A DNA stretch of 64,000 nucleotides from NCBI RefSeq assembly GCF_020076305.1, contig NZ_JAIQXE010000001.1, positions 186,001 through 250,000 on the forward strand. The letters run 5' to 3'. Origin of the DNA: Flavihumibacter profundi (GTDB taxonomy: Bacteria > Bacteroidota > Bacteroidia > Chitinophagales > Chitinophagaceae). The notes under the pieces are model-generated. The model was given only the letters and a program-made list of their open reading frames with translations, was not told where the DNA came from and did no database searches. Positions 1 through 64,000 of the stretch are shown one piece after another. How positions within the stretch are numbered: the first letter of the stretch is position 1; each line of letters begins with the position of its first letter. The translations under genes were made by a program, and so were the position numbers.

Positions 1-308
1 TTTGAAATTGACTGATTGGGTTACTTAAATAAAAAAATATAGCAGGGTAGAATTATAGATTCATTTGTCAATATTAGTTACCTCATTGATATGCTGAAGG
101 AAGACCCGATTAATTATGGTATAGGATAATCTATCATCCAATAGTAAATAGGACAAAAAAGATGCCATTGTCCTTTCGAAAAATATCTTTTCGATAAAGT
201 GTCAGCAGATTGATTTTTTTTAGGTTAATCCTAACAAATCGGTTTGTTAAATGCAATTAATTGGATCAGATGAAAATTTATATATTTATTTAGTTGTAAT
301 ACCTGGGA
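1..308. other. AT-rich intergenic stretch, no gene supported
   Basis: No convincing coding frame is visible on either strand. A short open stretch around 43-129 ends in a stop and lacks a clear start or a recognisable product. The region probably holds the promoter of the flippase-like gene that follows, but I could not pick out a clean TTTG/TAnnTTTG pair. Confidence 0.5.
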
Positions 309-1400
309 TTGGGGTTGGCCAATGTTAAATTTATTTCCGTGTCAGTTATAAATAACAATAACATATTTACTTTCCGTGAGGGAAGGGTGAAATCCAGGTC
401 GTGGATATTATTTTTTATTTTCTTCCTTATGGTTTTTGGGTTCGTTGTGTATTATTTTTCGGAAATAAAAACAGAAATCAGGCTTCTTGGTAAGGTGGAT
501 ATAATCTGGTTGATTGTTGCTGTTGTTGCCCAAATCCTCACTTATTTATTCACTGCCATTATTTACAGATTATTATTAAGTGCTCAAAAATTGAAGCAAT
601 TACCCAAACTCCTGGATATTCTTAAAGCTTCTGTTATTTCCCTGTTTTTCAATCAAATCGTACCCAGTGCCGAAATAAGTGGCAATACTTTTATTTTCAA
701 TTTCCTTTCTAAACTCAATATTAGGGTAGCGCAAATTATTTCCCTGATATTGGCGGAACTGCTGATTTATTACGCAGCTATGGAGGCGATAATTTTATTA
801 TTACTGTTTGCCTGCCTGTTTTTTAATAAGGTACAAACTGTTTTTATTGGCACACTTGCTGCAGGATTAGCTATTTACCTTGTTTTTGGAGCCTTGATAT
901 CACTTGCCGGAAGGAAAAAATCCCTTTTGTTTATCTATAAAAAGATTAAAAGGATGAAGCATATTAAAAAGTTGTTTGAAAATATTGTCCAGACGATTCA
1001 GCAACAGGGAATTTCAAAAGAAGATGTAAGGCTGTCAAAGTTCCTGAAGCACAATAAAATAACAGTATTAAATAACTTTCTCGTTCAGTTGCTACTTGTT
1101 GCTGCGGATGTATTTACCTTGTTTGCGCTATTTTATGGATTGGGTATTCACGTTTCGCTTTTTGTTGTGTTGCTTGGTTTCATATGTGCCCGTATTATTT
1201 GCTTAATCCCACTTTTACCTGGTGGCCTCATTCTTTATGAAAGCAGCATGAGTTTCTTTTTTGTAAGTCTTGGTATTCCTTTGGGGACAGCAATAATAGT
1301 AACGCTTATCTACAGGTTTTTGTCATTTTGGGCACCTATGCCCATTGGGTTATTCTTATACAGGAAATGGCTTAAGGGTGATTTTGGTGTAATTAAATAA
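309..1400 (+). CDS. Flippase-like integral membrane protein (LPG synthase TM / UPF0104 family)
   Basis: This is a polytopic inner-membrane protein of about 363 residues with roughly eight hydrophobic segments. The FNQIVPSAEISGN stretch followed by further membrane helices resembles the transmembrane domain of lysylphosphatidylglycerol synthases (MprF N-terminal half, YbhN/AglD relatives), a family thought to move or modify lipids and lipid-linked glycans. The cytosolic aminoacyltransferase domain of MprF is absent, so a flippase-like role is the most that can be inferred. The longest frame begins at a TTG at 309. A GTG at 387, just after a purine-rich GAGGGAAGG, would start directly before the first helix and may be the true start. 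It converges with the zinc exporter gene after a 21-nt gap. Confidence 0.72.
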   Translation: MGLANVKFISVSVINNNNIFTFREGRVKSRSWILFFIFFLMVFGFVVYYFSEIKTEIRLLGKVDIIWLIVAVVAQILTYLFTAIIYRLLLSAQKLKQLPKLLDILKASVISLFFNQIVPSAEISGNTFIFNFLSKLNIRVAQIISLILAELLIYYAAMEAIILLLLFACLFFNKVQTVFIGTLAAGLAIYLVFGALISLAGRKKSLLFIYKKIKRMKHIKKLFENIVQTIQQQGISKEDVRLSKFLKHNKITVLNNFLVQLLLVAADVFTLFALFYGLGIHVSLFVVLLGFICARIICLIPLLPGGLILYESSMSFFFVSLGIPLGTAIIVTLIYRFLSFWAPMPIGLFLYRKWLKGDFGVIK

Positions 1401-1421
1401 TGAATCTTCTGTACTATTCTA

Positions 1422-2348
1422 TTAATAACAATCAACCCCATTACAATCTGATGATTTGCTTTCCGTTTCTAATGTCACATGTTGAATATTTTCATGCGCG
1501 AATAAGTGCTTAAGCTGCTCTTTTATTTGTTGCGCCTTCCGCATGTCTGCTTGTTCGTCGATAACAATATGGGCTGTCAGCGCATTTCTTGTGGTACCTA
1601 TGGCCCAAACGTGTAAATGATGAATATCGATTACTCCATTGATTTTCAGGGCGATTTCTTTTAGTTTGTCGATGTTGATATTTTCAGGTACTCCATCCAT
1701 GGAAAGTCGAAGGCTGTTTTTCAAAAGGTTCCAGGTACTTGCTATAATAACTAAACAAATTATAATGCTTAGTAAAGGATCAATCCAGTAAATTTTGGTA
1801 AAATATATTATAATGCCGCCAACTACCATGCCTAATGAAACTATTGCATCAGATGCTAAATGAAGAAAAGCACTTTTAAGATTTATGTCGGTCTCTTTAT
1901 CCTTAAAAAACATAAAAGCGGATATTCCGTTGATTACGATCCCAATTGCTGCAATAATAGCAATTGTTTTGCCAGGCAACTCCTGGGTATATTTGAACCT
2001 TAGCAGTGCTTCATAAGCGATAGCTCCAATTGAAATAAGGAGCACCACTGCATTCAGTAAGGAAATTAGTATTGATGCCTTTCGATAGCCATAAGTGTAT
2101 TTTCCCGTGGCTTTGCTTTTTGATAATTTAAAGGCCAGCATTGCAAGGGCTAATCCTGCAACGTCAAGGAAATTATGCCCTGCATCAGAAAGTAAGGATA
2201 GGGAATTAATTTTAAAACCAATTACTATCTGTATTAATACGTAAGACAGGTTTAATGCAATTCCAATTACAAATGCCTTATTGAGATCTGTAATTTCTAC
2301 TGGTCCATGATGGTGCCCGCTATGGTTATGTTCGTGATGGTGTGCCAT
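1422..2348 (-). CDS. Cation diffusion facilitator family Zn2+/metal exporter
   Basis: This is a CDF-type metal/proton antiporter of 308 residues in the cytoplasmic membrane. The N-terminus is a His-rich tail (residues 3-15), as in CzcD and ZitB. Transmembrane helix 2 carries HxxxD (H58, D62 in SDAGHNFLD) and helix 5 carries a second HxxxD (HLASD), the tetrahedral site typical of zinc-selecting members. A cytoplasmic C-terminal ferredoxin-like domain follows, with HHLHVW and TAHIVID motifs, and the protein ends in a short Cys-containing tail. Its ATG shares one base with the stop of mgtE (TAATG), so the two are translationally coupled in a two-gene divalent-cation operon. Zinc is inferred from the motifs and not proven. 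Confidence 0.9.
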   Translation of the reverse strand: MAHHHEHNHSGHHHGPVEITDLNKAFVIGIALNLSYVLIQIVIGFKINSLSLLSDAGHNFLDVAGLALAMLAFKLSKSKATGKYTYGYRKASILISLLNAVVLLISIGAIAYEALLRFKYTQELPGKTIAIIAAIGIVINGISAFMFFKDKETDINLKSAFLHLASDAIVSLGMVVGGIIIYFTKIYWIDPLLSIIICLVIIASTWNLLKNSLRLSMDGVPENINIDKLKEIALKINGVIDIHHLHVWAIGTTRNALTAHIVIDEQADMRKAQQIKEQLKHLFAHENIQHVTLETESKSSDCNGVDCY

Positions 2349-3730
2349 TATAATATTGTACCCTTTAAAATCACTGCGGCTATTGTAAAATAAATGACCA
2401 GCCCTGTTACATCCACAAGAGTTGCCACTAATGGCGCGGATGAAGTGGCGGGGTCTAGTTTAAACTTTTTTAAAACAATCGGAATCATGGAGCCACTAAG
2501 AGTTCCCCACATGACAATACCAATCAGGGAAAAGAAAATGGTTACGGCCACTAAGAACCATTCTTCGCCATAATTGTACAGATGGAGTTTTTGCCAAATT
2601 GAAATTCTTATAAATCCAATTGTTCCTAAAATAAATCCTAAAGTAAGTCCGGATAAAATCTCTCTTCGCATTACGAACCACCAGTCTTTAATAGTTAGTT
2701 CTTTCAGGGCCATGGCCCTGATAATTAGGGTTGCTGCCTGTGAGCCGCTGTTGCCCCCGCTTGAGATAATCAGTGGAACAAATAATGCCAGTACAACTGC
2801 CTTTGATATTTCAACATCAAAATAACCCATTGCTGTTGCTGTAAGCATCTCTCCAACAAATAGTACAATGAGCCAGGTCGCCCTTTTTTTGATGAGTGAG
2901 AAAAAGGCAGTCTTAACGTATGGATAATCCAATCCTTCAACACCACCAAATTTTTGAATGTCCTTTGTATCCCTTTGTTCTGCTACATCTAAGACATCAT
3001 CAACAGTTAATACTCCTAATAATAAATTATCAGCATTGGTTACAGGCAATACGACCCTGTCATATTCTTTAAATTTAATTACCGCATCCTCTTTTGTATC
3101 AGTCATTTTAAGGCTAACGCATGAACCATCCAAGATGTCTGTTATTTTTTTTTGAGGATCGTTTAAAACAAAGCGACGTACAGGTATGTCATCTATCAGT
3201 CTCCCATCTTTATCCACTACATAAATTACATTTGCTGTCTCAGTATCTTTATGGTACTTCCTAAGATGTTCACTTGCCTCTGCAATAGTGACTTCCTTGT
3301 CAATTGTGGCAAATTCAGTATTTATCAACCTCGCCACACTATTTTCAGGATAACCTAAAATGTCATGGACCGCGTCTTTGTTTTTCTCATTTAGTAATTC
3401 TAATAACGAAGAACGTTCAACTCCTTTTATCAGCGAAAAAAATGCGATCCTGTCATCTGAACTTAGTTCATTTAATATCAGGGAGGATTTTGACCTGGGC
3501 GAATCTTTTACAATTTTCTTTTGCAACAAAACGTCTACATATGGGAATACCTTGGTTTGTGTACCGGAAGGCAAAGAATTAAACGCTTTAAATGCCGTTT
3601 CGGTGGGCACAGCCATCAGCATCTTTGCAATTTCTGAAGGGTGCACATTTTTATTCCCATTGCCAAATCCCAGAAGGCTGCTAAAATCGCCTTTGATGAT
3701 TTTTTTACTGATTTCTTTTAAATTCATCAT
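2348..3730 (-). CDS. mgtE: Magnesium transporter MgtE
   Basis: This is a 460-residue Mg2+ channel of the MgtE/SLC41 family. The N-terminal superhelical MgtE_N domain (about 30-135) is followed by a CBS-domain pair (about 140-255) that senses cytosolic Mg2+ and gates the pore, then five membrane helices from about residue 285. The family signature GGNSGSQAA is at 325-333. A conserved pore region with LDPATSSAP followed by an Asp in LVDVTG lies near the C-terminus. Length and domain order are normal. It is the first gene of the two-gene operon with the CDF exporter, overlapping by one base, so magnesium entry and metal export are probably co-expressed. Confidence 0.95.
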   Translation of the reverse strand: MMNLKEISKKIIKGDFSSLLGFGNGNKNVHPSEIAKMLMAVPTETAFKAFNSLPSGTQTKVFPYVDVLLQKKIVKDSPRSKSSLILNELSSDDRIAFFSLIKGVERSSLLELLNEKNKDAVHDILGYPENSVARLINTEFATIDKEVTIAEASEHLRKYHKDTETANVIYVVDKDGRLIDDIPVRRFVLNDPQKKITDILDGSCVSLKMTDTKEDAVIKFKEYDRVVLPVTNADNLLLGVLTVDDVLDVAEQRDTKDIQKFGGVEGLDYPYVKTAFFSLIKKRATWLIVLFVGEMLTATAMGYFDVEISKAVVLALFVPLIISSGGNSGSQAATLIIRAMALKELTIKDWWFVMRREILSGLTLGFILGTIGFIRISIWQKLHLYNYGEEWFLVAVTIFFSLIGIVMWGTLSGSMIPIVLKKFKLDPATSSAPLVATLVDVTGLVIYFTIAAVILKGTIL

Positions 3731-3985
3731 GCTTTTTAAATTGGGCGTTAGGGAATTTAGTCAGATAAATAGTTTTGAATTGAACGGGACCCAACAAATT
3801 AGTTGTAGATTTTTGTATGGGGTACAAAATTTATTTACTTCACGAGCGATTAACAACTGTCAATACCTGGAATTTTCCTGTTTTAGCTTTTCGGTAGTAA
3901 AAAAAAGATACCCGCCCTTATGGTATAAGTTATTGGCCTGTAATGTTTTAGTAAAGGAAAAATTAAAAATATCCCCCGTTTGAGT

Positions 3986-6466
3986 TTAAATTGGGGAAGC
4001 TGTTGAGCCAGTCCGGATATGAACATCCTGCTGAGGGTATGGTATAACAATACCTTCCGATTTGAATACGTCATTTATCTGTGAAATAATATCACTTTTT
4101 AAAAGTAGTGACTCCTTAATATTTTTAACCCAAAAAAGCAATTCAAATTCTATTGCACTTGCACCAAATTCTTTTGCCACAACTACCGGTTCCGGGTAAT
4201 CCAGTATTTTTTCATGCTTTTCTAAAATTGTACTTAATATTTGTTTCACCTTATTCAAATCGGAGCCATATGCCACTCCAACGGTTACCACAAGCCGCTT
4301 TATGTTTTTACCCATTGTCCAATTGATCAGGTGTTGACTTAATAGGTCACCATTCGGAATGATTAAACAAGCACCATCCGCCATAGTCACCACACTGCTT
4401 CTGAACCCAATTGATTTCATTGTCCCGGGTTTATTATTCACCTCTATCACATCCCCGACATTTACCGGTTTCTCAAACGCGATGATCAGACCGCTGACAA
4501 GGTTGTTTACAAGTCCTTGCAATCCAAGGCCAATTCCTACTCCCAGTGCACCTAAAATAATGGTTAATTTATCGAGTGGAATTCCAGAGGCTGCAAATGC
4601 CAGGAATAGCCCCAGGCTAATAATAGCTATCCTTATTAGCAATAACCAGCTACCCAATCCAACTTTGCCCGGTTTTTTGTCCGGTTCCTGGATTTCACCT
4701 TCATCAGAAGCGAAAAAGGAGATGACCCTGGACAATAGCATTGAGCAAACCAGGATTAACAGGAAAATAAACAACCCATTAATGGTGAAAGTATAGTCAC
4801 CTAATGTTCTTTCCGTATTCAGGAAGTCATTAAAGGGCAGCGCTATTTGTTTGAATTCATAAAAATTTCTTCCTACCAGTATAAGCCATCCAAGGACCAG
4901 GAAAAAATAAAATGCTGCAGGGACCTTGTCGCCAATCCTGTCAAAATTGATATAAAATAATTTTTTATCCGGATGTTTATAGATAATTGCGGTAATGGCA
5001 AGTGTCTCATTAATCAGCCGGACTGTCCAAAGGAATATTATAGCAATCACCACACCAGAATATCCGCTGATCATTAAAGTTTTTGACAGGTTGTACCGTC
5101 CGTAGATATTTAAAAGGCTTGCTGCAAATTCAACTATTACCACAAATCCTATAAAATATAAAATGCCTTTTTCTTTTAATTCATACCGGTGGCCCTGCAA
5201 CAATATATACATGCCATAAGCCATGCCTGAAATGGTTAAACCCAGCATTAGCCACCGTTCCGTTCTGGATGCCTGTAGAAGAATAATATTGTCAATGCCG
5301 GCTAATAAGAACAGCAAAATTATGATGGACCAGAATTTCATCCAGTAATTTGAAATGAAACCGTTGAAAACAAAGGTCAGGCATATCGCCACCGGGAGCC
5401 ATAAAACAAAGCTGAAGATAAATGGGGGTTCCAGGAAAATAAACTGAAATATACTCGTACATAGTATAAAAGCGGACAAAATAGGATATCTGAGTACCAA
5501 TTGTCCATTAAAATCTTCCCTTAACTTATTTTGCTCAATCATTCGCTCTCTAATAGACCGGATAAAGAAGGCAAGTGCAAGGATCAGTAAAGCCAGGATA
5601 ACCAAACGACCTTTATTGTCTTTGATATAAAAGTTAAGCGCAAGTTTTTCTTTATCCACGGAGAATTGTATGATTTCACCGAATGGGCGCGAATAGTGTA
5701 CCGGCCAGGTAATATTTGGTAATTCCCGGTCTAATGTTTGTTCCGTTATTTCTATTCTGCGCTTTTCCAAATCTTCCAGTGACGACCTGAGCGAGAACAC
5801 CATCAGTTCAACTTTATTCTGCAGTTCCTGTACATTGGCTAAAGCCTGATCCATGGCGGTATCAGTCGGACCAATCTCTTTAGCAACAACCAATAGCTTT
5901 TTAAAATACTTAATAGTATTAACAGAATCATCAGGGAAAATATAAAGTTCTGAATTGCTGGAAAGGGAATCAATTTTATCCCTGAAGCTAACCAGTGTCC
6001 TTGTATAAGTAGCCAGCACATTTTTTTGCTGGGTCATCTTGAATAATAGTTCAGTCAGGATGGCTGAGGATACGGCAAGGTTTCTTTGCGTTTGGGAAGT
6101 TCCTGTATTTACAAAAACACCGTCATTTACGATATTAACCGAGGCTGTTGTTTGTACTAAATCATTGCTTATCCCGAGGGTATCAATGCCTTTCTTCAGG
6201 TATATTTTTGCACGTTGTGTCTCATTCCTGATTTCTTCCAGGAGGAATTGCTGCTTTATACCGATCCTTCCTGCTTTGTACTTTTTGATACTCCTGATTG
6301 TTTCGTCCGTTCCTATTTTTTGGATTCTTGTTACAAAGCCAGATTTATTTGGCGTATCAACAGGATGTACCTGACTTGCTGAATCTGGTTGTTGGGCAAT
6401 TGTCCACCTGGATAAACAGGTAAACAATAGCAATACGAAGTATTTCCTCCAGCAGGGGTTTGACAT
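3986..6466 (-). CDS. Large MscS-family mechanosensitive ion channel with signal peptide
   Basis: This 826-residue protein begins with a signal peptide (cleavage near residue 25, after TIAQ). A long periplasmic alpha-helical region (to about residue 280) and around ten further membrane segments follow. The C-terminal third is an MscS domain: the pore helix has the Gly/Ala-rich GALGVGIGLGLQGLVNN pattern (near residue 640), followed by the beta-domain with FEKPVNVGD and the conserved IPNGDLL motif. The architecture matches large MscK/MscM-like channels that act as pressure-release valves on osmotic downshift. It stands alone, with 255 nt upstream of mgtE and 143 nt before DUF4421. The conserved parts support channel function; the sensing role of the periplasmic domain is inferred. 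Confidence 0.9.
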   Translation of the reverse strand: MSNPCWRKYFVLLLFTCLSRWTIAQQPDSASQVHPVDTPNKSGFVTRIQKIGTDETIRSIKKYKAGRIGIKQQFLLEEIRNETQRAKIYLKKGIDTLGISNDLVQTTASVNIVNDGVFVNTGTSQTQRNLAVSSAILTELLFKMTQQKNVLATYTRTLVSFRDKIDSLSSNSELYIFPDDSVNTIKYFKKLLVVAKEIGPTDTAMDQALANVQELQNKVELMVFSLRSSLEDLEKRRIEITEQTLDRELPNITWPVHYSRPFGEIIQFSVDKEKLALNFYIKDNKGRLVILALLILALAFFIRSIRERMIEQNKLREDFNGQLVLRYPILSAFILCTSIFQFIFLEPPFIFSFVLWLPVAICLTFVFNGFISNYWMKFWSIIILLFLLAGIDNIILLQASRTERWLMLGLTISGMAYGMYILLQGHRYELKEKGILYFIGFVVIVEFAASLLNIYGRYNLSKTLMISGYSGVVIAIIFLWTVRLINETLAITAIIYKHPDKKLFYINFDRIGDKVPAAFYFFLVLGWLILVGRNFYEFKQIALPFNDFLNTERTLGDYTFTINGLFIFLLILVCSMLLSRVISFFASDEGEIQEPDKKPGKVGLGSWLLLIRIAIISLGLFLAFAASGIPLDKLTIILGALGVGIGLGLQGLVNNLVSGLIIAFEKPVNVGDVIEVNNKPGTMKSIGFRSSVVTMADGACLIIPNGDLLSQHLINWTMGKNIKRLVVTVGVAYGSDLNKVKQILSTILEKHEKILDYPEPVVVAKEFGASAIEFELLFWVKNIKESLLLKSDIISQINDVFKSEGIVIPYPQQDVHIRTGSTASPI

Positions 6467-6609
6467 TTATTGGGTATAATTATTTTTTGGTTAAAGCACC
6501 GATATTATTTTGATTGTTATTCATGGACCCCGGTGGGGTGAATTCAAATATATTTAAAAAAAATAAATATAATAATGGATGGTTTGTCTTAGCCTGGAAC
6601 TGAAATGCT

Positions 6610-7650
6610 TTATTTAGTACGTATAATATTATTCACGGATTCCACTTTTTCCTTCATCCATTTTGGCGCATTCAACCTGTAACCCACAAATCCCTGGATA
6701 GCAACTTTAGAATTTTCAGATATGGCACTTGTATGTTCCTGGTTGAAGGAAGATCCGGAAAATTGCATGTAAAAGCCTGTGAAAAATCTTTGTCCATTAT
6801 ATCCTAAGCCCGTCCACCCATCAAGCCGGAAGATAGCATTTCGCTGATCCGTGGAAACATCCCCGGATGGATACCTTGTTGTTAATCTGGTGTACACAAA
6901 TCCTGCACCGGGGGTTAGTCCGAGGGAAAAATAAAAATTATTCCTGATCACGAATGTGTGATAATATCCTGCACCCAGTATTATTTCAAAGTTATTGGTC
7001 TTTTGAGTAGACCTACCGCTTTGGGGCGTTGACCTGTCATCTACAATATAATACCGGTATCGCAAAATCGGGATAAAGCTTCCCGCGCTCTTCAGTTGCC
7101 TTTGTGTCTGTGAGGTTACTGCGCTTACAGAGAATTTCGGATTGAAATTGTAGGCAGTGGTCCCCTGGTATTGATTATATACAAGTTCCGGAAATTGAAT
7201 ATAAGGGTCTCCAGGTTTCCAGGCCGTATTATAATCGGAAGTATTTTCCAGGTAATAGCCCTGGGTCTTTGAATATGATAACTCCTGCTGCCAGTGATTA
7301 AAATTGAAGTTCATGCCAAATCCCCCGCCCTTCGTTTTTCCCCTGATATCATCGTCGTCATTTCCTGGTAAAAATTTAGGAATGTATTTTATACTGAATG
7401 AAATGAATTTGTAGCTGAAACTAATCCGGCTGATGCTTTTTGCATTTGGACTAAGCTGGATTTTGTTTTGATCCGTTACGACTGCCAGGGTTTCAATATC
7501 TGAGTTCAGTATAATTTTTAACATGATATACTGGTTCATATTTTCAATCCATTTCTGTTTTGGCTGCATGATAAGGGAATCATCATGCTGAGCCTGACCA
7601 AACAAGTAAATCGGTAATAAAAGGATATTTAATATATAATATTTTCTCAT
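6610..7650 (-). CDS. DUF4421-type outer-membrane-associated protein
   Basis: This is a 346-residue exported protein. The N-terminal signal peptide ends near residue 19 (LFGQ/AQ). The rest is rich in alternating aromatic and polar strands (SISFSYKFISFSIKYIP, then many Tyr/Phe/Gly stretches), as expected for a beta-barrel. The arrangement resembles DUF4421, a Bacteroidota family of unknown function. An acidic run DDDD sits near residue 105 before a KGGGFGMNFNF strand. It is monocistronic. No enzymatic residues are recognisable, so only an outer-membrane location is proposed. Confidence 0.7.
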   Translation of the reverse strand: MRKYYILNILLLPIYLFGQAQHDDSLIMQPKQKWIENMNQYIMLKIILNSDIETLAVVTDQNKIQLSPNAKSISRISFSYKFISFSIKYIPKFLPGNDDDDIRGKTKGGGFGMNFNFNHWQQELSYSKTQGYYLENTSDYNTAWKPGDPYIQFPELVYNQYQGTTAYNFNPKFSVSAVTSQTQRQLKSAGSFIPILRYRYYIVDDRSTPQSGRSTQKTNNFEIILGAGYYHTFVIRNNFYFSLGLTPGAGFVYTRLTTRYPSGDVSTDQRNAIFRLDGWTGLGYNGQRFFTGFYMQFSGSSFNQEHTSAISENSKVAIQGFVGYRLNAPKWMKEKVESVNNIIRTK

Positions 7651-7806
7651 TAAAAATGATTGGAAATCCGGTTCCTTGGCTTTTTAATTACCCATTTCAA
7701 TGATGTAAGTTGAAATGGGTAAAGGAAGTAATAAAAAAAATGTAATATTTGCAGGTATCGGGTCGTTGAATTTATTAGATTTTTGCCTTTTCCTAAAAAG
7801 AAGTAC

Positions 7807-9003
7807 ATGTTTTTGCGTAGTAGGGTCATCTTTATTTTATGCTTATTCCTTTCGTTTAATGTTTCTGCTCAATCAGATTCCACAGTTTCCACAGACCCTA
7901 ATTATGGGACCTTCAGGTTTTTCAGTATAAAACTTCATGCAGGAAAAAATTTTTATACCGGGGCTTCACTGACAAATGAGCTAAAACATGGGTACGGTGC
8001 CATTGAATTAAGGACTGGCTGGCAATCAAAAGGCAAGAAACATTGGGAGAACCAATACAATTATCCCGCATATGGCATTGGCTGGTACACCGGTTATGTT
8101 GGTGATGTTGATATTTTTGGACAACCAAATGCATTATTTGGATTTATAACATTCCCAATAACCCGGGGGAAATTAAATAGCTTCCATATTGAACCGGCTT
8201 TAGGGTTTACTTTTAACCTTAAACCCTATAATCGGGACCATAATTCTATTAATGATGCAATCGGGTCAAAATTCGCCATATATTTTTCATTGCATGGCGG
8301 TGGGCAATACAGGCTTAACAGGGAGGTTGACTTACTATATGGAATCGACTTTACGCACTTCAGTAATGGTCGCACAGTGACACCGAACCTTGGGTTGAAT
8401 ATGGCAGGATTCAGTTTAGGTGCCTTATATAATTTCAATGGAACCCAACACAAAGTTGATAATTCTGAACATCCAAAGACAATACTTGAAGCCAGGCCAA
8501 CTTTTGGTAAAACCGCAGGACCCGATAAAATCAGGGAAAATAATGTTTCGTTATACCAGGCTATCGGTACCGTACAAAACAAAGATGACGCCGGAACAAC
8601 ACACAGTTACCTCACTTCTTCGACTGTTTTGGAATACCAGCATAAATTCAATACGATGCATGGCATTAGTTTTGGGTTTGATGCATTTATCGACCCAAGT
8701 GCCAGGGATACCGCTGAGTATCCTTTAAATAAGGAAAAAATGGAAACCTTTTTTCCGTCAGTCCATGTTGGTTATGATTTCATGTTCTGGCGCCTGACAG
8801 TAAGGTTACAAATTGGCTATAACCTGACTACAATCGGACGTGAGTTAAAAGGAAATACTTTTATGCGTCCGGCATTAAGGTATGAGTTTACAAAAAGGTT
8901 CTACGGACAGGTTGGACTAAAGACAATGAATGGCGCTACTGCAGACTGGATAGAATTTGGTGCAGGTTATAAATTGTTTTACCGAAGGCATAGCTTGGAC
9001 TAA
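7807..9003 (+). CDS. PagL-like acyloxyacyl hydrolase (lipid A 3-O-deacylase family)
   Basis: This is a 398-residue protein. The ATG at 7807 is preferred over a TTG at 7783 because it gives a clean signal peptide (MFLRSRVIFILCLFLSFNVS, then AQ). The N-terminal half is a PagL-type eight-stranded beta-barrel with the catalytic signature HFSNG (His184 and Ser186), the pair used by outer-membrane lipid A 3-O-deacylases. PagL enzymes are about 150-180 residues long. Here an additional C-terminal region of about 190 residues follows (from about residue 205), also strand-rich and aromatic, so it may be a second barrel or an extended one. Lipid A remodelling is the family role; the substrate here is inferred. 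Confidence 0.78.
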   Translation: MFLRSRVIFILCLFLSFNVSAQSDSTVSTDPNYGTFRFFSIKLHAGKNFYTGASLTNELKHGYGAIELRTGWQSKGKKHWENQYNYPAYGIGWYTGYVGDVDIFGQPNALFGFITFPITRGKLNSFHIEPALGFTFNLKPYNRDHNSINDAIGSKFAIYFSLHGGGQYRLNREVDLLYGIDFTHFSNGRTVTPNLGLNMAGFSLGALYNFNGTQHKVDNSEHPKTILEARPTFGKTAGPDKIRENNVSLYQAIGTVQNKDDAGTTHSYLTSSTVLEYQHKFNTMHGISFGFDAFIDPSARDTAEYPLNKEKMETFFPSVHVGYDFMFWRLTVRLQIGYNLTTIGRELKGNTFMRPALRYEFTKRFYGQVGLKTMNGATADWIEFGAGYKLFYRRHSLD

Positions 9004-9103
9004 CCCTGTAAAGTTGTTTTATCCATAACTTTTACTGTCACCGGAAACATCCCTGATTTCTTATATTTAGGTAATTGAATATTATCTATAAGTGAATAGT
9101 CCG

Positions 9104-9802
9104 ATGAAAAAGAAGTTACTTACCGCCGCCTTACTGATTGTTGTTCCTTTTGTAATGAAAGCACAGGAAAAAATTAGGGTGATGGCAGGTGAAGATTTTT
9201 CAAAGGCCTTAAATTCCTATGGTATTTATCGTTTTCCAGCTTTTACGCAGTCAAAAATATTTTTCAGGAACAGGACACCGTCTGCTGCAAGACTCAATTA
9301 TAATCTTGTTCTTGCTGAATTGCAATTTATAAACAGCCCAACAGATACACTGTCAATTGGTAATCCGGAAGATTTACAATGGATAGAAATTGATAGCGTG
9401 CTTTATTATTATGATAAAAGATACCTGGAAGTGCTTGCAGGCGGGGCAGAGGATGTAAAGCTTGCTTTCTGGCAGCAAATAAAAATTGAATTTGAGCAAT
9501 TAGGTGCTTTTGACAAACCGGCAAATGGTGTTGATGTTAAAAGCTATAAGAATGTCAACTCGCCGATGGGTTATAATATAACTGATTTAACAGCTAACCA
9601 GAACAGGATCATCACCAAAGAAACCAGGTATTTCCTGGTAGATAAATACGGGAAATCCTTCCCTGCGAACAAGAGTAGTTTTTATAACCTTTTCCCTGGT
9701 GGTAAAGCTAAGATCCAGGATTATATAAAACAGGCGGACATCCATTTTGAAAGGATTGAAGACCTGAAAAAACTATATGCTTTTTGCCGGGAAGTAAACT
9801 AA
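9104..9802 (+). CDS. Secreted hypothetical protein
   Basis: This is a protein of about 232 residues starting at the ATG at 9104. The GTG at 9092 would only add four residues before a proper signal peptide, MKKKLLTAALLIVVPFVMKA followed by Q. The mature part is hydrophilic with no membrane segments, containing blocks such as DTLSIGNPEDLQWIEIDSVL and a C-terminal helical region. I do not recognise a family beyond a resemblance to secreted hypothetical proteins of Bacteroidota. It follows the PagL-like gene by 100 nt on the same strand and may be co-transcribed. Confidence 0.65.
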   Translation: MKKKLLTAALLIVVPFVMKAQEKIRVMAGEDFSKALNSYGIYRFPAFTQSKIFFRNRTPSAARLNYNLVLAELQFINSPTDTLSIGNPEDLQWIEIDSVLYYYDKRYLEVLAGGAEDVKLAFWQQIKIEFEQLGAFDKPANGVDVKSYKNVNSPMGYNITDLTANQNRIITKETRYFLVDKYGKSFPANKSSFYNLFPGGKAKIQDYIKQADIHFERIEDLKKLYAFCREVN

Positions 9803-9861
9803 AGGCTTCAACTACCCGGTCCTTAAATTGCTATACCAGGCCGTTATTTTACAAAGGGCGC

Positions 9862-10212
9862 TTACTTCTTTTTTACAGCCGCCTTCCCGGGCGTTAATTT
9901 AATAAGGCCATTGATATCCCCTTTTTTGGAGATAAATACAGACACCAGGGCCCTGAACACTTTATTGCCAGGTACGCCCAATATTTTGGCTGCTTCAGCT
10001 TTCCGCACCGGATCATCATTAATTTTTTTGGCATACTTGTTGGCCATATTCATCAACAGGTTCATTTCCTTCTGCTTCGGGCTCAGTTTACGTTTAGACA
10101 TGTCCGGTGGTGCACTCAAAACGATTTTATCCCCATAGTTTTTTATGATCACGTTCCCCAGTTTTCCGGAGAACTGGGCCAGGATGCTGCTTAGGTCTCT
10201 ATTGACTGCCAT
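9862..10212 (-). CDS. Small basic conserved hypothetical protein
   Basis: This is a 116-residue, Lys-rich soluble protein with no signal peptide or membrane segment. It begins with MAVNRDLSSILAQFSGKLGN and ends in a basic tail, AAVKKK. The FSGKLGNVIIKNYGDKIV stretch resembles small Bacteroidota proteins of unknown function that begin with a G-x-(I/L)-G-x-x-V-x-(K/R)-x-x-G motif. The basic charge would suit nucleic-acid binding, but no known fold is evident. An unusual inverted repeat (10264-10365) lies directly upstream, where its promoter or 5' leader should be. Confidence 0.6.
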   Translation of the reverse strand: MAVNRDLSSILAQFSGKLGNVIIKNYGDKIVLSAPPDMSKRKLSPKQKEMNLLMNMANKYAKKINDDPVRKAEAAKILGVPGNKVFRALVSVFISKKGDINGLIKLTPGKAAVKKK

Positions 10213-10263
10213 AATATGATTTTAGTTATAAGGTAGGCTTATATAAGCGAATCACAAAATATA

Positions 10264-10365
10264 TCTTCCGTTAATACTAGGTTTGTCCTCTGTTTGTTCT
10301 CCGTTTATCCTCCGTAAACTACGGAGGATAAACGGAGAACAAACAGAATATTAACGGAGAATATT
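10264..10365. repeat. Long inverted repeat built from 11-nt units
   Basis: The arms 10290-10315 and 10321-10346 are perfect 26-nt inverted copies around a 5-nt loop (AAACT). Outside a bulge, a further 10-nt pairing links 10267-10276 with 10349-10358. Within the left arm three tandem 11-nt units are visible: TTTGTCCTCTG, TTTGTTCTCCG and TTTATCCTCCG (10282-10314). The right arm carries four units, CGGAGGATAAA, CGGAGAACAAA, CAGAATATTAA and CGGAGAATATT (10322-10365). An 11-nt period is close to one helical turn. No T-run follows on either strand, so it does not look like an intrinsic terminator. Confidence 0.85.
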
Positions 10366-10640
10366 GAATTCAATAAGCCACATTGAAGCCTGGAAGAAGC
10401 CGCAACAATGTTTAAAGATTGTTGAATTATTCATACCTGGTGAAACCGGTAGGTTATTCCCTGGATGGGAAGAATCCATCCGGATTATTCAGGTTACCGG
10501 GAAAATAAGAGGACCCAAATTCAATGTGTAACGCTAAACTTGTTGGCCGAATAATAGTGGATAATACAGCTTTTGCCTCATCCTTGTGTTGAAACAAAAC
10601 AGGCATAAAAAAAAGAAGAAATGCAATGGGATATAAAGAG

Positions 10641-10675
10641 AAAACCCTTCAGGATCAAGGAAACTGAAGGGTTTT
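10641..10675 (-). terminator. Intrinsic terminator of tRNA-Asp
   Basis: A 12-bp stem pairs AAAACCCTTCAG (10641-10652) with CTGAAGGGTTTT (10664-10675) around an 11-nt loop. Read on the minus strand it lies about 20 nt beyond the tRNA 3' end and the stem closes with a T-rich stretch, the expected form of a rho-independent terminator. Confidence 0.8.
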
Positions 10676-10694
10676 AAAAGCTAGCGGATCAACC

Positions 10695-10771
10695 TGGCGG
10701 ACCGGACGGGACTCGAACCCGCGACCTCTGCCGTGACAGGGCAGCATTCTAACCAACTGAACTACCGATCC
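10695..10771 (-). tRNA. tRNA-Asp (GTC)
   Basis: This is a 77-nt cloverleaf on the minus strand, CCA included. The acceptor stem GGATCGG pairs with CCGGTCC with one T-G pair. The anticodon stem CTGCC/GGCAG encloses the loop CTGTCAC, giving anticodon GTC (Asp). The T arm has GCGGG-TTCGAGT-CCCGT. The discriminator base is G, as expected for Asp, and CCA is encoded (10695-10697). A terminator follows at 10641-10675, so it is transcribed as a single tRNA. Confidence 0.97.
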
Positions 10772-10806
10772 ATCCAAATTCCAAGTGTTTTCTCAAAATT
10801 GGATGG

Positions 10807-10839
10807 CAAAGATAAAGGGAAACTACCCTTTCAAACAAA
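10807..10839 (-). promoter_or_regulatory. Probable Bacteroidota promoter of tRNA-Asp
   Basis: On the minus strand, TATCTTTG (10807-10814) fits the TAnnTTTG -7 element. TTTG copies at 10832-10835 and 10836-10839 lie 17 and 21 bp upstream, bracketing the usual 19-bp spacing. The predicted start is about 30 nt before the mature tRNA. Confidence 0.6.
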
Positions 10840-10890
10840 ACTTTTCTTTATTTTTTTTCAACCCTTAATTTTACAACTCAACCATCGCTT

Positions 10891-11871
10891 ATGCCGGAAG
10901 ATAAAAACAGACAATTCCTTGAGTTCGAACGTCCCATCAAAGAATTGTTTGACGATATAGAAAAGATGAAACAAACTGCTGAGAAGAACAGCAAGGTGGA
11001 TATGAGTGGTACTATCGCTGACCTGGAAAACCAGATCATTGAAAGAAGGAAGGAGATCACCCAAACCCTTACCAGCTGGCAGAAAGTGCAACTGAGCAGG
11101 CACCCCGACCGTCCGTATACCCTGAAGTACATTCAGAAAATGGGCGACAATTTTGTTGAATTGTTCGGCGACCGTAATGTAAAAGATGATAAAGCCATGG
11201 TGGGTGGTTTCGCGCAGCTGAATGGCGAAACTGTGATGTTTATTGGTCAGCAAAAAGGCATTAATACCAAAATGCGGCAACTCAGGAATTTTGGTATGGC
11301 CAACCCTGAAGGCTACAGGAAAGCCCTGCGCCTTATGAAACTGGCTGAAAAATTCAATAAACCTATTATTACCCTGATCGATACACCAGGGGCCTTCCCG
11401 GGAATGGAAGCAGAAGAAAGGGGACAAGGGGAAGCCATCGCCCGCAACATTTATGAAATGATGCGGCTTAAAGTGCCAGTTATTTGCGCCATTATTGGTG
11501 AAGGCGCATCCGGTGGCGCTCTGGGCATTGGGGTGGGGGATCGGGTCCTTATGCTCGAAAACTCCTGGTATACAGTTATATCTCCCGAAAACTGCAGCTC
11601 TATTCTTTGGCGCAGCTGGGACCAAAAAGAAAAGGCGGCAGAAGAATTGAAGCTGACCTCCGACAATATGCTCAAATTCGGATTGGTAGACCGTATTGTA
11701 CCTGAACCATTTGGTGGCGCCCACTGGGATTATGATGAAGCAGCCGCAAACCTTAAAACAGTCCTGATTGAAACGCTGGGCGAACTCAAACAGGTTACCG
11801 CAGAAGAGCGGGTGCGCCAACGCATCTCAAAATTCAGCAAAATGGGCTTTTGGGATGAACTGCCGGCCTGA
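10891..11871 (+). CDS. accA: Acetyl-CoA carboxylase carboxyltransferase subunit alpha
   Basis: This is a 326-residue cytoplasmic enzyme subunit that, with AccD, transfers the carboxyl group from carboxybiotin to acetyl-CoA to give malonyl-CoA, the first step of fatty-acid synthesis. An N-terminal helical region (to about residue 75) precedes the crotonase-like carboxyltransferase core, with [19 protein letters not shown], the oxyanion-hole stretch [15 protein letters not shown] and ENCSSILWR. Length equals the usual 315-330 residues. It lies 55 nt before dapA on the same strand and may form an operon with it. accD is not in this window. Confidence 0.97.
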
Positions 11872-11925
11872 CCCGGCAACTAATCAGAACCAACTTATTG
11901 ATTTAATTTAAAATTTTAATATTTC

Positions 11926-12807
11926 ATGTCTCTCAGACAAACTTTACGCGGAACCGGTGTTGCAATTGTTACCCCTTTCACAAAAACCGGAAAAATTGAT
12001 TTTTCAGCCCTGGAAAGCCTTATCAATTTTATCATTAAAAATGGTGTTGAATATATTGTAACCCTTGGTACAACAGGCGAAACGCCAACAATATCCAAAG
12101 AAGAGAAAATCGATATCATAAATTTTACTTTTGAAAAAGTAGACAGTCGTGTGCCCGTTGTAGTGGGCGTTGGTGGAAATAACACCCATGAATTGGTGAA
12201 AGACCTCAATACGCTGCCATTGGATAAGGCCACCGCAATACTAAGTGCCAGTCCTTATTACAGCAAACCATCCCAGGAAGGTATTTTCCTGCATTATGAA
12301 ATGCTCGCAAAAGCTTCCCCAAAACCAATCATCCTGTACAATGTTCCGGGTCGTACCGGCAGGAACCTCGATGCCGCAACTGCGCTGAGGCTGGCCCATG
12401 AAGTACCCAATATCGGCGGCATTAAGGAAGCTGCCAATAATATGGTGCAGTGTATGCAGTTGCTGAAAGACCGTCCTGATCATTTCATGGTAGCAAGTGG
12501 TGACGATGACCTGGCTATGACCCAGCTGGCCTGCGGTATGGATGGTGTAATCAGTGTTGCAGCCAATTGCTTTCCCCGTAAATTTTCTGATATGGTGCGG
12601 GCCGGTTTGGACTTTGACTTTACTAAAGCCAAAGAACTAAACGACACTATGCTCGAAGCTTATTATTTACTGTTCGCAGAAAATAATCCTGCCGGTGTAA
12701 AATCTTTCCTGGCAGAAATGGGATTGATTGAAAATTATTTACGCCTGCCGATGGTACCGCTTAGTGAACCCCTTCGCGAAAAAGTGGTGCGATACCTGCG
12801 TAAATAG
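11926..12807 (+). CDS. dapA: 4-hydroxy-tetrahydrodipicolinate synthase
   Basis: This is a 293-residue TIM-barrel aldolase condensing pyruvate with aspartate semialdehyde in lysine and diaminopimelate synthesis. The phosphate-like loop GTTGETPT, catalytic Tyr138 (in ILYNVPGRTG) and Schiff-base Lys167 (in GGIKEA) are all present. Length is normal. It follows accA by 55 nt, and a two-component system gene follows 83 nt downstream. Confidence 0.97.
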   Translation: MSLRQTLRGTGVAIVTPFTKTGKIDFSALESLINFIIKNGVEYIVTLGTTGETPTISKEEKIDIINFTFEKVDSRVPVVVGVGGNNTHELVKDLNTLPLDKATAILSASPYYSKPSQEGIFLHYEMLAKASPKPIILYNVPGRTGRNLDAATALRLAHEVPNIGGIKEAANNMVQCMQLLKDRPDHFMVASGDDDLAMTQLACGMDGVISVAANCFPRKFSDMVRAGLDFDFTKAKELNDTMLEAYYLLFAENNPAGVKSFLAEMGLIENYLRLPMVPLSEPLREKVVRYLRK

Positions 12808-12890
12808 GATTTGAAGCTTTCGTCTATACAAATGGCCAACTTGTCGTTTTTCAGCCATTATTGATCCTGATTTCCTCATTTTTGAGGGAT

Positions 12891-14051
12891 ATGGATCAAC
12901 ATAGCTGGTATACGTCAAAGCGGGCCATTTTTTTTTATCATTTGTTATTCTGGGTGGCAACATTATTCCTTCCTCATTTGATAAGGCCTATCCTTGAACA
13001 ATCCCCAAACCCTTCATTTGATAAATTTGCCATACATTATTCAAGAGGAAATGCAGGTTTTCAAAAGCTTCCAATTGGTACTTATGACAGCCTGCAGGGA
13101 AATGTATCTGCCCGGAAACAGCCGCCGCCTCATAGACCCAATGGGCATCTTTTTACCTCTGTTGCCCTGGGTTTAAATATTGTATGGATTTGCCTGTTTT
13201 ACCTGAATACTTATTTTCTTATCCCTGAATTGATTTATCGCCGAAGGATTCCTTCCTATATTATTTTACAAGTTTCTGTTTTTATAATAGTAATATTCTG
13301 TTCTGTCCTGCTGCTATACTGGGTGGGACCACAGCCGAATTTTCGATTACCTGTTCCATTAATATTAAACATATTTCCATTCCTTTTTGTACAGGCCAGC
13401 GGCCTGGCATACCGGATGGTTATGGATAAAATAACTACCGATAAATTACTTAAGGATAAAGAAAATGAAGGATTGAAAACCGAACTTTCTTTTCTGCGCT
13501 CCCAAATTAGCCCGCATTTTGTATTCAATGTCCTTAATAATATGGTTTCCCTTGCCCGTAAACAGTCTGGCCAGCTGGAACCATCCCTGATTAAACTTTC
13601 CGGCATTATGCGGTACATGTTATATGAATCAGATGAAATGAAAGTGATGTTAACCAGGGAAATTGAATACCTGCAAAGCTATATTGACCTTCAGGCTTTG
13701 AGATTTGGGAAAGAGATTAATATAGTAGTTGATATTCAGATCCCCGATAAAAACTATTTCATTGAACCCATGCTGCTGATTCCTTTCGTGGAAAATGCTT
13801 TCAAACATTGTAATGCTTCAGCAATCCAACCCCTTATCGAAATATCCTTTAAGGTAACTAACGGTGTCCTCAGTTTATTGGTAAGGAACAATTTTGATCC
13901 TTCTGCAAAAGGTGAAAATGATTATACTTCCGGCATCGGGCTTGCGAATGTTAAACGTAGATTAAAACTATTGTACAGAGACAACCATTCTCTTTTTATC
14001 TCAGAAAGAAATGATACCTATGCAGTCTCACTACAAATTACCCTGGAATGA
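12891..14051 (+). CDS. LytS/YehU-type sensor histidine kinase
   Basis: This is a membrane sensor kinase of about 386 residues. The ATG at 12891 is preferred to an upstream TTG at 12861 because it follows GAGGG and begins directly before the first helix. Four hydrophobic segments span about residues 10-180, without a distinct periplasmic sensor domain. The cytoplasmic part is a His_kinase (PF06580-type) domain with the phospho-acceptor His209 in SQISPHFVFNVLNN, the N-box PFVENAFKHC and the G-box GIGLANVKRRL. Its stop overlaps the start of the response regulator by 4 nt (ATGA), showing translational coupling. Confidence 0.93.
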   Translation: MDQHSWYTSKRAIFFYHLLFWVATLFLPHLIRPILEQSPNPSFDKFAIHYSRGNAGFQKLPIGTYDSLQGNVSARKQPPPHRPNGHLFTSVALGLNIVWICLFYLNTYFLIPELIYRRRIPSYIILQVSVFIIVIFCSVLLLYWVGPQPNFRLPVPLILNIFPFLFVQASGLAYRMVMDKITTDKLLKDKENEGLKTELSFLRSQISPHFVFNVLNNMVSLARKQSGQLEPSLIKLSGIMRYMLYESDEMKVMLTREIEYLQSYIDLQALRFGKEINIVVDIQIPDKNYFIEPMLLIPFVENAFKHCNASAIQPLIEISFKVTNGVLSLLVRNNFDPSAKGENDYTSGIGLANVKRRLKLLYRDNHSLFISERNDTYAVSLQITLE

Positions 14052-14779
14052 TTATTCAATGTATTGCGGTTGATGATGAGGCGCTTTCACTGGATTTATT
14101 GGTTGATAATATTCGACAGGTTCCGTTTCTTAAATTGGTTGGAACAGCTAAAAATGCCCTTGAAGTAATTAATTTGTTAAAGGAGAAAACTATTGACCTG
14201 ATTTTCCTGGATATCATGATGCCAGGCCTTTCCGGGATGCAGCTTGCAGCAAACCTGAAAGGTAAAACAAAGATTATTTTTTTAACAGCCTATAATAATT
14301 TTGCTCTTGAAAGTTATACTGTTCAGGCTATTGATTACCTGTTGAAACCGGTTTCCTTTGAGCGGTTCCTGGAAGCTTCAATGAAAGCACTTGATACTTT
14401 TACTGTTAGATCAACTACCCCGCCGGATGCAACCCTGAAACCATCAGATAACCAGAAGTATCTGTATGTGAACGTTGAGTATAATATGGTCAAAATTGAA
14501 GTCTCCGACATCTTCATGGTTGAGGGTTTTAAGGACTATGTGAAAATTCATATACAAAGTCAAAAAAGGCCTGTTATTGCAAGGATAAGCCTGAAGCTGC
14601 TGGAAGAAAAGCTAATGCCGTTTGATTTTTTACGTATTCATAAATCATATATTGTTGCACTTAACAGGATTGATGCCATCCATAAAAGTTTTGTGAAACT
14701 TGGTGAATTGGAAATCCCGGTCAGTGGTCATTATAAGGAAGAATTAATGCATCGCATTAGCTATTATAATATTCTTTAA
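14048..14779 (+). CDS. LytR/AlgR-type response regulator (REC-LytTR)
   Basis: This is a 243-residue DNA-binding regulator. The N-terminal receiver domain has phospho-acceptor Asp55 in LIFLDIMMPG, a Thr in IIFLTAY and the Lys in YLLKPV. The C-terminal LytTR domain (about 135-243) binds tandem direct repeats in this family, with the characteristic FLRIHKSYIVAL and IPVSGHYKE motifs. It overlaps the sensor kinase gene by 4 nt and ends 7 nt from the convergent Kelch gene. The target genes cannot be read from the sequence. In Bacteroidota, such pairs often control neighbouring transport or envelope genes. Confidence 0.95.
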   Translation: MIIQCIAVDDEALSLDLLVDNIRQVPFLKLVGTAKNALEVINLLKEKTIDLIFLDIMMPGLSGMQLAANLKGKTKIIFLTAYNNFALESYTVQAIDYLLKPVSFERFLEASMKALDTFTVRSTTPPDATLKPSDNQKYLYVNVEYNMVKIEVSDIFMVEGFKDYVKIHIQSQKRPVIARISLKLLEEKLMPFDFLRIHKSYIVALNRIDAIHKSFVKLGELEIPVSGHYKEELMHRISYYNIL

Positions 14780-14786
14780 CTGTCCT

Positions 14787-15791
14787 TTAATCATTTGCAT
14801 TATATGTAGCTTCAGGTTGTAATTCAAGAATGTCATCCAGCCTTAACCCCGAACTTCTTCCCGTTGCAATATAGCCCCTGTTATTGATGGTGAACCCAAC
14901 CGCTCCTTCCCTTGCAGTTCCTTCAAATGCAGTCTTTGCAGTCCATGTATCGGTACCCGGATCGTATTCCCAGCAAGTACTGGTTAAGCCTGCGCTGTTA
15001 CCTGTTGATATATAGCCTTTCCCATTAATGGTAAAAGCCACAGCGTTTGACCTTATAATCGTATAGGCATCATCATAGGTTTCATCACTGACATTAGAGA
15101 TTTTGCGCTTCTCTGTCCACTTATCTGCCGCCTGGTCGTATTCCCACAAATCATTTACATTGGTCCCATTATTACCACCTGTTGCCAGGTAGGCTTTATC
15201 ATTGATCACAAATACTACTGCTGCTGACCGCTTACTGCCACCCGGACTTACTTTCTGTGTCCATGTATCATTAATAGGATCATATTCCCAGAAATCTTTC
15301 AGGTAATTGCCATCATATCCACTTGTAACGTATCCTTTATCATTTATTCCAAAAGCAACAGCATCATATCTTGCTGATCCCGGAAAATCATTTACCCTTG
15401 TCCATGTATCTTTTTTAGGGTCATAGCTCCAGAAATCATTCAGGGAATTCACCCCGTCGTAGCCCAGGCCGACAAATACTTTTCCTTTGGCACTAAATGC
15501 TACTGCAGAACTTCTTGCAACGCCCGGAAAGCTTGCTTTCTTTTTCCAGAAATCATTTGATCCGTCATATTCCCAAAAGTCAGTTAACCTGTTTACACCA
15601 TCAAACCCCAGGCCGCCATATGCTGTATCATTTAAAGTAGCAACAATCGCCTCACTTCTGCCTACACCTTCAAACTCTGATCGTCTAACCCAGTTTCCCG
15701 TTGTAGCTGTTGTTGAAGTAGTACTCTTTGTGCATGCGCTAATAAGCAGGATATTGAAAACCAGTAATACGGAATATCTTAATCTCATCAC
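14787..15791 (-). CDS. Kelch-repeat lipoprotein
   Basis: This is a 334-residue lipoprotein with signal peptide and lipobox ISAC (lipidated Cys20). The mature part consists of about six Kelch-type repeats of about 48 residues, each with the pattern DFWEYDP-x-DTWT, FPG-x-AR-x-x-AVAF and a KGYV-x-x-GYDG glycine pair. Kelch repeats fold as a beta-propeller that binds proteins or carbohydrates; no catalytic galactose-oxidase Cys-Tyr site is recognisable. It faces the DUF4270 gene divergently across a 215-nt intergenic stretch. Confidence 0.88.
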   Translation of the reverse strand: MMRLRYSVLLVFNILLISACTKSTTSTTATTGNWVRRSEFEGVGRSEAIVATLNDTAYGGLGFDGVNRLTDFWEYDGSNDFWKKKASFPGVARSSAVAFSAKGKVFVGLGYDGVNSLNDFWSYDPKKDTWTRVNDFPGSARYDAVAFGINDKGYVTSGYDGNYLKDFWEYDPINDTWTQKVSPGGSKRSAAVVFVINDKAYLATGGNNGTNVNDLWEYDQAADKWTEKRKISNVSDETYDDAYTIIRSNAVAFTINGKGYISTGNSAGLTSTCWEYDPGTDTWTAKTAFEGTAREGAVGFTINNRGYIATGRSSGLRLDDILELQPEATYNAND

Positions 15792-16006
15792 CTTTGATTT
15801 TTTTCAAATCTCATGACTCATTGGGTTCAAATAAAGCAAGTTGCTACAAACAGCAACTTTGTGCCTACCAACAGCTTGCAAGTTTCTATAACAGGCTTTT
15901 TTATTGGCATAACCGCGAAATGAAGTGCCGGTAGCAACATAACAGCATCTTGTTGCAAACTTCTTCCTGCAAGCGCACTAGTATTTTTCTTTGTGCAAAA
16001 TATTAT

Positions 16007-17305
16007 ATGGTGAATCGCGTATTTTATGGAATTGGATGCAGCCTGGTTTTAATATTTATGATATCATGCACCAAGCAGGCTCAGTATATTGAAACAGTGA
16101 CACCTTCTGAAAATCCATATCTTATCCAGGTTGATACTTTTGGTGGAAACTTTGTTGTTTTCCGGGAAGATTCATTTGTAACATCTTCAGACAACTATGC
16201 GCTCGTTGGTATCCATAGCGATCCTTTATTCGGAAAGACATCATGCGAACATTATGTGCGTTTTGAACGTCCGGTTATTCCGGATTTAACCAATACCAGC
16301 AAGTTTGATTCATTGGAACTGATCCTGAAATTAAGCCACGGGTATTATGGTGACACGCTCTCCTCAATTGCATTAACAGTTAATAGACTTGCACAGTCGA
16401 TCAATAATGATAATTCGGTTTTTTACAATACTTCTTCATTTTCTGCCTATCCGGTAAAAATGGGTGCTGAAGTTGTAAAGGTCCGGCCAATTGCAGATGA
16501 TAGTATCAGGTTATTGCTCGATCCTCAATTTGGGCTGGAACTATTTGAACTAATCAGGGATAAATCAAGCCAGGTAACAAATACTGACCAGTTCCTTGAA
16601 TATTTCAAAGGAATAAAGATTAGCACAGAACCTGCATCGACAAATGTAATTGTCGGGCTGCAGAATAAGATGCAAATAAGGTTACATTACCATGATGATG
16701 ACGGAAGTATAGAGCAAAGGGAAATTGATCTTTCCAGTTCATCATCTCCATATCAATTCAATTACATTAAAAAAGATTTTTCAGGTTCACCTTTATCAGG
16801 ACTTGTAAAAAGTAATGAGCTCAATAGCTCAGCCTTGAACAACCAGTTGTACCTGCAGGAATTAACACACCTCAGGACCCGAATTATTTTTCCCCAAATT
16901 AAAGAAATACTTAGCCTGGCAAATTTTGTTAAAGTACTTAATGCGCAGCTTGAAATTAAACCTGACAATGCATCCTGGGTTAAATATCCCTTACCGCAAA
17001 AACTGAATGTTTACCTGCAGAATTATGATAAAACATATTCTGGTGGACTAACAGATGCAACCGGGGGATTCCAGGATGGCAGTTTATCAATTGATCAGCT
17101 ATATGGTTTAGATACGCGGTATGTATTTGACGTGACTAACTATGTAGTAAGGGAACTTACCACCAACAGTTATACCTCCCAAAACCTGGTGCTGGCCGGA
17201 AGTTCCGGCGATAGTACTTTTCAGCGTCTTGTAGCCAATACCACCGCTTCAGCAAAACTCAGGTCCAGGCTGATTTTATCCTTACTGATCTATCAAAATC
17301 AATAA
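16007..17305 (+). CDS. DUF4270 family lipoprotein
   Basis: This protein of about 432 residues starts at the ATG at 16007; a TTG at 15950 would spoil the signal peptide. The lipobox ends with ISC. The DUF4270 pattern is clear: an N-terminal DTF-x-x-xFVVFREDSFVTSSD stretch, then VGIHSDPLFGKT, followed by an alternating strand and loop region. This Bacteroidota-specific surface lipoprotein family has no assigned function. The gene is followed after only 8 nt by the beta-barrel protein, so the two are very probably one operon. A Kelch lipoprotein is transcribed divergently. Confidence 0.85.
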   Translation: MVNRVFYGIGCSLVLIFMISCTKQAQYIETVTPSENPYLIQVDTFGGNFVVFREDSFVTSSDNYALVGIHSDPLFGKTSCEHYVRFERPVIPDLTNTSKFDSLELILKLSHGYYGDTLSSIALTVNRLAQSINNDNSVFYNTSSFSAYPVKMGAEVVKVRPIADDSIRLLLDPQFGLELFELIRDKSSQVTNTDQFLEYFKGIKISTEPASTNVIVGLQNKMQIRLHYHDDDGSIEQREIDLSSSSSPYQFNYIKKDFSGSPLSGLVKSNELNSSALNNQLYLQELTHLRTRIIFPQIKEILSLANFVKVLNAQLEIKPDNASWVKYPLPQKLNVYLQNYDKTYSGGLTDATGGFQDGSLSIDQLYGLDTRYVFDVTNYVVRELTTNSYTSQNLVLAGSSGDSTFQRLVANTTASAKLRSRLILSLLIYQNQ

Positions 17306-17313
17306 ATCCAAAG

Positions 17314-18546
17314 ATGAAATACTTATTACTTAGCCTTGGCACTATTTTATCTTGCTGCATTGTATCAGCGCAAAGTGGTTTAAACTCAATTTATTCCGCA
17401 TATGGTATTGGGGATGTCCAGGCCAGGGATTATTCCGGTTATACCGGAATGGGTGGATTGGGAATAGCACTTCCATCAGAAAAAACATTGAACGATATAA
17501 ATCCGGCTTCATATGGTTCTTACCCGTCAAACCAGCTAATGCTGGAACTTTCCCTTGGTGGTAAATCTGTCAATTATGTAAATTCTACCCAGAATATTCA
17601 TGCAGGTGATTTTACGATACGGGAAGCATCTATGGGCATAAGCCTGTTTAAACATTTAGGGACATCATTCGGTATTAAGAGGTATTCAGCAGTTGATTAT
17701 TATACAATGGGTAATCACTACCTGATTGGAACTGAAAGCCAGCTTTCCAGTCATATTACAGGTACTGGTGGCCTATACCAGTTCTATTTAAGCAATGGCG
17801 TTAAAATTGGAAAACACCTAAGCCTTGGCTTAACGGTTGGTTACCTTTCAGGCTCGGTCAACAAAATGGAAAGTATTGCTATCAGTGCAGGAGACAGCAT
17901 CTTTGTTGAGAAAAATACCTTGTACCAGAATTTTATTTTTAATTCGGGAATTCAGTACCAGTTTAAAACCGGGCAATTAAAATGGATTGCCGGCGGAATT
18001 TTCCAACCACAGGCAACCCTTAATACAACAGAGGATAATACGATTGCAGACAGGAGCGGAAATAAACTTGTGCAGGAGAATTCCAGGCTGGGTGATTTTG
18101 AGTACCCGGTTCAATGGGGTGCCGGTTTAACTATGGTAAAAGATTACTGGAAATTTGGGGTGGATTTTATTGGGCAGAATTGGAGTTCAGTCAATTACGC
18201 AGGCAAGGGTTTCCAAACCACCTCCTCCGGAAACTGGGCTGCAGGATTTAGCTATAGCCGTCCAAAAAAGACATTGTTCAGGACTGTCGAAGGAACAACC
18301 TATAGTGCCGGACTCAACTATGAAAATTCGTATTTGGTTATCAATGGGCATCAGATAAAGTCATATGCTGGTACCATCGGTTTATCACTGCCCAGTCAGA
18401 ATGGATTATACCAGTATCATTTCAACCTTAAGGTTGGTCAGCGCGGTGAAAGCACTTACCCTCTCGTAAAGGAAAAATTTGTGGAATTTAATGCCAGTTT
18501 CAGTTTGTCCTCATTAATTTATACTGGCGGCAGGAAGTATTATTAA
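17314..18546 (+). CDS. Outer-membrane beta-barrel protein (FadL-like appearance)
   Basis: This is a 410-residue protein with a signal peptide (to about residue 19, VSAQ). The mature N-terminus carries YSAYGIGD and GMGGLGIAL, the start typical of FadL/OmpP1-like or Bacteroidota porin-type barrels that begin with a hatch segment. Alternating Gly/aromatic strands continue to the C-terminal region. It lies 8 nt behind the DUF4270 lipoprotein gene and is probably its partner. The transported or bound substrate is unknown. It converges with rnz after 23 nt. Confidence 0.8.
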   Translation: MKYLLLSLGTILSCCIVSAQSGLNSIYSAYGIGDVQARDYSGYTGMGGLGIALPSEKTLNDINPASYGSYPSNQLMLELSLGGKSVNYVNSTQNIHAGDFTIREASMGISLFKHLGTSFGIKRYSAVDYYTMGNHYLIGTESQLSSHITGTGGLYQFYLSNGVKIGKHLSLGLTVGYLSGSVNKMESIAISAGDSIFVEKNTLYQNFIFNSGIQYQFKTGQLKWIAGGIFQPQATLNTTEDNTIADRSGNKLVQENSRLGDFEYPVQWGAGLTMVKDYWKFGVDFIGQNWSSVNYAGKGFQTTSSGNWAAGFSYSRPKKTLFRTVEGTTYSAGLNYENSYLVINGHQIKSYAGTIGLSLPSQNGLYQYHFNLKVGQRGESTYPLVKEKFVEFNASFSLSSLIYTGGRKYY

Positions 18547-18569
18547 CCGGTTTGCGGCAATTAAATTGT

Positions 18570-19472
18570 TTAAATGCGGTAACTAACCCCTTCCAGGGCA
18601 AGGGAAGAATCGGGGAATATTTCCCTTGCTTCCGCTTCGAACTGTTCCAGTTTCTCATATTTTGAACTGAAATGTCCGATAATCAGCCTTTTTACACCAG
18701 CCTTGCTGGCAATAATTGCTGCCTGGTGGGTGGTGCAGTGAAACCTTTTTTGCGCCCTTTCTTCCAGGTCCTTCAGGTAGGTCGCTTCATGGTACAAAAG
18801 ATCGGAACCGCTAACTTTTTCAATGATGGATTCGTCAAAGCAGGTATCTGCCGAGTAAGCGTAAGACTTTGGTGGTGGAGCAGCATCCGTAACCCATTCG
18901 TTTAAAATGATAGCGCCACTTTTATTAGTATAGTTTTCCCCCCATTTTAACCTGTCGAAAAAAATGGCAGGTATATCATGTTTAATGGCTTTTTCCGGAT
19001 TAACCCGTCTTGGTGCTTTAACCTGTTCAAACCGGAAGCCCCAGCAGGGAATCCGGTGGCTTACGGGGAAGGAGGTTACCTTGAATTTATCGTTTTGCAC
19101 CAGGAGGCTATTGCCTTCCAGGGCATGAAAATGCAGTTTATAAGGCAAAACGGTATCCGCAACTTTCAATTGCAATTCAATGATGTCTTTGAGCATTCCA
19201 GGGGCAAAAAGATGAAGGTCCAGTTCCCGGCCAAGCAGGCCCATGCTGGTTAAAAGGCCAATAAGGCCAAAATAATGATCCCCATGCAGGTGTGAAATGA
19301 ATATATGCTGGATCCTGCTTCTCCTTATTTTGTACTTGGCCATTTGCATCTGGGTTCCTTCGCCGCAGTCCACCAGGAAAAGGAATTCATCCAGCGTAAT
19401 GATTTGCGCCGTAGGGTGCCTGTCGAATGCAGGTAAAGCAGAATTATTTCCTAAAATGGTTACAGCCAGCAT
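18570..19472 (-). CDS. rnz: Ribonuclease Z
   Basis: This is a 300-residue metallo-beta-lactamase-fold endoribonuclease that removes the 3' trailer of tRNA precursors. The zinc motif HLHGDH is at residues 61-66 (H61, H63, D65, H66). Further ligands are in SADTCFD, YHEATYL, HCTTHQAA and GHFSSKY. Length matches bacterial short-form RNase Z. It lies 8 nt downstream of the STAS gene on the same strand, an operon arrangement. The one tRNA in this window encodes its own CCA, so RNase Z would serve other CCA-less precursors or general trimming. Confidence 0.95.
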   Translation of the reverse strand: MLAVTILGNNSALPAFDRHPTAQIITLDEFLFLVDCGEGTQMQMAKYKIRRSRIQHIFISHLHGDHYFGLIGLLTSMGLLGRELDLHLFAPGMLKDIIELQLKVADTVLPYKLHFHALEGNSLLVQNDKFKVTSFPVSHRIPCWGFRFEQVKAPRRVNPEKAIKHDIPAIFFDRLKWGENYTNKSGAIILNEWVTDAAPPPKSYAYSADTCFDESIIEKVSGSDLLYHEATYLKDLEERAQKRFHCTTHQAAIIASKAGVKRLIIGHFSSKYEKLEQFEAEAREIFPDSSLALEGVSYRI

Positions 19473-19480
19473 ACAGCAGA

Positions 19481-19879
19481 TTAATTAAAACCAGGTTCAG
19501 CATCATCCAGCAATTCCCGCTCAATTTCTTCCATTTGGACAATATCCCAGGCCTCAGATTCAGTTGGCGTTGCACTCAAAGTTTCCAGTAATTGCTCTTT
19601 GTCCAGGAATTCTTCCACAGCAGGCTGGAGGTTACAGACCACAAAAGAGGCATTTTGCTCATAAAAAGATTGCTGTACCTTTATAAGCATTTCTGCAGCA
19701 ACCAAATCAAGGCTTTCAACGTTACTTAGGTTCAGGATAATGTTTTTAACGCCATTTTGCAGGTAAGCACTTAAACTATTTTGCAATTCCGCTGTCATAT
19801 TAGCAGTTATTTTGGGCTCTCCGATAGTTATGACATGGAATTTTTCCTTGGTATCAATTTTGACCTTCATATACGACAT
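19481..19879 (-). CDS. STAS-domain protein (anti-sigma factor antagonist-like)
   Basis: This is a 132-residue cytoplasmic protein with a single STAS domain: an N-terminal strand pair (KFHVITIGEPKITANMTAEL), a central LNLSNVESLDLVAAEMLIK block and an acidic C-terminal tail. SpoIIAA-type antagonists are phosphorylated on a Ser in a D-S motif. Here the corresponding site reads VESLDLVAAEML, so the usual phosphorylatable Ser may be replaced or shifted. It precedes rnz by 8 nt on the same transcript. The link to a sigma-factor switch is inferred only from the fold. Confidence 0.85.
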   Translation of the reverse strand: MSYMKVKIDTKEKFHVITIGEPKITANMTAELQNSLSAYLQNGVKNIILNLSNVESLDLVAAEMLIKVQQSFYEQNASFVVCNLQPAVEEFLDKEQLLETLSATPTESEAWDIVQMEEIERELLDDAEPGFN

Positions 19880-20022
19880 AATTAAGAACCAGAAATTTCG
19901 TTCTTTGAGTACAGATTATTCACTTGATGGCAACCGTTGGGCAAGTGTTAAACTGGGTTGCGGAAGCAAACCTAAACTCAAAAATATTCGTTATTATTGT
20001 ATAACACACAACTACTTGTAAA

Positions 20023-22560
20023 ATGGACAACAATTTTTCAGCCCAGGTTAAAGAGATCATCTCGTTCAGCAGGGAGGAAGCGTTGCGATTGGGGAATGAT
20101 TTTATCGGTACCGAGCATCTTTTGCTGGGCCTGATAAGAGAAGGTGACAATACCGCTGTCCGTATACTTAAAAGCTTTAATGTAGACCTCTACGAACTAA
20201 GAAAGGAAGTCGAACTAGCCGTAAAAGACAAAACAGGAAAGAACATTGCAAATATTAACAGCCTTCCCCTCACAAAGCAGGCAGAGAAGGTAATCCGGGT
20301 AACCGTTTTGGAAGCTAAGGCACTGAAAAGTCCGACCGTCGAAACAGAACACCTAATGCTATCTATCTTGAAAAACAAAGAAAATATTGCCACACAGATC
20401 CTCAATCAGTTTGATGTGGATTATGATTTGTTCAGAAATGAACTGGGGGTAGTGAAAAGTAATGATGTGCGGGCAGAATACCCTGAAGAAAATGAAGATG
20501 ATTTCGATGAGGAGAAAAAATACAGCCAGCAAAAAGCCAAACAAGCCGGCAATACAAAAAGTAAAACTCCTGTGCTGGATAATTTCGGCAGGGATATTAC
20601 CCGGCTTGCCGAAACAGGCTCACTGGATCCCATTGTAGGAAGGGAAGATGAAATTGAAAGGGTTTCCCAAATCCTTTCCCGCAGGAAAAAGAATAACCCA
20701 ATCCTGATTGGTGAACCCGGTGTTGGTAAAACAGCCATTGTGGAAGGCCTTGCCTTGCGGATTGTTCAAAGAAAAGTTTCCAGGGTATTGTTTGATAAGC
20801 GGGTGATTTCTTTAGACCTCGCTGCGCTTGTAGCCGGAACAAAATATCGTGGCCAGTTTGAAGAACGCATGAAAGCAATCATGAATGAGCTGGAAAAAAA
20901 CCGTGATGTGATTTTGTTTATTGATGAGATCCATACTATTGTTGGTGCCGGTGGAGCCAGTGGTTCCCTTGATGCTTCCAATATCTTCAAACCTGCCCTT
21001 GCAAGAGGCGAATTGCAATGCATTGGTGCATCAACATTGGATGAATACCGCATGTACATTGAGAAAGATGGTGCATTAGACCGTCGATTCCAAAAAGTGA
21101 TGATAGATCCGCCAAGTGTCGAGGAAACAATTCTCATCCTGAATAATATCAAATCCAAATACGAAGAATATCACAACGTTAATTATTCAGATGAAGCTAT
21201 TGATGCTTGTGTTAAACTGAGTGACAGGTATATGACAGATCGCCTTTTGCCCGATAAAGCAATCGACGTCCTGGATGAAGTAGGTGCCCGGGTACATTTG
21301 AAAAACATCAATGTACCAGAAGAGATACTCGACCTTGAAAGAAAGATTGAGGATGTGAAGAATGAAAAGAACAGGGTAGTAAAGAGCCAGAAATTTGAAG
21401 AAGCGGCATCCCTTCGTGACACCGAAAAAAGGTTGCAGGAAGAATTGGAGAAAGCTAAGAACAATTGGGAAGAAGAAAGTAAAAACAAACGTTACCCGAT
21501 TTCTGAAGAAGATATTGCTGAGGTAGTAAGCATGATGACCGGAATCCCCGTTAAACGGATGGTTCAGGCCGAAAGCGAGAAACTGAAAAAGATGGCTGAA
21601 GACATGGCGGGTATGGTTATCGGTCAGGATGAAGCCATTAGTAAGGTAGTGAAAGCCATTCAGAGAAACAGGGTAGGACTGAAGGATCCCCGTAAACCAG
21701 TGGGAAGTTTTATATTCCTGGGTCCGACCGGAGTTGGTAAAACAGAACTGGCACGTTCCCTCGCCAAATACATGTTCGACAGCGAGGATACATTAATCAG
21801 GATTGACATGAGTGAGTACATGGAGAAATTCACGATCAGCCGCCTGATTGGAGCGCCTCCCGGATATGTTGGTTACGAAGAAGGTGGTCAGCTGACTGAA
21901 AAAGTACGCCGCAAGCCTTATTCAGTTATCCTCCTGGATGAAATTGAAAAAGCGCACCCTGATATTTACAATATCCTGTTGCAGGTATTGGATGATGGTC
22001 AACTGACGGATGGCCTGGGCCGTAAAGTGGATTTCAAGAACAGCCTCATTATCATGACCTCAAATATAGGGGTGAGGCAACTGAAGGATTTCGGGGAAGG
22101 TGTTGGATTTGCAACTGCAGCCCGTACGGCAAGTTCCGACGAGAACAATAAAGCGGTTATTGAAAAAGCGTTGAAGCGTACTTTTTCTCCCGAGTTCCTG
22201 AACCGTATCGATGATGTGGTAGTATTTAATTCACTCGACAAATCACATATCTTTAAGATCATTGATATTTTGCTGAAAGGAGTGATGAAACGCCTGAACA
22301 ACCTGGGTTTCAGCCTTGAATTAACCGAGGAGGCAAAAACCTTTATTGCTGATAAAGGATACGACCAGCAATTCGGTGCAAGGCCATTACACAGGGCTCT
22401 GCAGAAATACCTGGAAGATCCGCTGGCGGAAGAAATCCTGAATATGACCATCAAGCAGGGAGATGTCCTGATTGCCGACCTCGACAAGGAACAAAACAGG
22501 ATTGTTTTCAGTATGAAGGAATCATCTTCACCAAAGAAAGAGGAGAAATCTGAAGCTTAA
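20023..22560 (+). CDS. clpC: ATP-dependent Clp protease ATP-binding subunit ClpC
   Basis: This is an 845-residue AAA+ unfoldase that feeds proteins to ClpP. The order is two Clp_N repeats (to about residue 150), AAA1 with Walker [10 protein letters not shown] and Walker B FIDEIHT, a middle region with a UVR-type [11 protein letters not shown] segment (near 465), AAA2 with Walker [10 protein letters not shown] and the C-terminal D2-small domain with [11 protein letters not shown]. Length is that of ClpC rather than the shorter ClpA. No McsA/McsB or CtsR genes flank it. It is transcribed divergently from the STAS-rnz pair over a 143-nt promoter region and ends at a clear hairpin terminator. Confidence 0.97.
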
Positions 22561-22580
22561 AAGTTGAATTATAAATAATG

Positions 22581-22619
22581 AATGGAGGCCGCTTAAGAAA
22601 GTTGCCTCCATTTTAATTT
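22581..22619 (+). terminator. Intrinsic terminator of clpC
   Basis: A 9-bp stem pairs AATGGAGGC (22581-22589) with GCCTCCATT (22604-22612) around a 14-nt loop and is followed by a T-rich tail (TTTAATTT). It begins 20 nt after the clpC stop. Confidence 0.85.
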
Positions 22620-22958
22620 AAAGCAAATAAATGAAAATGGGTTAAAATAATAATTAAGGACCCACGCTAAAATTTGAGTAAAAATACGCATGTATATTTC
22701 GATTTATTAACATATTTTGCACAATGAAAGTCTAGATTATTCAGGAATTTACCATAATTCTGGCTCGGAATAATCTTTTCGAAATCCTCTTCCTCTATTC
22801 AAGAATCCTTGTTTTCAACATTTTCTAACAGTCATAAGGCCAAAATTCTAAGTGTTATTTAATCATTAAGTAGCCTCTTTGGAATCTGGTTAAATGCTGT
22901 TTTAAATGTGCTTGTGCAAAATCACTTAGAGCCGTATCCCCCTAATTCTTACACCACA
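22620..22958. other. Intergenic leader region before the secreted lyase gene
   Basis: This AT-rich gap of about 340 nt has no coding frame. A TTTG at 22673-22676 with a TATATTTC at 22693-22700 is a loose promoter match with short (16-bp) spacing. The long leader suggests the lyase gene is regulated separately from clpC. Confidence 0.45.
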
Positions 22959-25334
22959 ATGGAAAAGAAATTATTTACCGCATTACCCCATGCGATGACA
23001 ATTATTTCTCTGCTCTTTGTATGCACAAATATTGCATATAGCCAGAGTAATTTCGTGCTTAATGAAGATTTTGAAGGGAATGGTCTTTCAAAGGCCTGGG
23101 ATTTTAACCAATCCTGCTGTTCCTATTCCTTCACTGAAAGCAATGTATTTAAACGAACCGGTAACCAGTCCTTACGCGTTGAGTTAAGGAAGTCTGATAA
23201 TATGGTTGCCTACGGGAAAAGGGCAGAGTTAATCGAAAATACCTACCCATTCCCGCCGGATACAAACCGCGAATGGTGGGCCTTCAGTACATATTTCCCG
23301 GATGATTTTCAACGTGATTCTGTCAGTGAGGGACTTGCCCAATGGCAATTTTATGCAACCGGGGCTACACAGGTTGCCGGATCACCACCATTAACTTTCA
23401 TGGTGAGTAAAGGTGACTTTGTCATTGACTTAAGGTATGACTCGGTGGATATCAATTTAGATAATGGTGCTAATATTAAGCGGCAGGTATTTAACCTTGG
23501 CCCCTGGAATAAAAACGGATGGAATGATTGGATATTCCAGTATCATTTTTCAGCCGATAATGACGGTTTCCTAAAAGTCTGGAAGAATGGCGTATTGGTA
23601 TTGGATTATAAAGGAAAAAATTTTTACAGGGGATCATATCCGCCGTATTTTAAATTGGGTTTATATAAATGGGTCTGGAATACCGGCTGGAATGTTCCTG
23701 CGGAGGTTTCTGTGTTAACATCCAGGGTGTATTATATTGATAACGTCAAAATCGGTAATAAACAGGCGATTCTTAAAGATTTCCTAATACCCTCCGTATT
23801 ACCTGCTAATATTTTACCTATAGCAGATGCAGGTAACAATCAGCTTGCAAATTTTCCAGTGACTTATGCTACCATAAATGGAACTAATTCTTATGATCCC
23901 GATGGCAGGATTGTAAGTTATAAATGGACACAGGAATCCGGTCCAAATGTTGCTACAATGTGGGCTGATAGTGCTCCTGTTAACAAGGTGACAAACCTCG
24001 TTACGGGTATGTATACTTTCAGGTTAACCGTAATGGACAGTTTGGGAGGAACCTCGTTTTCTCTGGTAAATGTGGAGTGTAAAAACAATGGGATAGTAAA
24101 TGCTAATCCTGTAGCCAAGGTCGGTTCTACAATTGAAATTAGCCAACCTGTTAATTCGGCATCATTATCAGGGACAGGTTCTTTTGATACTGATGGGAGT
24201 GTCGTTTCTTATAAATGGACGCAGGATGCAGGTCCATCCATTGCATCTATTGATGCACCTGATAACCAGAATACGACCATTTCAAATCTGACAAAAGGGA
24301 ACTACTATTTTAAATTGACGGTAAAAGATAATGGAGGTGGAATTGGTGTTGGTTATGTACAGGTTTATGTAAATGGTATTTCACCTTCAGACACTGGCAA
24401 CATAAACCTGCCGCCGATTGCAGTAGTAGGCAAGGACCAATATATTACTTCACCACAAACTTTTGCAACACTTGATGGCAGCAGTTCTTATGATCCCGAC
24501 GGTACCGTTGTTAAGTATGTATGGGTGCAGCTAACGGGACCCAAATCGTCTCCAATGACTACTCCTGCTGCAAGTCAGACAAACGTGACGGGCCTTTTAG
24601 AAGGCACCTATACTTACCGGTTATATATAACTGACAATAAGGGCCTGGCTGGCATTTCACCAATAATAACCGTGGTTGTTGGTCCGCCTATTAAACCGAA
24701 ATTGCCTAATTTTTCCCCGGTGCTGGTTATGGCCGACCAGAACCCGACAGTGACACTGCCTACAAATACTGTAACTCTTGATGCCAGCGCTTCTTATGAT
24801 CCGGATGGAACAATCGTAAGATATTCATGGGTTCAGTTGGATGGTCCGAAAGCGGCTCCAATGACTGCTCCTTCATCACCGGTTACCAGCATTAACTGGC
24901 TGATCGCAGGAACCTATACTTACAAGTTATATATGACCGATGACAGTTTGGCCACAACTATCTCGCCGGTAATTACAGTAAATGTATTGCCTGCGGTTAC
25001 CGGTGCGGTTAACAGGGGATCAGCATTGGAAACAGACCATGATATATTGGCAACCTTATCGGGAAATGCAATAGGTATGAAGAAGGGGCTCACCGTATAT
25101 CCAAATCCGGTTGTCAATGAATTTGAAGTAGTGTTGAATAATGAATATACCGGATCAGGTGAGATAAGGATTTTCGATAATCAGGGTAGGTTGATTGCAA
25201 AAGACGCATTTATCAAAGAATATGGTATATTAAGGCGAAGAATACAATTATCCGGATTCGCTTCAGGCCAATATTTGATGGATATAAGGGTAGGTAATAA
25301 TTACCAGGCTACCAAAAAGCTGATCAAGAAATAA
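22959..25334 (+). CDS. T9SS-secreted polysaccharide lyase with four PKD-like domains
   Basis: This is a 791-residue extracellular protein. The ATG at 22959 gives a signal peptide ending near residue 29 (IAYSQ). Residues about 30-275 resemble the heparin lyase I / glucuronan lyase jelly-roll fold (PF14099-type, PL13/PL20), with GKRAELIE, QWQFY and YFKLGLYKW. Four tandem PKD/REJ-like Ig modules follow (starting near 285, 385, 487 and 586), each with the SYDPDG-x-(V/I)-x-x-Y-x-W pattern. A T9SS type A sorting domain (YPNPVVNEF near 710 to the end) closes the protein. It probably cleaves an extracellular uronate-containing polysaccharide on the cell surface; the substrate is not known. No SusC/SusD pair or regulator is next to it. 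Confidence 0.85.
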   Translation: MEKKLFTALPHAMTIISLLFVCTNIAYSQSNFVLNEDFEGNGLSKAWDFNQSCCSYSFTESNVFKRTGNQSLRVELRKSDNMVAYGKRAELIENTYPFPPDTNREWWAFSTYFPDDFQRDSVSEGLAQWQFYATGATQVAGSPPLTFMVSKGDFVIDLRYDSVDINLDNGANIKRQVFNLGPWNKNGWNDWIFQYHFSADNDGFLKVWKNGVLVLDYKGKNFYRGSYPPYFKLGLYKWVWNTGWNVPAEVSVLTSRVYYIDNVKIGNKQAILKDFLIPSVLPANILPIADAGNNQLANFPVTYATINGTNSYDPDGRIVSYKWTQESGPNVATMWADSAPVNKVTNLVTGMYTFRLTVMDSLGGTSFSLVNVECKNNGIVNANPVAKVGSTIEISQPVNSASLSGTGSFDTDGSVVSYKWTQDAGPSIASIDAPDNQNTTISNLTKGNYYFKLTVKDNGGGIGVGYVQVYVNGISPSDTGNINLPPIAVVGKDQYITSPQTFATLDGSSSYDPDGTVVKYVWVQLTGPKSSPMTTPAASQTNVTGLLEGTYTYRLYITDNKGLAGISPIITVVVGPPIKPKLPNFSPVLVMADQNPTVTLPTNTVTLDASASYDPDGTIVRYSWVQLDGPKAAPMTAPSSPVTSINWLIAGTYTYKLYMTDDSLATTISPVITVNVLPAVTGAVNRGSALETDHDILATLSGNAIGMKKGLTVYPNPVVNEFEVVLNNEYTGSGEIRIFDNQGRLIAKDAFIKEYGILRRRIQLSGFASGQYLMDIRVGNNYQATKKLIKK

Positions 25335-25374
25335 ACTGTCCTGGTATTTAATTGAAATGATAGCCAGGAAAATG

Positions 25375-25401
25375 GAAGGCGGTCTCACTAAGACCGCCTT
25401 C
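25375..25401. terminator. Strong hairpin between the lyase gene and cmk
   Basis: A perfect 11-bp stem pairs GAAGGCGGTCT (25375-25385) with AGACCGCCTTC (25391-25401) around a 5-nt loop. It probably ends the lyase transcript, although no long T-run follows on the plus strand. Confidence 0.6.
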
Positions 25402-25443
25402 ACAGTTAATATCATGCAGGCTTTCAATTGACCTTTCGAATGT

Positions 25444-25451
25444 TATCTTTG
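25444..25451 (+). promoter_or_regulatory. -7 element directly before cmk
   Basis: TATCTTTG matches TAnnTTTG exactly and ends only 4 nt before the cmk ATG at 25456. A CTTT at 25421-25424 lies 19 bp upstream as a weak -33 element. Transcription would begin at or just past the annotated ATG. Confidence 0.55.
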
Positions 25452-25455
25452 CCTC

Positions 25456-26139
25456 ATGTCATCCCGTAAAAAAATCATCATCACGATCGACGGTTGGAGC
25501 AGTTGTGGTAAAAGCACCCTGGCTAAACAATTGGCCAAAGAATTTAATTATGTGTATATCGACAGCGGCGCCATGTACCGGGCGATAACATTATATTTTT
25601 TACGTAACCATATCGACTGGACAGATACAGCCCAGGTGCATGAAGCGCTGGAAAATATCCAACTGGAATTCAGGTACAATGAACATAGCCGGCAAAGTGA
25701 AATATTCCTGAATGATGAGAATGTTGAATACTTGATCCGCGACCTGGTCATTGCAGAAAAAGTGAGTGAAATAGCTGCAATCCGGGAAGTAAGGACATTC
25801 GCTGTTAAGCAACAGCAGGAAATGGGTAAGAAAAAAGGTATCGTAATGGATGGCCGTGATATCGGGACCGTAGTTTTTCCCAAAGCCGAACTCAAAATTT
25901 TCATGACCGCAGATAATGCAGTAAGGGTTGAACGCCGGTTTAAGGAACTTTTCGAAAAGAATCCCAATGTTACAATTGAAGAAGTGAAGAATAACCTCGA
26001 AATGCGGGATTATATCGACAGTCACAGGGAAGTGAGCCCGCTCCGGCAGGCCAAAGACGCAAGGGTACTTGATAACTCTAATATCACAATGGAAGAGCAA
26101 TTTAAGATTGCTTCCAAATGGGTAAAAGAGTTAATTTAA
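25456..26139 (+). CDS. cmk: Cytidylate kinase
   Basis: This is a 227-residue cytoplasmic kinase phosphorylating CMP and dCMP to the diphosphates. The P-loop GWSSCGKST is at residues 13-21, followed by the IDSGAMYRA substrate loop and MDGRDIGTVVFP, and the lid region RDYIDSHREVSPL. Length is normal. A promoter-like TATCTTTG ends only 4 nt before the ATG; the next in-frame ATG is deep in the P-loop protein, so the annotated start is needed. A secreted M24 peptidase follows after 4 nt, suggesting cotranscription. Confidence 0.96.
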   Translation: MSSRKKIIITIDGWSSCGKSTLAKQLAKEFNYVYIDSGAMYRAITLYFLRNHIDWTDTAQVHEALENIQLEFRYNEHSRQSEIFLNDENVEYLIRDLVIAEKVSEIAAIREVRTFAVKQQQEMGKKKGIVMDGRDIGTVVFPKAELKIFMTADNAVRVERRFKELFEKNPNVTIEEVKNNLEMRDYIDSHREVSPLRQAKDARVLDNSNITMEEQFKIASKWVKELI

Positions 26140-26143
26140 GTGC

Positions 26144-27772
26144 ATGAAAAAATTCATACTCCTTCTTTTTACATGCTACGCATTAACTGCATCTGCACAG
26201 CAACCTTTGGCAACAGATTATCTGGGTGCTTCCTTTCATAAAGGAAGACGGGAAGCTCTTCGCCAGCTGATGCCGGCAAACTCTGTAGCTGTATTTTTTT
26301 CATCCCCTGAGCGCAATTTTGCCAATGATGTAGAATATAAATACCATCCCAATCCTGATCTTTATTATTTCACCGGGTATACTGAGCCTGAAGCAGTTTT
26401 GCTTATTTTCAAAGAACCGCAAACGGCAGGGGCAACTGTGCCTTATACAGAAATCTTCTTTGTCCAGGAAAGGGATTCTTCCAGGGAACGCTGGACAGGC
26501 AAGCGGCTTGGTATAAATGGTGTAAAATCAAAACTCGGTTTTGATCAGGTGTATAATGGAAGTGAATTTGCCCGGTTTCCCATCGACCTTGCCCTGTTTG
26601 ACAAGGTGATTTTTGAAAGTATAATTGACCTCTATGATAATCCCAGGGCTACAGCAGATGTATATGATCTTTACCATGCCTTTATAAAGAAAGCTGGTAT
26701 TCCGGAAAGTTATAATGAGGAATTCAGGGCCAGCCTGAACAAGTTGCCCAGGATAGTTCGAAATGCAAAAGATTCAAAAGTCCAGAAATTGATTGCATAT
26801 GAAAAAGTTCTCGGAGAACAGAATCCGCGATTCAAAGAAGATCCCTTATTCGTTGAATTGATGGCTGTTCAGGATTCCGCGGGGCTTATGGCCATATATG
26901 AAAAAATTAAGAATAGCAAGTGGGATACCGAGCAATTTAGCCAGTTGACCGGTGCACTACGCCAGATAAAAACACCGGAAGAGATGGACCTGCTTCGAAA
27001 GGCCATAGATATTTCCTGCCTTGCACACACGGAAGCGATGAAAGCTGTCCGGCCAAATATGTCTGAATTGGAATTACAGGGCATACAGGAATTTATCCAT
27101 AAAAAGCTGGGCGCTGAAGATGTGGGCTATCCATCCATTGTTGGAGCAGGTCAGAACGGCTGCATACTGCACTATATTGAAAATTCAGTTTCCCAGGTAG
27201 GTAAGGAAACAGTTCTTATGGATATAGGTGCTCAATACCATGGTTATTCTGCCGACATAACCAGGACTATCCCTGCAAATGGAAAGTTTTCAAAAGAGCA
27301 GAAAGCCGTGTATGATCTTGTTTACGAAGCACAGGAGGCGGTTTTTGCCATCTGCAAGGAAGGTACCAGTTTCAGGCAAATTGAAGATACAGCAACGGCA
27401 ATATTAACCCGCGGACTGATCAAACTCGGCATTCTGAAAAAAGCAGAAGATATCCGGATTTTCTACCCGCATGGCTGTTCTCATTATTTAGGCCTTGATG
27501 TGCACGATAAAGGTGATTATATAGCGGTTAAGGAAAATATGGTCATAACTGTAGAACCGGGCATCTACATTCCCGATAATAGTCCCTGCGATAAAAAGTG
27601 GTGGGGTATTGCTGTCCGGATTGAAGATGATGTTCGGATTGGTAAGGAGAAATTTGAATTATTATCTACCCTCGCCCCAAGGAAATCGGAAGACGTTGAG
27701 AAAATGGTGGCTGAGAAAAGTTTTGTAGATGGTATTGTTTTGCCTGAACCGGGCAGGAAAAAGGCTTTTTGA
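26144..27772 (+). CDS. Secreted Xaa-Pro aminopeptidase (M24B)
   Basis: This is a 542-residue metallopeptidase that cleaves the N-terminal residue before proline. A signal peptide (MKKFILLLFTCYALTASAQ) shows export. The AMP_N domain (about 25-270) precedes the pita-bread catalytic domain. All five metal ligands are visible: Asp360 (MDIGAQYHG), Asp371 (SADITRT), His447 (CSHYLG), Glu471 (TVEPGIY) and Glu494 (VRIEDDV). The active site is therefore complete. It begins 4 nt after cmk and converges with glnN across a shared terminator. Bacteroidota commonly export this class to the periplasm for peptide use. Confidence 0.93.
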   Translation: MKKFILLLFTCYALTASAQQPLATDYLGASFHKGRREALRQLMPANSVAVFFSSPERNFANDVEYKYHPNPDLYYFTGYTEPEAVLLIFKEPQTAGATVPYTEIFFVQERDSSRERWTGKRLGINGVKSKLGFDQVYNGSEFARFPIDLALFDKVIFESIIDLYDNPRATADVYDLYHAFIKKAGIPESYNEEFRASLNKLPRIVRNAKDSKVQKLIAYEKVLGEQNPRFKEDPLFVELMAVQDSAGLMAIYEKIKNSKWDTEQFSQLTGALRQIKTPEEMDLLRKAIDISCLAHTEAMKAVRPNMSELELQGIQEFIHKKLGAEDVGYPSIVGAGQNGCILHYIENSVSQVGKETVLMDIGAQYHGYSADITRTIPANGKFSKEQKAVYDLVYEAQEAVFAICKEGTSFRQIEDTATAILTRGLIKLGILKKAEDIRIFYPHGCSHYLGLDVHDKGDYIAVKENMVITVEPGIYIPDNSPCDKKWWGIAVRIEDDVRIGKEKFELLSTLAPRKSEDVEKMVAEKSFVDGIVLPEPGRKKAF

Positions 27773-27786
27773 GGATTTAAATAAAA

Positions 27787-27812
27787 AAAACCCGTTCAAA
27801 TGAACGGGTTTT
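27787..27812. terminator. Bidirectional terminator between the M24 peptidase and glnN
   Basis: A 12-bp perfect stem pairs AAAACCCGTTCA (27787-27798) with TGAACGGGTTTT (27801-27812). It has an A-run on the left and T-richness on the right, so it serves both convergent genes. Confidence 0.88.
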
Positions 27813-27827
27813 GTATTTTGGTTTTGG

Positions 27828-30017
27828 TTAGCGGAGAAACAACATTTCGCGATATTTAGGCAGTGCCCAGAAACTATCATCTACCAGCAATTCCAGTTTA
27901 TCTACTCTGTAACGGATAGCATCGAAGAACGGGGCTTTCACCTGGCTTTCGTAAGCTATAGCCTTGGTGCGGGTATTATCCATTGCATTACAAACCTTGC
28001 GGGCCTCAATCATTTTCTCAACCAGGTCGCTCAGGGCATTAATATGCTCGCTGATCTTTTCCAGAATTTGTTTCTGGTTACTGTATGAACCATCGTTCAG
28101 GCCGATTTCTTTCAGTCCCTTGATATTATTGATCAGAATATTCTGGTATTTGATTGCAGCAGGCAATACATGGCTTGTGCAAAGTTCACCCATGATGCGG
28201 GCTTCGATCTGAACACGCTTAATATATTTCTCAAGTTCAATTTCATGGCGTGCTTCCAGTTCTACGTGAGTAAGCACGTCATTGCTTTCAAACAGGTGCT
28301 TTGATTTTTCAGTAACCATTGCATCGAGTGCCAGGGGAGTGGTTTTAACATTCGGTAAACCACGTCTTTCCGCTTCTTTCTGCCATGCTTCACTATAGCC
28401 ATCACCTTCGAACAATACTTTTTCGCTGGCTACGATATACTCACGAAGCACATGCATAATGGCTATCTCTTTCTTATCACCTTTTTCGATCTGGGCATCA
28501 ACATCTTTTTTGAATTGCTTCAGAGTATCTGCAAGGATAGTATTCAGAACGGTCATCGGATTGGCGCAGTTAGCGGTTGAACCCACTGCGCGGAATTCGA
28601 ATTTATTACCGGTGAAAGCGAAAGGGGAAGTCCTGTTACGGTCGGTATTATCCAGCAACAGTTCAGGAATGCTGCGGTGTAAATCGAGTTTTAGAATGGC
28701 TTCATCCTGCTCATCAAATTTATCACCAACCCTTTCTTTCACTTCTGCGAGAACATTACTCAGGTACTGGCCAATGAATACGGAAATGATTGCCGGAGGA
28801 GCTTCGTTTGCACCCAAACGGTGATCATTACCTGCAGATGCAATAGAAGCACGCAATACTTCTGCATAATCATGTACTGCTTTAATGGTATTCACAAAGA
28901 AAGTCAGGAACATGAGGTTGGTCTTGGGTGTCTTGCCTGGAGCCAGCAGGTTAACGCCGGTATCAGTAGACATACTCCAGTTGTTGTGCTTTCCACTACC
29001 GTTGATGCCGGCGAATGGTTTTTCATGCAGCAACACGCGCAATTTGTGGCGGCGGGCAACGCGGTCCATAACATCCATCAGCAAGGTATTGTGGTCGACA
29101 GCAACACTCACTTCTTCAAAAATTGGTGCACACTCAAACTGTGCAGGGGCAACTTCATTGTGACGGGTTCTTAAGGGAATACCCAGTTTATACGATTCAT
29201 TTTCGAAATCACGCATGAAAGCATAGATGCGTTCCGGAATAGAACCAAAATAATGGTCTTCCAGTTGCTGTCCTTTTGCAGGCGCATGTCCAAATACGGT
29301 ACGGCCACTTAGTACGAGATCCGGACGTGCATTGAACATCGCTTCATCCACTACAAAATATTCCTGCTCCCATCCAAGGGTTGCAGATACACGGTTAACA
29401 TTCTTATCAAAGTAATTGGCAACTTCAACAGCATGTTTATTAAGGGCTTCAAGTGATTTCAGCAAAGGTGCTTTATAGTCGAGGGTTTCACCAGTATAAG
29501 AAACAAAAATGGTAGGCACACATAAAGTTTTACCCTCGCCGATTTCCATAATGAAGGCCGGAGAAGAAGGATCCCATGCAGTATAACCACGTGCCTCAAA
29601 AGTTGCACGGATACCACCACTTGGGAAAGAAGAAGCATCTGGTTCCTGCTGGATCAATGCTGCCCCGTCAAACTCTTCAATAGCTGTGCCATCACCTTTC
29701 AATGTGAAGAATGAATCATGCTTTTCTGCAGTTGTACCAGTAAGTGGCTGGAACCAGTGTGTATAGTGGGTAACACCTTTGGTTTCTGCCCACTGGCGAA
29801 TGCCGGCGGCAATTTGGTTAGCTACTGTGCGGTCAATTTTCTTTCCGCCCTTGATAGAAGCAACAAGGCTTTTATAAGCTTCGTCGCTCAGAAACGCCCT
29901 TGCTTTTTGCAGGGTGAATACGTTTTCTCCAAATAAGGCAGTGATTTTAGTCGACCCTACAGGAGGGACGGCCTTAGGTTGATTGATGTTGTTGAGAGCA
30001 TTGAAACGTAGTGACAT
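27828..30017 (-). CDS. glnN: Glutamine synthetase type III
   Basis: This is a 729-residue glutamine synthetase of the type III (GSIII) class, the large hexameric or dodecameric form typical of Bacteroidota and some cyanobacteria, which ligates ammonia to glutamate. The N-terminal region precedes the catalytic core, with FMRDFENESYKLGIPLRTRHNE (here given only in outline), EVAPAQFECAP, NGSGKHNNWS and the NRTSPFAFTGNKFEFR block. A long C-terminal helical extension is normal for GSIII. The family length is about 700-730, so the gene is complete. A promoter must lie in the 132 nt upstream (30018-30149). No glnB or amtB gene is adjacent. Confidence 0.96.
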   Translation of the reverse strand: MSLRFNALNNINQPKAVPPVGSTKITALFGENVFTLQKARAFLSDEAYKSLVASIKGGKKIDRTVANQIAAGIRQWAETKGVTHYTHWFQPLTGTTAEKHDSFFTLKGDGTAIEEFDGAALIQQEPDASSFPSGGIRATFEARGYTAWDPSSPAFIMEIGEGKTLCVPTIFVSYTGETLDYKAPLLKSLEALNKHAVEVANYFDKNVNRVSATLGWEQEYFVVDEAMFNARPDLVLSGRTVFGHAPAKGQQLEDHYFGSIPERIYAFMRDFENESYKLGIPLRTRHNEVAPAQFECAPIFEEVSVAVDHNTLLMDVMDRVARRHKLRVLLHEKPFAGINGSGKHNNWSMSTDTGVNLLAPGKTPKTNLMFLTFFVNTIKAVHDYAEVLRASIASAGNDHRLGANEAPPAIISVFIGQYLSNVLAEVKERVGDKFDEQDEAILKLDLHRSIPELLLDNTDRNRTSPFAFTGNKFEFRAVGSTANCANPMTVLNTILADTLKQFKKDVDAQIEKGDKKEIAIMHVLREYIVASEKVLFEGDGYSEAWQKEAERRGLPNVKTTPLALDAMVTEKSKHLFESNDVLTHVELEARHEIELEKYIKRVQIEARIMGELCTSHVLPAAIKYQNILINNIKGLKEIGLNDGSYSNQKQILEKISEHINALSDLVEKMIEARKVCNAMDNTRTKAIAYESQVKAPFFDAIRYRVDKLELLVDDSFWALPKYREMLFLR

Positions 30018-30149
30018 TATGCATTATTTTTAGCTGTGCAAATATTGGTAAATAACAGAATTTATAAATTATAAACCCTGTTTTTATCAAGTTTCCGCTA
30101 AGTTGAGCAAAAAAATGATACAATTCTTCCTAATTAACTTAGAATTAGT

Positions 30150-31484
30150 TCAAATTACCTTCTTTTTATAAACATTAAAATAATTGTAATTTGATATATC
30201 TCCTGCCATTATCCCAAGACTTCCGATTATTAGTAAGCAAAGCTCCGGAATTGCCCGGTACCGTACTAAAGCACCAGGGAAGGGAATTGTATAACCTATT
30301 GACAGATATGTACTTATGCTTATAGCTAAAATTGCCCTGAAAATACTTTCAGGGGGTATGCTTTTCTTATCACTATAATATTTAAAAAGTATTGCTAAAA
30401 AAAGACATATTAAAAAAATATTTTGTATAACCATGAGGTATTGGAGTATCCCGGTTGCCTGCCAGGGGTAAGGACGAAAAACTGTGTTATCAATTGCCCC
30501 GGGCAATGCCTTAATAAAACTGATTGGTTTGGCATTTAAGGTATCTATTGCAACCCGGGTCCTGCCATGAAGGACAAAAAACTCTGCCTGCCTGTGGGCT
30601 ACGGTCTCTGGCAAATTGAATGGGGCCGGAAAAATAGTAGTTATAAAGAAGAATAATATGGCAATTGCATACACCAGGCCAAAAGCTTTTTTCGGGTTCC
30701 ATTTTTTTCCTTCTGCAAGCCACCATGCAGCATATGCGGGTATAAATAATGCGGCAAATGGAGGTCGAATGATGGACATCCCTAACCAGCCCAGAAGAAA
30801 ACCGAGAGCGGTTATCCTATTCTGTTTAATCAGCCAGCGGTCAAACTGCCAAAGGGACATACTAAAAAATAAAAACAGTAACCCGTCACTCCTGATGCCA
30901 CTCAGCCAAAACAGGATTGGCGGGTATAGGAATATGATCAGGAATAATACATTCGCCAAATATGGTCTGTGCTTTGAAATTACCTGGTATAGCCAGAAAT
31001 GTCCCCAGAATGTTATGGCACTAAAGAAAACTACATTAATATAATAGTTCCCTTTGCTCCATAAATTAGCTATCGCTAAAGGTTTGATCATCAGCGCCAG
31101 TTCCAGTTTCTCCTGAAACAGCCTTAATCCTTTATGTAATCCATTCTGCCCAACCAGGCGTATAAGGTCTATATCTTCGAAAAAATGCCCCGGCCTATTA
31201 ATAAGTTTGTCCATTTCTAAAAGGCTGTCCCCATTGATCATCCAGGTATCATCACCACCATAAAAATGCAAATACAGAAATCCATAAGCAGAACCAGCAA
31301 ATATTTTTGCCATCATTGCAATTAATACCCTCTTCCAGCCAAAGTTTAGATCAGATATTCGGGTGAGCCACCAGGTTAGTACCAGCACAAATGCTAATGC
31401 CAATGCATATCTCAGGTATATCTCCATGTGTTTACGTTGATTTTCCGGTTCAAATCTATACATTTGGGCGTAATGTAGCCCCAT
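30150..31484 (-). CDS. Polytopic membrane protein, possible GT-C-type glycosyltransferase or polymerase
   Basis: This protein has up to 444 residues and about ten membrane segments. The first external loop contains HFYGGDDTW, an acidic pair in the position used by GT-C glycosyltransferases, and a later LSGIRSDGLLFLFF stretch resembles membrane-bound sugar transferases. It sits back to back with a GT4 glycosyltransferase gene, which supports a role in surface-glycan synthesis. I do not recognise a named family. The first ATG is only 4 nt from the divergent gene's ATG; the ATG at 31427 (MEIYLRYAL) is a more likely start, directly before the first helix. Confidence 0.6.
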   Translation of the reverse strand: MGLHYAQMYRFEPENQRKHMEIYLRYALALAFVLVLTWWLTRISDLNFGWKRVLIAMMAKIFAGSAYGFLYLHFYGGDDTWMINGDSLLEMDKLINRPGHFFEDIDLIRLVGQNGLHKGLRLFQEKLELALMIKPLAIANLWSKGNYYINVVFFSAITFWGHFWLYQVISKHRPYLANVLFLIIFLYPPILFWLSGIRSDGLLFLFFSMSLWQFDRWLIKQNRITALGFLLGWLGMSIIRPPFAALFIPAYAAWWLAEGKKWNPKKAFGLVYAIAILFFFITTIFPAPFNLPETVAHRQAEFFVLHGRTRVAIDTLNAKPISFIKALPGAIDNTVFRPYPWQATGILQYLMVIQNIFLICLFLAILFKYYSDKKSIPPESIFRAILAISISTYLSIGYTIPFPGALVRYRAIPELCLLIIGSLGIMAGDISNYNYFNVYKKKVI

Positions 31485-31488
31485 ATCA

Positions 31489-32622
31489 ATGAGAGCATCC
31501 CCGCTGAATCTAATTGCCTTTGTATCTAATAACAGCTGGTCAGTTTATAATTTCAGGCTTGATATTATCCGTTACCTGCAAAGCCAGGGGTTTTCCATTA
31601 TGGTGATTGCTCCGACTGATGATTTCAGTAAACTGCTTACCAGTGAAGGTTGTTTGCATGTGCCGGTTTCTTTTAATAACAGGTCTGCCAATCCGGTTTC
31701 AGATTTCCGATTATACCGCAGGTTGAAAAAGATTTATATACAGTATAAGCCCAAACTGATTTTTCATTTTGTAGCAAAGCCTAATATATATGGTACCCTC
31801 GCTGCCGGCTCGCTGGGCATTCCTTCTGTTGCAGTTATAACCGGACTTGGTTATGCTTTTGACAGGCAAAACTGGTTGCTGTTTATTGTTAAGGGATTGT
31901 ATAAACTTGGACTTAGAAAAGCAATCGAAACCTGGTTTCTCAATGCTGACGACGCAACTTTTTTTGTACAGGAAAAACTGGTTCTGCCGGAAAAGGTCAA
32001 AATATTGCCTGGAGAAGGAGTAGATACAAAGTATTTCAAAAGGTCTGCAATTGCTGAAAAAAAAACCGGCGGCAATTTTATATTTATAATGAGCTGCCGT
32101 ATGCTGAAAAGCAAGGGAGTATGCGTATATGCACAGGCGGCAAGGATTTTAAGACAGAAAGGATACAGGTTTGAATGTCACCTGATGGGTGCTTTCGAAG
32201 AAGCTCATCCCGATTCGATTGCAAAAGAGGAACTGGATGGCTGGGTAAAATCAGGACTTATTAGGTATCTTGGTTTTGCAAAAGATGTTCGGCCTTACCT
32301 CCAGGGTGCCGATTGCTGCCTGCTGCCTTCCTTTTACCATGAAGGTGTCCCCAGGAGTCTTATGGAAGCTGCCAGTATGGAATTGCCTGTCATAACCACG
32401 AGGAATACCGGATGCAAAGAACTGGTGCTGGAAAACATTAGCGGATACCTGTGTGAGCAACGCAATGCTGAAGACCTTGCAGAAAAAATGGAAAAGGTAA
32501 TGAGATTGCCTGTCGCAGGCAGAATGGAAATGGGCTATCATGGCAGGCAGTTGATGATCAATAAGTTTGATGTATCGCACGTAATTAAGTTTTATGCCAG
32601 CGTAGTCGCAGCACAATTTTAA
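31489..32622 (+). CDS. GT4-type glycosyltransferase
   Basis: This is a 377-residue GT-B fold glycosyltransferase. The N-terminal domain starts with LNLIAFVSNNSWSVYNFRL, the usual first strand and loop of wlb/pgl-type enzymes, and the C-terminal domain has the donor-binding motif FYHEGVPRSLMEAA with Glu residues spaced as in GT4. It likely adds a sugar to a lipid-linked glycan intermediate at the cytoplasmic face. It is divergent from the polytopic membrane protein with only 4 nt between the annotated starts, so promoters probably lie inside the opposing gene ends or a later start is used. Confidence 0.85.
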   Translation: MRASPLNLIAFVSNNSWSVYNFRLDIIRYLQSQGFSIMVIAPTDDFSKLLTSEGCLHVPVSFNNRSANPVSDFRLYRRLKKIYIQYKPKLIFHFVAKPNIYGTLAAGSLGIPSVAVITGLGYAFDRQNWLLFIVKGLYKLGLRKAIETWFLNADDATFFVQEKLVLPEKVKILPGEGVDTKYFKRSAIAEKKTGGNFIFIMSCRMLKSKGVCVYAQAARILRQKGYRFECHLMGAFEEAHPDSIAKEELDGWVKSGLIRYLGFAKDVRPYLQGADCCLLPSFYHEGVPRSLMEAASMELPVITTRNTGCKELVLENISGYLCEQRNAEDLAEKMEKVMRLPVAGRMEMGYHGRQLMINKFDVSHVIKFYASVVAAQF

Positions 32623-32677
32623 ATAGCCCTGTGATTCCCCGGGCTCCTGCTGAAACCATTAAACTGGCTATTCTTTC

Positions 32678-32707
32678 TTGCAGTTTACCCTTCGGGCATT
32701 ACCTTTG
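32678..32707 (+). promoter_or_regulatory. purL promoter
   Basis: TTG (32678-32680) and TACCTTTG (32700-32707) match the Bacteroidota -33 and -7 elements with exactly 19 bp between them. The predicted start leaves a leader of about 23 nt before the ATG at 32737. Confidence 0.7.
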
Positions 32708-32736
32708 CGCTTTCTTACACTATTTGCCTTAGCAAC

Positions 32737-34968
32737 ATGGAAATAACCGTTAAAACAGCCCAGCAACTTCGCCTCACTGAAGAAGAGTTTGAACTTATTA
32801 AGCAGAAATTGGGTCGCACCCCCAATTTTAATGAACTCTGCGCCTTCAGTGGCATGTGGAGTGAACACTGCAGTTATAAAAACTCAATTAAATGGCTGAA
32901 AACCCTGCCCAGGGAAGGTGGAAAAATGCTTGTGGCTGCCGGTGAAGAAAATGCCGGGTTAATGGATATGGGCGATGGCTATGGGGTAGTATTTAAAATT
33001 GAAAGCCATAACCACCCCTCAGCAATTGAACCTTTCCAGGGCGCGGCAACAGGTGTAGGAGGTATTCACCGCGACATTTTTACGATGGGGGCAAGACCCA
33101 TAGCCGCCTTGAATTCCCTGCGGTTCGGCAACCTTACTGAGGCTAAAACCCAACACCTGCTTGCAGGAATCGTACATGGTATTGGCCACTATGGTAACTG
33201 TTTTGGCGTTCCGACTGTTGGTGGCGAAATATATTTCGAGCCCTGTTACCATACCAACCCCCTTGTTAATGCTATGAGTGTGGGTATCGTAAAAGCCGGG
33301 GGTACTGTTAGTGCAACTGCCGAAGGTACTGGCAATCCCGTTCTTTTTGTTGGTTCTGCAACCGGCAAAGATGGTATTGGTGGAGCATCCTTCGCTTCTG
33401 CGGATATTACAGCCGAAAGTGCTGAAGAGCTGCCGGCTGTCCAGGTTGGTGACCCCTTCCAGGAGAAAAAACTGCTTGAAGCCTGCCTGGAAGTAATCAA
33501 AACAGGTACCGTTGTAGGTATGCAGGACATGGGGGCGGCAGGTATTATCTGCTCAACTGCTGAAATGAGCGCAAAAGGTGGCGTGGGTATGCGGATTGAC
33601 CTTGATAAAGTGCCCACCCGGCAAAAGAATATGAAGACCTGGGAACTTCTATTAAGCGAAAGCCAGGAGCGGATGCTGATGGTAGTGGAAAAAGGAAAGG
33701 AAGCTGTTGTAGAAGCCATTTTTGAAAAATGGGACCTGCCCTGTGCAGTTATTGGGGAAGTAACCGACGACAAATTGCTACGGTTCTATATGAATGGTGA
33801 ACTGGAAGCATCCATACCTGCATATGAACTGGTGCTGGGCGGTGGTGCACCGCAGTATGACCGCCAATATGAAACTCCGGCATATTTCGAAAAAATTGCC
33901 GCATTCGACCCCGCCGCTATACCGGTTCCCACTAATTTCAAAGGGATTGCTGAAAAAATTGTGGAAATCCCAAATATTGCCTCCAAACGTTGGGTATATA
34001 CCCAGTATGACAGCATGGTGGGTACAGGGAATACATCTACCAACGCGCCAAGTGATGCAGCAGTAGTACTGGCAAAGCCAAGCAATAAAGCTCTGGCGAT
34101 AACTACCGATTGTAATAGCCGCTATGTATACGCCGACCCTTATAAAGGGGCAATGATAGCTGTTGCTGAAGCAGCCCGGAATATTGTTTGTAGTGGTGGT
34201 GAACCACTTGGTGTGACCAATTGCCTGAATTTCGGAAACCCTTATGACCCTCAGGTATACTACCAGTTTGTTCATGCCATAAAAGGAATGGGCGAGGCCT
34301 GCCGTCGCTTTAATACTCCTGTTACAGGCGGTAATGTAAGCTTCTATAACCAGCACCCTGCCGGTGCAGTTTACCCGACACCTACAATTGGAATGGTGGG
34401 TTTACTGGAGAAACCGGACAATAAAATGACCCTTAATTTTAAAGCTGCCGGAGACCTGGTTTACCTTGTTGGGAAAGCTTCAAATGATATAAATAGTTCT
34501 GAATACCTGCATAAAATTATGGGTGTTGAATTTTCTCCAGTTCCTTCTTTCGACATTGAAGAGGAGTTTACTTTGCAGGAAACTATCAGCAGCCTTATTA
34601 AGCACAAACTAATTGAATCAGCGCACGATATCAGTGAAGGTGGATTGCTGGTAACCTTGCTGGAATCAGGATTCACTTCATCACTGGGCTTCAATATCTC
34701 TACAGATCCGCAAATCAGGAAAGATGCTTTCCTGTTCGGGGAAGCTCAAAGTCGTGTAGTCGTTACTGTTAAACCGGGGCATGTAGCAGCTTTCGAATCT
34801 GCCCTGAAAGGAAAAGTATTCAGCAGGCTGGGAACAGTTACAGATCATGCAATTAATGTTGATGGTGAATCCTGGGGCGATATTTCTGCATGGAAGGAAA
34901 AGTATGATACCGCAATTGAAAAGCTGGTCGCAGCGCACGCAAGCGAACATGCATTAAGTGCGTTATAG
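32737..34968 (+). CDS. purL: Phosphoribosylformylglycinamidine synthase subunit PurL
   Basis: This is a 743-residue ATP-dependent synthetase subunit for FGAM formation in purine synthesis. It has the short-form PurL length, which requires separate PurS and PurQ (glutaminase) partners, and neither is nearby. The conserved ESHNHPSAIEPFQGAATG region, a central GKDGIGGASFAS glycine loop, CSTAEMSAKGGVGM and the second half repeat NCLNFGNP are visible. Sequence and length are intact. The promoter at 32678-32707 serves it. hldD follows after 30 nt and may be cotranscribed. Confidence 0.96.
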   Translation: MEITVKTAQQLRLTEEEFELIKQKLGRTPNFNELCAFSGMWSEHCSYKNSIKWLKTLPREGGKMLVAAGEENAGLMDMGDGYGVVFKIESHNHPSAIEPFQGAATGVGGIHRDIFTMGARPIAALNSLRFGNLTEAKTQHLLAGIVHGIGHYGNCFGVPTVGGEIYFEPCYHTNPLVNAMSVGIVKAGGTVSATAEGTGNPVLFVGSATGKDGIGGASFASADITAESAEELPAVQVGDPFQEKKLLEACLEVIKTGTVVGMQDMGAAGIICSTAEMSAKGGVGMRIDLDKVPTRQKNMKTWELLLSESQERMLMVVEKGKEAVVEAIFEKWDLPCAVIGEVTDDKLLRFYMNGELEASIPAYELVLGGGAPQYDRQYETPAYFEKIAAFDPAAIPVPTNFKGIAEKIVEIPNIASKRWVYTQYDSMVGTGNTSTNAPSDAAVVLAKPSNKALAITTDCNSRYVYADPYKGAMIAVAEAARNIVCSGGEPLGVTNCLNFGNPYDPQVYYQFVHAIKGMGEACRRFNTPVTGGNVSFYNQHPAGAVYPTPTIGMVGLLEKPDNKMTLNFKAAGDLVYLVGKASNDINSSEYLHKIMGVEFSPVPSFDIEEEFTLQETISSLIKHKLIESAHDISEGGLLVTLLESGFTSSLGFNISTDPQIRKDAFLFGEAQSRVVVTVKPGHVAAFESALKGKVFSRLGTVTDHAINVDGESWGDISAWKEKYDTAIEKLVAAHASEHALSAL

Positions 34969-34998
34969 TAAATACTCTCGTTCCCCTAACTTTATGCC

Positions 34999-35979
34999 AT
35001 GGAAAAAAATTCGGTCATTGTAGTAACCGGAGCTGCTGGTTTTATCGGCAGTTGCCTCGTTGGTTTTTTGAACCTTAAAGGATTTAATAATCTTATCCTT
35101 GTAGATGATTTTACTAAGCTACAAAAAGAACCGAACCTGAATGGGAAGCTATTCTTGCGTAAAGTGGAAAGATCCGTTTTTTTTGAATGGCTCAATAAGC
35201 ATAAACCTAAAATTGATTTTGTATTTCATATCGGAGCCCGAACAGATACCACCGAATTTAATTATGCCATCCACCAGGAATTAAATGTTGTATATTCCCA
35301 GAAAATCTGGAACTATTGTTCTATATGGAATGTACCAATGGTGTACGCATCTTCAGCTGCAACTTATGGTGCAGGTGAACTCGGGTACGACGATAAGCAT
35401 GAACTTTCTTTTAGTCTCCAGCCACTGAATCCTTACGGTGTTTCAAAAAATGAATTTGACAAGTGGGTGCTTCACGAAGACTGCCATCCGCCCTTTTGGG
35501 CAGGTTTGAAATTTTTCAATGTATATGGCCCCAATGAGTATCATAAAGGCAGGATGGCCAGTGTAATCTGGCACTCTTTTAACCAGATCCGGGAATCAGG
35601 AAAGGTGAAACTGTTCCGTTCCCACCGGCCAGATTTTAAGGACGGACAGCAATTGCGGGATTTTATTTATGTTAAAGATGTGATCAAGGTATGTTACTGG
35701 CTTATGGAAAACCAGCCTGATTCAGGGATATATAACCTGGGCACTGGTAAAGCCCGGGCCTTTGAAGACCTTGTAAAAGCAACTTTTCAAGGACTTGACC
35801 TTCCACCCGTTATTGAATTTATTGATATGCCAGAGGATATCCGCGACAAATACCAGTATTTTACTGAAGCTAATATGGATAAACTCAGGCAAGCCGGGTA
35901 TACTGAACAGTTTTACAGCCTTGAGCATGGGGTAGATGATTATGTGCGGAACTACTTAGCTTCAGGTAAATTCTATTAA
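34999..35979 (+). CDS. hldD: ADP-L-glycero-D-manno-heptose 6-epimerase
   Basis: This is a 326-residue SDR-family epimerase producing the ADP-L-glycero-heptose used in LPS core synthesis. The nucleotide motif TGAAGFIGS lies at the N-terminus, VFHIGARTDTTE and the Ser of YASSAATYG follow, and the catalytic Tyr146 and Lys150 are in YGVSK. Later blocks GLKFFNVYGPNEYHKGRM and RDFIYVKD match HldD/RfaD closely. Length is slightly above the usual 310. It ends at a hairpin terminator (36007-36039). Its position suggests a purL-hldD transcript. Confidence 0.93.
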   Translation: MEKNSVIVVTGAAGFIGSCLVGFLNLKGFNNLILVDDFTKLQKEPNLNGKLFLRKVERSVFFEWLNKHKPKIDFVFHIGARTDTTEFNYAIHQELNVVYSQKIWNYCSIWNVPMVYASSAATYGAGELGYDDKHELSFSLQPLNPYGVSKNEFDKWVLHEDCHPPFWAGLKFFNVYGPNEYHKGRMASVIWHSFNQIRESGKVKLFRSHRPDFKDGQQLRDFIYVKDVIKVCYWLMENQPDSGIYNLGTGKARAFEDLVKATFQGLDLPPVIEFIDMPEDIRDKYQYFTEANMDKLRQAGYTEQFYSLEHGVDDYVRNYLASGKFY

Positions 35980-36006
35980 TTCATTATATTTATAACTCGA
36001 TTAACT

Positions 36007-36039
36007 GCCATCGCCCTCATTTAGAGTGATGGCTTTTTT
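36007..36039 (+). terminator. Intrinsic terminator after hldD
   Basis: GCCATC (36007-36012) pairs with GATGGC (36028-36033), extended past a small internal loop by CTC/GAG, and is followed by TTTTTTA. The hairpin lies 27 nt after the hldD stop and just before proC. Confidence 0.8.
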
Positions 36040-36050
36040 ATAACAATACT

Positions 36051-36848
36051 ATGAGCAGGAAAATTGCAATTATTGGAGGTGGAAACCTCGGGATTTCAAT
36101 AGCAGAGGGACTTTTGGCTGATGGTTTTACAGATGCTCCAAATATTACTGTAACAAGGAGGAATATTTCATTGCTGCAGCCTCTTTCAGAAAAAGGCATC
36201 CGGATTTCAAGCGATAATATGCAGGCTGTAAATGACAGTGAAGTAGTGCTTCTCGCTGTTAAACCATTTCAAATCAGGGATATTATCAGGGAAATTGCAC
36301 CTGGTATAGGCAAAAACCATATGCTGATTTCTGTTGTAACAGGAATAAGTCTACAGGATTTGCTGACCGACCTGCCGGTTGGGACCCCGGTTTTCAGGGC
36401 AATGCCCAATACAGCTATTGCCATACGTGAAAGTATGACTTGCATTAGCTATACCCAGGCTGGAAAAGAGCAGATTGCTTGGGTCATTAACCTTTTTAAC
36501 CAACTTGGCAGGGTAGCCCTGATTGATGAAAAACTGATGGATGCAGCCACAGTTCTGGGTGCCTGCGGTACCGCATATGCGATGCGCTATATCAGGGCTA
36601 ATATCCAGGGAGGAATAGAAATTGGCTTTGATGCTGCAACAGCCAGCCTAATTGCCGCCCAAACCGTAAAAGGAGCTGCCGAACTATTGTTGCAGAAAGG
36701 TACCCATCCTGAATATGAAATTGATAAGGTCACTACACCAAAAGGTTGCACTATTGCAGGTTTAAATGAAATGGAACACCAGGGATTCAGTTCATCCCTG
36801 ATAAAAGGGATAACCGCCAGTTTTATAAAAATTAAAAAGGAGCAGTAA
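36051..36848 (+). CDS. proC: Pyrroline-5-carboxylate reductase
   Basis: This is a 265-residue NAD(P)H-dependent enzyme making proline from pyrroline-5-carboxylate. The Rossmann motif IIGGGNLGISIAEGL is near the start, VLLAVKPFQ is in the middle, and the C-terminal dimerisation domain shows the family pattern (GACGTAYAM, DAATASLIAAQTVKGAAELL, TTPKGCTIAGL). Length is normal. It is separated from hldD by a terminator at 36007-36039 and must use its own promoter close to the ATG. Confidence 0.95.
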   Translation: MSRKIAIIGGGNLGISIAEGLLADGFTDAPNITVTRRNISLLQPLSEKGIRISSDNMQAVNDSEVVLLAVKPFQIRDIIREIAPGIGKNHMLISVVTGISLQDLLTDLPVGTPVFRAMPNTAIAIRESMTCISYTQAGKEQIAWVINLFNQLGRVALIDEKLMDAATVLGACGTAYAMRYIRANIQGGIEIGFDAATASLIAAQTVKGAAELLLQKGTHPEYEIDKVTTPKGCTIAGLNEMEHQGFSSSLIKGITASFIKIKKEQ

Positions 36849-37004
36849 TCCCCTGTTTTTTAACATGGGCCTGGCTTAGATAATAATAATGTGGATTATT
36901 TTGCGTTAATATTTAATGTTTTATGATAGACATTTTGGCAAATATTAAAATTTGCGATAATTTGCACCTTGTTTAACCTATATCCAAATACTGAACACCT
37001 GTTT

Positions 37005-37184
37005 ATGAGAAAGAATATTAGCATATGGATATTGTTTATTGAAATGATGGCTATCGTGGTTCTTCACGCCAATAAAAGTAATAGTGACCGGATTAAGGAG
37101 GTTTTATTAAAAAGGAATCAGTCCGGCTTAATAAAAGCAACTCCAATTACTCCCGCGCCAATCGACAAATCGACCTTAAAGTAA
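37005..37184 (+). CDS. Small membrane-anchored or exported peptide
   Basis: This 59-residue frame starts at an ATG preceded by a promoter-like TTTG (36934-36937), N19, then a partial -7 element ending in TTTG (36957-36964). The N-terminus is MRKN followed by a hydrophobic stretch (ISIWILFIEMMAIVVL) and HANKS, so it is either a signal peptide or a single anchor. The rest is Lys/Ser/Pro-rich. A strong terminator (37209-37236) follows. I know of no family. The promoter, start and terminator arrangement supports expression, but coding status remains tentative. Confidence 0.5.
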   Translation: MRKNISIWILFIEMMAIVVLHANKSNSDRIKEVLLKRNQSGLIKATPITPAPIDKSTLK

Positions 37185-37208
37185 AAGCAATAATCACCAA
37201 AAGGAAAA

Positions 37209-37236
37209 ATAGGCATCTGGGAAACCAGATGCCTAT
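37209..37236. terminator. Bidirectional terminator with GAAA loop
   Basis: A perfect 12-bp stem pairs ATAGGCATCTGG (37209-37220) with CCAGATGCCTAT (37225-37236) around a GAAA tetraloop. T-runs follow on both strands, so it ends both the small peptide gene and the convergent dienelactone hydrolase gene. Confidence 0.9.
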
Positions 37237-37261
37237 TCATTTTTATATCAATCCTTGCCTG

Positions 37262-38104
37262 TTATTTTATCCTTTCTTTTACAAAAGCCAGCACTTTTTT
37301 ATAAGCATCTTCAGTTGCTTCCTTATTGAAGTTGGGGTTACTTGGATTGGCAAAAGCATGCGTGGCTTCATAACGGTTCAGCAATAATTTTTTCCCGGCT
37401 TTATTCATATTGTCTGCGAATTCCGTTACAATCTGGGGACTGGGGTATTGATCCAAATTCCCAAAAAATCCCAAAACATCTGGTTGTAAAGTTTTGAGGC
37501 GTTCAATATCTTTTTCAGGCTGGCCATAATACATGATGCAGCCAACAGCCTGTTTACCACCAAGGAGGGAAGCCTGCAAACTCCAGCCGCCACCAAAACA
37601 CCAGCCAATGGTGAATACTTTAGCCGACCCGCCTGCATAAGCATATGCGCCATTTATAATAGCTGTTGCACGATCGGTTGTTACCGATTGCATGGCTTTT
37701 GCAGCCTCTTCACGGGTAGTCGTAACTACATTGTCGTATAAATCCAGTGCAATAACATTTACGCCAAGATCCTTGCCCAGCTTTTCTGCCTCTTGTTTAA
37801 TATAATCATTCAGTCCCCACCATTCGTGGATCACAAATAAATAATATTTGGTAGGCTTTGCCGACTTTACTTCCCAGGCATGTGCCGTTTTCCCGTCAGC
37901 AGTAGTATAACTAATGTCTTTGCCATTTTCTGAACTATAGCTGAATGGCAGGGGTTCGTCGTGCTTACTGGTAAAATTCTTGTCAGAGGCATTCATTGCA
38001 TATGCCTCAGTGGCTGAGGCTGCACAGCAGGACATATTGCTGGTTTGGGCGGCAAGGGATCCGGCTATGGCCAGAAAGGAAATTAAGGCAATACTCTTTT
38101 TCAT
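37262..38104 (-). CDS. Exported dienelactone hydrolase family protein
   Basis: This is a 280-residue alpha/beta hydrolase with a signal peptide (MKKSIALISFLAIAGSLAAQ). The dienelactone-hydrolase triad is intact: nucleophile Cys169 in GWCFGGGWS, Asp218 in GNLDQYP and His249 in ATHAFANP. The EWWGLNDYI motif near residue 90 is also typical of the family. The Cys nucleophile marks the DLH group. The natural ester or lactone substrate is unknown. The gene has its own promoter region, divergent from pyrG across 264 nt, and ends at the bidirectional terminator 37209-37236. Confidence 0.9.
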   Translation of the reverse strand: MKKSIALISFLAIAGSLAAQTSNMSCCAASATEAYAMNASDKNFTSKHDEPLPFSYSSENGKDISYTTADGKTAHAWEVKSAKPTKYYLFVIHEWWGLNDYIKQEAEKLGKDLGVNVIALDLYDNVVTTTREEAAKAMQSVTTDRATAIINGAYAYAGGSAKVFTIGWCFGGGWSLQASLLGGKQAVGCIMYYGQPEKDIERLKTLQPDVLGFFGNLDQYPSPQIVTEFADNMNKAGKKLLLNRYEATHAFANPSNPNFNKEATEDAYKKVLAFVKERIK

Positions 38105-38353
38105 AAATTATAGTTTTGGTCAATGTATTGGCGGTTTTATAAAATCAGTCAATGAGTTTGTCCGGCTTTATCTTTTCCTTTATCTTTGCTTGACCTTTCG
38201 GAATTTTCTGCCTCATTTTTCTTTCCGCAGGTCAATTTACAGACTGGGTAAGCGGTTTTCAGCACAGCAATTTATAACACTATTGGACAGTACATAGTTG
38301 TACTATCCGTAATATTTTTTTTAATTGAGCGGCCCGGTCCCTGATCAGAATAA

Positions 38354-40015
<1,662 letters not shown>

Positions 40016-40041
40016 AAAAGCCCTAACCACAAACACTTCCC

Positions 40042-40049
40042 TATCTTTG
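40042..40049 (+). promoter_or_regulatory. -7 element before yidC
   Basis: TATCTTTG matches TAnnTTTG and lies 22 nt before the ATG at 40072. No clear TTTG is found at the -33 position. Confidence 0.5.
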
Positions 40050-40071
40050 CACGTCTTAAAAACATTATTGC

Positions 40072-41916
40072 ATGCAAAGCATGGATCGCAACACGGTTAT
40101 TGGTTTTGTGCTGTTAGGAGTTCTCCTCTTCGTTTACCTGTTTATTTCTTCTAAAAATAGCCAGGAATTACAGGTTAAAAAACAGCAATATGAAGACTCA
40201 ATCGCAAAAATAGACCAGGCAAAAATAAAAGCTGCAGTTGCCAGCAAAGATACCGCTATAACTGCCGCTATTGCTGATTCTACGCTAACTGGCTGGGCGA
40301 AAGCAATTTCAGGAAAAGAATCTTTCCAGGATGTGGAAAACGGACTTCTCTCTATTCGTTTCTCCAGCAAAGGCGGACAACCAACACAGGTTTCCCTGAA
40401 AAAATATAAACGTGCGGATGGTTCACCGGTTACCCTTATTCATGATGGCAGCGACCAGTTTAGCTACCCGGTGAATATCGCACAGAATCAAACGGCGCAG
40501 GCCGCCAACCTTTTCTTCCAGTTTAAAGGTGTACAATCAGATGCTGCAGGCAACCAGGTGGTTACTTATGAAGTGATTGGAAACAACGGGGAATCTATAG
40601 TACATGAATATGTCGTAAAGCCGGATGCCTACCTTATAGATTTTAACCTTAAGCTGAACGGCACTAATTCAATTCTTTCCCAGCAGCAACTTAACCTGCA
40701 GTGGAATGTTGATGCACGCCAACAGGAAAGGGATGTAAAGTACGAACGCCAGCAATCGCAACTGGTACTTGTTGAAGATGGTAATTATGATTACTTCAAC
40801 ATGTTCTCCAACAACCAGAAAAAATTTGAGAAACCCATACATTGGGCCAGTATTAAACAACAGTTCTTTAATACCACAATCATCGCCAAAGATAATTTTG
40901 ACGCGGGCCAGGTAGACTGGACCAGTCCGGGTGATGATTCCTCTCACGTTATCGTTGCAGCCAAAGCCAGCTTTCAGAAAAAACTGGTTGCGGGTAACAA
41001 TGCTATTGTGCCCATGCAGTTTTATTTTGGTCCCAATGATTACAAAATTTTACGCAATGTAGGTGTTGAGAAAATGGATAAGATTGTAAACCTCGGACAA
41101 GGTTTCTATTCGTTTGTAAGGCCAATCAACCAATATATTGTAATGCCTGTTTTTGATTTTATCAAAAAATTCATCGGCAGCTACGGAATCGTAATCGCAT
41201 TGCTTACTTTATTCATCCGCCTGGTAACTTCTCCGTTGGTATATTCCAGCTATTTGAGCGGTGCAAAGATGAAAGCCCTCAAACCGGAAATTGATTCTCT
41301 GAAAGCGAAATTCGGAGACGACCAGCAGGGATTTGGTATGGAGCAAATGAAATTGTTCCGGGAAGCAGGGGTGAACCCGCTGGGTGGATGTATCCCCGCC
41401 CTGATGCAAATCCCCATATTCTTTGCTCTATATAGCTTTTTTAACTCCAATGTGGCGTTACGCGGACAAAGTTTCCTTTGGGCAAAAGACCTTTCGACAT
41501 ATGACGTGATTGCTAAATTGCCATTCTCAATTCCTTTTGGTTTTGGGGACCATATCAGTTTATTTACGATTACAGCCGTATTAACCAGTTTCCTGATTTC
41601 AATATATAATATGAATATGACACCGGATCAAAATAATCCGATGTTAAAATACATGCCGTATATTTTCCCTGTGATCCTGCTGGTGTTCTTTAACCGCCTG
41701 CCATCCGCTTTAACCTGGTATTATACTGTGTCAAATATTATAACGCTCGTACTGCAATGGACAATTCAGAACTATATTATTGACCACGATAAAATTGTGG
41801 CCCAGCTGGCTGAAAACAGGACCAAACCAAAGGCCAAATCGAAATGGGCAGCAAAAATGGAAGAAATACAGGAGACCCAGAAACGTGTTCAGGAAATGCA
41901 GAAAAAAGGGAAGTAA
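40072..41916 (+). CDS. yidC: Membrane protein insertase YidC
   Basis: This is a 614-residue inner-membrane insertase and chaperone. An N-terminal helix (to about residue 30) precedes a large periplasmic beta-sandwich domain (about 45-340), then the conserved 60KD_IMP core with helices starting near 360, including MQIPIFFALYSFF, and a basic, Lys-rich C-terminus that binds the ribosome. Length and domain order are those of Gram-negative YidC. Two ATGs are possible, at 40072 and 40081. Despite being near pyrG, yidC is not next to rnpA or mnmE here. A hairpin terminator follows at 41939-41987. Confidence 0.96.
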   Translation: MQSMDRNTVIGFVLLGVLLFVYLFISSKNSQELQVKKQQYEDSIAKIDQAKIKAAVASKDTAITAAIADSTLTGWAKAISGKESFQDVENGLLSIRFSSKGGQPTQVSLKKYKRADGSPVTLIHDGSDQFSYPVNIAQNQTAQAANLFFQFKGVQSDAAGNQVVTYEVIGNNGESIVHEYVVKPDAYLIDFNLKLNGTNSILSQQQLNLQWNVDARQQERDVKYERQQSQLVLVEDGNYDYFNMFSNNQKKFEKPIHWASIKQQFFNTTIIAKDNFDAGQVDWTSPGDDSSHVIVAAKASFQKKLVAGNNAIVPMQFYFGPNDYKILRNVGVEKMDKIVNLGQGFYSFVRPINQYIVMPVFDFIKKFIGSYGIVIALLTLFIRLVTSPLVYSSYLSGAKMKALKPEIDSLKAKFGDDQQGFGMEQMKLFREAGVNPLGGCIPALMQIPIFFALYSFFNSNVALRGQSFLWAKDLSTYDVIAKLPFSIPFGFGDHISLFTITAVLTSFLISIYNMNMTPDQNNPMLKYMPYIFPVILLVFFNRLPSALTWYYTVSNIITLVLQWTIQNYIIDHDKIVAQLAENRTKPKAKSKWAAKMEEIQETQKRVQEMQKKGK

Positions 41917-41938
41917 GCCATTACGCTGTTAAATAATC

Positions 41939-41987
41939 AGAAAGACCTTTGCATGAATTGTAAAATGCCATAGGTCTTTCTTATTTT
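41939..41987 (+). terminator. Intrinsic terminator of yidC
   Basis: AGAAAGACCT (41939-41948) pairs with AGGTCTTTCT (41972-41981), with an inner GCAT/ATGC helix, and a T-rich tail follows. It starts 22 nt after the yidC stop. Confidence 0.8.
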
Positions 41988-42026
41988 AGACAACTTTGAA
42001 TTGAAAACAAACGTCTGATACATAAC

Positions 42027-42692
42027 ATGAAAATCAAAACCATATTTCTATCCGGTTTATTTGCATTTTCTGCAATGGCAGTTACAGCACAGAAAAAAGT
42101 TTCAGATATTACTATTGTTTATGACGCAGTGATTAATACTGGCAGCGCAGAACCGAAAATGGCAGATGCGTTTGACGGTGCAACGACTACTGTTTTCCTG
42201 AAAGGTGGACTAAGTCGCTCTGAAATGGTTAGCGCAGTCGCCAGTTTTACCACCATACATGACTCCCGCAGCGGATCTGCCGTTGTGTTGCAGGAATTTG
42301 GAGGACAAAAGTTACTGATCCGAATGACACCTGATGATTGGAAAGATAAAAACCGGAAATACGAAGGCATTAAATTTACTACTACCAACGAAACGAAAAT
42401 ACTGGCCGGATATTCCTGTAAAAAAGCAGTTGCACAACTAAAAGACGGTAGTTCTTTTACAGTGTACTTTACAGAAGATATTATACCGGAGAATAATGAT
42501 TATAATTCCCAGTTCACTAACCTGAAAGGTTTGCCGCTTGAATATGAATTGAAACAGGGAAACCTAAATATCAGGTATGTGGTAGCACAGGTGAACCTGA
42601 ATCCGGTACCAGTTTCGAAGTTTGATATACCTAAAACCGGATATCGTGAACTGACTTATGAGGAAAGTAAAAAGGGGAGAAAGGATAAATAG
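42027..42692 (+). CDS. Secreted DUF4412-like or GLPGLI-like hypothetical protein
   Basis: This is a 221-residue exported protein with a signal peptide (MKIKTIFLSGLFAFSAMAVTAQ). The mature part is strand-rich: VSDITIVYDAVIN at the start, a central MVSAVASFTTIHDSR stretch and an LAGYSCKKAVAQL segment near 130. This layout resembles DUF4412/GLPGLI-type Bacteroidota proteins, which share the GY-(x)-C-K-K-A pattern. The function is not known. It is flanked by the yidC terminator and, convergently, by a small exported hypothetical. Confidence 0.65.
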   Translation: MKIKTIFLSGLFAFSAMAVTAQKKVSDITIVYDAVINTGSAEPKMADAFDGATTTVFLKGGLSRSEMVSAVASFTTIHDSRSGSAVVLQEFGGQKLLIRMTPDDWKDKNRKYEGIKFTTTNETKILAGYSCKKAVAQLKDGSSFTVYFTEDIIPENNDYNSQFTNLKGLPLEYELKQGNLNIRYVVAQVNLNPVPVSKFDIPKTGYRELTYEESKKGRKDK

Positions 42693-42694
42693 GA

Positions 42695-43081
42695 TTATTT
42701 ATGCATCCTGACTTTCAGGTGCAGCATTTGTGTGTTATCACTGGTACCCATAGCACCAATATTAATCCTGTGGTTCAAAGGCATTATGTAAGTTGTATTT
42801 CCCTTCTGGTAGGTAACCAGTGAATTGAAGTTGATATAACCGTTGGATTTCTCCTGGTTTAAGGTAATACTCCCTTTATAAGCAGGACCAGCCTTAAGCG
42901 TAAACCCGGTAGTAGTTCTTATGGGAACAAAATCAGCAGTAAGGGAAGTTGATTTTTTATTCCTTTTTTCACCACCCATACTAGCAATTGCCAGACCAGC
43001 AAACCCCAGAAAAAGGGTTGCCACCACCATTTTTAAGGTGTGCCGGGCGATTCTTGTATGAATTAATCTTAACATCATCAC
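42695..43081 (-). CDS. Small hypothetical protein with N-terminal hydrophobic segment
   Basis: This is a 128-residue protein. The N-terminus contains a basic stretch and one hydrophobic segment (VVATLFLGFAGLAIASMGG), which could be a signal peptide or anchor. The rest alternates hydrophobic and polar residues (IRTTTGFTLKAGPAYKGSI), suggesting an extracytoplasmic beta-rich domain. I do not recognise a family. Its stop is only 2 nt from the convergent gene's stop and it starts 140 nt before the TPR gene, which is divergent. Confidence 0.6.
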   Translation of the reverse strand: MMMLRLIHTRIARHTLKMVVATLFLGFAGLAIASMGGEKRNKKSTSLTADFVPIRTTTGFTLKAGPAYKGSITLNQEKSNGYINFNSLVTYQKGNTTYIMPLNHRINIGAMGTSDNTQMLHLKVRMHK

Positions 43082-43220
43082 AAAAGTAGTAAAAATAAAT
43101 GCGAAAATCCTAACCGTTTATCACAAATTTTAATATGTTATTAACGGTTGGTGATAAATAATGTTACAAATACTTGGCCATTTTTTTTGTTTACCCTATA
43201 TTAGAATAACCTATAAGTAC

Positions 43221-44642
43221 ATGAAAGATTACCCCTTTCGCCAGGATAAAGAGGATTTAGAGGAATTGCTGAGGCAGTACAACGACAGGAAGGCCGGCCG
43301 GTCATATTCCTTTCTTGATGAGGAATCCTTCGAAAAAATCATTAATTATTTTGATGAGGCAGAAGACCTTGTGCAGGCGCAGGAAGCCTGTGATATGGCT
43401 GTAGAACAGTTTCCCTATTCTGCCAACCTCTTGCTAAGGAAGGCAGATATCCTTATCGCCACCCGAAAATATACCGAGGCATTATCAATCCTGGACCTTG
43501 CAGAATTGCTGGACAGCAACGATATCAACCTCTATATTCTTCGTACGGATGCCTACCTGGCTCTTGATAAACAGCCAAAAGCAGTTGAGCTGCTGGAAAA
43601 TGCCCTGCAGCTATTCGAAGGCGAAGAGCGGATTGAACTGCTTTTTGAGCTGGCTGATGTATATGATGATTATGAAGAATTCGATAAGATTTTCGATTGC
43701 CTTAAACTAATCCTGGAACAGGAGCCAGCCAATGAAGAAGCACTGTATAAAATCTGCTTCTGGACAGATTTTACAGGCAGAAATGAAGAAAGCATCAGGC
43801 TGCACCAGCAAATCCTGGATGACCTGCCATATAGTGAACTGGCCTGGTTTAACCTGGCAGCGGCTTACCAGGGACTGAAATTGTATGAAAAGGCCATTGA
43901 TGCCTATAAATTTGCAATTACAATTGACGAGAAGTTTGATTATGCTTACCGCAATATGGGGGATGCTTATATCCGTTTGCGGAAATTCAGGGACGCAATA
44001 GAAGTTCTGGAAAGAGTTTTAGAGCTAAGCAGGCCGGAAGATGTCATTTTCGAGGCAATAGGCCACTGTTATGACAGGCTTAAGAATTTTGCCCAGGCCA
44101 GGTTTTATTACCGCAAAGCAGTGCATCTTAACCCTGATGACAGCAAATTGTATTATAAAATCGCCTGTACTTATATTAATGAAGAGCAGTGGAACCAGGC
44201 GGTAAAACAACTGGAAACTGCTATGCATATCCAAAAATCGGTTCCTGAATTTAACCTGGCCATGGGCGAATGTAAAATCAGGCTGGGCGAGACCAGGGAT
44301 GCCATTGTTTATTTTTCCAACGTTGTCAGGGCAAGGCCTAAAGGCAGCAATGGCTGGGAGGCATTGATCAGGTGCCTTTATTTGGGTGAATTTTATGACG
44401 AAGCACTTGAGCAGGCTGAAGCGGCCTTACGCCATACTGAGGGCAAGCCGCTTTTCCTCTATTACAAAAGCGCTATTTTGTTTGCGCTGGGTAAATCAAA
44501 GGAAGCACTGCTTTACCTCGAAAGGGCCTTGCAAAAAGCACCGAAACTGCTGAAAGAATTTGTGGCCCTGCGCCCTTCAATCCTGCAAAATCAACTGGTT
44601 GTTGATGTTATTGCCAGGAACCGGAAAGTCGGAAAGGCATAA
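43221..44642 (+). CDS. Tetratricopeptide-repeat protein
   Basis: This is a soluble protein of about 473 residues starting at the ATG at 43221; an earlier ATG at 43161 would add a hydrophobic, unlikely leader. It is built almost entirely of TPR-type helical hairpins of about 34 residues from residue 40 on (for example LAWFNLAAAYQGLKLYEKAI, FDYAYRNMGDAYIRLRKF), about twelve in number. The consensus Gly-Tyr-Ala pattern is good. Such proteins are scaffolds; the partner is unknown. comA follows after 50 nt on the same strand. Confidence 0.9.
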   Translation: MKDYPFRQDKEDLEELLRQYNDRKAGRSYSFLDEESFEKIINYFDEAEDLVQAQEACDMAVEQFPYSANLLLRKADILIATRKYTEALSILDLAELLDSNDINLYILRTDAYLALDKQPKAVELLENALQLFEGEERIELLFELADVYDDYEEFDKIFDCLKLILEQEPANEEALYKICFWTDFTGRNEESIRLHQQILDDLPYSELAWFNLAAAYQGLKLYEKAIDAYKFAITIDEKFDYAYRNMGDAYIRLRKFRDAIEVLERVLELSRPEDVIFEAIGHCYDRLKNFAQARFYYRKAVHLNPDDSKLYYKIACTYINEEQWNQAVKQLETAMHIQKSVPEFNLAMGECKIRLGETRDAIVYFSNVVRARPKGSNGWEALIRCLYLGEFYDEALEQAEAALRHTEGKPLFLYYKSAILFALGKSKEALLYLERALQKAPKLLKEFVALRPSILQNQLVVDVIARNRKVGKA

Positions 44643-44658
44643 TATGCCAGCGGTTTCC

Positions 44659-44666
44659 TATTTTTG
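44659..44666 (+). promoter_or_regulatory. -7-like element before comA
   Basis: TATTTTTG matches TAnnTTTG and lies 26 nt before the comA ATG. No clear -33 TTTG is seen at the expected distance. Confidence 0.4.
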
Positions 44667-44692
44667 CGCGGCATTTCATTAAACTGCAGCCA

Positions 44693-45463
44693 ATGAATTT
44701 TAATTTGACACAAATGCCCGAAAGGGTAGCAAGGCCACGTACCAAAGGCCTCACAATGGTAATGGATAAGGGATTAAGCATCGAAGAAAGCAAGAACTTC
44801 ATGAGTGTTGCTTACCCGCATGTAGATATCGTAAAGCTTGGCTTCGGTACTTCCTATGTTACCCCAAACCTGCGTGAAAAACTGGATGTTTACCGTTCTT
44901 ATGATATCCCGGTTTATTTTGGCGGAACACTTTTTGAAGCCTTCCTGATCCGTAACCAATTTGAAGATTATATCAATGTTTGCAAGGATTACGGTATTTC
45001 TTATATGGAAGTAAGCGATGGTTCAATCACCATTCCGCATACCGAAAAGTGCGGTTATATAGAAAAGCTTACAAAACATGGCACTGTTTTAAGTGAAGTG
45101 GGCAGTAAAGATGCTGCACATATTATCCCACCTTATAAATGGATTGAACTGATGCGTGCCGAACTGGATGCTGGTTCAACCTATGTTATTGCAGAAGCGC
45201 GTGAAGCCGGGAATGTGGGTATCTACAGGGGCAGCGGTGAAGTAAGAGAAGGCTTGGTTCAGGAAATACTAACCCAGATACCGGAGGAAAAAATTCTTTG
45301 GGAAGCTCCGCAAAAGGCACAACAGTTGTATTTTATAGAATTGATCGGCTGCAATGTAAACCTTGGTAATATAGCCCCATCAGAAATTATTTCACTCGAG
45401 GCCATGCGTGTGGGATTAAGGGGAGATACCTTTAGTTTATTCCTCGATAAAGAAATGGTTTAA
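44693..45463 (+). CDS. comA: Phosphosulfolactate synthase (ComA family)
   Basis: This is a 256-residue TIM-barrel enzyme of the ComA family, which adds sulfite to phosphoenolpyruvate to give phosphosulfolactate, the first step of coenzyme M synthesis in methanogens. The family pattern is clear: KGLTMVMDKGLS, VDIVKLGFGTS, YMEVSDGSITIP, and the EAREAGNVGIYRGSG block near residue 170. Bacteroidota make no coenzyme M, so the product probably feeds another sulfonate, for example the cysteate used for sulfonolipids, but that is an inference. It overlaps aroE by one base (TAATG). Confidence 0.9.
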   Translation: MNFNLTQMPERVARPRTKGLTMVMDKGLSIEESKNFMSVAYPHVDIVKLGFGTSYVTPNLREKLDVYRSYDIPVYFGGTLFEAFLIRNQFEDYINVCKDYGISYMEVSDGSITIPHTEKCGYIEKLTKHGTVLSEVGSKDAAHIIPPYKWIELMRAELDAGSTYVIAEAREAGNVGIYRGSGEVREGLVQEILTQIPEEKILWEAPQKAQQLYFIELIGCNVNLGNIAPSEIISLEAMRVGLRGDTFSLFLDKEMV

Positions 45464-46197
45464 TGAGGCAGTTCGGGCTCATCGGGTATCCATTAGGTCA
45501 TTCCTTTTCCAAAGGATTTTTTACAGAAAAATTTTCTGCAGAAGGCATTGATGCCCGGTATGACAATTTTCCGCTGGAATCAATAACGGCATTTCCAGGA
45601 TTGCTGCAATCCCATCCCCAATTAGAGGGATTAAATGTTACCATCCCGTATAAAGAAAATATAATTCAATATCTGCATCAACAGTCCCCGGTAGTGAGGG
45701 CTATAGGAGCATGTAATTGTATCAAAATTACAAACGGTCAGCTCTTTGGACACAATACCGACGTAGTGGGCTTTGAAAAATCCTTGTGCAGGAAGCTTGC
45801 GGGGCATCATAAAAAAGCACTCGTACTGGGCACAGGTGGTGCTTCCAAGGCAGTTCAGTATGTCCTGGATAAATTGCGCATATCCTATATAGTTATTAGC
45901 CGTAAGGCAGATGCTGCAAATGGAATAGTTGATTATTCGTCATTGCAGCAGGAAGAGATTAAGGATGCTACCCTATGGATCAATACCACTCCACTTGGCA
46001 TGTACCCCCATATTGACGCAGCACCGCCCCTGGATTATGAAACGATAACTTCCAGGCATTATTTATTTGACCTGGTATATAACCCTTCAGAAACAAGGTT
46101 TCTGTCACTGGGCAAAGCAAAAGGGGCAACTATTGAGAATGGCTACGAAATGCTGATCATCCAGGCAAATGAAAGCTGGAGCATCTGGAATAGCTAA
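45463..46197 (+). CDS. aroE: Shikimate dehydrogenase
   Basis: This is a 244-residue NADP-dependent enzyme reducing 3-dehydroshikimate in aromatic amino-acid synthesis. The substrate-binding NVTIPYKE, the nucleotide loop GTGGASKAV and NTTPLGMYP are present. It is somewhat shorter than the 270-residue E. coli protein but complete. Translation is coupled to comA by the one-base overlap, an unexpected pairing. The gene ends 4 bp into the convergent thioesterase. Confidence 0.94.
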   Translation: MRQFGLIGYPLGHSFSKGFFTEKFSAEGIDARYDNFPLESITAFPGLLQSHPQLEGLNVTIPYKENIIQYLHQQSPVVRAIGACNCIKITNGQLFGHNTDVVGFEKSLCRKLAGHHKKALVLGTGGASKAVQYVLDKLRISYIVISRKADAANGIVDYSSLQQEEIKDATLWINTTPLGMYPHIDAAPPLDYETITSRHYLFDLVYNPSETRFLSLGKAKGATIENGYEMLIIQANESWSIWNS

Positions 46198-46625
46198 AGT
46201 CCAAGTTGTTCCTTCACGCCGGGCGGCACACCCATAATTTTCTTCAGGGAATAATCATAACAAACCATTCCGGTTTTTGCTGCAGCAACCAATTTGCTCT
46301 TATTGTCGACTGTTTTTTCAAGCAGGTAAAAGATGTCGAAACCGACACGGGTAAAATCATTGGCAACAACACTAACCAGCACAGTGTCGCCATAAAACAA
46401 TTCAGTCTTAAATTCAATGGCCACATCTCCCATAATGAGCCCGGCACCTGCCATATTCAATTCCGTATAGCCGGAATGATGCAGGAATTGCATGCGGGCC
46501 TCATGGATTAGGCTGAGCAAGGTATCATTCCCCACGTGTCCGCCATAATTAAGGTCGGTAATCCGCACAGCAATTTTGGTTTGGAAAACAAACTTTTCCG
46601 GCATATCCAGTTTAATCCTGGCCAT
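46194..46625 (-). CDS. Acyl-CoA thioesterase (hotdog fold, YbgC/4HBT type)
   Basis: This is a protein of about 143 residues. The ATG at 46625 is chosen over a more distant one because it starts the standard fold, MARIKLDMPEKFVFQTKIAV. The typical ITDLNYGGHVGNDTLLSL region holds a catalytic Asp (in place of the usual Asp-Glu helix start) and a LMGDVAIEFKTEL strand. It hydrolyses short or medium acyl-CoA thioesters in this family; substrate unknown. Its last codons overlap the end of aroE by 4 nt on the opposite strand. Confidence 0.85.
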   Translation of the reverse strand: MARIKLDMPEKFVFQTKIAVRITDLNYGGHVGNDTLLSLIHEARMQFLHHSGYTELNMAGAGLIMGDVAIEFKTELFYGDTVLVSVVANDFTRVGFDIFYLLEKTVDNKSKLVAAAKTGMVCYDYSLKKIMGVPPGVKEQLGL

Positions 46626-46650
46626 AAAAACTATTTCGTGTAAAAATAAG

Positions 46651-47496
46651 TTATTGTTCTTCCTGGAGCATGTTGCCCAGCATAACCATGTCAAAGAGGT
46701 TTGCGGGATCCGGAACATAACTGCGTTTACTTATTTGCAGTTGAAGCTGTTTAATAAGGTCAGCAGCCTGGGTATTATACTGTTCCTGCGAACCATTAAA
46801 CAAGGAAGAATAAGCCGATGCAAATTTTGCGGACAGTTTTACGGGTTCACCTGTTTGTGATGCGATGGTAATATATCGCGGGTTCCTTTTTTGAACGGGT
46901 AATTCCATCAGTTGCAGGGAAGGCGGAACTGTGTAGGATGCCGTGCTTGCATTGGGAAATGAACCCTTTAAAGGAATTTTATTGTTGTGAACCACAGCAT
47001 AAACAGGTTCACGTTTCCGGCTTACGGGTAGTTTATTAATTTCTCGTGTGGAAGCTATTCCTTCGCTGCTCAGGATTGGGGAAGGTCCGTTTTTTGCTGG
47101 TTCATCAGCAAACGATTCATTGTAAACCGGGTTGGCGGGTTTAGCTGGTATTATTGCTGTTGATATTTTCTTTTCACCATAATCAAAGGGGTTATCAATA
47201 AAAATCCATGCAAGGAACCCCGCCACAATGGCCACAGCACCATAACGGAAAAGGTAAGGATAAAGCGGGCGGATAGGAATAACAGGGGATGCTGATTTTG
47301 CAGGTGGCTCAATGTGCAATTGCTGGCTGATAGCTTTCCAGGCACCGGTAGGAGGGAGGGACTCCATGTCCCGTATGCGTCTGGCTAAATTGTTCTCTGC
47401 ATTGATCTCTTCCAGATGCATGGTAATCTTCTTCCAGGCTTCAGGTGGTGGACTGGCTTCCCATTGTAGTATCTTATTGCGTAATAAATCAGACAT
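46651..47496 (-). CDS. Probable anti-sigma factor with duplicated N-terminal motif
   Basis: This is a 281-residue protein starting at the ATG at 47496, 10 nt behind the sigma-factor gene. The cytoplasmic N-terminus contains two copies of a short motif, WEASPPPEAWKKI (12-24) and MESLPPTGAWKAI (44-56), then a single membrane helix (about 83-100) and a Ser/Thr/Pro-rich periplasmic part of about 180 residues. This one-helix topology is that of an anti-sigma factor, but no FecR or zinc anti-sigma domain is recognisable. It would hold the ECF sigma at the membrane until a signal is sensed. Function is inferred from position. Confidence 0.72.
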   Translation of the reverse strand: MSDLLRNKILQWEASPPPEAWKKITMHLEEINAENNLARRIRDMESLPPTGAWKAISQQLHIEPPAKSASPVIPIRPLYPYLFRYGAVAIVAGFLAWIFIDNPFDYGEKKISTAIIPAKPANPVYNESFADEPAKNGPSPILSSEGIASTREINKLPVSRKREPVYAVVHNNKIPLKGSFPNASTASYTVPPSLQLMELPVQKRNPRYITIASQTGEPVKLSAKFASAYSSLFNGSQEQYNTQAADLIKQLQLQISKRSYVPDPANLFDMVMLGNMLQEEQ

Positions 47497-47506
47497 GCAG
47501 GATGAA

Positions 47507-48070
47507 TTATTTTCGTTTTTCTCCCAGGAATTCGGTAACCTTTTTTTGAAGTATTGATTTTGCTCTTGCCAATTGTGATTTGCTGGTGCCCTCGCTGATA
47601 TGCAGCATATCTGCAATTTCCTTATGTGAAAAACCTTCAATCACATAAAGGTTGAATACAGCCCGGTAGCCAGGTGATAGGTCCTGTACCAACTGGATGA
47701 TATCCCGCTCTGCCAATTGATCCAGGACTGATACTGAAGCGTCTTCAATAACCATTTCCTCCTTTTCCGAAATACTGTTCAAATGAACTTTCCGGCGGTA
47801 CTGTTCAATGGAAGTATTTACAAACACCCGCCTAATCCACCCTTCAAAAGAGCCTTCGTTTCGGAATTTGGCCAGGTTTTTAAATACTTTTATAAAGCCT
47901 TCCTGTAAAAGATCCTGTGCATCATCATTATTTCCTGCATAGCGAAGGCAAACCGCAAACATTTTTGCCGCATACCGTTGGTACAAAGCTTCCTGCATCT
48001 TCGGGTCGCCTTCAATACTCCCTTTGATTAAGTCGCTATCCAAAATATTTTGGTTGCCTCTGATCTCCAC
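47507..48070 (-). CDS. ECF-type RNA polymerase sigma factor
   Basis: This is a 187-residue sigma-70-family factor with region 2 (YAGNNDDAQDLLQEGFIKVF, near 43-65, and WIRRVFVNTSIEQYRR) and region 4 (LSPGYRAVFNLYVIEGFSHKEIA, near 130-155). It has the ECF length and the DAQDLLQEGF signature of the core-binding helix. The likely anti-sigma gene follows immediately. Upstream lies rdgB in the same orientation, 21 nt away, so it could share that transcript. The regulon is not deducible here. Confidence 0.94.
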   Translation of the reverse strand: MEIRGNQNILDSDLIKGSIEGDPKMQEALYQRYAAKMFAVCLRYAGNNDDAQDLLQEGFIKVFKNLAKFRNEGSFEGWIRRVFVNTSIEQYRRKVHLNSISEKEEMVIEDASVSVLDQLAERDIIQLVQDLSPGYRAVFNLYVIEGFSHKEIADMLHISEGTSKSQLARAKSILQKKVTEFLGEKRK

Positions 48071-48091
48071 TTTATTATTGATCCCCCTGTT

Positions 48092-48673
48092 TTATTTAAA
48101 TTGTTGCTGCAGGAAACTGACCAATTGGTCAGTTGCTTTCCTTCTGTGACTGAATTGTTTTTTCTCTGCCATAGTCATATCGCCAAAAGTCCTTATATCT
48201 CCGTCCGGGATGAAAACCGGGTCATAGCCGAATCCATTATCTCCTGAAGGGGTAAACGCGATCCGGCCTTTGCAGATACCTTCGAATTGATATTCCTTTC
48301 CCGCTAAAATTAAGGAAATGACGGTTCTGAACTGAGCCTGCCTTTGGGTATTATTGCCCAGTTTTTCCAAAAGTTTCCGGGTGTTTTCAGCTGCATTGGC
48401 CTGGTCCCCGGCATACCTTGCGGATTTAACCCCAGGTTCCCCGCCTAATGTTTCCACTTCCAGCCCGGTGTCTTCACTGAAGCAATCTTTGCCGGTTAAC
48501 CGGTAAATAGTCATCGATTTTTCCCGGGCATTGGCTTCGAGTGAATCGTGCGGTTCAGGAATTTCTATATTGATACCGCCCTCTTTTAAGGTGACAAGCT
48601 GAATAGATGAGGGAAGGATATGCTGGATCTCCTGGATTTTATGGACATTATTGGTGGCAAAGACAATTTGCAT
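48092..48673 (-). CDS. rdgB: Non-canonical purine NTP pyrophosphatase (RdgB/HAM1)
   Basis: This is a 193-residue enzyme that hydrolyses dITP, XTP and related deaminated nucleotides to monophosphates, guarding DNA. The ATG at 48673 is preferred since it begins the conserved FATNNVHKIQEI. The nucleotide motif SEDTGLEVETLGGEPGVKSARYAG (in shortened form) and FGYDPVFIPDG follow, and SHRRKA lies near the C-terminus. Length is normal. It is 8 nt downstream of a conserved hypothetical gene in the same orientation. Confidence 0.95.
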   Translation of the reverse strand: MQIVFATNNVHKIQEIQHILPSSIQLVTLKEGGINIEIPEPHDSLEANAREKSMTIYRLTGKDCFSEDTGLEVETLGGEPGVKSARYAGDQANAAENTRKLLEKLGNNTQRQAQFRTVISLILAGKEYQFEGICKGRIAFTPSGDNGFGYDPVFIPDGDIRTFGDMTMAEKKQFSHRRKATDQLVSFLQQQFK

Positions 48674-48681
48674 AGTGGAAC

Positions 48682-49212
48682 TTATAAATGTAGCATTTGT
48701 TTGAGGCCTTCCCATAATTGTTTCTTCAAAGACTTTGAGCCTTCTCCAGGCCTGGTCAATTCCTCAAGGGCCGGGGCTTGCATATATTGGTACTTTCCGG
48801 CTTCTACAGGTATGAACTCATTTGTTACCGGCATACCCGCCATTACAGCTCCAGGGCCGAATCCAAGTATGATTTTGGGGGATAATTGTTCCTGTAACTG
48901 TTCTATCTTTATGGATTGCATTGCCAGGTTAACAATGGCCACATCTGCAGCATTGAGCTGGCATGCTTTCAATACAGCACCCAAAAATTGAAAGCTTTCA
49001 TCTGGCAGGTGCAATTGATCAGGATAGTATACAAGGATAACAAATTGACTATTATTTTTTCCTAGAAACTGAATTGGACTTTCAACCCGCACTTCCTGCT
49101 CTTTGTTTTGGGCCGGCATTTTTGAATTGGGTGTATACTCGGATTCAACCAGCGTATTGGCATACAAAGCCTGTAATAACTGGTCAGATAAGCGAATCTC
49201 GTTCAAATGCAT
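48682..49212 (-). CDS. Conserved hypothetical protein upstream of rdgB
   Basis: This is a 176-residue soluble protein without signal or membrane segments. It begins MHLNEIRLSDQLLQALYANTL and has a central alpha/beta-like stretch (FVILVYYPDQLHLPDESFQFL, then LNAADVAIVNLA, and KIILGFGPGAVMAGMP). The pattern of a strand, loop and Gly-rich turn suggests an alpha/beta fold, but I do not recognise a family. It ends 8 nt before rdgB and so is probably cotranscribed. Confidence 0.6.
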   Translation of the reverse strand: MHLNEIRLSDQLLQALYANTLVESEYTPNSKMPAQNKEQEVRVESPIQFLGKNNSQFVILVYYPDQLHLPDESFQFLGAVLKACQLNAADVAIVNLAMQSIKIEQLQEQLSPKIILGFGPGAVMAGMPVTNEFIPVEAGKYQYMQAPALEELTRPGEGSKSLKKQLWEGLKQMLHL

Positions 49213-49264
49213 TTCAGGGATAAGTTAATGTTGAATCTTCTGGTGGGCCATAAGTGTTATAATG

Positions 49265-49327
49265 CTAACAAATGTTAGTAAAATCTACTCCTTAGTTTGG
49301 CAGCCCATAAATTTCGTTGTTTCTTTG
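49265..49327 (+). promoter_or_regulatory. ilvE promoter with upstream palindrome
   Basis: CTAACA (49265-49270) and TGTTAG (49273-49278) form a perfect inverted repeat that could be an operator. TTTG (49296-49299), 20 bp and TTTCTTTG (49320-49327) fit a Bacteroidota promoter apart from one mismatch. The ATG is at 49345. Confidence 0.5.
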
Positions 49328-49344
49328 CAGCAAATGTACCAAAT

Positions 49345-50409
49345 ATGATCGCAGCTTTTGATATTCCGGTTACCAAAATTGGTCATAGTAAATTGAATGA
49401 CATACCATTGGAGAATATTCCGTTTGGGAAATATTTTACTGACCATATGCTGGAAGCGGATTATGAGAATGGAGAATGGAAAAATGTAGAAATCAAGCCA
49501 TATCAGCCATTATTACTGGATCCTTCCCTGGCAGCACTGCATTATGGCCAGGCAATTTTTGAAGGGATAAAGGCCTATAAAGATGAAAAAGGCAATGCAT
49601 TTGTTTTCAGGCCAATTGAGAATTTCAAACGGTTCAATAAATCTGCCAGGCGTATGAATATGCCTGAAATTCCGGAAGAGATCTTTATGGAGGGCCTCAG
49701 GAAGCTGATTGCTGTAGAAAAGAACTGGATTCCCAGTTTAAAAGAACATTCCCTGTATATCCGCCCGTTTATGTTCTCAACTGATACCATGCTGGGTGTT
49801 AGGCCTTCTGAGACCTATAAATTCCTTATTATACTTAGTCCGACTGGTCCATATTTTGCTGCGCCGATGAAAATCGTTGTGGAACAAACCTACACCAGGG
49901 CTGCTCCGGGTGGCGTTGGGTTTTCCAAAAATGCAGGAAACTATGGGGGAAGCATGCTCGCGGCCACGGAAGCCAAAAAAGCAGGGTACGACCAGGTTTT
50001 GTGGACTGATGCCGTGGAACACAAGTGGCTGCAGGAAGTAGGTATGATGAACGTATTTTTTCTTATTAATGGGGTTGCAATTACACCATCCCTGGAAGAA
50101 GGCACCATATTAGCCGGGGTAACCCGCGACAGTGTCATAACTATGCTCAAAGAGATGGGAATACCCGTTGAGGAGCGGAAAGTTAATATTGATGAATTAC
50201 TGGAAGCTTATGAAATTGGCCAGTTTACTGAAGTGTTTGGTACCGGTACTGCAGCTGTAATTTCTTTGATTAAAGAGCTGAAATACAAGGAGTTTGTTAT
50301 GAAATTTGATGTAACCAAAACACCTGTAGCTACTGAAGTGAAGCAACGCCTTTCTGATATCAGGGAAGGTAAACTGCCCGACACCCACAACTGGATGTGG
50401 CCGGTTTAG
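49345..50409 (+). CDS. ilvE: Branched-chain amino acid aminotransferase
   Basis: This is a 354-residue PLP enzyme of fold type IV, catalysing the last step of valine, leucine and isoleucine synthesis and the first of their breakdown. The ATG at 49345 is chosen; an earlier frame start at 49297 would add a non-conserved leader. It is of the longer, eukaryote-like BCAT type: PLP Lys195 lies in FSKNAGNYGGS, with EVGMMNVFF and FGTGTAAV further on, and it ends in THNWMWPV. A possible operator-like palindrome lies upstream. Confidence 0.94.
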   Translation: MIAAFDIPVTKIGHSKLNDIPLENIPFGKYFTDHMLEADYENGEWKNVEIKPYQPLLLDPSLAALHYGQAIFEGIKAYKDEKGNAFVFRPIENFKRFNKSARRMNMPEIPEEIFMEGLRKLIAVEKNWIPSLKEHSLYIRPFMFSTDTMLGVRPSETYKFLIILSPTGPYFAAPMKIVVEQTYTRAAPGGVGFSKNAGNYGGSMLAATEAKKAGYDQVLWTDAVEHKWLQEVGMMNVFFLINGVAITPSLEEGTILAGVTRDSVITMLKEMGIPVEERKVNIDELLEAYEIGQFTEVFGTGTAAVISLIKELKYKEFVMKFDVTKTPVATEVKQRLSDIREGKLPDTHNWMWPV

Positions 50410-50417
50410 AATTTTAT

Positions 50418-50448
50418 TTTGTTTTTTCGGTAATGGATTTTACCTTTG
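50418..50448 (+). promoter_or_regulatory. rpsL-rpsG promoter
   Basis: TTTG (50418-50421), 19 bp and TACCTTTG (50441-50448) are exact matches to the Bacteroidota consensus promoter elements. The ATG of rpsL is at 50474, leaving a short leader. Confidence 0.85.
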
Positions 50449-50473
50449 CCGTCCCAAATAAATAAAGGTTAGA

Positions 50474-50875
50474 ATGCCTACAATACAGCAATTAGTAAGA
50501 AAAGGTAGAGAAATCATCAAGGCCAAGAGTAAATCCAGAGCGCTGGATGCTTGTCCGCAACGTCGTGGTGTTTGTACCCGTGTGTACACCACTACTCCTA
50601 AAAAACCGAACTCAGCCCTGCGTAAAGTGGCTAAGGTGCGTTTGACCAACAAGGTAGAGGTAATTGCCTATATTCCAGGTGAGGGGCATAATCTGCAGGA
50701 ACACTCAATCGTATTGATCCGCGGAGGTCGTGTAAAAGATCTGCCAGGTGTACGTTACCACATTGTTCGCGGTAGCCTTGATACTGCCGGTGTGAAAGAC
50801 AGGAAACAGAGCCGTTCTAAATACGGTACTAAGAAAGATAAAACAGGTGGTGCTAAACCAGCCGGTAAAAAATAA
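50474..50875 (+). CDS. rpsL: 30S ribosomal protein S12
   Basis: This is a 133-residue ribosomal protein of the decoding centre. The conserved [12 protein letters not shown] (with the Lys residues at which streptomycin resistance arises) and [14 protein letters not shown] are intact, so the protein looks wild-type for streptomycin. A Lys/Gly-rich C-terminal tail is present. It is 18 nt upstream of rpsG and driven by the promoter at 50418-50448. Confidence 0.98.
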
Positions 50876-50893
50876 TTATAAAATAGTTCTTCC

Positions 50894-51361
50894 ATGAGGA
50901 AAGCGCAAGCCAAAAAATTACCACTGGCACCAGATGCCAGGTATAACGATAAACTGGTTACCCGTTTTGTGAATAACATCATGTGGCAGGGTAAGAAAAG
51001 TGTAGCATTCGAGATATTCTATGATGCTGTTGACAAGGTTAGTAAAATAACCAATGAAGACGGTTATGAGATCTGGAAAAGGGCAATAGCCAATGTTACA
51101 CCAGCAGTTGAAGTACGCAGCCGCAGGATCGGTGGTGCAACTTTTCAGATCCCTTCTGAAGTTCGTCCCGACAGGAAAATTTCCCTCAGCATAAAATGGC
51201 TGATCCGTTATAGCCGCGAAAGAAATGGTCGTAGCATGGCTGATAAACTGGCCAATGAAATCGTTGCAGCCAGCAAAGGTGAAGGTGGTGCATACAAGAA
51301 AAAAGAAGATACGCATCGTATGGCAGAAGCCAACAAGGCGTTCTCTCACTTCCGCATCTAA
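50894..51361 (+). CDS. rpsG: 30S ribosomal protein S7
   Basis: This is a 155-residue primary rRNA-binding protein of the small subunit head. It shows the family blocks [20 protein letters not shown] and [14 protein letters not shown] with a [18 protein letters not shown] helix. Length is normal. Immediately after it a strong terminator stands where fusA is usually found in the str operon, so the operon here is only rpsL-rpsG. Confidence 0.98.
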
Positions 51362-51387
51362 CTAAAGAATAATCTACTTTTTCACAG

Positions 51388-51417
51388 AGCCGGTCCTGAA
51401 TAGGATCGGCTTTTTTT
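51388..51417 (+). terminator. Intrinsic terminator after rpsG
   Basis: AGCCGGTCCT (51388-51397) pairs with AGGATCGGCT (51402-51411), with one G-T pair and a 4-nt loop, followed by seven T. It is a strong rho-independent terminator closing the rpsL-rpsG operon. Confidence 0.92.
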
Positions 51418-51494
51418 GTCATATAAAATTTTAGACCCCGGAAATTTGTAAATTGGTGTTCTATAGAAGCCAGTCAAATTTTAAACTTGCCAAT

Positions 51495-52373
51495 ATGAGC
51501 ACCCGCAGATCCTTCCTAAAACAAGCTGGATTAATCACTCCCGCTGTAATGTTGATGCCCGACATGCTATGGGCAGACAAAAAGAAACATGCTATTGGAA
51601 TCCAGTTATACACCCTAAGGGAGCTGATCGTAAAAGACCCCAAAGGTATTTTGGATAAAATTGCTGCTGCCGGATACACAGAAATTGAACCATTTGGATA
51701 CAATGGTGGAAAATACTATGGGATGCCGGTGAAGGAATTTGCTGCTTATTCGGCTTCCCTGGGGCTTAAAGCACCAAGTGGCCATTATATGCCACAAAAG
51801 TACCTTTACGAGGATTCTGAAGCCGGTAATGCCGAAATAAAGGACTTCATAGCCGCAGCAGTTGAAATGAAACATGAATACCTGATCATACCCTGGTTGC
51901 ATCCTGAACATCGCCAGCTCGATGACTTTAAAAGACTGGCAGGCAAACTCAACCAGGCAGGGGAGTGGTGTAAGAAAGCGGGTTTACAATTAGGGTATCA
52001 TAACCACGATTTTGAATTTAAATCTTACGATGGCAAGACAGGATATGATATCCTGACTACCCAAACCGACCAGGACCTGGTAAAATTCGAGATGGACCTG
52101 TATTGGGTTTCATTTGCAAACCAGGATCCAGAGCAACTGTTTAATAAACTGAAAGGCAGGGTTCCTTTATGGCATGTAAAGGATATGGATAAGGCAGACC
52201 GCTCAAAGCAAACAGAAGTTGGAAATGGACAAATTGATTTCAAGGCAATTTTCAAATTCGCAGCAGTTTCAGGAATGAAACATTTCTATGTCGAGCAGGA
52301 GAATAATTATATTCCTGACCCTGTTTCAAGTATCCAGTCAAGTGCTAAATATATCAAAGCTAATTTGGTATAA
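51495..52373 (+). CDS. Tat-exported sugar phosphate isomerase/epimerase-like TIM-barrel protein
   Basis: This is a protein of about 292 residues starting at the ATG at 51495. The leader MSTRRSFLKQAGLITPA is a Tat signal (TRRSFLK). The mature part is an AP-endonuclease-2-like xylose-isomerase-type TIM barrel with IGIQLYTLRE, GYTEIEPFG, GYHNHDFEF (metal-binding His), KFEMDLYWV and LWHVKDMD (His-Asp) blocks. All the usual metal ligands (Glu, His, Asp) appear to be kept. It is probably periplasmic, and similar proteins accompany 3-keto-sugar clusters; here it is 8 kb from the core of that cluster. Confidence 0.88.
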   Translation: MSTRRSFLKQAGLITPAVMLMPDMLWADKKKHAIGIQLYTLRELIVKDPKGILDKIAAAGYTEIEPFGYNGGKYYGMPVKEFAAYSASLGLKAPSGHYMPQKYLYEDSEAGNAEIKDFIAAAVEMKHEYLIIPWLHPEHRQLDDFKRLAGKLNQAGEWCKKAGLQLGYHNHDFEFKSYDGKTGYDILTTQTDQDLVKFEMDLYWVSFANQDPEQLFNKLKGRVPLWHVKDMDKADRSKQTEVGNGQIDFKAIFKFAAVSGMKHFYVEQENNYIPDPVSSIQSSAKYIKANLV

Positions 52374-52459
52374 ATCAATTTGAAAATTGGGAAACTTATA
52401 TAGTGCGACAATTGTTTTTCGGGATCCATACTACTGAAAAATGTTTAATTTTCGCACCC

Positions 52460-53254
52460 ATGCAAGCCAACACAATTTTGATCAGGACTGTCGATGTTAC
52501 CCGATACGTTACACCACTTCGTGAGGGCGGTTCTTTACCCGCAATTGCAGAAGCCAACGATGGATTTTTATACGTCTTAAAGTTTCGCGGAGCAGGGCAG
52601 GGGATTAAATCGCTGATTGCCGAATTGATAGGTGGTGAAATTGCGCGTGCACTTGGACTAAAGGTGCCGGAAATTGTATTTGCAAATGTTGATGAAGCAT
52701 TTGGCCGTACAGAACCTGATGAAGAGATACAGGATTTACTTAAAAGCAGTATAGGCCTTAACCTTGGTCTTCATTACCTATCAGGGGCTATTACTTATGA
52801 TCCTTCAGTTAAACCCATTGAAGCTTCGCTTGCTTCTAAAATTGTCTGGCTCGATTGTTTTCTGACCAATGTTGACCGTACTTGCCGAAATACCAATATG
52901 CTGATGTGGTACAAAGAACTCTGGCTTATAGACCATGGGGCAGCATTGTATTTTCACCATTCCTGGAGTAATTTGAAGGAACAGGCACTCAAACCTTTTG
53001 TACAAGTCAAAGACCATGTTTTACTGCCATTTGCCAGTGAACTGGAGAAAGTGAATGCCGAATTATTTGCCATACTAACTCCCGAACGGATCCGGAATAT
53101 AGTTTCCCTGGTACCAGCCGAATGGCTGGTTTTTGAAGGAGCTGAAAACACCGAAGAAAACCGGGAAGTTTATGTGCAATTTTTAATATCCAGGAGGAAT
53201 AATTCAGAAATATTTCTACAAGAAGCCCAACATGCCAGATCACAATTTATTTGA
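52460..53254 (+). CDS. HipA-like kinase (HipA_2 type)
   Basis: This is a protein of about 264 residues, from the ATG at 52460, that resembles the HipA_2 kinase group. The catalytic residues can all be proposed: nucleotide-binding Lys41 in LYVLKF, the catalytic loop Asp139 in NVDRTCRNTN with Asn144 and Asn146, and the metal-binding Asp158 in LIDHGAAL. A HipA N-lobe that binds HipB is not visible and no HipB-like antitoxin gene adjoins it. Instead the 3' end overlaps the DUF3037 gene by 23 nt. It might phosphorylate a tRNA synthetase or another protein; the target is unknown. Confidence 0.82.
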   Translation: MQANTILIRTVDVTRYVTPLREGGSLPAIAEANDGFLYVLKFRGAGQGIKSLIAELIGGEIARALGLKVPEIVFANVDEAFGRTEPDEEIQDLLKSSIGLNLGLHYLSGAITYDPSVKPIEASLASKIVWLDCFLTNVDRTCRNTNMLMWYKELWLIDHGAALYFHHSWSNLKEQALKPFVQVKDHVLLPFASELEKVNAELFAILTPERIRNIVSLVPAEWLVFEGAENTEENREVYVQFLISRRNNSEIFLQEAQHARSQFI

Positions 53255-53615
53255 ATATGCGGTTATCCGCGTTGTGCCTAAGGTTGAACGGGAGGAATTC
53301 CTCAACGTGGGAGTTATCCTGTTTTCTAAACAAAAGAAATTCCTGAAGGCGATTTTCATGCTCAACAGGGAAAAGCTGCTTGCATTTAATAACCAATTAG
53401 ATATAACCGAAATAGAAGATTACCTACGTTCCTTCGAACGCATATGTAACGGAACAAATGATGCCGGTCCGATTGGAAAATTAGACATGGCATCCCGGTT
53501 CAGGTGGCTAACAGCTACCCGCAGTACAATTCTCCAGACATCAAAAGTGCATCCCGGCTTCTGTGAAGACCCTCAGGATGCACTTAACAAACTTTATACT
53601 GAATTGGTATTGTAA
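53232..53615 (+). CDS. DUF3037 family protein
   Basis: This is a 127-residue soluble protein beginning with FEYAVIRVVPKVEREEFLNVGVILFS, which is the hallmark start of DUF3037, an uncharacterised family. A predicted helical second half ends in a DALNKLYTELVL helix. It starts within the last 23 nt of the HipA-like gene in another frame, so the two must be co-translated. From memory, DUF3037 genes are often found directly beside HipA-family kinases, but no function has been assigned. No signal or membrane segment is seen. Confidence 0.82.
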   Translation: MPDHNLFEYAVIRVVPKVEREEFLNVGVILFSKQKKFLKAIFMLNREKLLAFNNQLDITEIEDYLRSFERICNGTNDAGPIGKLDMASRFRWLTATRSTILQTSKVHPGFCEDPQDALNKLYTELVL

Positions 53616-53634
53616 AATCTTTTATGTGAACCTG

Positions 53635-54366
53635 CTATCTAAGTACTGATTCGATACCTGCAGTTATATGATCCAGGAATAAGGGCTCAGTATATGATTC
53701 TTTGGTATGTCCCAGGCCAGTATAAAATACTTTACCGCCTTCAAAGGAGTGATACCAGGAAGAAGGGTGAAAACTACCCATTTTCCCGCCCTGATAAGAG
53801 GTTTCATCCAGCGCCAGTAAAACTTTAATATCTGGCGATACGCTTTTGTAATTATACCATTCATCTTTACGGGTCCATTCTGCCGGAAGATTTGCTGTGG
53901 CGGGATGGTTTTTGTCCATCACCTTTAAAGTCGCCACTTGTTGTGCAGGATGTGATTCAAAGTAGGCTCCTATCAGTTTGTTATACCATGGCCAGTTGTA
54001 TTCACAATCAGCTGCTGCATGGATCCCAACCAATCCGCCGCCATTGTGGATGTATTGTTCGAGTGCTTTCTGCTCTTCGTCATTAAGTACGTCGCCGGTT
54101 GTATTAAGAAAAACGATACCTGAAAATTTCCTGAGATTATCATTGGTAAAAAAGCTGCTGTCTTCTGTTGCAACAACTTCCCAGTTTTTTGCCTGCGCAA
54201 TTTTTTTAATTGCCTTAATGCCATCTTTGATAGATTCATGGCGATAGCCCCTGGTGGCAGAATACACCAGGATACTTTTTGAGTGATTTTTATTGGCTGT
54301 TGGTTTACAGGAGAAAATAAGGAAGCAGCAAAAAAACAGCATACTAATTGATAGAACCTTTTTCAT
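53635..54366 (-). CDS. ThuA-domain lipoprotein
   Basis: This is a 243-residue lipoprotein with lipobox ending in FSC (Cys20). The mature protein is a ThuA (trehalose-utilisation) domain of the glutamine-amidotransferase-like flavodoxin fold, with ILVYSATRGYRHESI, GIVFLNTTGD, GGGLVGIHAAADCEY and the C-terminal WYHSFEGGKVFYTGLGH. In Bacteroidota it is commonly found in 3-keto-sugar or sugar-oxidation loci. A terminator lies directly before its ATG (54367-54397), so it is either controlled by read-through or by an unseen promoter. Confidence 0.9.
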   Translation of the reverse strand: MKKVLSISMLFFCCFLIFSCKPTANKNHSKSILVYSATRGYRHESIKDGIKAIKKIAQAKNWEVVATEDSSFFTNDNLRKFSGIVFLNTTGDVLNDEEQKALEQYIHNGGGLVGIHAAADCEYNWPWYNKLIGAYFESHPAQQVATLKVMDKNHPATANLPAEWTRKDEWYNYKSVSPDIKVLLALDETSYQGGKMGSFHPSSWYHSFEGGKVFYTGLGHTKESYTEPLFLDHITAGIESVLR

Positions 54367-54397
54367 AAAAAAAAAGCAACGCCGCTACTGCGGCGTT
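54367..54397 (-). terminator. Intrinsic terminator between the DUF1080 gene and ThuA
   Basis: AACGCCGC (54378-54385) and GCGGCGTT (54390-54397) form an 8-bp GC-rich stem with a TACT loop. On the minus strand a T-rich tail (nine T) follows and ends directly at the ThuA ATG. It would stop the upstream operon just before ThuA. Confidence 0.88.
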
Positions 54398-54401
54398 TTA
54401 T

Positions 54402-55133
54402 TTAGAGTTTTTGAATTTTGATATTTCTGTACCATACGTTGTTGCCATGGTCCTGTAAGGCAATTTTACCCATACTGAATTTACCGAAATCAGGCATATT
54501 CTTAAACTTACTTCCGGCAATCAATGTTCTCCATGCATCGTCTCCAATGTTTGTGGCAACAACTGTAACACCATTTAGTTTAAGTTCAAGTTTACCCCTG
54601 TTTTGGATAATTTCAGCAAGGTTCCATTCACCAACAGGCTTTACCGGTTCTGAAGTGGAAGCAATGAGGTCATATAAATTACCCGCCCTGTGTTTGAATA
54701 TCTTACCATCCGGATGACCGTCATTATCGAGTACCTGCATTTCAGGTCCTGTGTACCATACCTCTTTATATTTGGCGGGATCGTCCTGCACATCGAAGAT
54801 TATACCACTGTTACCATTGCGCGAAATTTTCCATTCCAGTTTAAGATGGAAATTTTCAAAAGCTTCATCAGTAACAAGATCACCGCCGTCTTTATTAGAA
54901 GCATCCAGATGGATAGTTCCATCAACGGCCTGCCAGGCGGCGCTGGCTGCAGTTTTGCCATAGGTATGCCAACCCCTGGTACTGGTGCCGTCAAACAATA
55001 ATTGCCAGCCTTCAGCAGCTTCATCTTTACCAAGGCTATTGTTTGCCGTATTATTTCCAGTTGTCTTTTTTGAAGAACTGCAGGCAGCAAGACACAGGGT
55101 GCTAAAGGCAAGGATTGTTAAGCTACGGACCAT
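54402..55133 (-). CDS. DUF1080 (3-keto-disaccharide hydrolase-type) lipoprotein
   Basis: This is a 243-residue lipoprotein from the ATG at 55133, with lipobox LAAC. The mature domain is DUF1080, a concanavalin-like beta-sandwich, with WQLLFDGTSTRGWHTYG, a central FHLKLEWKISRNGNSGIIF and a C-terminal GKIALQDHGNNVWYRNI motif. DUF1080 members have been reported to hydrolyse 3-keto-glycosides and so fit the cluster. It lies 4 nt behind the cytochrome c gene and ends at a terminator just before ThuA. Confidence 0.88.
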   Translation of the reverse strand: MVRSLTILAFSTLCLAACSSSKKTTGNNTANNSLGKDEAAEGWQLLFDGTSTRGWHTYGKTAASAAWQAVDGTIHLDASNKDGGDLVTDEAFENFHLKLEWKISRNGNSGIIFDVQDDPAKYKEVWYTGPEMQVLDNDGHPDGKIFKHRAGNLYDLIASTSEPVKPVGEWNLAEIIQNRGKLELKLNGVTVVATNIGDDAWRTLIAGSKFKNMPDFGKFSMGKIALQDHGNNVWYRNIKIQKL

Positions 55134-55137
55134 GTTA

Positions 55138-55533
55138 TTATTGATTTTTGAGTGACAGTACGTATTTAACCATAGTCTTTGCATCATCTTCAGACAATTG
55201 CGGATGCGGAGTCATGGGAACCTGTCCCCAAACACCAGATCCACCTTTAATAACTTTGCTGGCAAGGTTTGCAATAGTAGCATCATCTGCAGTATATTTC
55301 TTGGCTACCTCAGAATAAGCCGGACCAATTGCTTTCTCATTTACTTTATGGCAGGTAAGGCAGTCATTGGATGCAATCAGCTCTACCCCTTTGTCATCCG
55401 CTGCAGCAGGGGGAGGTGCCGGTGCTGCCTGCTCAGTTGTAGCTTTACTGTCTTCTGCTTTTTTTTCAGAACTGTTACTAGCACATGCAATGGCGAAGGC
55501 GCTGATGCCTGCCACGAAAAGGAATTTTTTCAT
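55138..55533 (-). CDS. Lipoprotein cytochrome c
   Basis: This is a 131-residue cytochrome c of the c551/c552 class. The lipobox AIAC makes it a membrane-anchored periplasmic protein (Cys17). An Ala/Pro-rich linker (to about residue 46) precedes the haem motif CLTCH (Cys58, Cys61, His62), and Met107 in QVPMTPHPQLS is the probable axial ligand. It lies between a TIM-barrel isomerase gene and the DUF1080 gene in one operon. It is the likely electron acceptor for the GMC enzyme in this cluster. Confidence 0.92.
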   Translation of the reverse strand: MKKFLFVAGISAFAIACASNSSEKKAEDSKATTEQAAPAPPPAAADDKGVELIASNDCLTCHKVNEKAIGPAYSEVAKKYTADDATIANLASKVIKGGSGVWGQVPMTPHPQLSEDDAKTMVKYVLSLKNQ

Positions 55534-55546
55534 TGTTGTTTGTTTA

Positions 55547-56599
55547 TTAAATGCCTAGAATTTTTTTATTAAATGCTTCATCTGATCCTGTTCCTGCAAA
55601 ATCGTCAAAAGCTTTTTCTGTAACCCGGATAATCTGATCCTGTATAAAGATAGCGCCTTCTGCTGCTCCATCCTCAGGATGTTTCAGGCAACATTCCCAT
55701 TCCATTACCGCCCAGCCTTTGTAATCGTATGCAGCCAGTTTGCTGAAAATGGATCCGAAATCCACCTGCCCGTCGCCCAGTGAACGGAACCTTCCAGCCC
55801 TGTTGACCCAGCTTTGGTAACCTCCGTACACCCCCTGGCGTCCGGTCGGATTAAATTCTGCGTCCTTAACATGGAACATCCTGATGCGTTCATGATAAAT
55901 ATCAATGTACTCAAGGTAATTGAGGCATTGCAATACAAAATGGGAGGGATCGTACAATAAACATGCCCTTGGGTGATCGTTCACCTCCTTCAGGAACATT
56001 TCATAGGATACGCCATCATGAAGGTCTTCGCCGGGATGTATCTCATAGCAAAGGTCAACCCCGTTTTCATCAAAGACATCCAAAATAGGTTTCCACCTTT
56101 TTGCCAGTTCTTTAAACCCGGTTTCTACCAATCCGGCTGGTCTTTGAGGCCAGGGATAAACCGTGTGCCATAATAATGATCCGCTGAAAGTACCGTGCGC
56201 ATTGAGTCCCAGGTTCTGCGAGGCTTTAGCCGCATATTTTAATTGCTGTACTGCCCATTCTGTGCGGGCGTTTGCATTCCCCCTTACTGATTCAGGTGCA
56301 AAACCATCAAATAATTCATTGTATGCAGGATGGACTGCAACAAGTTGACCCTGTAAATGCGTAGATAATTCTGTAAGATGCAAGCCGCTTTCTTCCACAA
56401 TTCCCCTGATTTCATCTGCATATGTTTTGCTTTCAGCAGCTTTTTGCAGGTCAATACAGCGACTGTCCCAGGTCGGTATCTGCACACCTTTAAAACCAAG
56501 GGCTTCTGCCCAGAGGCAGATAGATTGCAGATTGTTGAATGGTACTTTGTCGCCAAGAAATTGGGCTAAGAAAATACCCGGACCTTTTAATGTTGTCAT
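55547..56599 (-). CDS. Cytoplasmic sugar phosphate isomerase/epimerase family protein
   Basis: This is a 350-residue TIM-barrel protein of the AP-endonuclease-2/xylose isomerase group without a signal peptide. Blocks include GFKGVQIPTWD, ELSTHLQGQLVAV, CYEIHPGEDLHDG, LYDPSHF and RMFHVKDAEF, carrying the Glu, Asp and His ligands of the family. It lies 13 nt before the cytochrome c gene and 50 nt after the Gfo/Idh/MocA gene. In such clusters it is thought to isomerise or epimerise keto-sugars after import. Confidence 0.9.
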   Translation of the reverse strand: MTTLKGPGIFLAQFLGDKVPFNNLQSICLWAEALGFKGVQIPTWDSRCIDLQKAAESKTYADEIRGIVEESGLHLTELSTHLQGQLVAVHPAYNELFDGFAPESVRGNANARTEWAVQQLKYAAKASQNLGLNAHGTFSGSLLWHTVYPWPQRPAGLVETGFKELAKRWKPILDVFDENGVDLCYEIHPGEDLHDGVSYEMFLKEVNDHPRACLLYDPSHFVLQCLNYLEYIDIYHERIRMFHVKDAEFNPTGRQGVYGGYQSWVNRAGRFRSLGDGQVDFGSIFSKLAAYDYKGWAVMEWECCLKHPEDGAAEGAIFIQDQIIRVTEKAFDDFAGTGSDEAFNKKILGI

Positions 56600-56649
56600 T
56601 CTTAAGCGTATTTAGTTTTTTAAAATCAAATCCTTTAACAGGCGAGGTT

Positions 56650-57807
56650 TCATACCTCAAAAGGCTGCCATTTCATTTCTGATGCAGCGCTCCGTACAAC
56701 GTTTTCAATAAATGCCATCCCCCTTATTCCTTCCTCAATACCGGGAAAATCGGTCCATTCCGGTTCCGGTCTTTTGCCCTCCAATTTTGCACCTAAGGTA
56801 TAAGCAAAATTGCGGTAAATATTTGCAAATGCCTCAAGGTATCCTTCCGGATGTCCGGCAGGGGTGCGGGTTCCTGCCCTGGAATAACTGCTTAGGTAAG
56901 GATTGCCAGCCCGAAGGATCTGGGTTGGTTCTTCCAGCCATTTCAGCAGGAGCGAATTGGCATCTTCCTGTTTCCATTCAAGTCCGGCTTTATCGCCATA
57001 AACCCTGATCTTAATATTATTTTCTTCACCAGCCGCTACCTGCGTTGCAAATAAAAATCCGCTTACCCCATTGTTAAACTTAAGCAATACACTGCCATCA
57101 TCATCAAGAAGCCTTCCCGGAACAACAATATTCATGTCTGCACACATTGCAATCACTGAATGACCACTTACATACTCTGCCATATTAAATGCGTGCGTAC
57201 CGATATCTCCCATGCAACCTGAAATTCCACTCCTTTTGGGATCAGTTCTCCAGGCTGCCTGTTTATAATTGCTGCCTTCCCGGAAGTTGGTGAGCCAGCC
57301 CTGCGGGTATTCTACGTATATTTTACGGATATTACCCAGCTTACCGGAAGCAATGACCTGGCGAGCTTCTTTCACCATTGGGTACCCTGTATAAGTATGC
57401 GTAAGGCAAAACAAAGCGCCGGTATCTTCAATTACTTTTTTTAAAGTTTTGGCTTCTTCCAGGGTGAAAGTTGCCGGCTTATCCAGCACTACATGAAAAC
57501 CATTCTCCATGGCCATTTTTGCAGGACCGAAATGCAAATGATTGGGTGTAACAATACTAACAAAATCCATCCTTTGGTCAGCAGGAAGTTCTTTCTCACG
57601 GGTTACCATTTCTTCATATGAACCGTAGATCCTTTCCGGAGAGAGGTGCAGGTCTTCCCCGCTTTGCCGGGCTTTTTCAATATTACTGCTTAAAGCCCCG
57701 CAAACCATTTCAATTTCACCATCCATAAAGGCAGCAATCCTGTGAACGGCGCCAATAAAGGCGTCCCTTCCGCCACCAACCATCCCCATCCTAAGTTTTC
57801 TCCTCAT
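56650..57807 (-). CDS. Gfo/Idh/MocA family oxidoreductase
   Basis: This is a 385-residue cytoplasmic NAD(P)-dependent dehydrogenase. The Rossmann motif is near the start (MGMVGGGRDAFIGAVHR), with the substrate-binding DKPATFTLEEAK loop and a conserved GDIGTHAFN His motif in the C-terminal domain. No signal peptide is seen. It is 11 nt behind the gluconate-dehydrogenase subunit gene and 50 nt before the isomerase gene. Members of this family in keto-sugar loci reduce 3-keto-sugars to sugars; the exact substrate is inferred. Confidence 0.93.
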   Translation of the reverse strand: MRRKLRMGMVGGGRDAFIGAVHRIAAFMDGEIEMVCGALSSNIEKARQSGEDLHLSPERIYGSYEEMVTREKELPADQRMDFVSIVTPNHLHFGPAKMAMENGFHVVLDKPATFTLEEAKTLKKVIEDTGALFCLTHTYTGYPMVKEARQVIASGKLGNIRKIYVEYPQGWLTNFREGSNYKQAAWRTDPKRSGISGCMGDIGTHAFNMAEYVSGHSVIAMCADMNIVVPGRLLDDDGSVLLKFNNGVSGFLFATQVAAGEENNIKIRVYGDKAGLEWKQEDANSLLLKWLEEPTQILRAGNPYLSSYSRAGTRTPAGHPEGYLEAFANIYRNFAYTLGAKLEGKRPEPEWTDFPGIEEGIRGMAFIENVVRSAASEMKWQPFEV

Positions 57808-57818
57808 TGCGCTGGACG

Positions 57819-58484
57819 TTATACATTAAAGCTTATACATTCTTTCAATTCCTTCTCGGTATAAGCAAGTTTGTATTGTTTCAGTACATCATCAGGGATT
57901 CCATTATACTGGTTGGGTTTGTTCCCCTGGTAGCCGATATCCTTTACACCAATTTCAGAAGTGTAAAATCCAGTACATACCAGGTCCCTTACCAGGTTGA
58001 AAAAGGAAACCCCCTGTGCCATTTCCGGTTTGGCTTTAGCCGGGTATGCAATCTGGTCAACCATGGCAATCCGCTGGGTTTCACTGCAATCAATAAACGC
58101 TTTTTCAAATTGTTTTAAACACTGCAGATCAAGCCAGCGCAAACCTCCCCTCATGGGGATTTGGTGTTCCGGCATGTCTTTTACAATGAATTCAATAAAA
58201 TCGGTCACTTTAGCATCCGATGCACTTCCACTCACTTCATCTTTTGGAATGATAATATCACCCAGTATGGTGATTGTGGCAAGTTCATGGTCGTTGAAGA
58301 ATTTTTCTGCATTCAGCTTTACCAGGTAAGCCTTCTCTTCTTCCATCCTGTCTGGCCCCAGGCCAATAGCTGCAGGAGCAGTATCGGCCGTTGTTTTTTT
58401 ATCAGCCTCTTTACAGGCATCTAATAAAATGCCAGTTGATAGCGTGCCCAGCGCAATGGCTTTAAGCGATTTCCTTCTGTCCAT
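57819..58484 (-). CDS. Gluconate 2-dehydrogenase subunit 3-like Tat protein
   Basis: This is a 221-residue protein with a twin-arginine leader (DRRKSLKAIAL) followed by a lipobox-like LLDAC (Cys24). The mature part shows the gluconate 2-dehydrogenase subunit 3 pattern (FFNDHELATITILGDIIIP, and KAFIDCSETQR). In known three-part dehydrogenases this small subunit carries the Tat signal and helps to export the flavoprotein subunit. It lies 15 nt behind the GMC gene and 11 nt before the Gfo/Idh/MocA gene, consistent with a heteromeric GMC complex. Confidence 0.9.
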   Translation of the reverse strand: MDRRKSLKAIALGTLSTGILLDACKEADKKTTADTAPAAIGLGPDRMEEEKAYLVKLNAEKFFNDHELATITILGDIIIPKDEVSGSASDAKVTDFIEFIVKDMPEHQIPMRGGLRWLDLQCLKQFEKAFIDCSETQRIAMVDQIAYPAKAKPEMAQGVSFFNLVRDLVCTGFYTSEIGVKDIGYQGNKPNQYNGIPDDVLKQYKLAYTEKELKECISFNV

Positions 58485-58499
58485 TTTGTACTGTATTTA

Positions 58500-60239
58500 T
58501 TAGATATTTTGTTTTTTCAATTGGTCAATGATATATTCACTGGCTCGCATGGATAGTGCCAGGATTGTCCAGGTAATATTCTTGTCTGCCTGCGAAACAA
58601 AGGCCGCACCATCAACAACGAAGAGGTTTTTACAATCATGGGCCTGGTTCCATTTATTGAGGGCAGAGTTTTTAGGATCATTACCCATCCGTGCTGTACC
58701 GGCTTCATGGATAATTTTTCCGGGAGAATGAAGTCCATAGTTATTTTCCGGGCCATCATCTCCACCCCAGGTAACAATGGCTCCCATATTGTGCATGATT
58801 TCCTTAAAGGTCTCTTTCATATGTTTTGCCTGTTTGATTTCATGGTCACTCCACTTCACATTGAACTTCAATACAGGAATACCATATTTGTCTACCACAT
58901 TAGGATCGATCTCACAATAGTTAGTGCGATAGGCAATAGCTTCGCCGCGGCCGGCCATACCTACGCTGGCTCCATAAAAGAAACGCTGGTCTTCTTTCAG
59001 CGATGCCCCATAACCACCAGCCTCTTTTTGTTTTCCATTCACCAGGTACTTTCCATTCATGTCTTGCATACCCATTCCAAAACCATAAGAGGGCTGGCTC
59101 ATTCCGCCCCAGTATTCAATATGGTATCCTCTTGGGAAATCGAGCTTTTTGTTATCCAGCCACCACGGTGAATAAATATGCATACCACCCACACCATCTT
59201 CATTGTATCTTTTACGACCCATGAGTGTCGGAAGTACACCGCCGAGGTCGGCACCGGTGGAATCATGCAGGTAACGACCGACTACATCACTTGAATTGGC
59301 CAGTCCATTTGGATGTCGTGCTGATTTTGAGTTCAGCATGATGCGTGATGTTTCACAAGCGCTGGCGGCCAGGATCACCACTTTACCATTCACCTGGTAT
59401 TCCAGGTTATCAATTTTATTAATATAAGCAACACCTGTTGCTTTGCCTTCTTTATCCGTCATTACTTCACGGGCCATGGCGTTTGGAACGACCTCTACAT
59501 TTCCGGTTGCGATAGCTGGTTTAACCAGTACGCTGGAAGAAGAGAAATCACCATAAACCTGGCACGAGCGGTTACATTGTGCACAAAAGAAGCAGGCCCC
59601 CCGGCTATCGTTGATTTTTTTGGTGAGGATAGACAACCGTGAAGGAATTACTTTCACACCGGAAGAAGTTGCACCATTTTTGATCATTAATTCGTGTAAC
59701 CTTGGTCTGGGTGGCGGAAGGAAGTATCCATCCGGATCGTTTTCCAGGCCTTCATTAGTTCCAAACACACCAATCAGCTGGTCGATCTTATCATAATATG
59801 GTTTGATGTCTTCATAACCAATGGGCCAGTCGTCACCTAATCCGTCAATACTTTTCCTTTTGAAGTCTTTCGGACCGAAGCGCAGGGAAATCCGGCCCCA
59901 GTGATTGGTCCGTCCACCCAGCATACGGGCCCGCCACCAATCCCATTGTGTTCCTTCTTCTTTAGTATAAGGTTCACCATCTATTTCCCAGCCCCAGTAA
60001 GAAGCATCAAAATCACCAAAGGGCCTGTGTTTGGTACTCGCGCCCCTTCTTGGAGAATCCCAGGGATTTTTTAATTGAGAACTGTTTTTCGCAGGATCGA
60101 ATATAGGTCCCGCTTCCAATAAACAAACCTTTAAGCCGGCATTAGCGAGTACATAGGCTGCCATACCACCACCGGCACCGGAGCCTACAATAACCACATC
60201 ATAATTCGTTGGCTGTTTTTTTATTTGGAGATCGCCCAT
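58500..60239 (-). CDS. GMC-family oxidoreductase with cysteine cluster (3-keto-sugar dehydrogenase-like)
   Basis: This is a 579-residue FAD flavoprotein from the ATG at 60239; an upstream ATG gives an unlikely extension. The N-terminal FAD motif is [13 protein letters not shown], and the catalytic His and Asn are in HEAGTARMG and KNITWTIL. Cys216, 219, 222 and 226 lie in [11 protein letters not shown], suggesting an iron-sulphur cluster as in fructose- or glucoside 3-dehydrogenases. It has no signal peptide and would be exported with its Tat small subunit. It resembles the LacA/G3DH type, oxidising glycosides to 3-keto forms and passing electrons to cytochrome c. Confidence 0.93.
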
Positions 60240-60471
60240 CGTTAGAAAAGTATTTAAATGAAGTAAGACGGCTAAATTAATAGGTTTCAACCAATTCTGG
60301 TGGTGAAAATCATGCCCGTGGAGATGCTGATAAAAAAGTTGATAAATTGGTTAAAATAGGATTATAGGGGGTGGTGTATCTATTTTTTTTTTGAATACGG
60401 GTTAAAGAGTGTCATAAATACACTTGAATCCCATAAATTTATAACTGCTCTGAATGAGTTAAACCAACGTT
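60240..60471. promoter_or_regulatory. Divergent promoter region between the two keto-sugar operons
   Basis: This stretch of 232 nt separates the GMC operon (minus) from the MFS operon (plus). It is AT-rich and contains a T10 run near 60384-60393. No single TAnnTTTG pair stood out on either strand. A shared regulator site is likely here but not identified. Confidence 0.4.
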
Positions 60472-61746
60472 ATGCAAGCCAAAATTAACCGTAACAAATT
60501 ATTTGTTGCCAGCTGCCTCTCTTTGCTGGTCACGTCTCTTTCCTTCGGAATCCGGGCCGGAATTTTAAGCCGCCTGGGAGTAGATTTCCACCTTGACGCT
60601 TCCCAACTTGCCTCTGTTGCTGCTACTGCCTTCTGGGGTTTTCCCCTTGCCGTAGTTATTGGAGGAATGGTTGTAGATGTCATTGGTATGAAACGTCTTT
60701 TAGTTATTGCTTTCTTCTTCCATCTTGCCGGAATTTTACTGACCATTTTTGCCGGTGGGTTCTGGACGCTTTTCATTTCAACTTTATTAATAGGAATTGC
60801 GAATGGTACTGTGGAAGCGGCTTGTAACCCGCTTGTGGCAACCATGTTTCCTGATAATAAAACTACAAAACTGAATCATTTCCACCTTTGGTTTCCAGGT
60901 GGTATCGTAATCGGTACATTAATTGTATTCTTTTTTGATAAGTTGGGTATAGGCTGGCAGGTACAGGTTGCCATGATGATTATTCCTACACTTATTTATG
61001 GATACCTGTTTTACCGGTTGGAATTTCCAGTTACAGAGCGCGTTGCGTCGGGTGTTTCCACATCAGAAATGTATAAAGCTGTTGCAACACCACTCTTTGT
61101 TTTTATGTTCGTATGTATGTTTGGTACTGCCATCACTGAATTATTCACTGGTCAATGGGTGGGTGTTTTGCTGAATAATGTTACTGATAACGCAATTTTG
61201 ATCTTAACCATTACAACCGGGGTTATGGTTGTAGGCCGGGGACTCGCAGAACCTGTTGTTCATCGTTTTTCTCCTGCGGGGGTTCTGCTGATGTCTGCAA
61301 TTATGGCTGCCCTCGGAATTTACCTTTTAAGCAGTCTTAGTGGCAATGGATTGTATTTCGCAGCCATTATTTTTGGAATAGGTGTATGTTATTTCTGGCC
61401 AACCATGCTTGGTTTTATTGCTGAGAATGTTCCGAAATCCGGTGCATTAGGTATGAACCTGATGGGTGGGGCGGGTATGTTTGCAGTATCTATATATACT
61501 TTATTTATGGGTGGCTTTTATGACCGTTTGATTGCGGCTAAACTTCCTGCTGGCGCAACCCTCGATGCTTACCGCTCTGCTGCAGCCGGAACTACGGAGG
61601 CAACCGAATATGCACAGGCACAGTTGACTGCCGGGCCTGAAGTTCTAAGGGCCACCGCAATTATCCCTGTTATCCTGGTTGTGGCATTTACCGGACTCGT
61701 AATTTTTATGAAAAGCAGAAAAAAGGTTGCTGTTGCAGGAGCCTGA
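60472..61746 (+). CDS. MFS transporter, probably for sugars or keto-sugars
   Basis: This is a 424-residue inner-membrane transporter with about twelve helices. The loop between helices 2 and 3 has DVIGMKR, and other MFS features such as the ANGTVEAACNPLVATMFP stretch and the FGTAITELFTGQWV helix are visible. It begins the plus-strand operon divergent from the GMC genes. Its stop overlaps the start of a Tat-exported TIM-barrel gene by one base. Position suggests uptake of the cleavage products of periplasmic glycoside oxidation. Confidence 0.9.
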   Translation: MQAKINRNKLFVASCLSLLVTSLSFGIRAGILSRLGVDFHLDASQLASVAATAFWGFPLAVVIGGMVVDVIGMKRLLVIAFFFHLAGILLTIFAGGFWTLFISTLLIGIANGTVEAACNPLVATMFPDNKTTKLNHFHLWFPGGIVIGTLIVFFFDKLGIGWQVQVAMMIIPTLIYGYLFYRLEFPVTERVASGVSTSEMYKAVATPLFVFMFVCMFGTAITELFTGQWVGVLLNNVTDNAILILTITTGVMVVGRGLAEPVVHRFSPAGVLLMSAIMAALGIYLLSSLSGNGLYFAAIIFGIGVCYFWPTMLGFIAENVPKSGALGMNLMGGAGMFAVSIYTLFMGGFYDRLIAAKLPAGATLDAYRSAAAGTTEATEYAQAQLTAGPEVLRATAIIPVILVVAFTGLVIFMKSRKKVAVAGA

Positions 61747-62642
61747 TGAATAATTATATGAATACAGAAAACTCTAGAAGGGATGCTGTTAAAAAAATGC
61801 TGGCGGCAGGTGCAGGGGTTGCATTTGCGCCAATTGCCGGCATGGCTTCCTGCTCTGAACAAGCTGAACATCACAATATGAAAGGGAATATTAACCATTC
61901 TGTGTGCAGGTGGACATATGGCCATTTGACTCTGGATGAATTATGTACAGCCGCAAAGGACATTGGACTTAAAGCAATTGACCTGGTTGGTCCTAAGGAT
62001 TGGGAAACCCTTCGCAAATACGGACTGGATTCCTCCATGTGCAATGGTGCGGAAATAAACCTGGTAGATGGGTTTAACCACAAAGAAAACCATGACACAC
62101 TTGTAAAAAACTATACTGACGTTATTTCACTGGCTGCAAAGGCAGGCTATAAGAACCTGATTTGTTTCAGTGGAAACAGGAATGGTATGGATGATGAAAC
62201 GGGGTTGAAGAATTCTGTAGAAGGGCTTAAGAAAATCCTGTCGCATGCTGAGAAAAACGGCATCATCCTGCAAATGGAATTGTTGAACAGCCGGGTAGAC
62301 CATAAGGATTACATGTGTGATAAATCGGTCTGGGGTATTGAACTCTGTAAAAGGCTGGATTCGCCAAATTTTAAATTGCTGTTCGATATCTACCACATGC
62401 AGATCGATGAAGGAGACATCATGCGGTCTATACAGAATAACCACCAGTATTTCGGGCATTACCACACCGGCGGTAACCCTGGCCGTCATGAAATTGACGA
62501 AAGCCAGGAACTGTATTATCCAGCAATTATGAAAACAATAGTCGCAACCGGCTTCAAAGGTTATGTAGCGCAGGAATTCATTCCCACTGCAACAGATAAA
62601 ATCGCTTCTTTAAGGAAAGCTGTTCAATTATGTGATGTTTAA
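61746..62642 (+). CDS. Tat-exported TIM-barrel (hydroxypyruvate isomerase-like) protein
   Basis: This is a 298-residue protein with a Tat leader (SRRDAVKKML) and a lipobox-like MASC near residue 35. The mature domain is an AP-endonuclease-2-type TIM barrel with GLKAIDLVGPKDW, ILQMELLNSRVDH, LLFDIYHMQIDEG and YVAQEFIPT, and retains Glu, Asp and His metal ligands. It resembles hydroxypyruvate isomerase-like proteins. The gene overlaps the MFS stop by one base and precedes the second GMC gene by 80 nt. A periplasmic isomerase acting with that GMC enzyme is inferred. Confidence 0.88.
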   Translation: MNNYMNTENSRRDAVKKMLAAGAGVAFAPIAGMASCSEQAEHHNMKGNINHSVCRWTYGHLTLDELCTAAKDIGLKAIDLVGPKDWETLRKYGLDSSMCNGAEINLVDGFNHKENHDTLVKNYTDVISLAAKAGYKNLICFSGNRNGMDDETGLKNSVEGLKKILSHAEKNGIILQMELLNSRVDHKDYMCDKSVWGIELCKRLDSPNFKLLFDIYHMQIDEGDIMRSIQNNHQYFGHYHTGGNPGRHEIDESQELYYPAIMKTIVATGFKGYVAQEFIPTATDKIASLRKAVQLCDV

Positions 62643-62722
62643 CGATGGTTAATCTGCATCAATTGATGGGAAAGCTACCGTATTGAGATTATATTTATAA
62701 ACAAACTACTAAAAAAACTGCT

Positions 62723-64000
62723 ATGGCTGATAATACTTATGACGCAATCGTAATTGGCTCCGGAATCAGTGGAGGTTGGGCCGCAAAGGAATTGACCGAA
62801 AAAGGGCTGAAGGTCATTATGCTGGAAAGGGGAAGGAATGTTGAGCATATTAAAGATTACGTCAGCGCGAATAAACACCCCTGGGATTTCCCGCACCGGG
62901 GCGGAAGGACCCAGGAAATGATAGCGAATTACCCGGTGCTGAAAAGGGATTACCCGCTCAATGAAACAAACCTTAGTTTTTGGGTGAATGAGAAGGAGTC
63001 TCCATATACTGAGGTAAAGCGTTTCGACTGGTTCAGGGGTTATCAGGTAGGTGGGCGTTCACTTACCTGGGGGCGCCAGAGCTATCGCTGGAGTGATTTT
63101 GATTTTGAAGCCAATGCACAGGATGGCCACGGGGTTGACTGGCCAATCCGCTATAAGGATATTGCGCCCTGGTATAGCTATGCAGAAAAATTTGCCGGTG
63201 TAAACGGGGCAAAAGAAGGACTGCCGCAATTGCCTGACGGTGAGTTCCTGCCTCCTATGGAAATGAATTGTGTTGAAAAAGATGTCAGGACCAGGATCGA
63301 AAAAGCATTTAATGGTAAGCGTCCTTTTATTATGGGAAGAAGCGCAAACCTTACTGTTCCGCATAATAACCGTACAAATTGCCAGTACCGCAATAAATGC
63401 TGGCTGGGTTGCCCCTTTGGCGCCTATTTCAGCACACAATCTGCTACCTTACCTGCAGCTATGGCAACGGGTAAACTCACCCTCCGGCCTTTTTCAATCG
63501 TTACGAAAATCCTGTACGATAAGGATACCAAAAAAGCAAAAGGGGTAGAAGTTCTGGATGCAGAAACCAACAAGACATACGAGTACTTTGCAAAGATTGT
63601 GTTCGTGAATGCATCAGCCCTCAACTCTACCTGGATACTTATGAATTCAGCTACAGATATCTGGCCCGATGGTTTAGGCAGCAGCAGCAATGCACTGGGC
63701 CATAACCTTATGGACCACCACTTAGGTGTTTATGCAGGCGGGCTGGTGGAAGGCTATGAAGACCAGTATTACTTTGGTCGCCGTGCGAATGGTATTTATA
63801 TTCCAAGGTACCGTAACCTCTTTGGGGAAAAGCGCGATTATGTTCGTGGCTTTGGTTACCAGGGTGGTGCAAGCCGCCAGGGATGGGCCAGGGAAATTCC
63901 TGAATTCAATATAGGAGCAGAATTTAAGGAAGCACTAACAGAACCGGGTCATTGGACCATGGGCATTGGAGGTTTCGGGGAAATGTTACCTTACCATGAA
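62723..64000 (+). CDS. GMC-family oxidoreductase, second copy, truncated by window end
   Basis: The ATG at 62723 opens a frame that runs to the end of the window (426 codons seen, no stop). The FAD motif AIVIGSGISGGWAAKEL is at the N-terminus, followed by GYQVGGRSLTWGRQS and a cysteine cluster, Cys220, Cys226 and Cys230 in NCQYRNKCWLGC. These Cys are spaced differently from those of the first GMC protein. The C-terminal His-Asn region lies beyond 64000. It is the third gene of the plus-strand operon and probably part of the same sugar-oxidation system; its partner small subunit may lie downstream. Confidence 0.92.
   Translation, partial: MADNTYDAIVIGSGISGGWAAKELTEKGLKVIMLERGRNVEHIKDYVSANKHPWDFPHRGGRTQEMIANYPVLKRDYPLNETNLSFWVNEKESPYTEVKRFDWFRGYQVGGRSLTWGRQSYRWSDFDFEANAQDGHGVDWPIRYKDIAPWYSYAEKFAGVNGAKEGLPQLPDGEFLPPMEMNCVEKDVRTRIEKAFNGKRPFIMGRSANLTVPHNNRTNCQYRNKCWLGCPFGAYFSTQSATLPAAMATGKLTLRPFSIVTKILYDKDTKKAKGVEVLDAETNKTYEYFAKIVFVNASALNSTWILMNSATDIWPDGLGSSSNALGHNLMDHHLGVYAGGLVEGYEDQYYFGRRANGIYIPRYRNLFGEKRDYVRGFGYQGGASRQGWAREIPEFNIGAEFKEALTEPGHWTMGIGGFGEMLPYHE

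Follow-up and report, generated by a model that had tools for sequence, protein, structure and literature searches.

The window analysed here, a stretch of 64,000 nucleotides, carries two overlapping genes, encoding a HipA-like kinase and a DUF3037 protein, which probably form a minimal toxin-antitoxin pair of the HipAD type. By analogy with published relatives, HipAD-like action is the most likely reading. The kind is already known as HipAD; the window pair is a separate, minimal and well-kept variant, belonging to a short branch in which a role in defence is unproven. The reports of HipAD-type pairs date from 2025-2026 and concern E. coli systems and a retron operon. The window adds a reduced version of their core that evolves slowly and was found in about half (94/195) of the sampled genomes of the family and, where sampled, outside restriction-rich islands. 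With it, experiments could ask if HipA-like kinases encoded on chromosomes act in defence or as ordinary regulators. In addition, the 127-aa DUF3037 protein, for which no convincing solved relative was found, offers structure work a putative minimal inhibitor.

The gene pair and its two proteins

The features of the pair, in window coordinates, are as follows.

52460..53254, + strand: HipA_2 (HipA-like) kinase gene, ATG start, 264 aa (ORF list, Pfam, PADLOC)
53232..53615, + strand: DUF3037 gene, stand-alone short form, proposed antitoxin/inhibitor, 127 aa (Pfam, PADLOC)
53232..53254, + strand: overlap of the kinase and DUF3037 genes, 23 nt (ORF coordinates)
52374..53637, no strand: module-bearing stretch between a TIM-barrel gene and a thuA-like gene (flank comparison with congeners)
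52580..52582, + strand: Lys41 codon, ATP-binding lysine by position; invariant in 67/67 short kinases and 18/18 short and long kinases
52874..52876, + strand: Asp139 codon, catalytic-loop aspartate by position; invariant in 67/67 and 18/18
52889..52891, + strand: Asn144 codon, the asparagine first proposed; invariant only among the aligned short kinases (67/67)
52895..52897, + strand: Asn146 codon; invariant in short and long kinases (18/18 rows)
52931..52933, + strand: Asp158 codon, metal-binding aspartate by position, in the motif IDH; invariant in 67/67 and 18/18

The positions, both protein lengths (264 aa, 127 aa) and the overlap of 23 nt given in an earlier note on this DNA are all correct by the ORF coordinates. 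An alternative GTG start at 52403 gives a longer kinase ORF; the profile starts in relatives favour 52460. Eight flanking ORFs were scanned with Pfam. Upstream of the pair lie an aminotransferase, ribosomal proteins S12 and S7 and a TIM-barrel protein, and downstream a thuA-like gene, a 3-keto-disaccharide hydrolase, a cytochrome c and a second TIM barrel. No HTH or HipB match was found among these eight ORFs, in agreement with the remark in the earlier note that no HipB stands beside the kinase, and the same scan gave no mobile-element gene. An 11-nt inverted repeat (52403-52413/52447-52457, 91% complementary, 33 nt spacing) lies immediately 5′ of the kinase start.

The kinase belongs to HipA_2 (PF20613; E 2.3e-19, 70.1 bits against a gathering cut-off of 27), the sole Pfam family found in it, and also matches PADLOC PDC-M66A (E 4.4e-25). 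NCBIfam gave no match for the proteins of the pair, and a Pfam profile search of the own genome found no Couple_hipA or HipA_C anywhere. The four residues proposed beforehand, Lys41, Asp139, Asn144 and Asp158, are all invariant in the 67/67 short kinases of an alignment (A2) for which 67 of 144 references were hand-picked for diversity. When short and long kinases are aligned together, the 18/18 rows, including HipA of phage PhiR5_1, are invariant at Lys41, Glu55, Asp132, Asn137, Asp139, Arg140, Asn146, Asp158 and His159. Asn146 replaces Asn144 in this wider set and, being invariant across both kinds of kinase, is the better candidate for the catalytic-loop asparagine. The ATP and metal roles are those we presume for these residues from their position and from general knowledge of kinases. 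Judged by the conserved Lys, Asp, Asn and Asp, the predicted active site is intact.

The AlphaFold2 model of the kinase (pLDDT 92.0) has CtkA as its nearest solved fold (Foldseek 4e-6; VIA Z 16.2, 3.2 Å over 211 residues), with further matches to PI4K II (VIA Z 14.2), HipT (12.1) and S. oneidensis HipA (11.4). The model contains the N-lobe strands carrying Lys41, hence the earlier statement that the kinase has no HipA N-lobe was too strong. What is missing is the HipA N-terminal subdomain (Couple_hipA), not the whole N-lobe.

The downstream protein matches PF11236 over the full profile, 1-118 (E 1.3e-46, 158.1 bits against a gathering cut-off of 22.6), and PADLOC PDC-M66B (E 4.3e-14) over only profile positions 3-128 of 281. 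Its Trp92 is conserved almost without exception among the aligned relatives. With its AlphaFold2 model (pLDDT 93.7), Foldseek found nothing in the PDB at E 0.001 or better, the best VIA Z being 3.1, which by itself would not make the modelled fold new. Pfam gave no Couple_hipA match for this protein and no HipS chain was among the fold matches listed, a remote likeness being possible. Five MAD2B chains were returned by phmmer at E 0.11-0.46, and several ATG101-ATG13 HORMA chains by Foldseek at E about 1-2 and TM about 0.2. A HORMA identity was considered and the likeness taken as chance, because a model of such high confidence gave no good PDB match. Three viral proteins in BFVD without a named function (A0A6G5YJM1, A0A516KTX2 and A0A6J5NRF1) match the DUF3037 model at E < 1e-3; they may possibly be phage-borne antitoxins or mimics. 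The label 'DUF3037' attached to two eukaryotic proteins is presumably a misprint for another DUF. These are plant RST1 and human Focadhesin, said in a passage of PMC6711988 to carry 'DUF3037 (IPR022542)'.

Pairing across genomes and the two forms of DUF3037

In the own family, DUF3037 was found in 96/195 genomes at 101 places, of which 94 are short (open frames of 67-167 aa scoring 68-167 bits, a single one in each of 94/195 genomes) and 7 long (258-308 aa, 31-57 bits). The regions around 93 short and all 7 long places were fetched, leaving out a partial DUF3037 at a contig end (G095), and the kinase stands directly upstream on the same strand in 93/93 short loci. Starting from the kinase, HipA_2 was found at 103 places in 99/195 genomes: 93 with a short DUF3037, one cut by a contig end, four with long forms and five divergent. 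The ORF downstream of each divergent kinase (L160-L163, L165) is DUF3037-like by eye and has no Pfam DUF3037. A comparison by hhalign of a five-row alignment of these ORFs with the DUF3037 alignment A1 (69 of 143 references, hand-picked) gave a probability of 16, E 0.0016 and 117 collinear columns, which is suggestive of a relationship to DUF3037. A kinase without Pfam DUF3037, L164, stands at a contig end.

Similarly, a sample of the phylum contained DUF3037 in 67/296 genomes at 68 places, 48 of them at 126 bits or more, 18 long and 2 intermediate. The places fetched were, out of 50 short ones with the intermediates counted in, 20 with wide flanks (L180-L199), the two intermediates G418 and G286 (L166, L168) and 12/18 long ones. 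A kinase partner is present in 20/20 of the short loci, and the two intermediates are both paired, with kinases that fall in the short branch. Among named GTDB genomes there are at least 595 confirmed relatives; the best 80 are all from Bacteroidota and are paired in 80/80. Since the kinase partner and the overlap recur in all 193 short loci (93 + 20 + 80, some genomes being counted twice), the pairing is more than chance, and no orphan DUF3037 occurs among these 193 Bacteroidota loci. The neighbourhood survey called for in the earlier note, which would have abandoned its idea had the families not been associated, thus finds them associated, and the near-constant pairing (93/93, 20/20, 80/80) speaks for its proposal of DUF3037 as the partner of the kinase.

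The overlap is also widely kept. In the best 80 named GTDB genomes it measures 23 nt in 75, 11 nt in 4 and 14 nt in 1, and in the family set, where starts are those of the longest ORFs, it is exactly 23 nt in 69/93, larger in 18 and smaller in 6. Such a conserved overlap would make co-translation likelier.

Outside Bacteroidota, the comparison is based on a few records from a plasmid collection and from phages; the DUF3037 protein has matches in 7/72,556 plasmid records (E 1e-3). The short-branch kinase encoded on a Streptomyces nigrescens plasmid (L284:2171-3361) retains its motifs intact; the gene that follows it is TetR-like, and there is no DUF3037 downstream. On a Leptolyngbya plasmid (L201:3646-4429), only a C-terminal remnant of the kinase is left while DUF3037 is intact and the overlap is still 23 nt; the remnant adjoins ORFs that resemble IS pieces by eye. 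Both genes are present in Nonomuraea. In Streptomyces globosus, neighbouring genes annotated as HipA family kinase and DUF3037 overlap by 4 nt, hence not every pair of the short branch has the 23-nt overlap.

The long forms differ in several respects. The DUF3037 ORF measures about 127 aa in short loci and 256-326 aa in the 19 fetched long ones. Thirteen DUF-selected long loci retain a kinase ORF of at least 178 aa; the overlap is 4 nt in 7/13 of them and 23 nt in none. In a quick tree with several long branches, 29 short kinases (26 references and 3 from Actinomycetota) split from 17 long ones with an SH-aLRT of 93 (not starred). An intact kinase is missing in 7/19 DUF-selected long loci (L114, L115, L117, L169, L172, L177, L179) compared with 0/93, 0/20 and 0/80 of the short loci. 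The long DUF3037 genes L172:7458-8375, L177:7983-8828, L179:7989-8906 and L115:7578-8348 have no kinase beside them, and one of these four is separated by 4 nt from a preceding gene for a type I restriction R subunit. These proteins are possibly orphan antitoxins or have taken new partners.

Comparison with known systems and proposed function

The kinase/DUF3037 pairing, from which the earlier note derived an unusual module, is not unknown: it is already in print (PMC12548924, PMC13092281, in the passages that treat it). In those of PMC12548924, a HipA/DUF3037 pair within Retron-Sda1 (PADLOC PDC-M66) defends against Bas51, deletion of the kinase abolishes defence and deletion of DUF3037 is toxic; a strong association of DUF3037 with HipA-like proteins is also described, as is a resemblance of the C-terminal region of the Retron-Sda1 DUF3037 protein to a retron DNA-binding protein. 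The relevant passages of PMC13092281 rename DS-6 as HipAD, report that a kinase mutant loses defence, refer to Brenes and Laub 2025 and give AF3 predictions of kinase-DUF3037 binding (ipTM 0.76-0.79) and of a weaker DNA contact (0.67). In the GenBank record of phage PhiR5_1, the pair is labelled 'HipA toxin' and 'HipD antitoxin'. The window proteins are homologous to these two, the kinase with 27% identity to HipA (174 columns, E 4e-12) and DUF3037 with 24% to HipD (119 columns, E 1e-9). The suggestion that DUF3037 is an antitoxin is hence borne out for homologues, by this label and by the deletion toxicity in the passages of PMC12548924. The suggestion of DUF3037 as a kinase substrate, also made in the note, is at present a conjecture. 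A survey of HipA-like kinase families does not mention HipD, CtkA or Bacteroidetes in its main text (PMC8262856). The accessions PF11236 and PF20613 were not found in the literature searched, and the short branch as such was not described in the literature found on DUF3037, HipA_2 and HipAD; the supplementary DUF3037-neighbourhood survey of PMC12548924 may contain such pairs.

As in HipAD (DS-6, PhiR5_1), the HipA_2 kinase of the window pair stands directly before a DUF3037 protein; both proteins are recognisably homologous to their HipAD counterparts, and the kinase has the core catalytic residues of PhiR5_1 HipA. The window pair is nevertheless a HipAD variant and not a member, because its DUF3037 protein has 127 aa whereas HipD has 275 aa with an extra C-terminal half. 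This half of DS-6B is named DUF1829 in a passage of PMC13092281, although Pfam finds no DUF1829 in PhiR5_1 HipD. Moreover, the PhiR5_1 pair overlaps by 4 nt in a lambdoid phage setting beside cI, and its kinase falls outside the short branch. The matches to PDC-M66A and PDC-M66B similarly place the same two domains in adjoining genes, but the M66B profile is 281 long and is covered only at 3-128. In addition, the pair tested in Retron-Sda1 sits in a retron operon and its DUF3037 carries the retron-DNA-binding-like C-terminal region, according to the passages of PMC12548924.

Other HipA-like systems are more distant. HipBST also consists of a core kinase without the N-terminal subdomain and a separately encoded inhibitor, and the HipT fold is matched (Z 12.1). 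However, according to PMC10627512, HipBST includes a HipB as well, and its HipS, the counterpart and homologue of the N-terminal subdomain of HipA, places a Trp in the active site, while no HipB (eight flanking ORFs) or Couple_hipA was found for the window pair. HipBA has the same kinase fold (S. oneidensis HipA, Z 11.4) but the window pair is without adjacent HipB, Couple_hipA or HipA_C by Pfam. CtkA is the best solved match (Z 16.2), with an identity of 16%, and is compared by fold alone.

In the proposed mechanism, the kinase would be a HipA-like toxin with an intact active site, and the DUF3037 protein would bind it and keep it off, direct binding in the short branch being an extrapolation. 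The 23-nt overlap presumably couples translation of the two genes, so that kinase and inhibitor would be made together. A shortfall of DUF3037, by loss, titration or degradation, would free the kinase to phosphorylate a cell target and stop growth, perhaps during phage infection. As the short DUF3037 lacks the extra C-terminal part of HipD, it may also lack the DNA contact proposed for HipD. The pairing, the 23-nt overlap, the invariant residues, the CtkA/HipT/HipA-like fold, the homology to PhiR5_1 HipA and HipD, the PDC-M66A/B matches and the strong constraint all speak for toxin-antitoxin action, and the Leptolyngbya plasmid, with its intact DUF3037 and kinase remnant, is as expected if a toxin can be lost and an antitoxin cannot. 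Toxicity without DUF3037, kinase-dependent defence and a predicted complex hold for the published relatives only and would extend to the window pair by analogy. Against this reading, the window proteins are only about 25% identical to the type that was tested, the sampled short kinases form a separate branch, the Streptomyces nigrescens plasmid has a motif-intact kinase of the short branch without DUF3037, and the 193 Bacteroidota short loci contain no orphan DUF3037, hence the usual signature of toxin loss is absent there.

Both genes of the short module are under strong purifying selection, with a median dN/dS of 0.052 for the kinase and 0.074 for DUF3037 in 117 close pairs (of 223, in which some genomes occur twice; kinase identity 80-98.5%, dS < 2). 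An artefact or a decayed gene was considered and is ruled out by these low values and the invariant kinase residues. Such selection would also suit a non-toxic regulatory pair, a housekeeping signalling switch in which DUF3037 is an adaptor, activator or substrate. The single short copy per genome in the family, the presence in 14/15 genomes of the own genus, a tree that tracks taxonomy, the lack of orphan DUF3037 in the 193 short loci, the mostly ordinary genes in the sampled flanks and the one kinase without DUF3037, on the Streptomyces nigrescens plasmid, point the same way. Yet homologues act as toxin and antitoxin in the passages of PMC12548924 and PMC13092281, the short form is patchy in the family (94/195 genomes) and its location varies within genera, only 18/41 same-genus pairs sharing at least two neighbours. 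A non-toxic regulatory role is rather unlikely.

An anti-phage role, in which the short form would abort infection like HipAD when a phage disturbs DUF3037, is possible but doubtful; it overlaps with the toxin-antitoxin reading and the likelihoods of the two are not exclusive. In its favour, both genes are PDC-M66 by PADLOC, phage defence is described for related HipA/DUF3037 pairs (passages of PMC12548924 and PMC13092281), the module changes site within the genus, and a few of the 110 proteins flanking 20 short loci belong to PADLOC families, such as MkoA (3 proteins) and PDC-S37 (2). Taken as a whole, the flanks are less favourable. At a PADLOC threshold of 1e-10, the 110 proteins from short loci match 45 families, while 113 proteins from 20 long loci match 237, with type IIG and type I restriction-modification at the top; these family counts are inflated by related models, 4/20 long loci were kinase-selected and proteins above 1000 aa or containing X were excluded. 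The Pfam families N6_Mtase, Methylase_S and HsdM_N have three members each in the flanks of the 20 long loci and are absent, as is any type I restriction family, among the 25 listed for the 20 short loci, each list being capped at 25. The sampled short-branch flanks are thus poorer in restriction systems, unlike restriction-rich islands. A search of viral_contigs for relatives of the short DUF3037 gave 22 pattern matches, none confirmed. Slow evolution and presence in 14/15 genomes of the genus are also unlike what we take to be usual for defence genes.

A bolder, tentative proposal, which we hold with some doubt, is that the short pairs are an old separate branch, acting as a standing kinase-inhibitor switch of Bacteroidota (with thin evidence from Actinomycetota) and not in defence. 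The single copy, the strong selection, a putative translational lock through the 23-nt overlap, the putative lack of DNA-binding self-control and retention despite relocation along the chromosome would fit such a switch. On this view, HipAD would be an offshoot that became longer and mobile and was taken into defence.

Genomic site and history within the own genus

The short-type kinase is present in 14/15 genomes of the own genus, the one lacking it being 75% complete, and 10/10 newly fetched congeners have the pair with the 23-nt overlap. In seven congeners, the pair occupies a common site between a transporter gene and proAB (named by eye), and two more share this site in part. In the window and in congener G482, the pair lies beside the TIM-barrel and thuA genes; in G482 (L303:4055-5797), an extra ORF stands between the pair and thuA. 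The neighbours of the pair at L302, L304 and L047 are shared with none of the other own-genus loci. The window site is empty in eight congeners (L311-L318), where rpsG, the TIM barrel and thuA are contiguous with about 35-111 nt between the flanking matches; the stretches fetched at L319 and L320 contain no pair, and thuA is not adjacent there. Conversely, the own genome (L321) has proBA followed by a lytic transglycosylase-like gene and no pair at the common site, and its nearest relative of the congeners' transporter gene lies on another contig.

These empty sites, together with the presence of the pair in 14/15 genomes yet at several sites, would suit a selfish addiction module that maintains itself by post-segregational killing and changes site. 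However, no mobile-element gene was found in the eight flanking ORFs scanned, comparison with congeners by eye gave no clear target duplication at the window site, there is one short copy per genome and plasmid matches to the DUF3037 protein are few (7/72,556 records, E 1e-3), so that self-maintenance of this kind is improbable. Toxin-antitoxin action of the HipAD type stays the preferred reading.

Inheritance at one fixed locus was also considered and is ruled out by the site differences within genera and within the own genus. In the family, at least two neighbours are shared in 18/41 same-genus locus pairs compared with 32/4237 different-genus pairs. In the tree of 80 named pairs, genera cluster (25 changes against 40.6 when shuffled, 0/200 as low), and several genera are not single clades. 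Because 10/14 own-genus pairs, including that of the window, form one starred clade (96), with the other four elsewhere in the tree, the window copy more likely moved within the genus than arrived from outside. The pair thus appears as a single-copy two-gene unit that changes place yet is kept.
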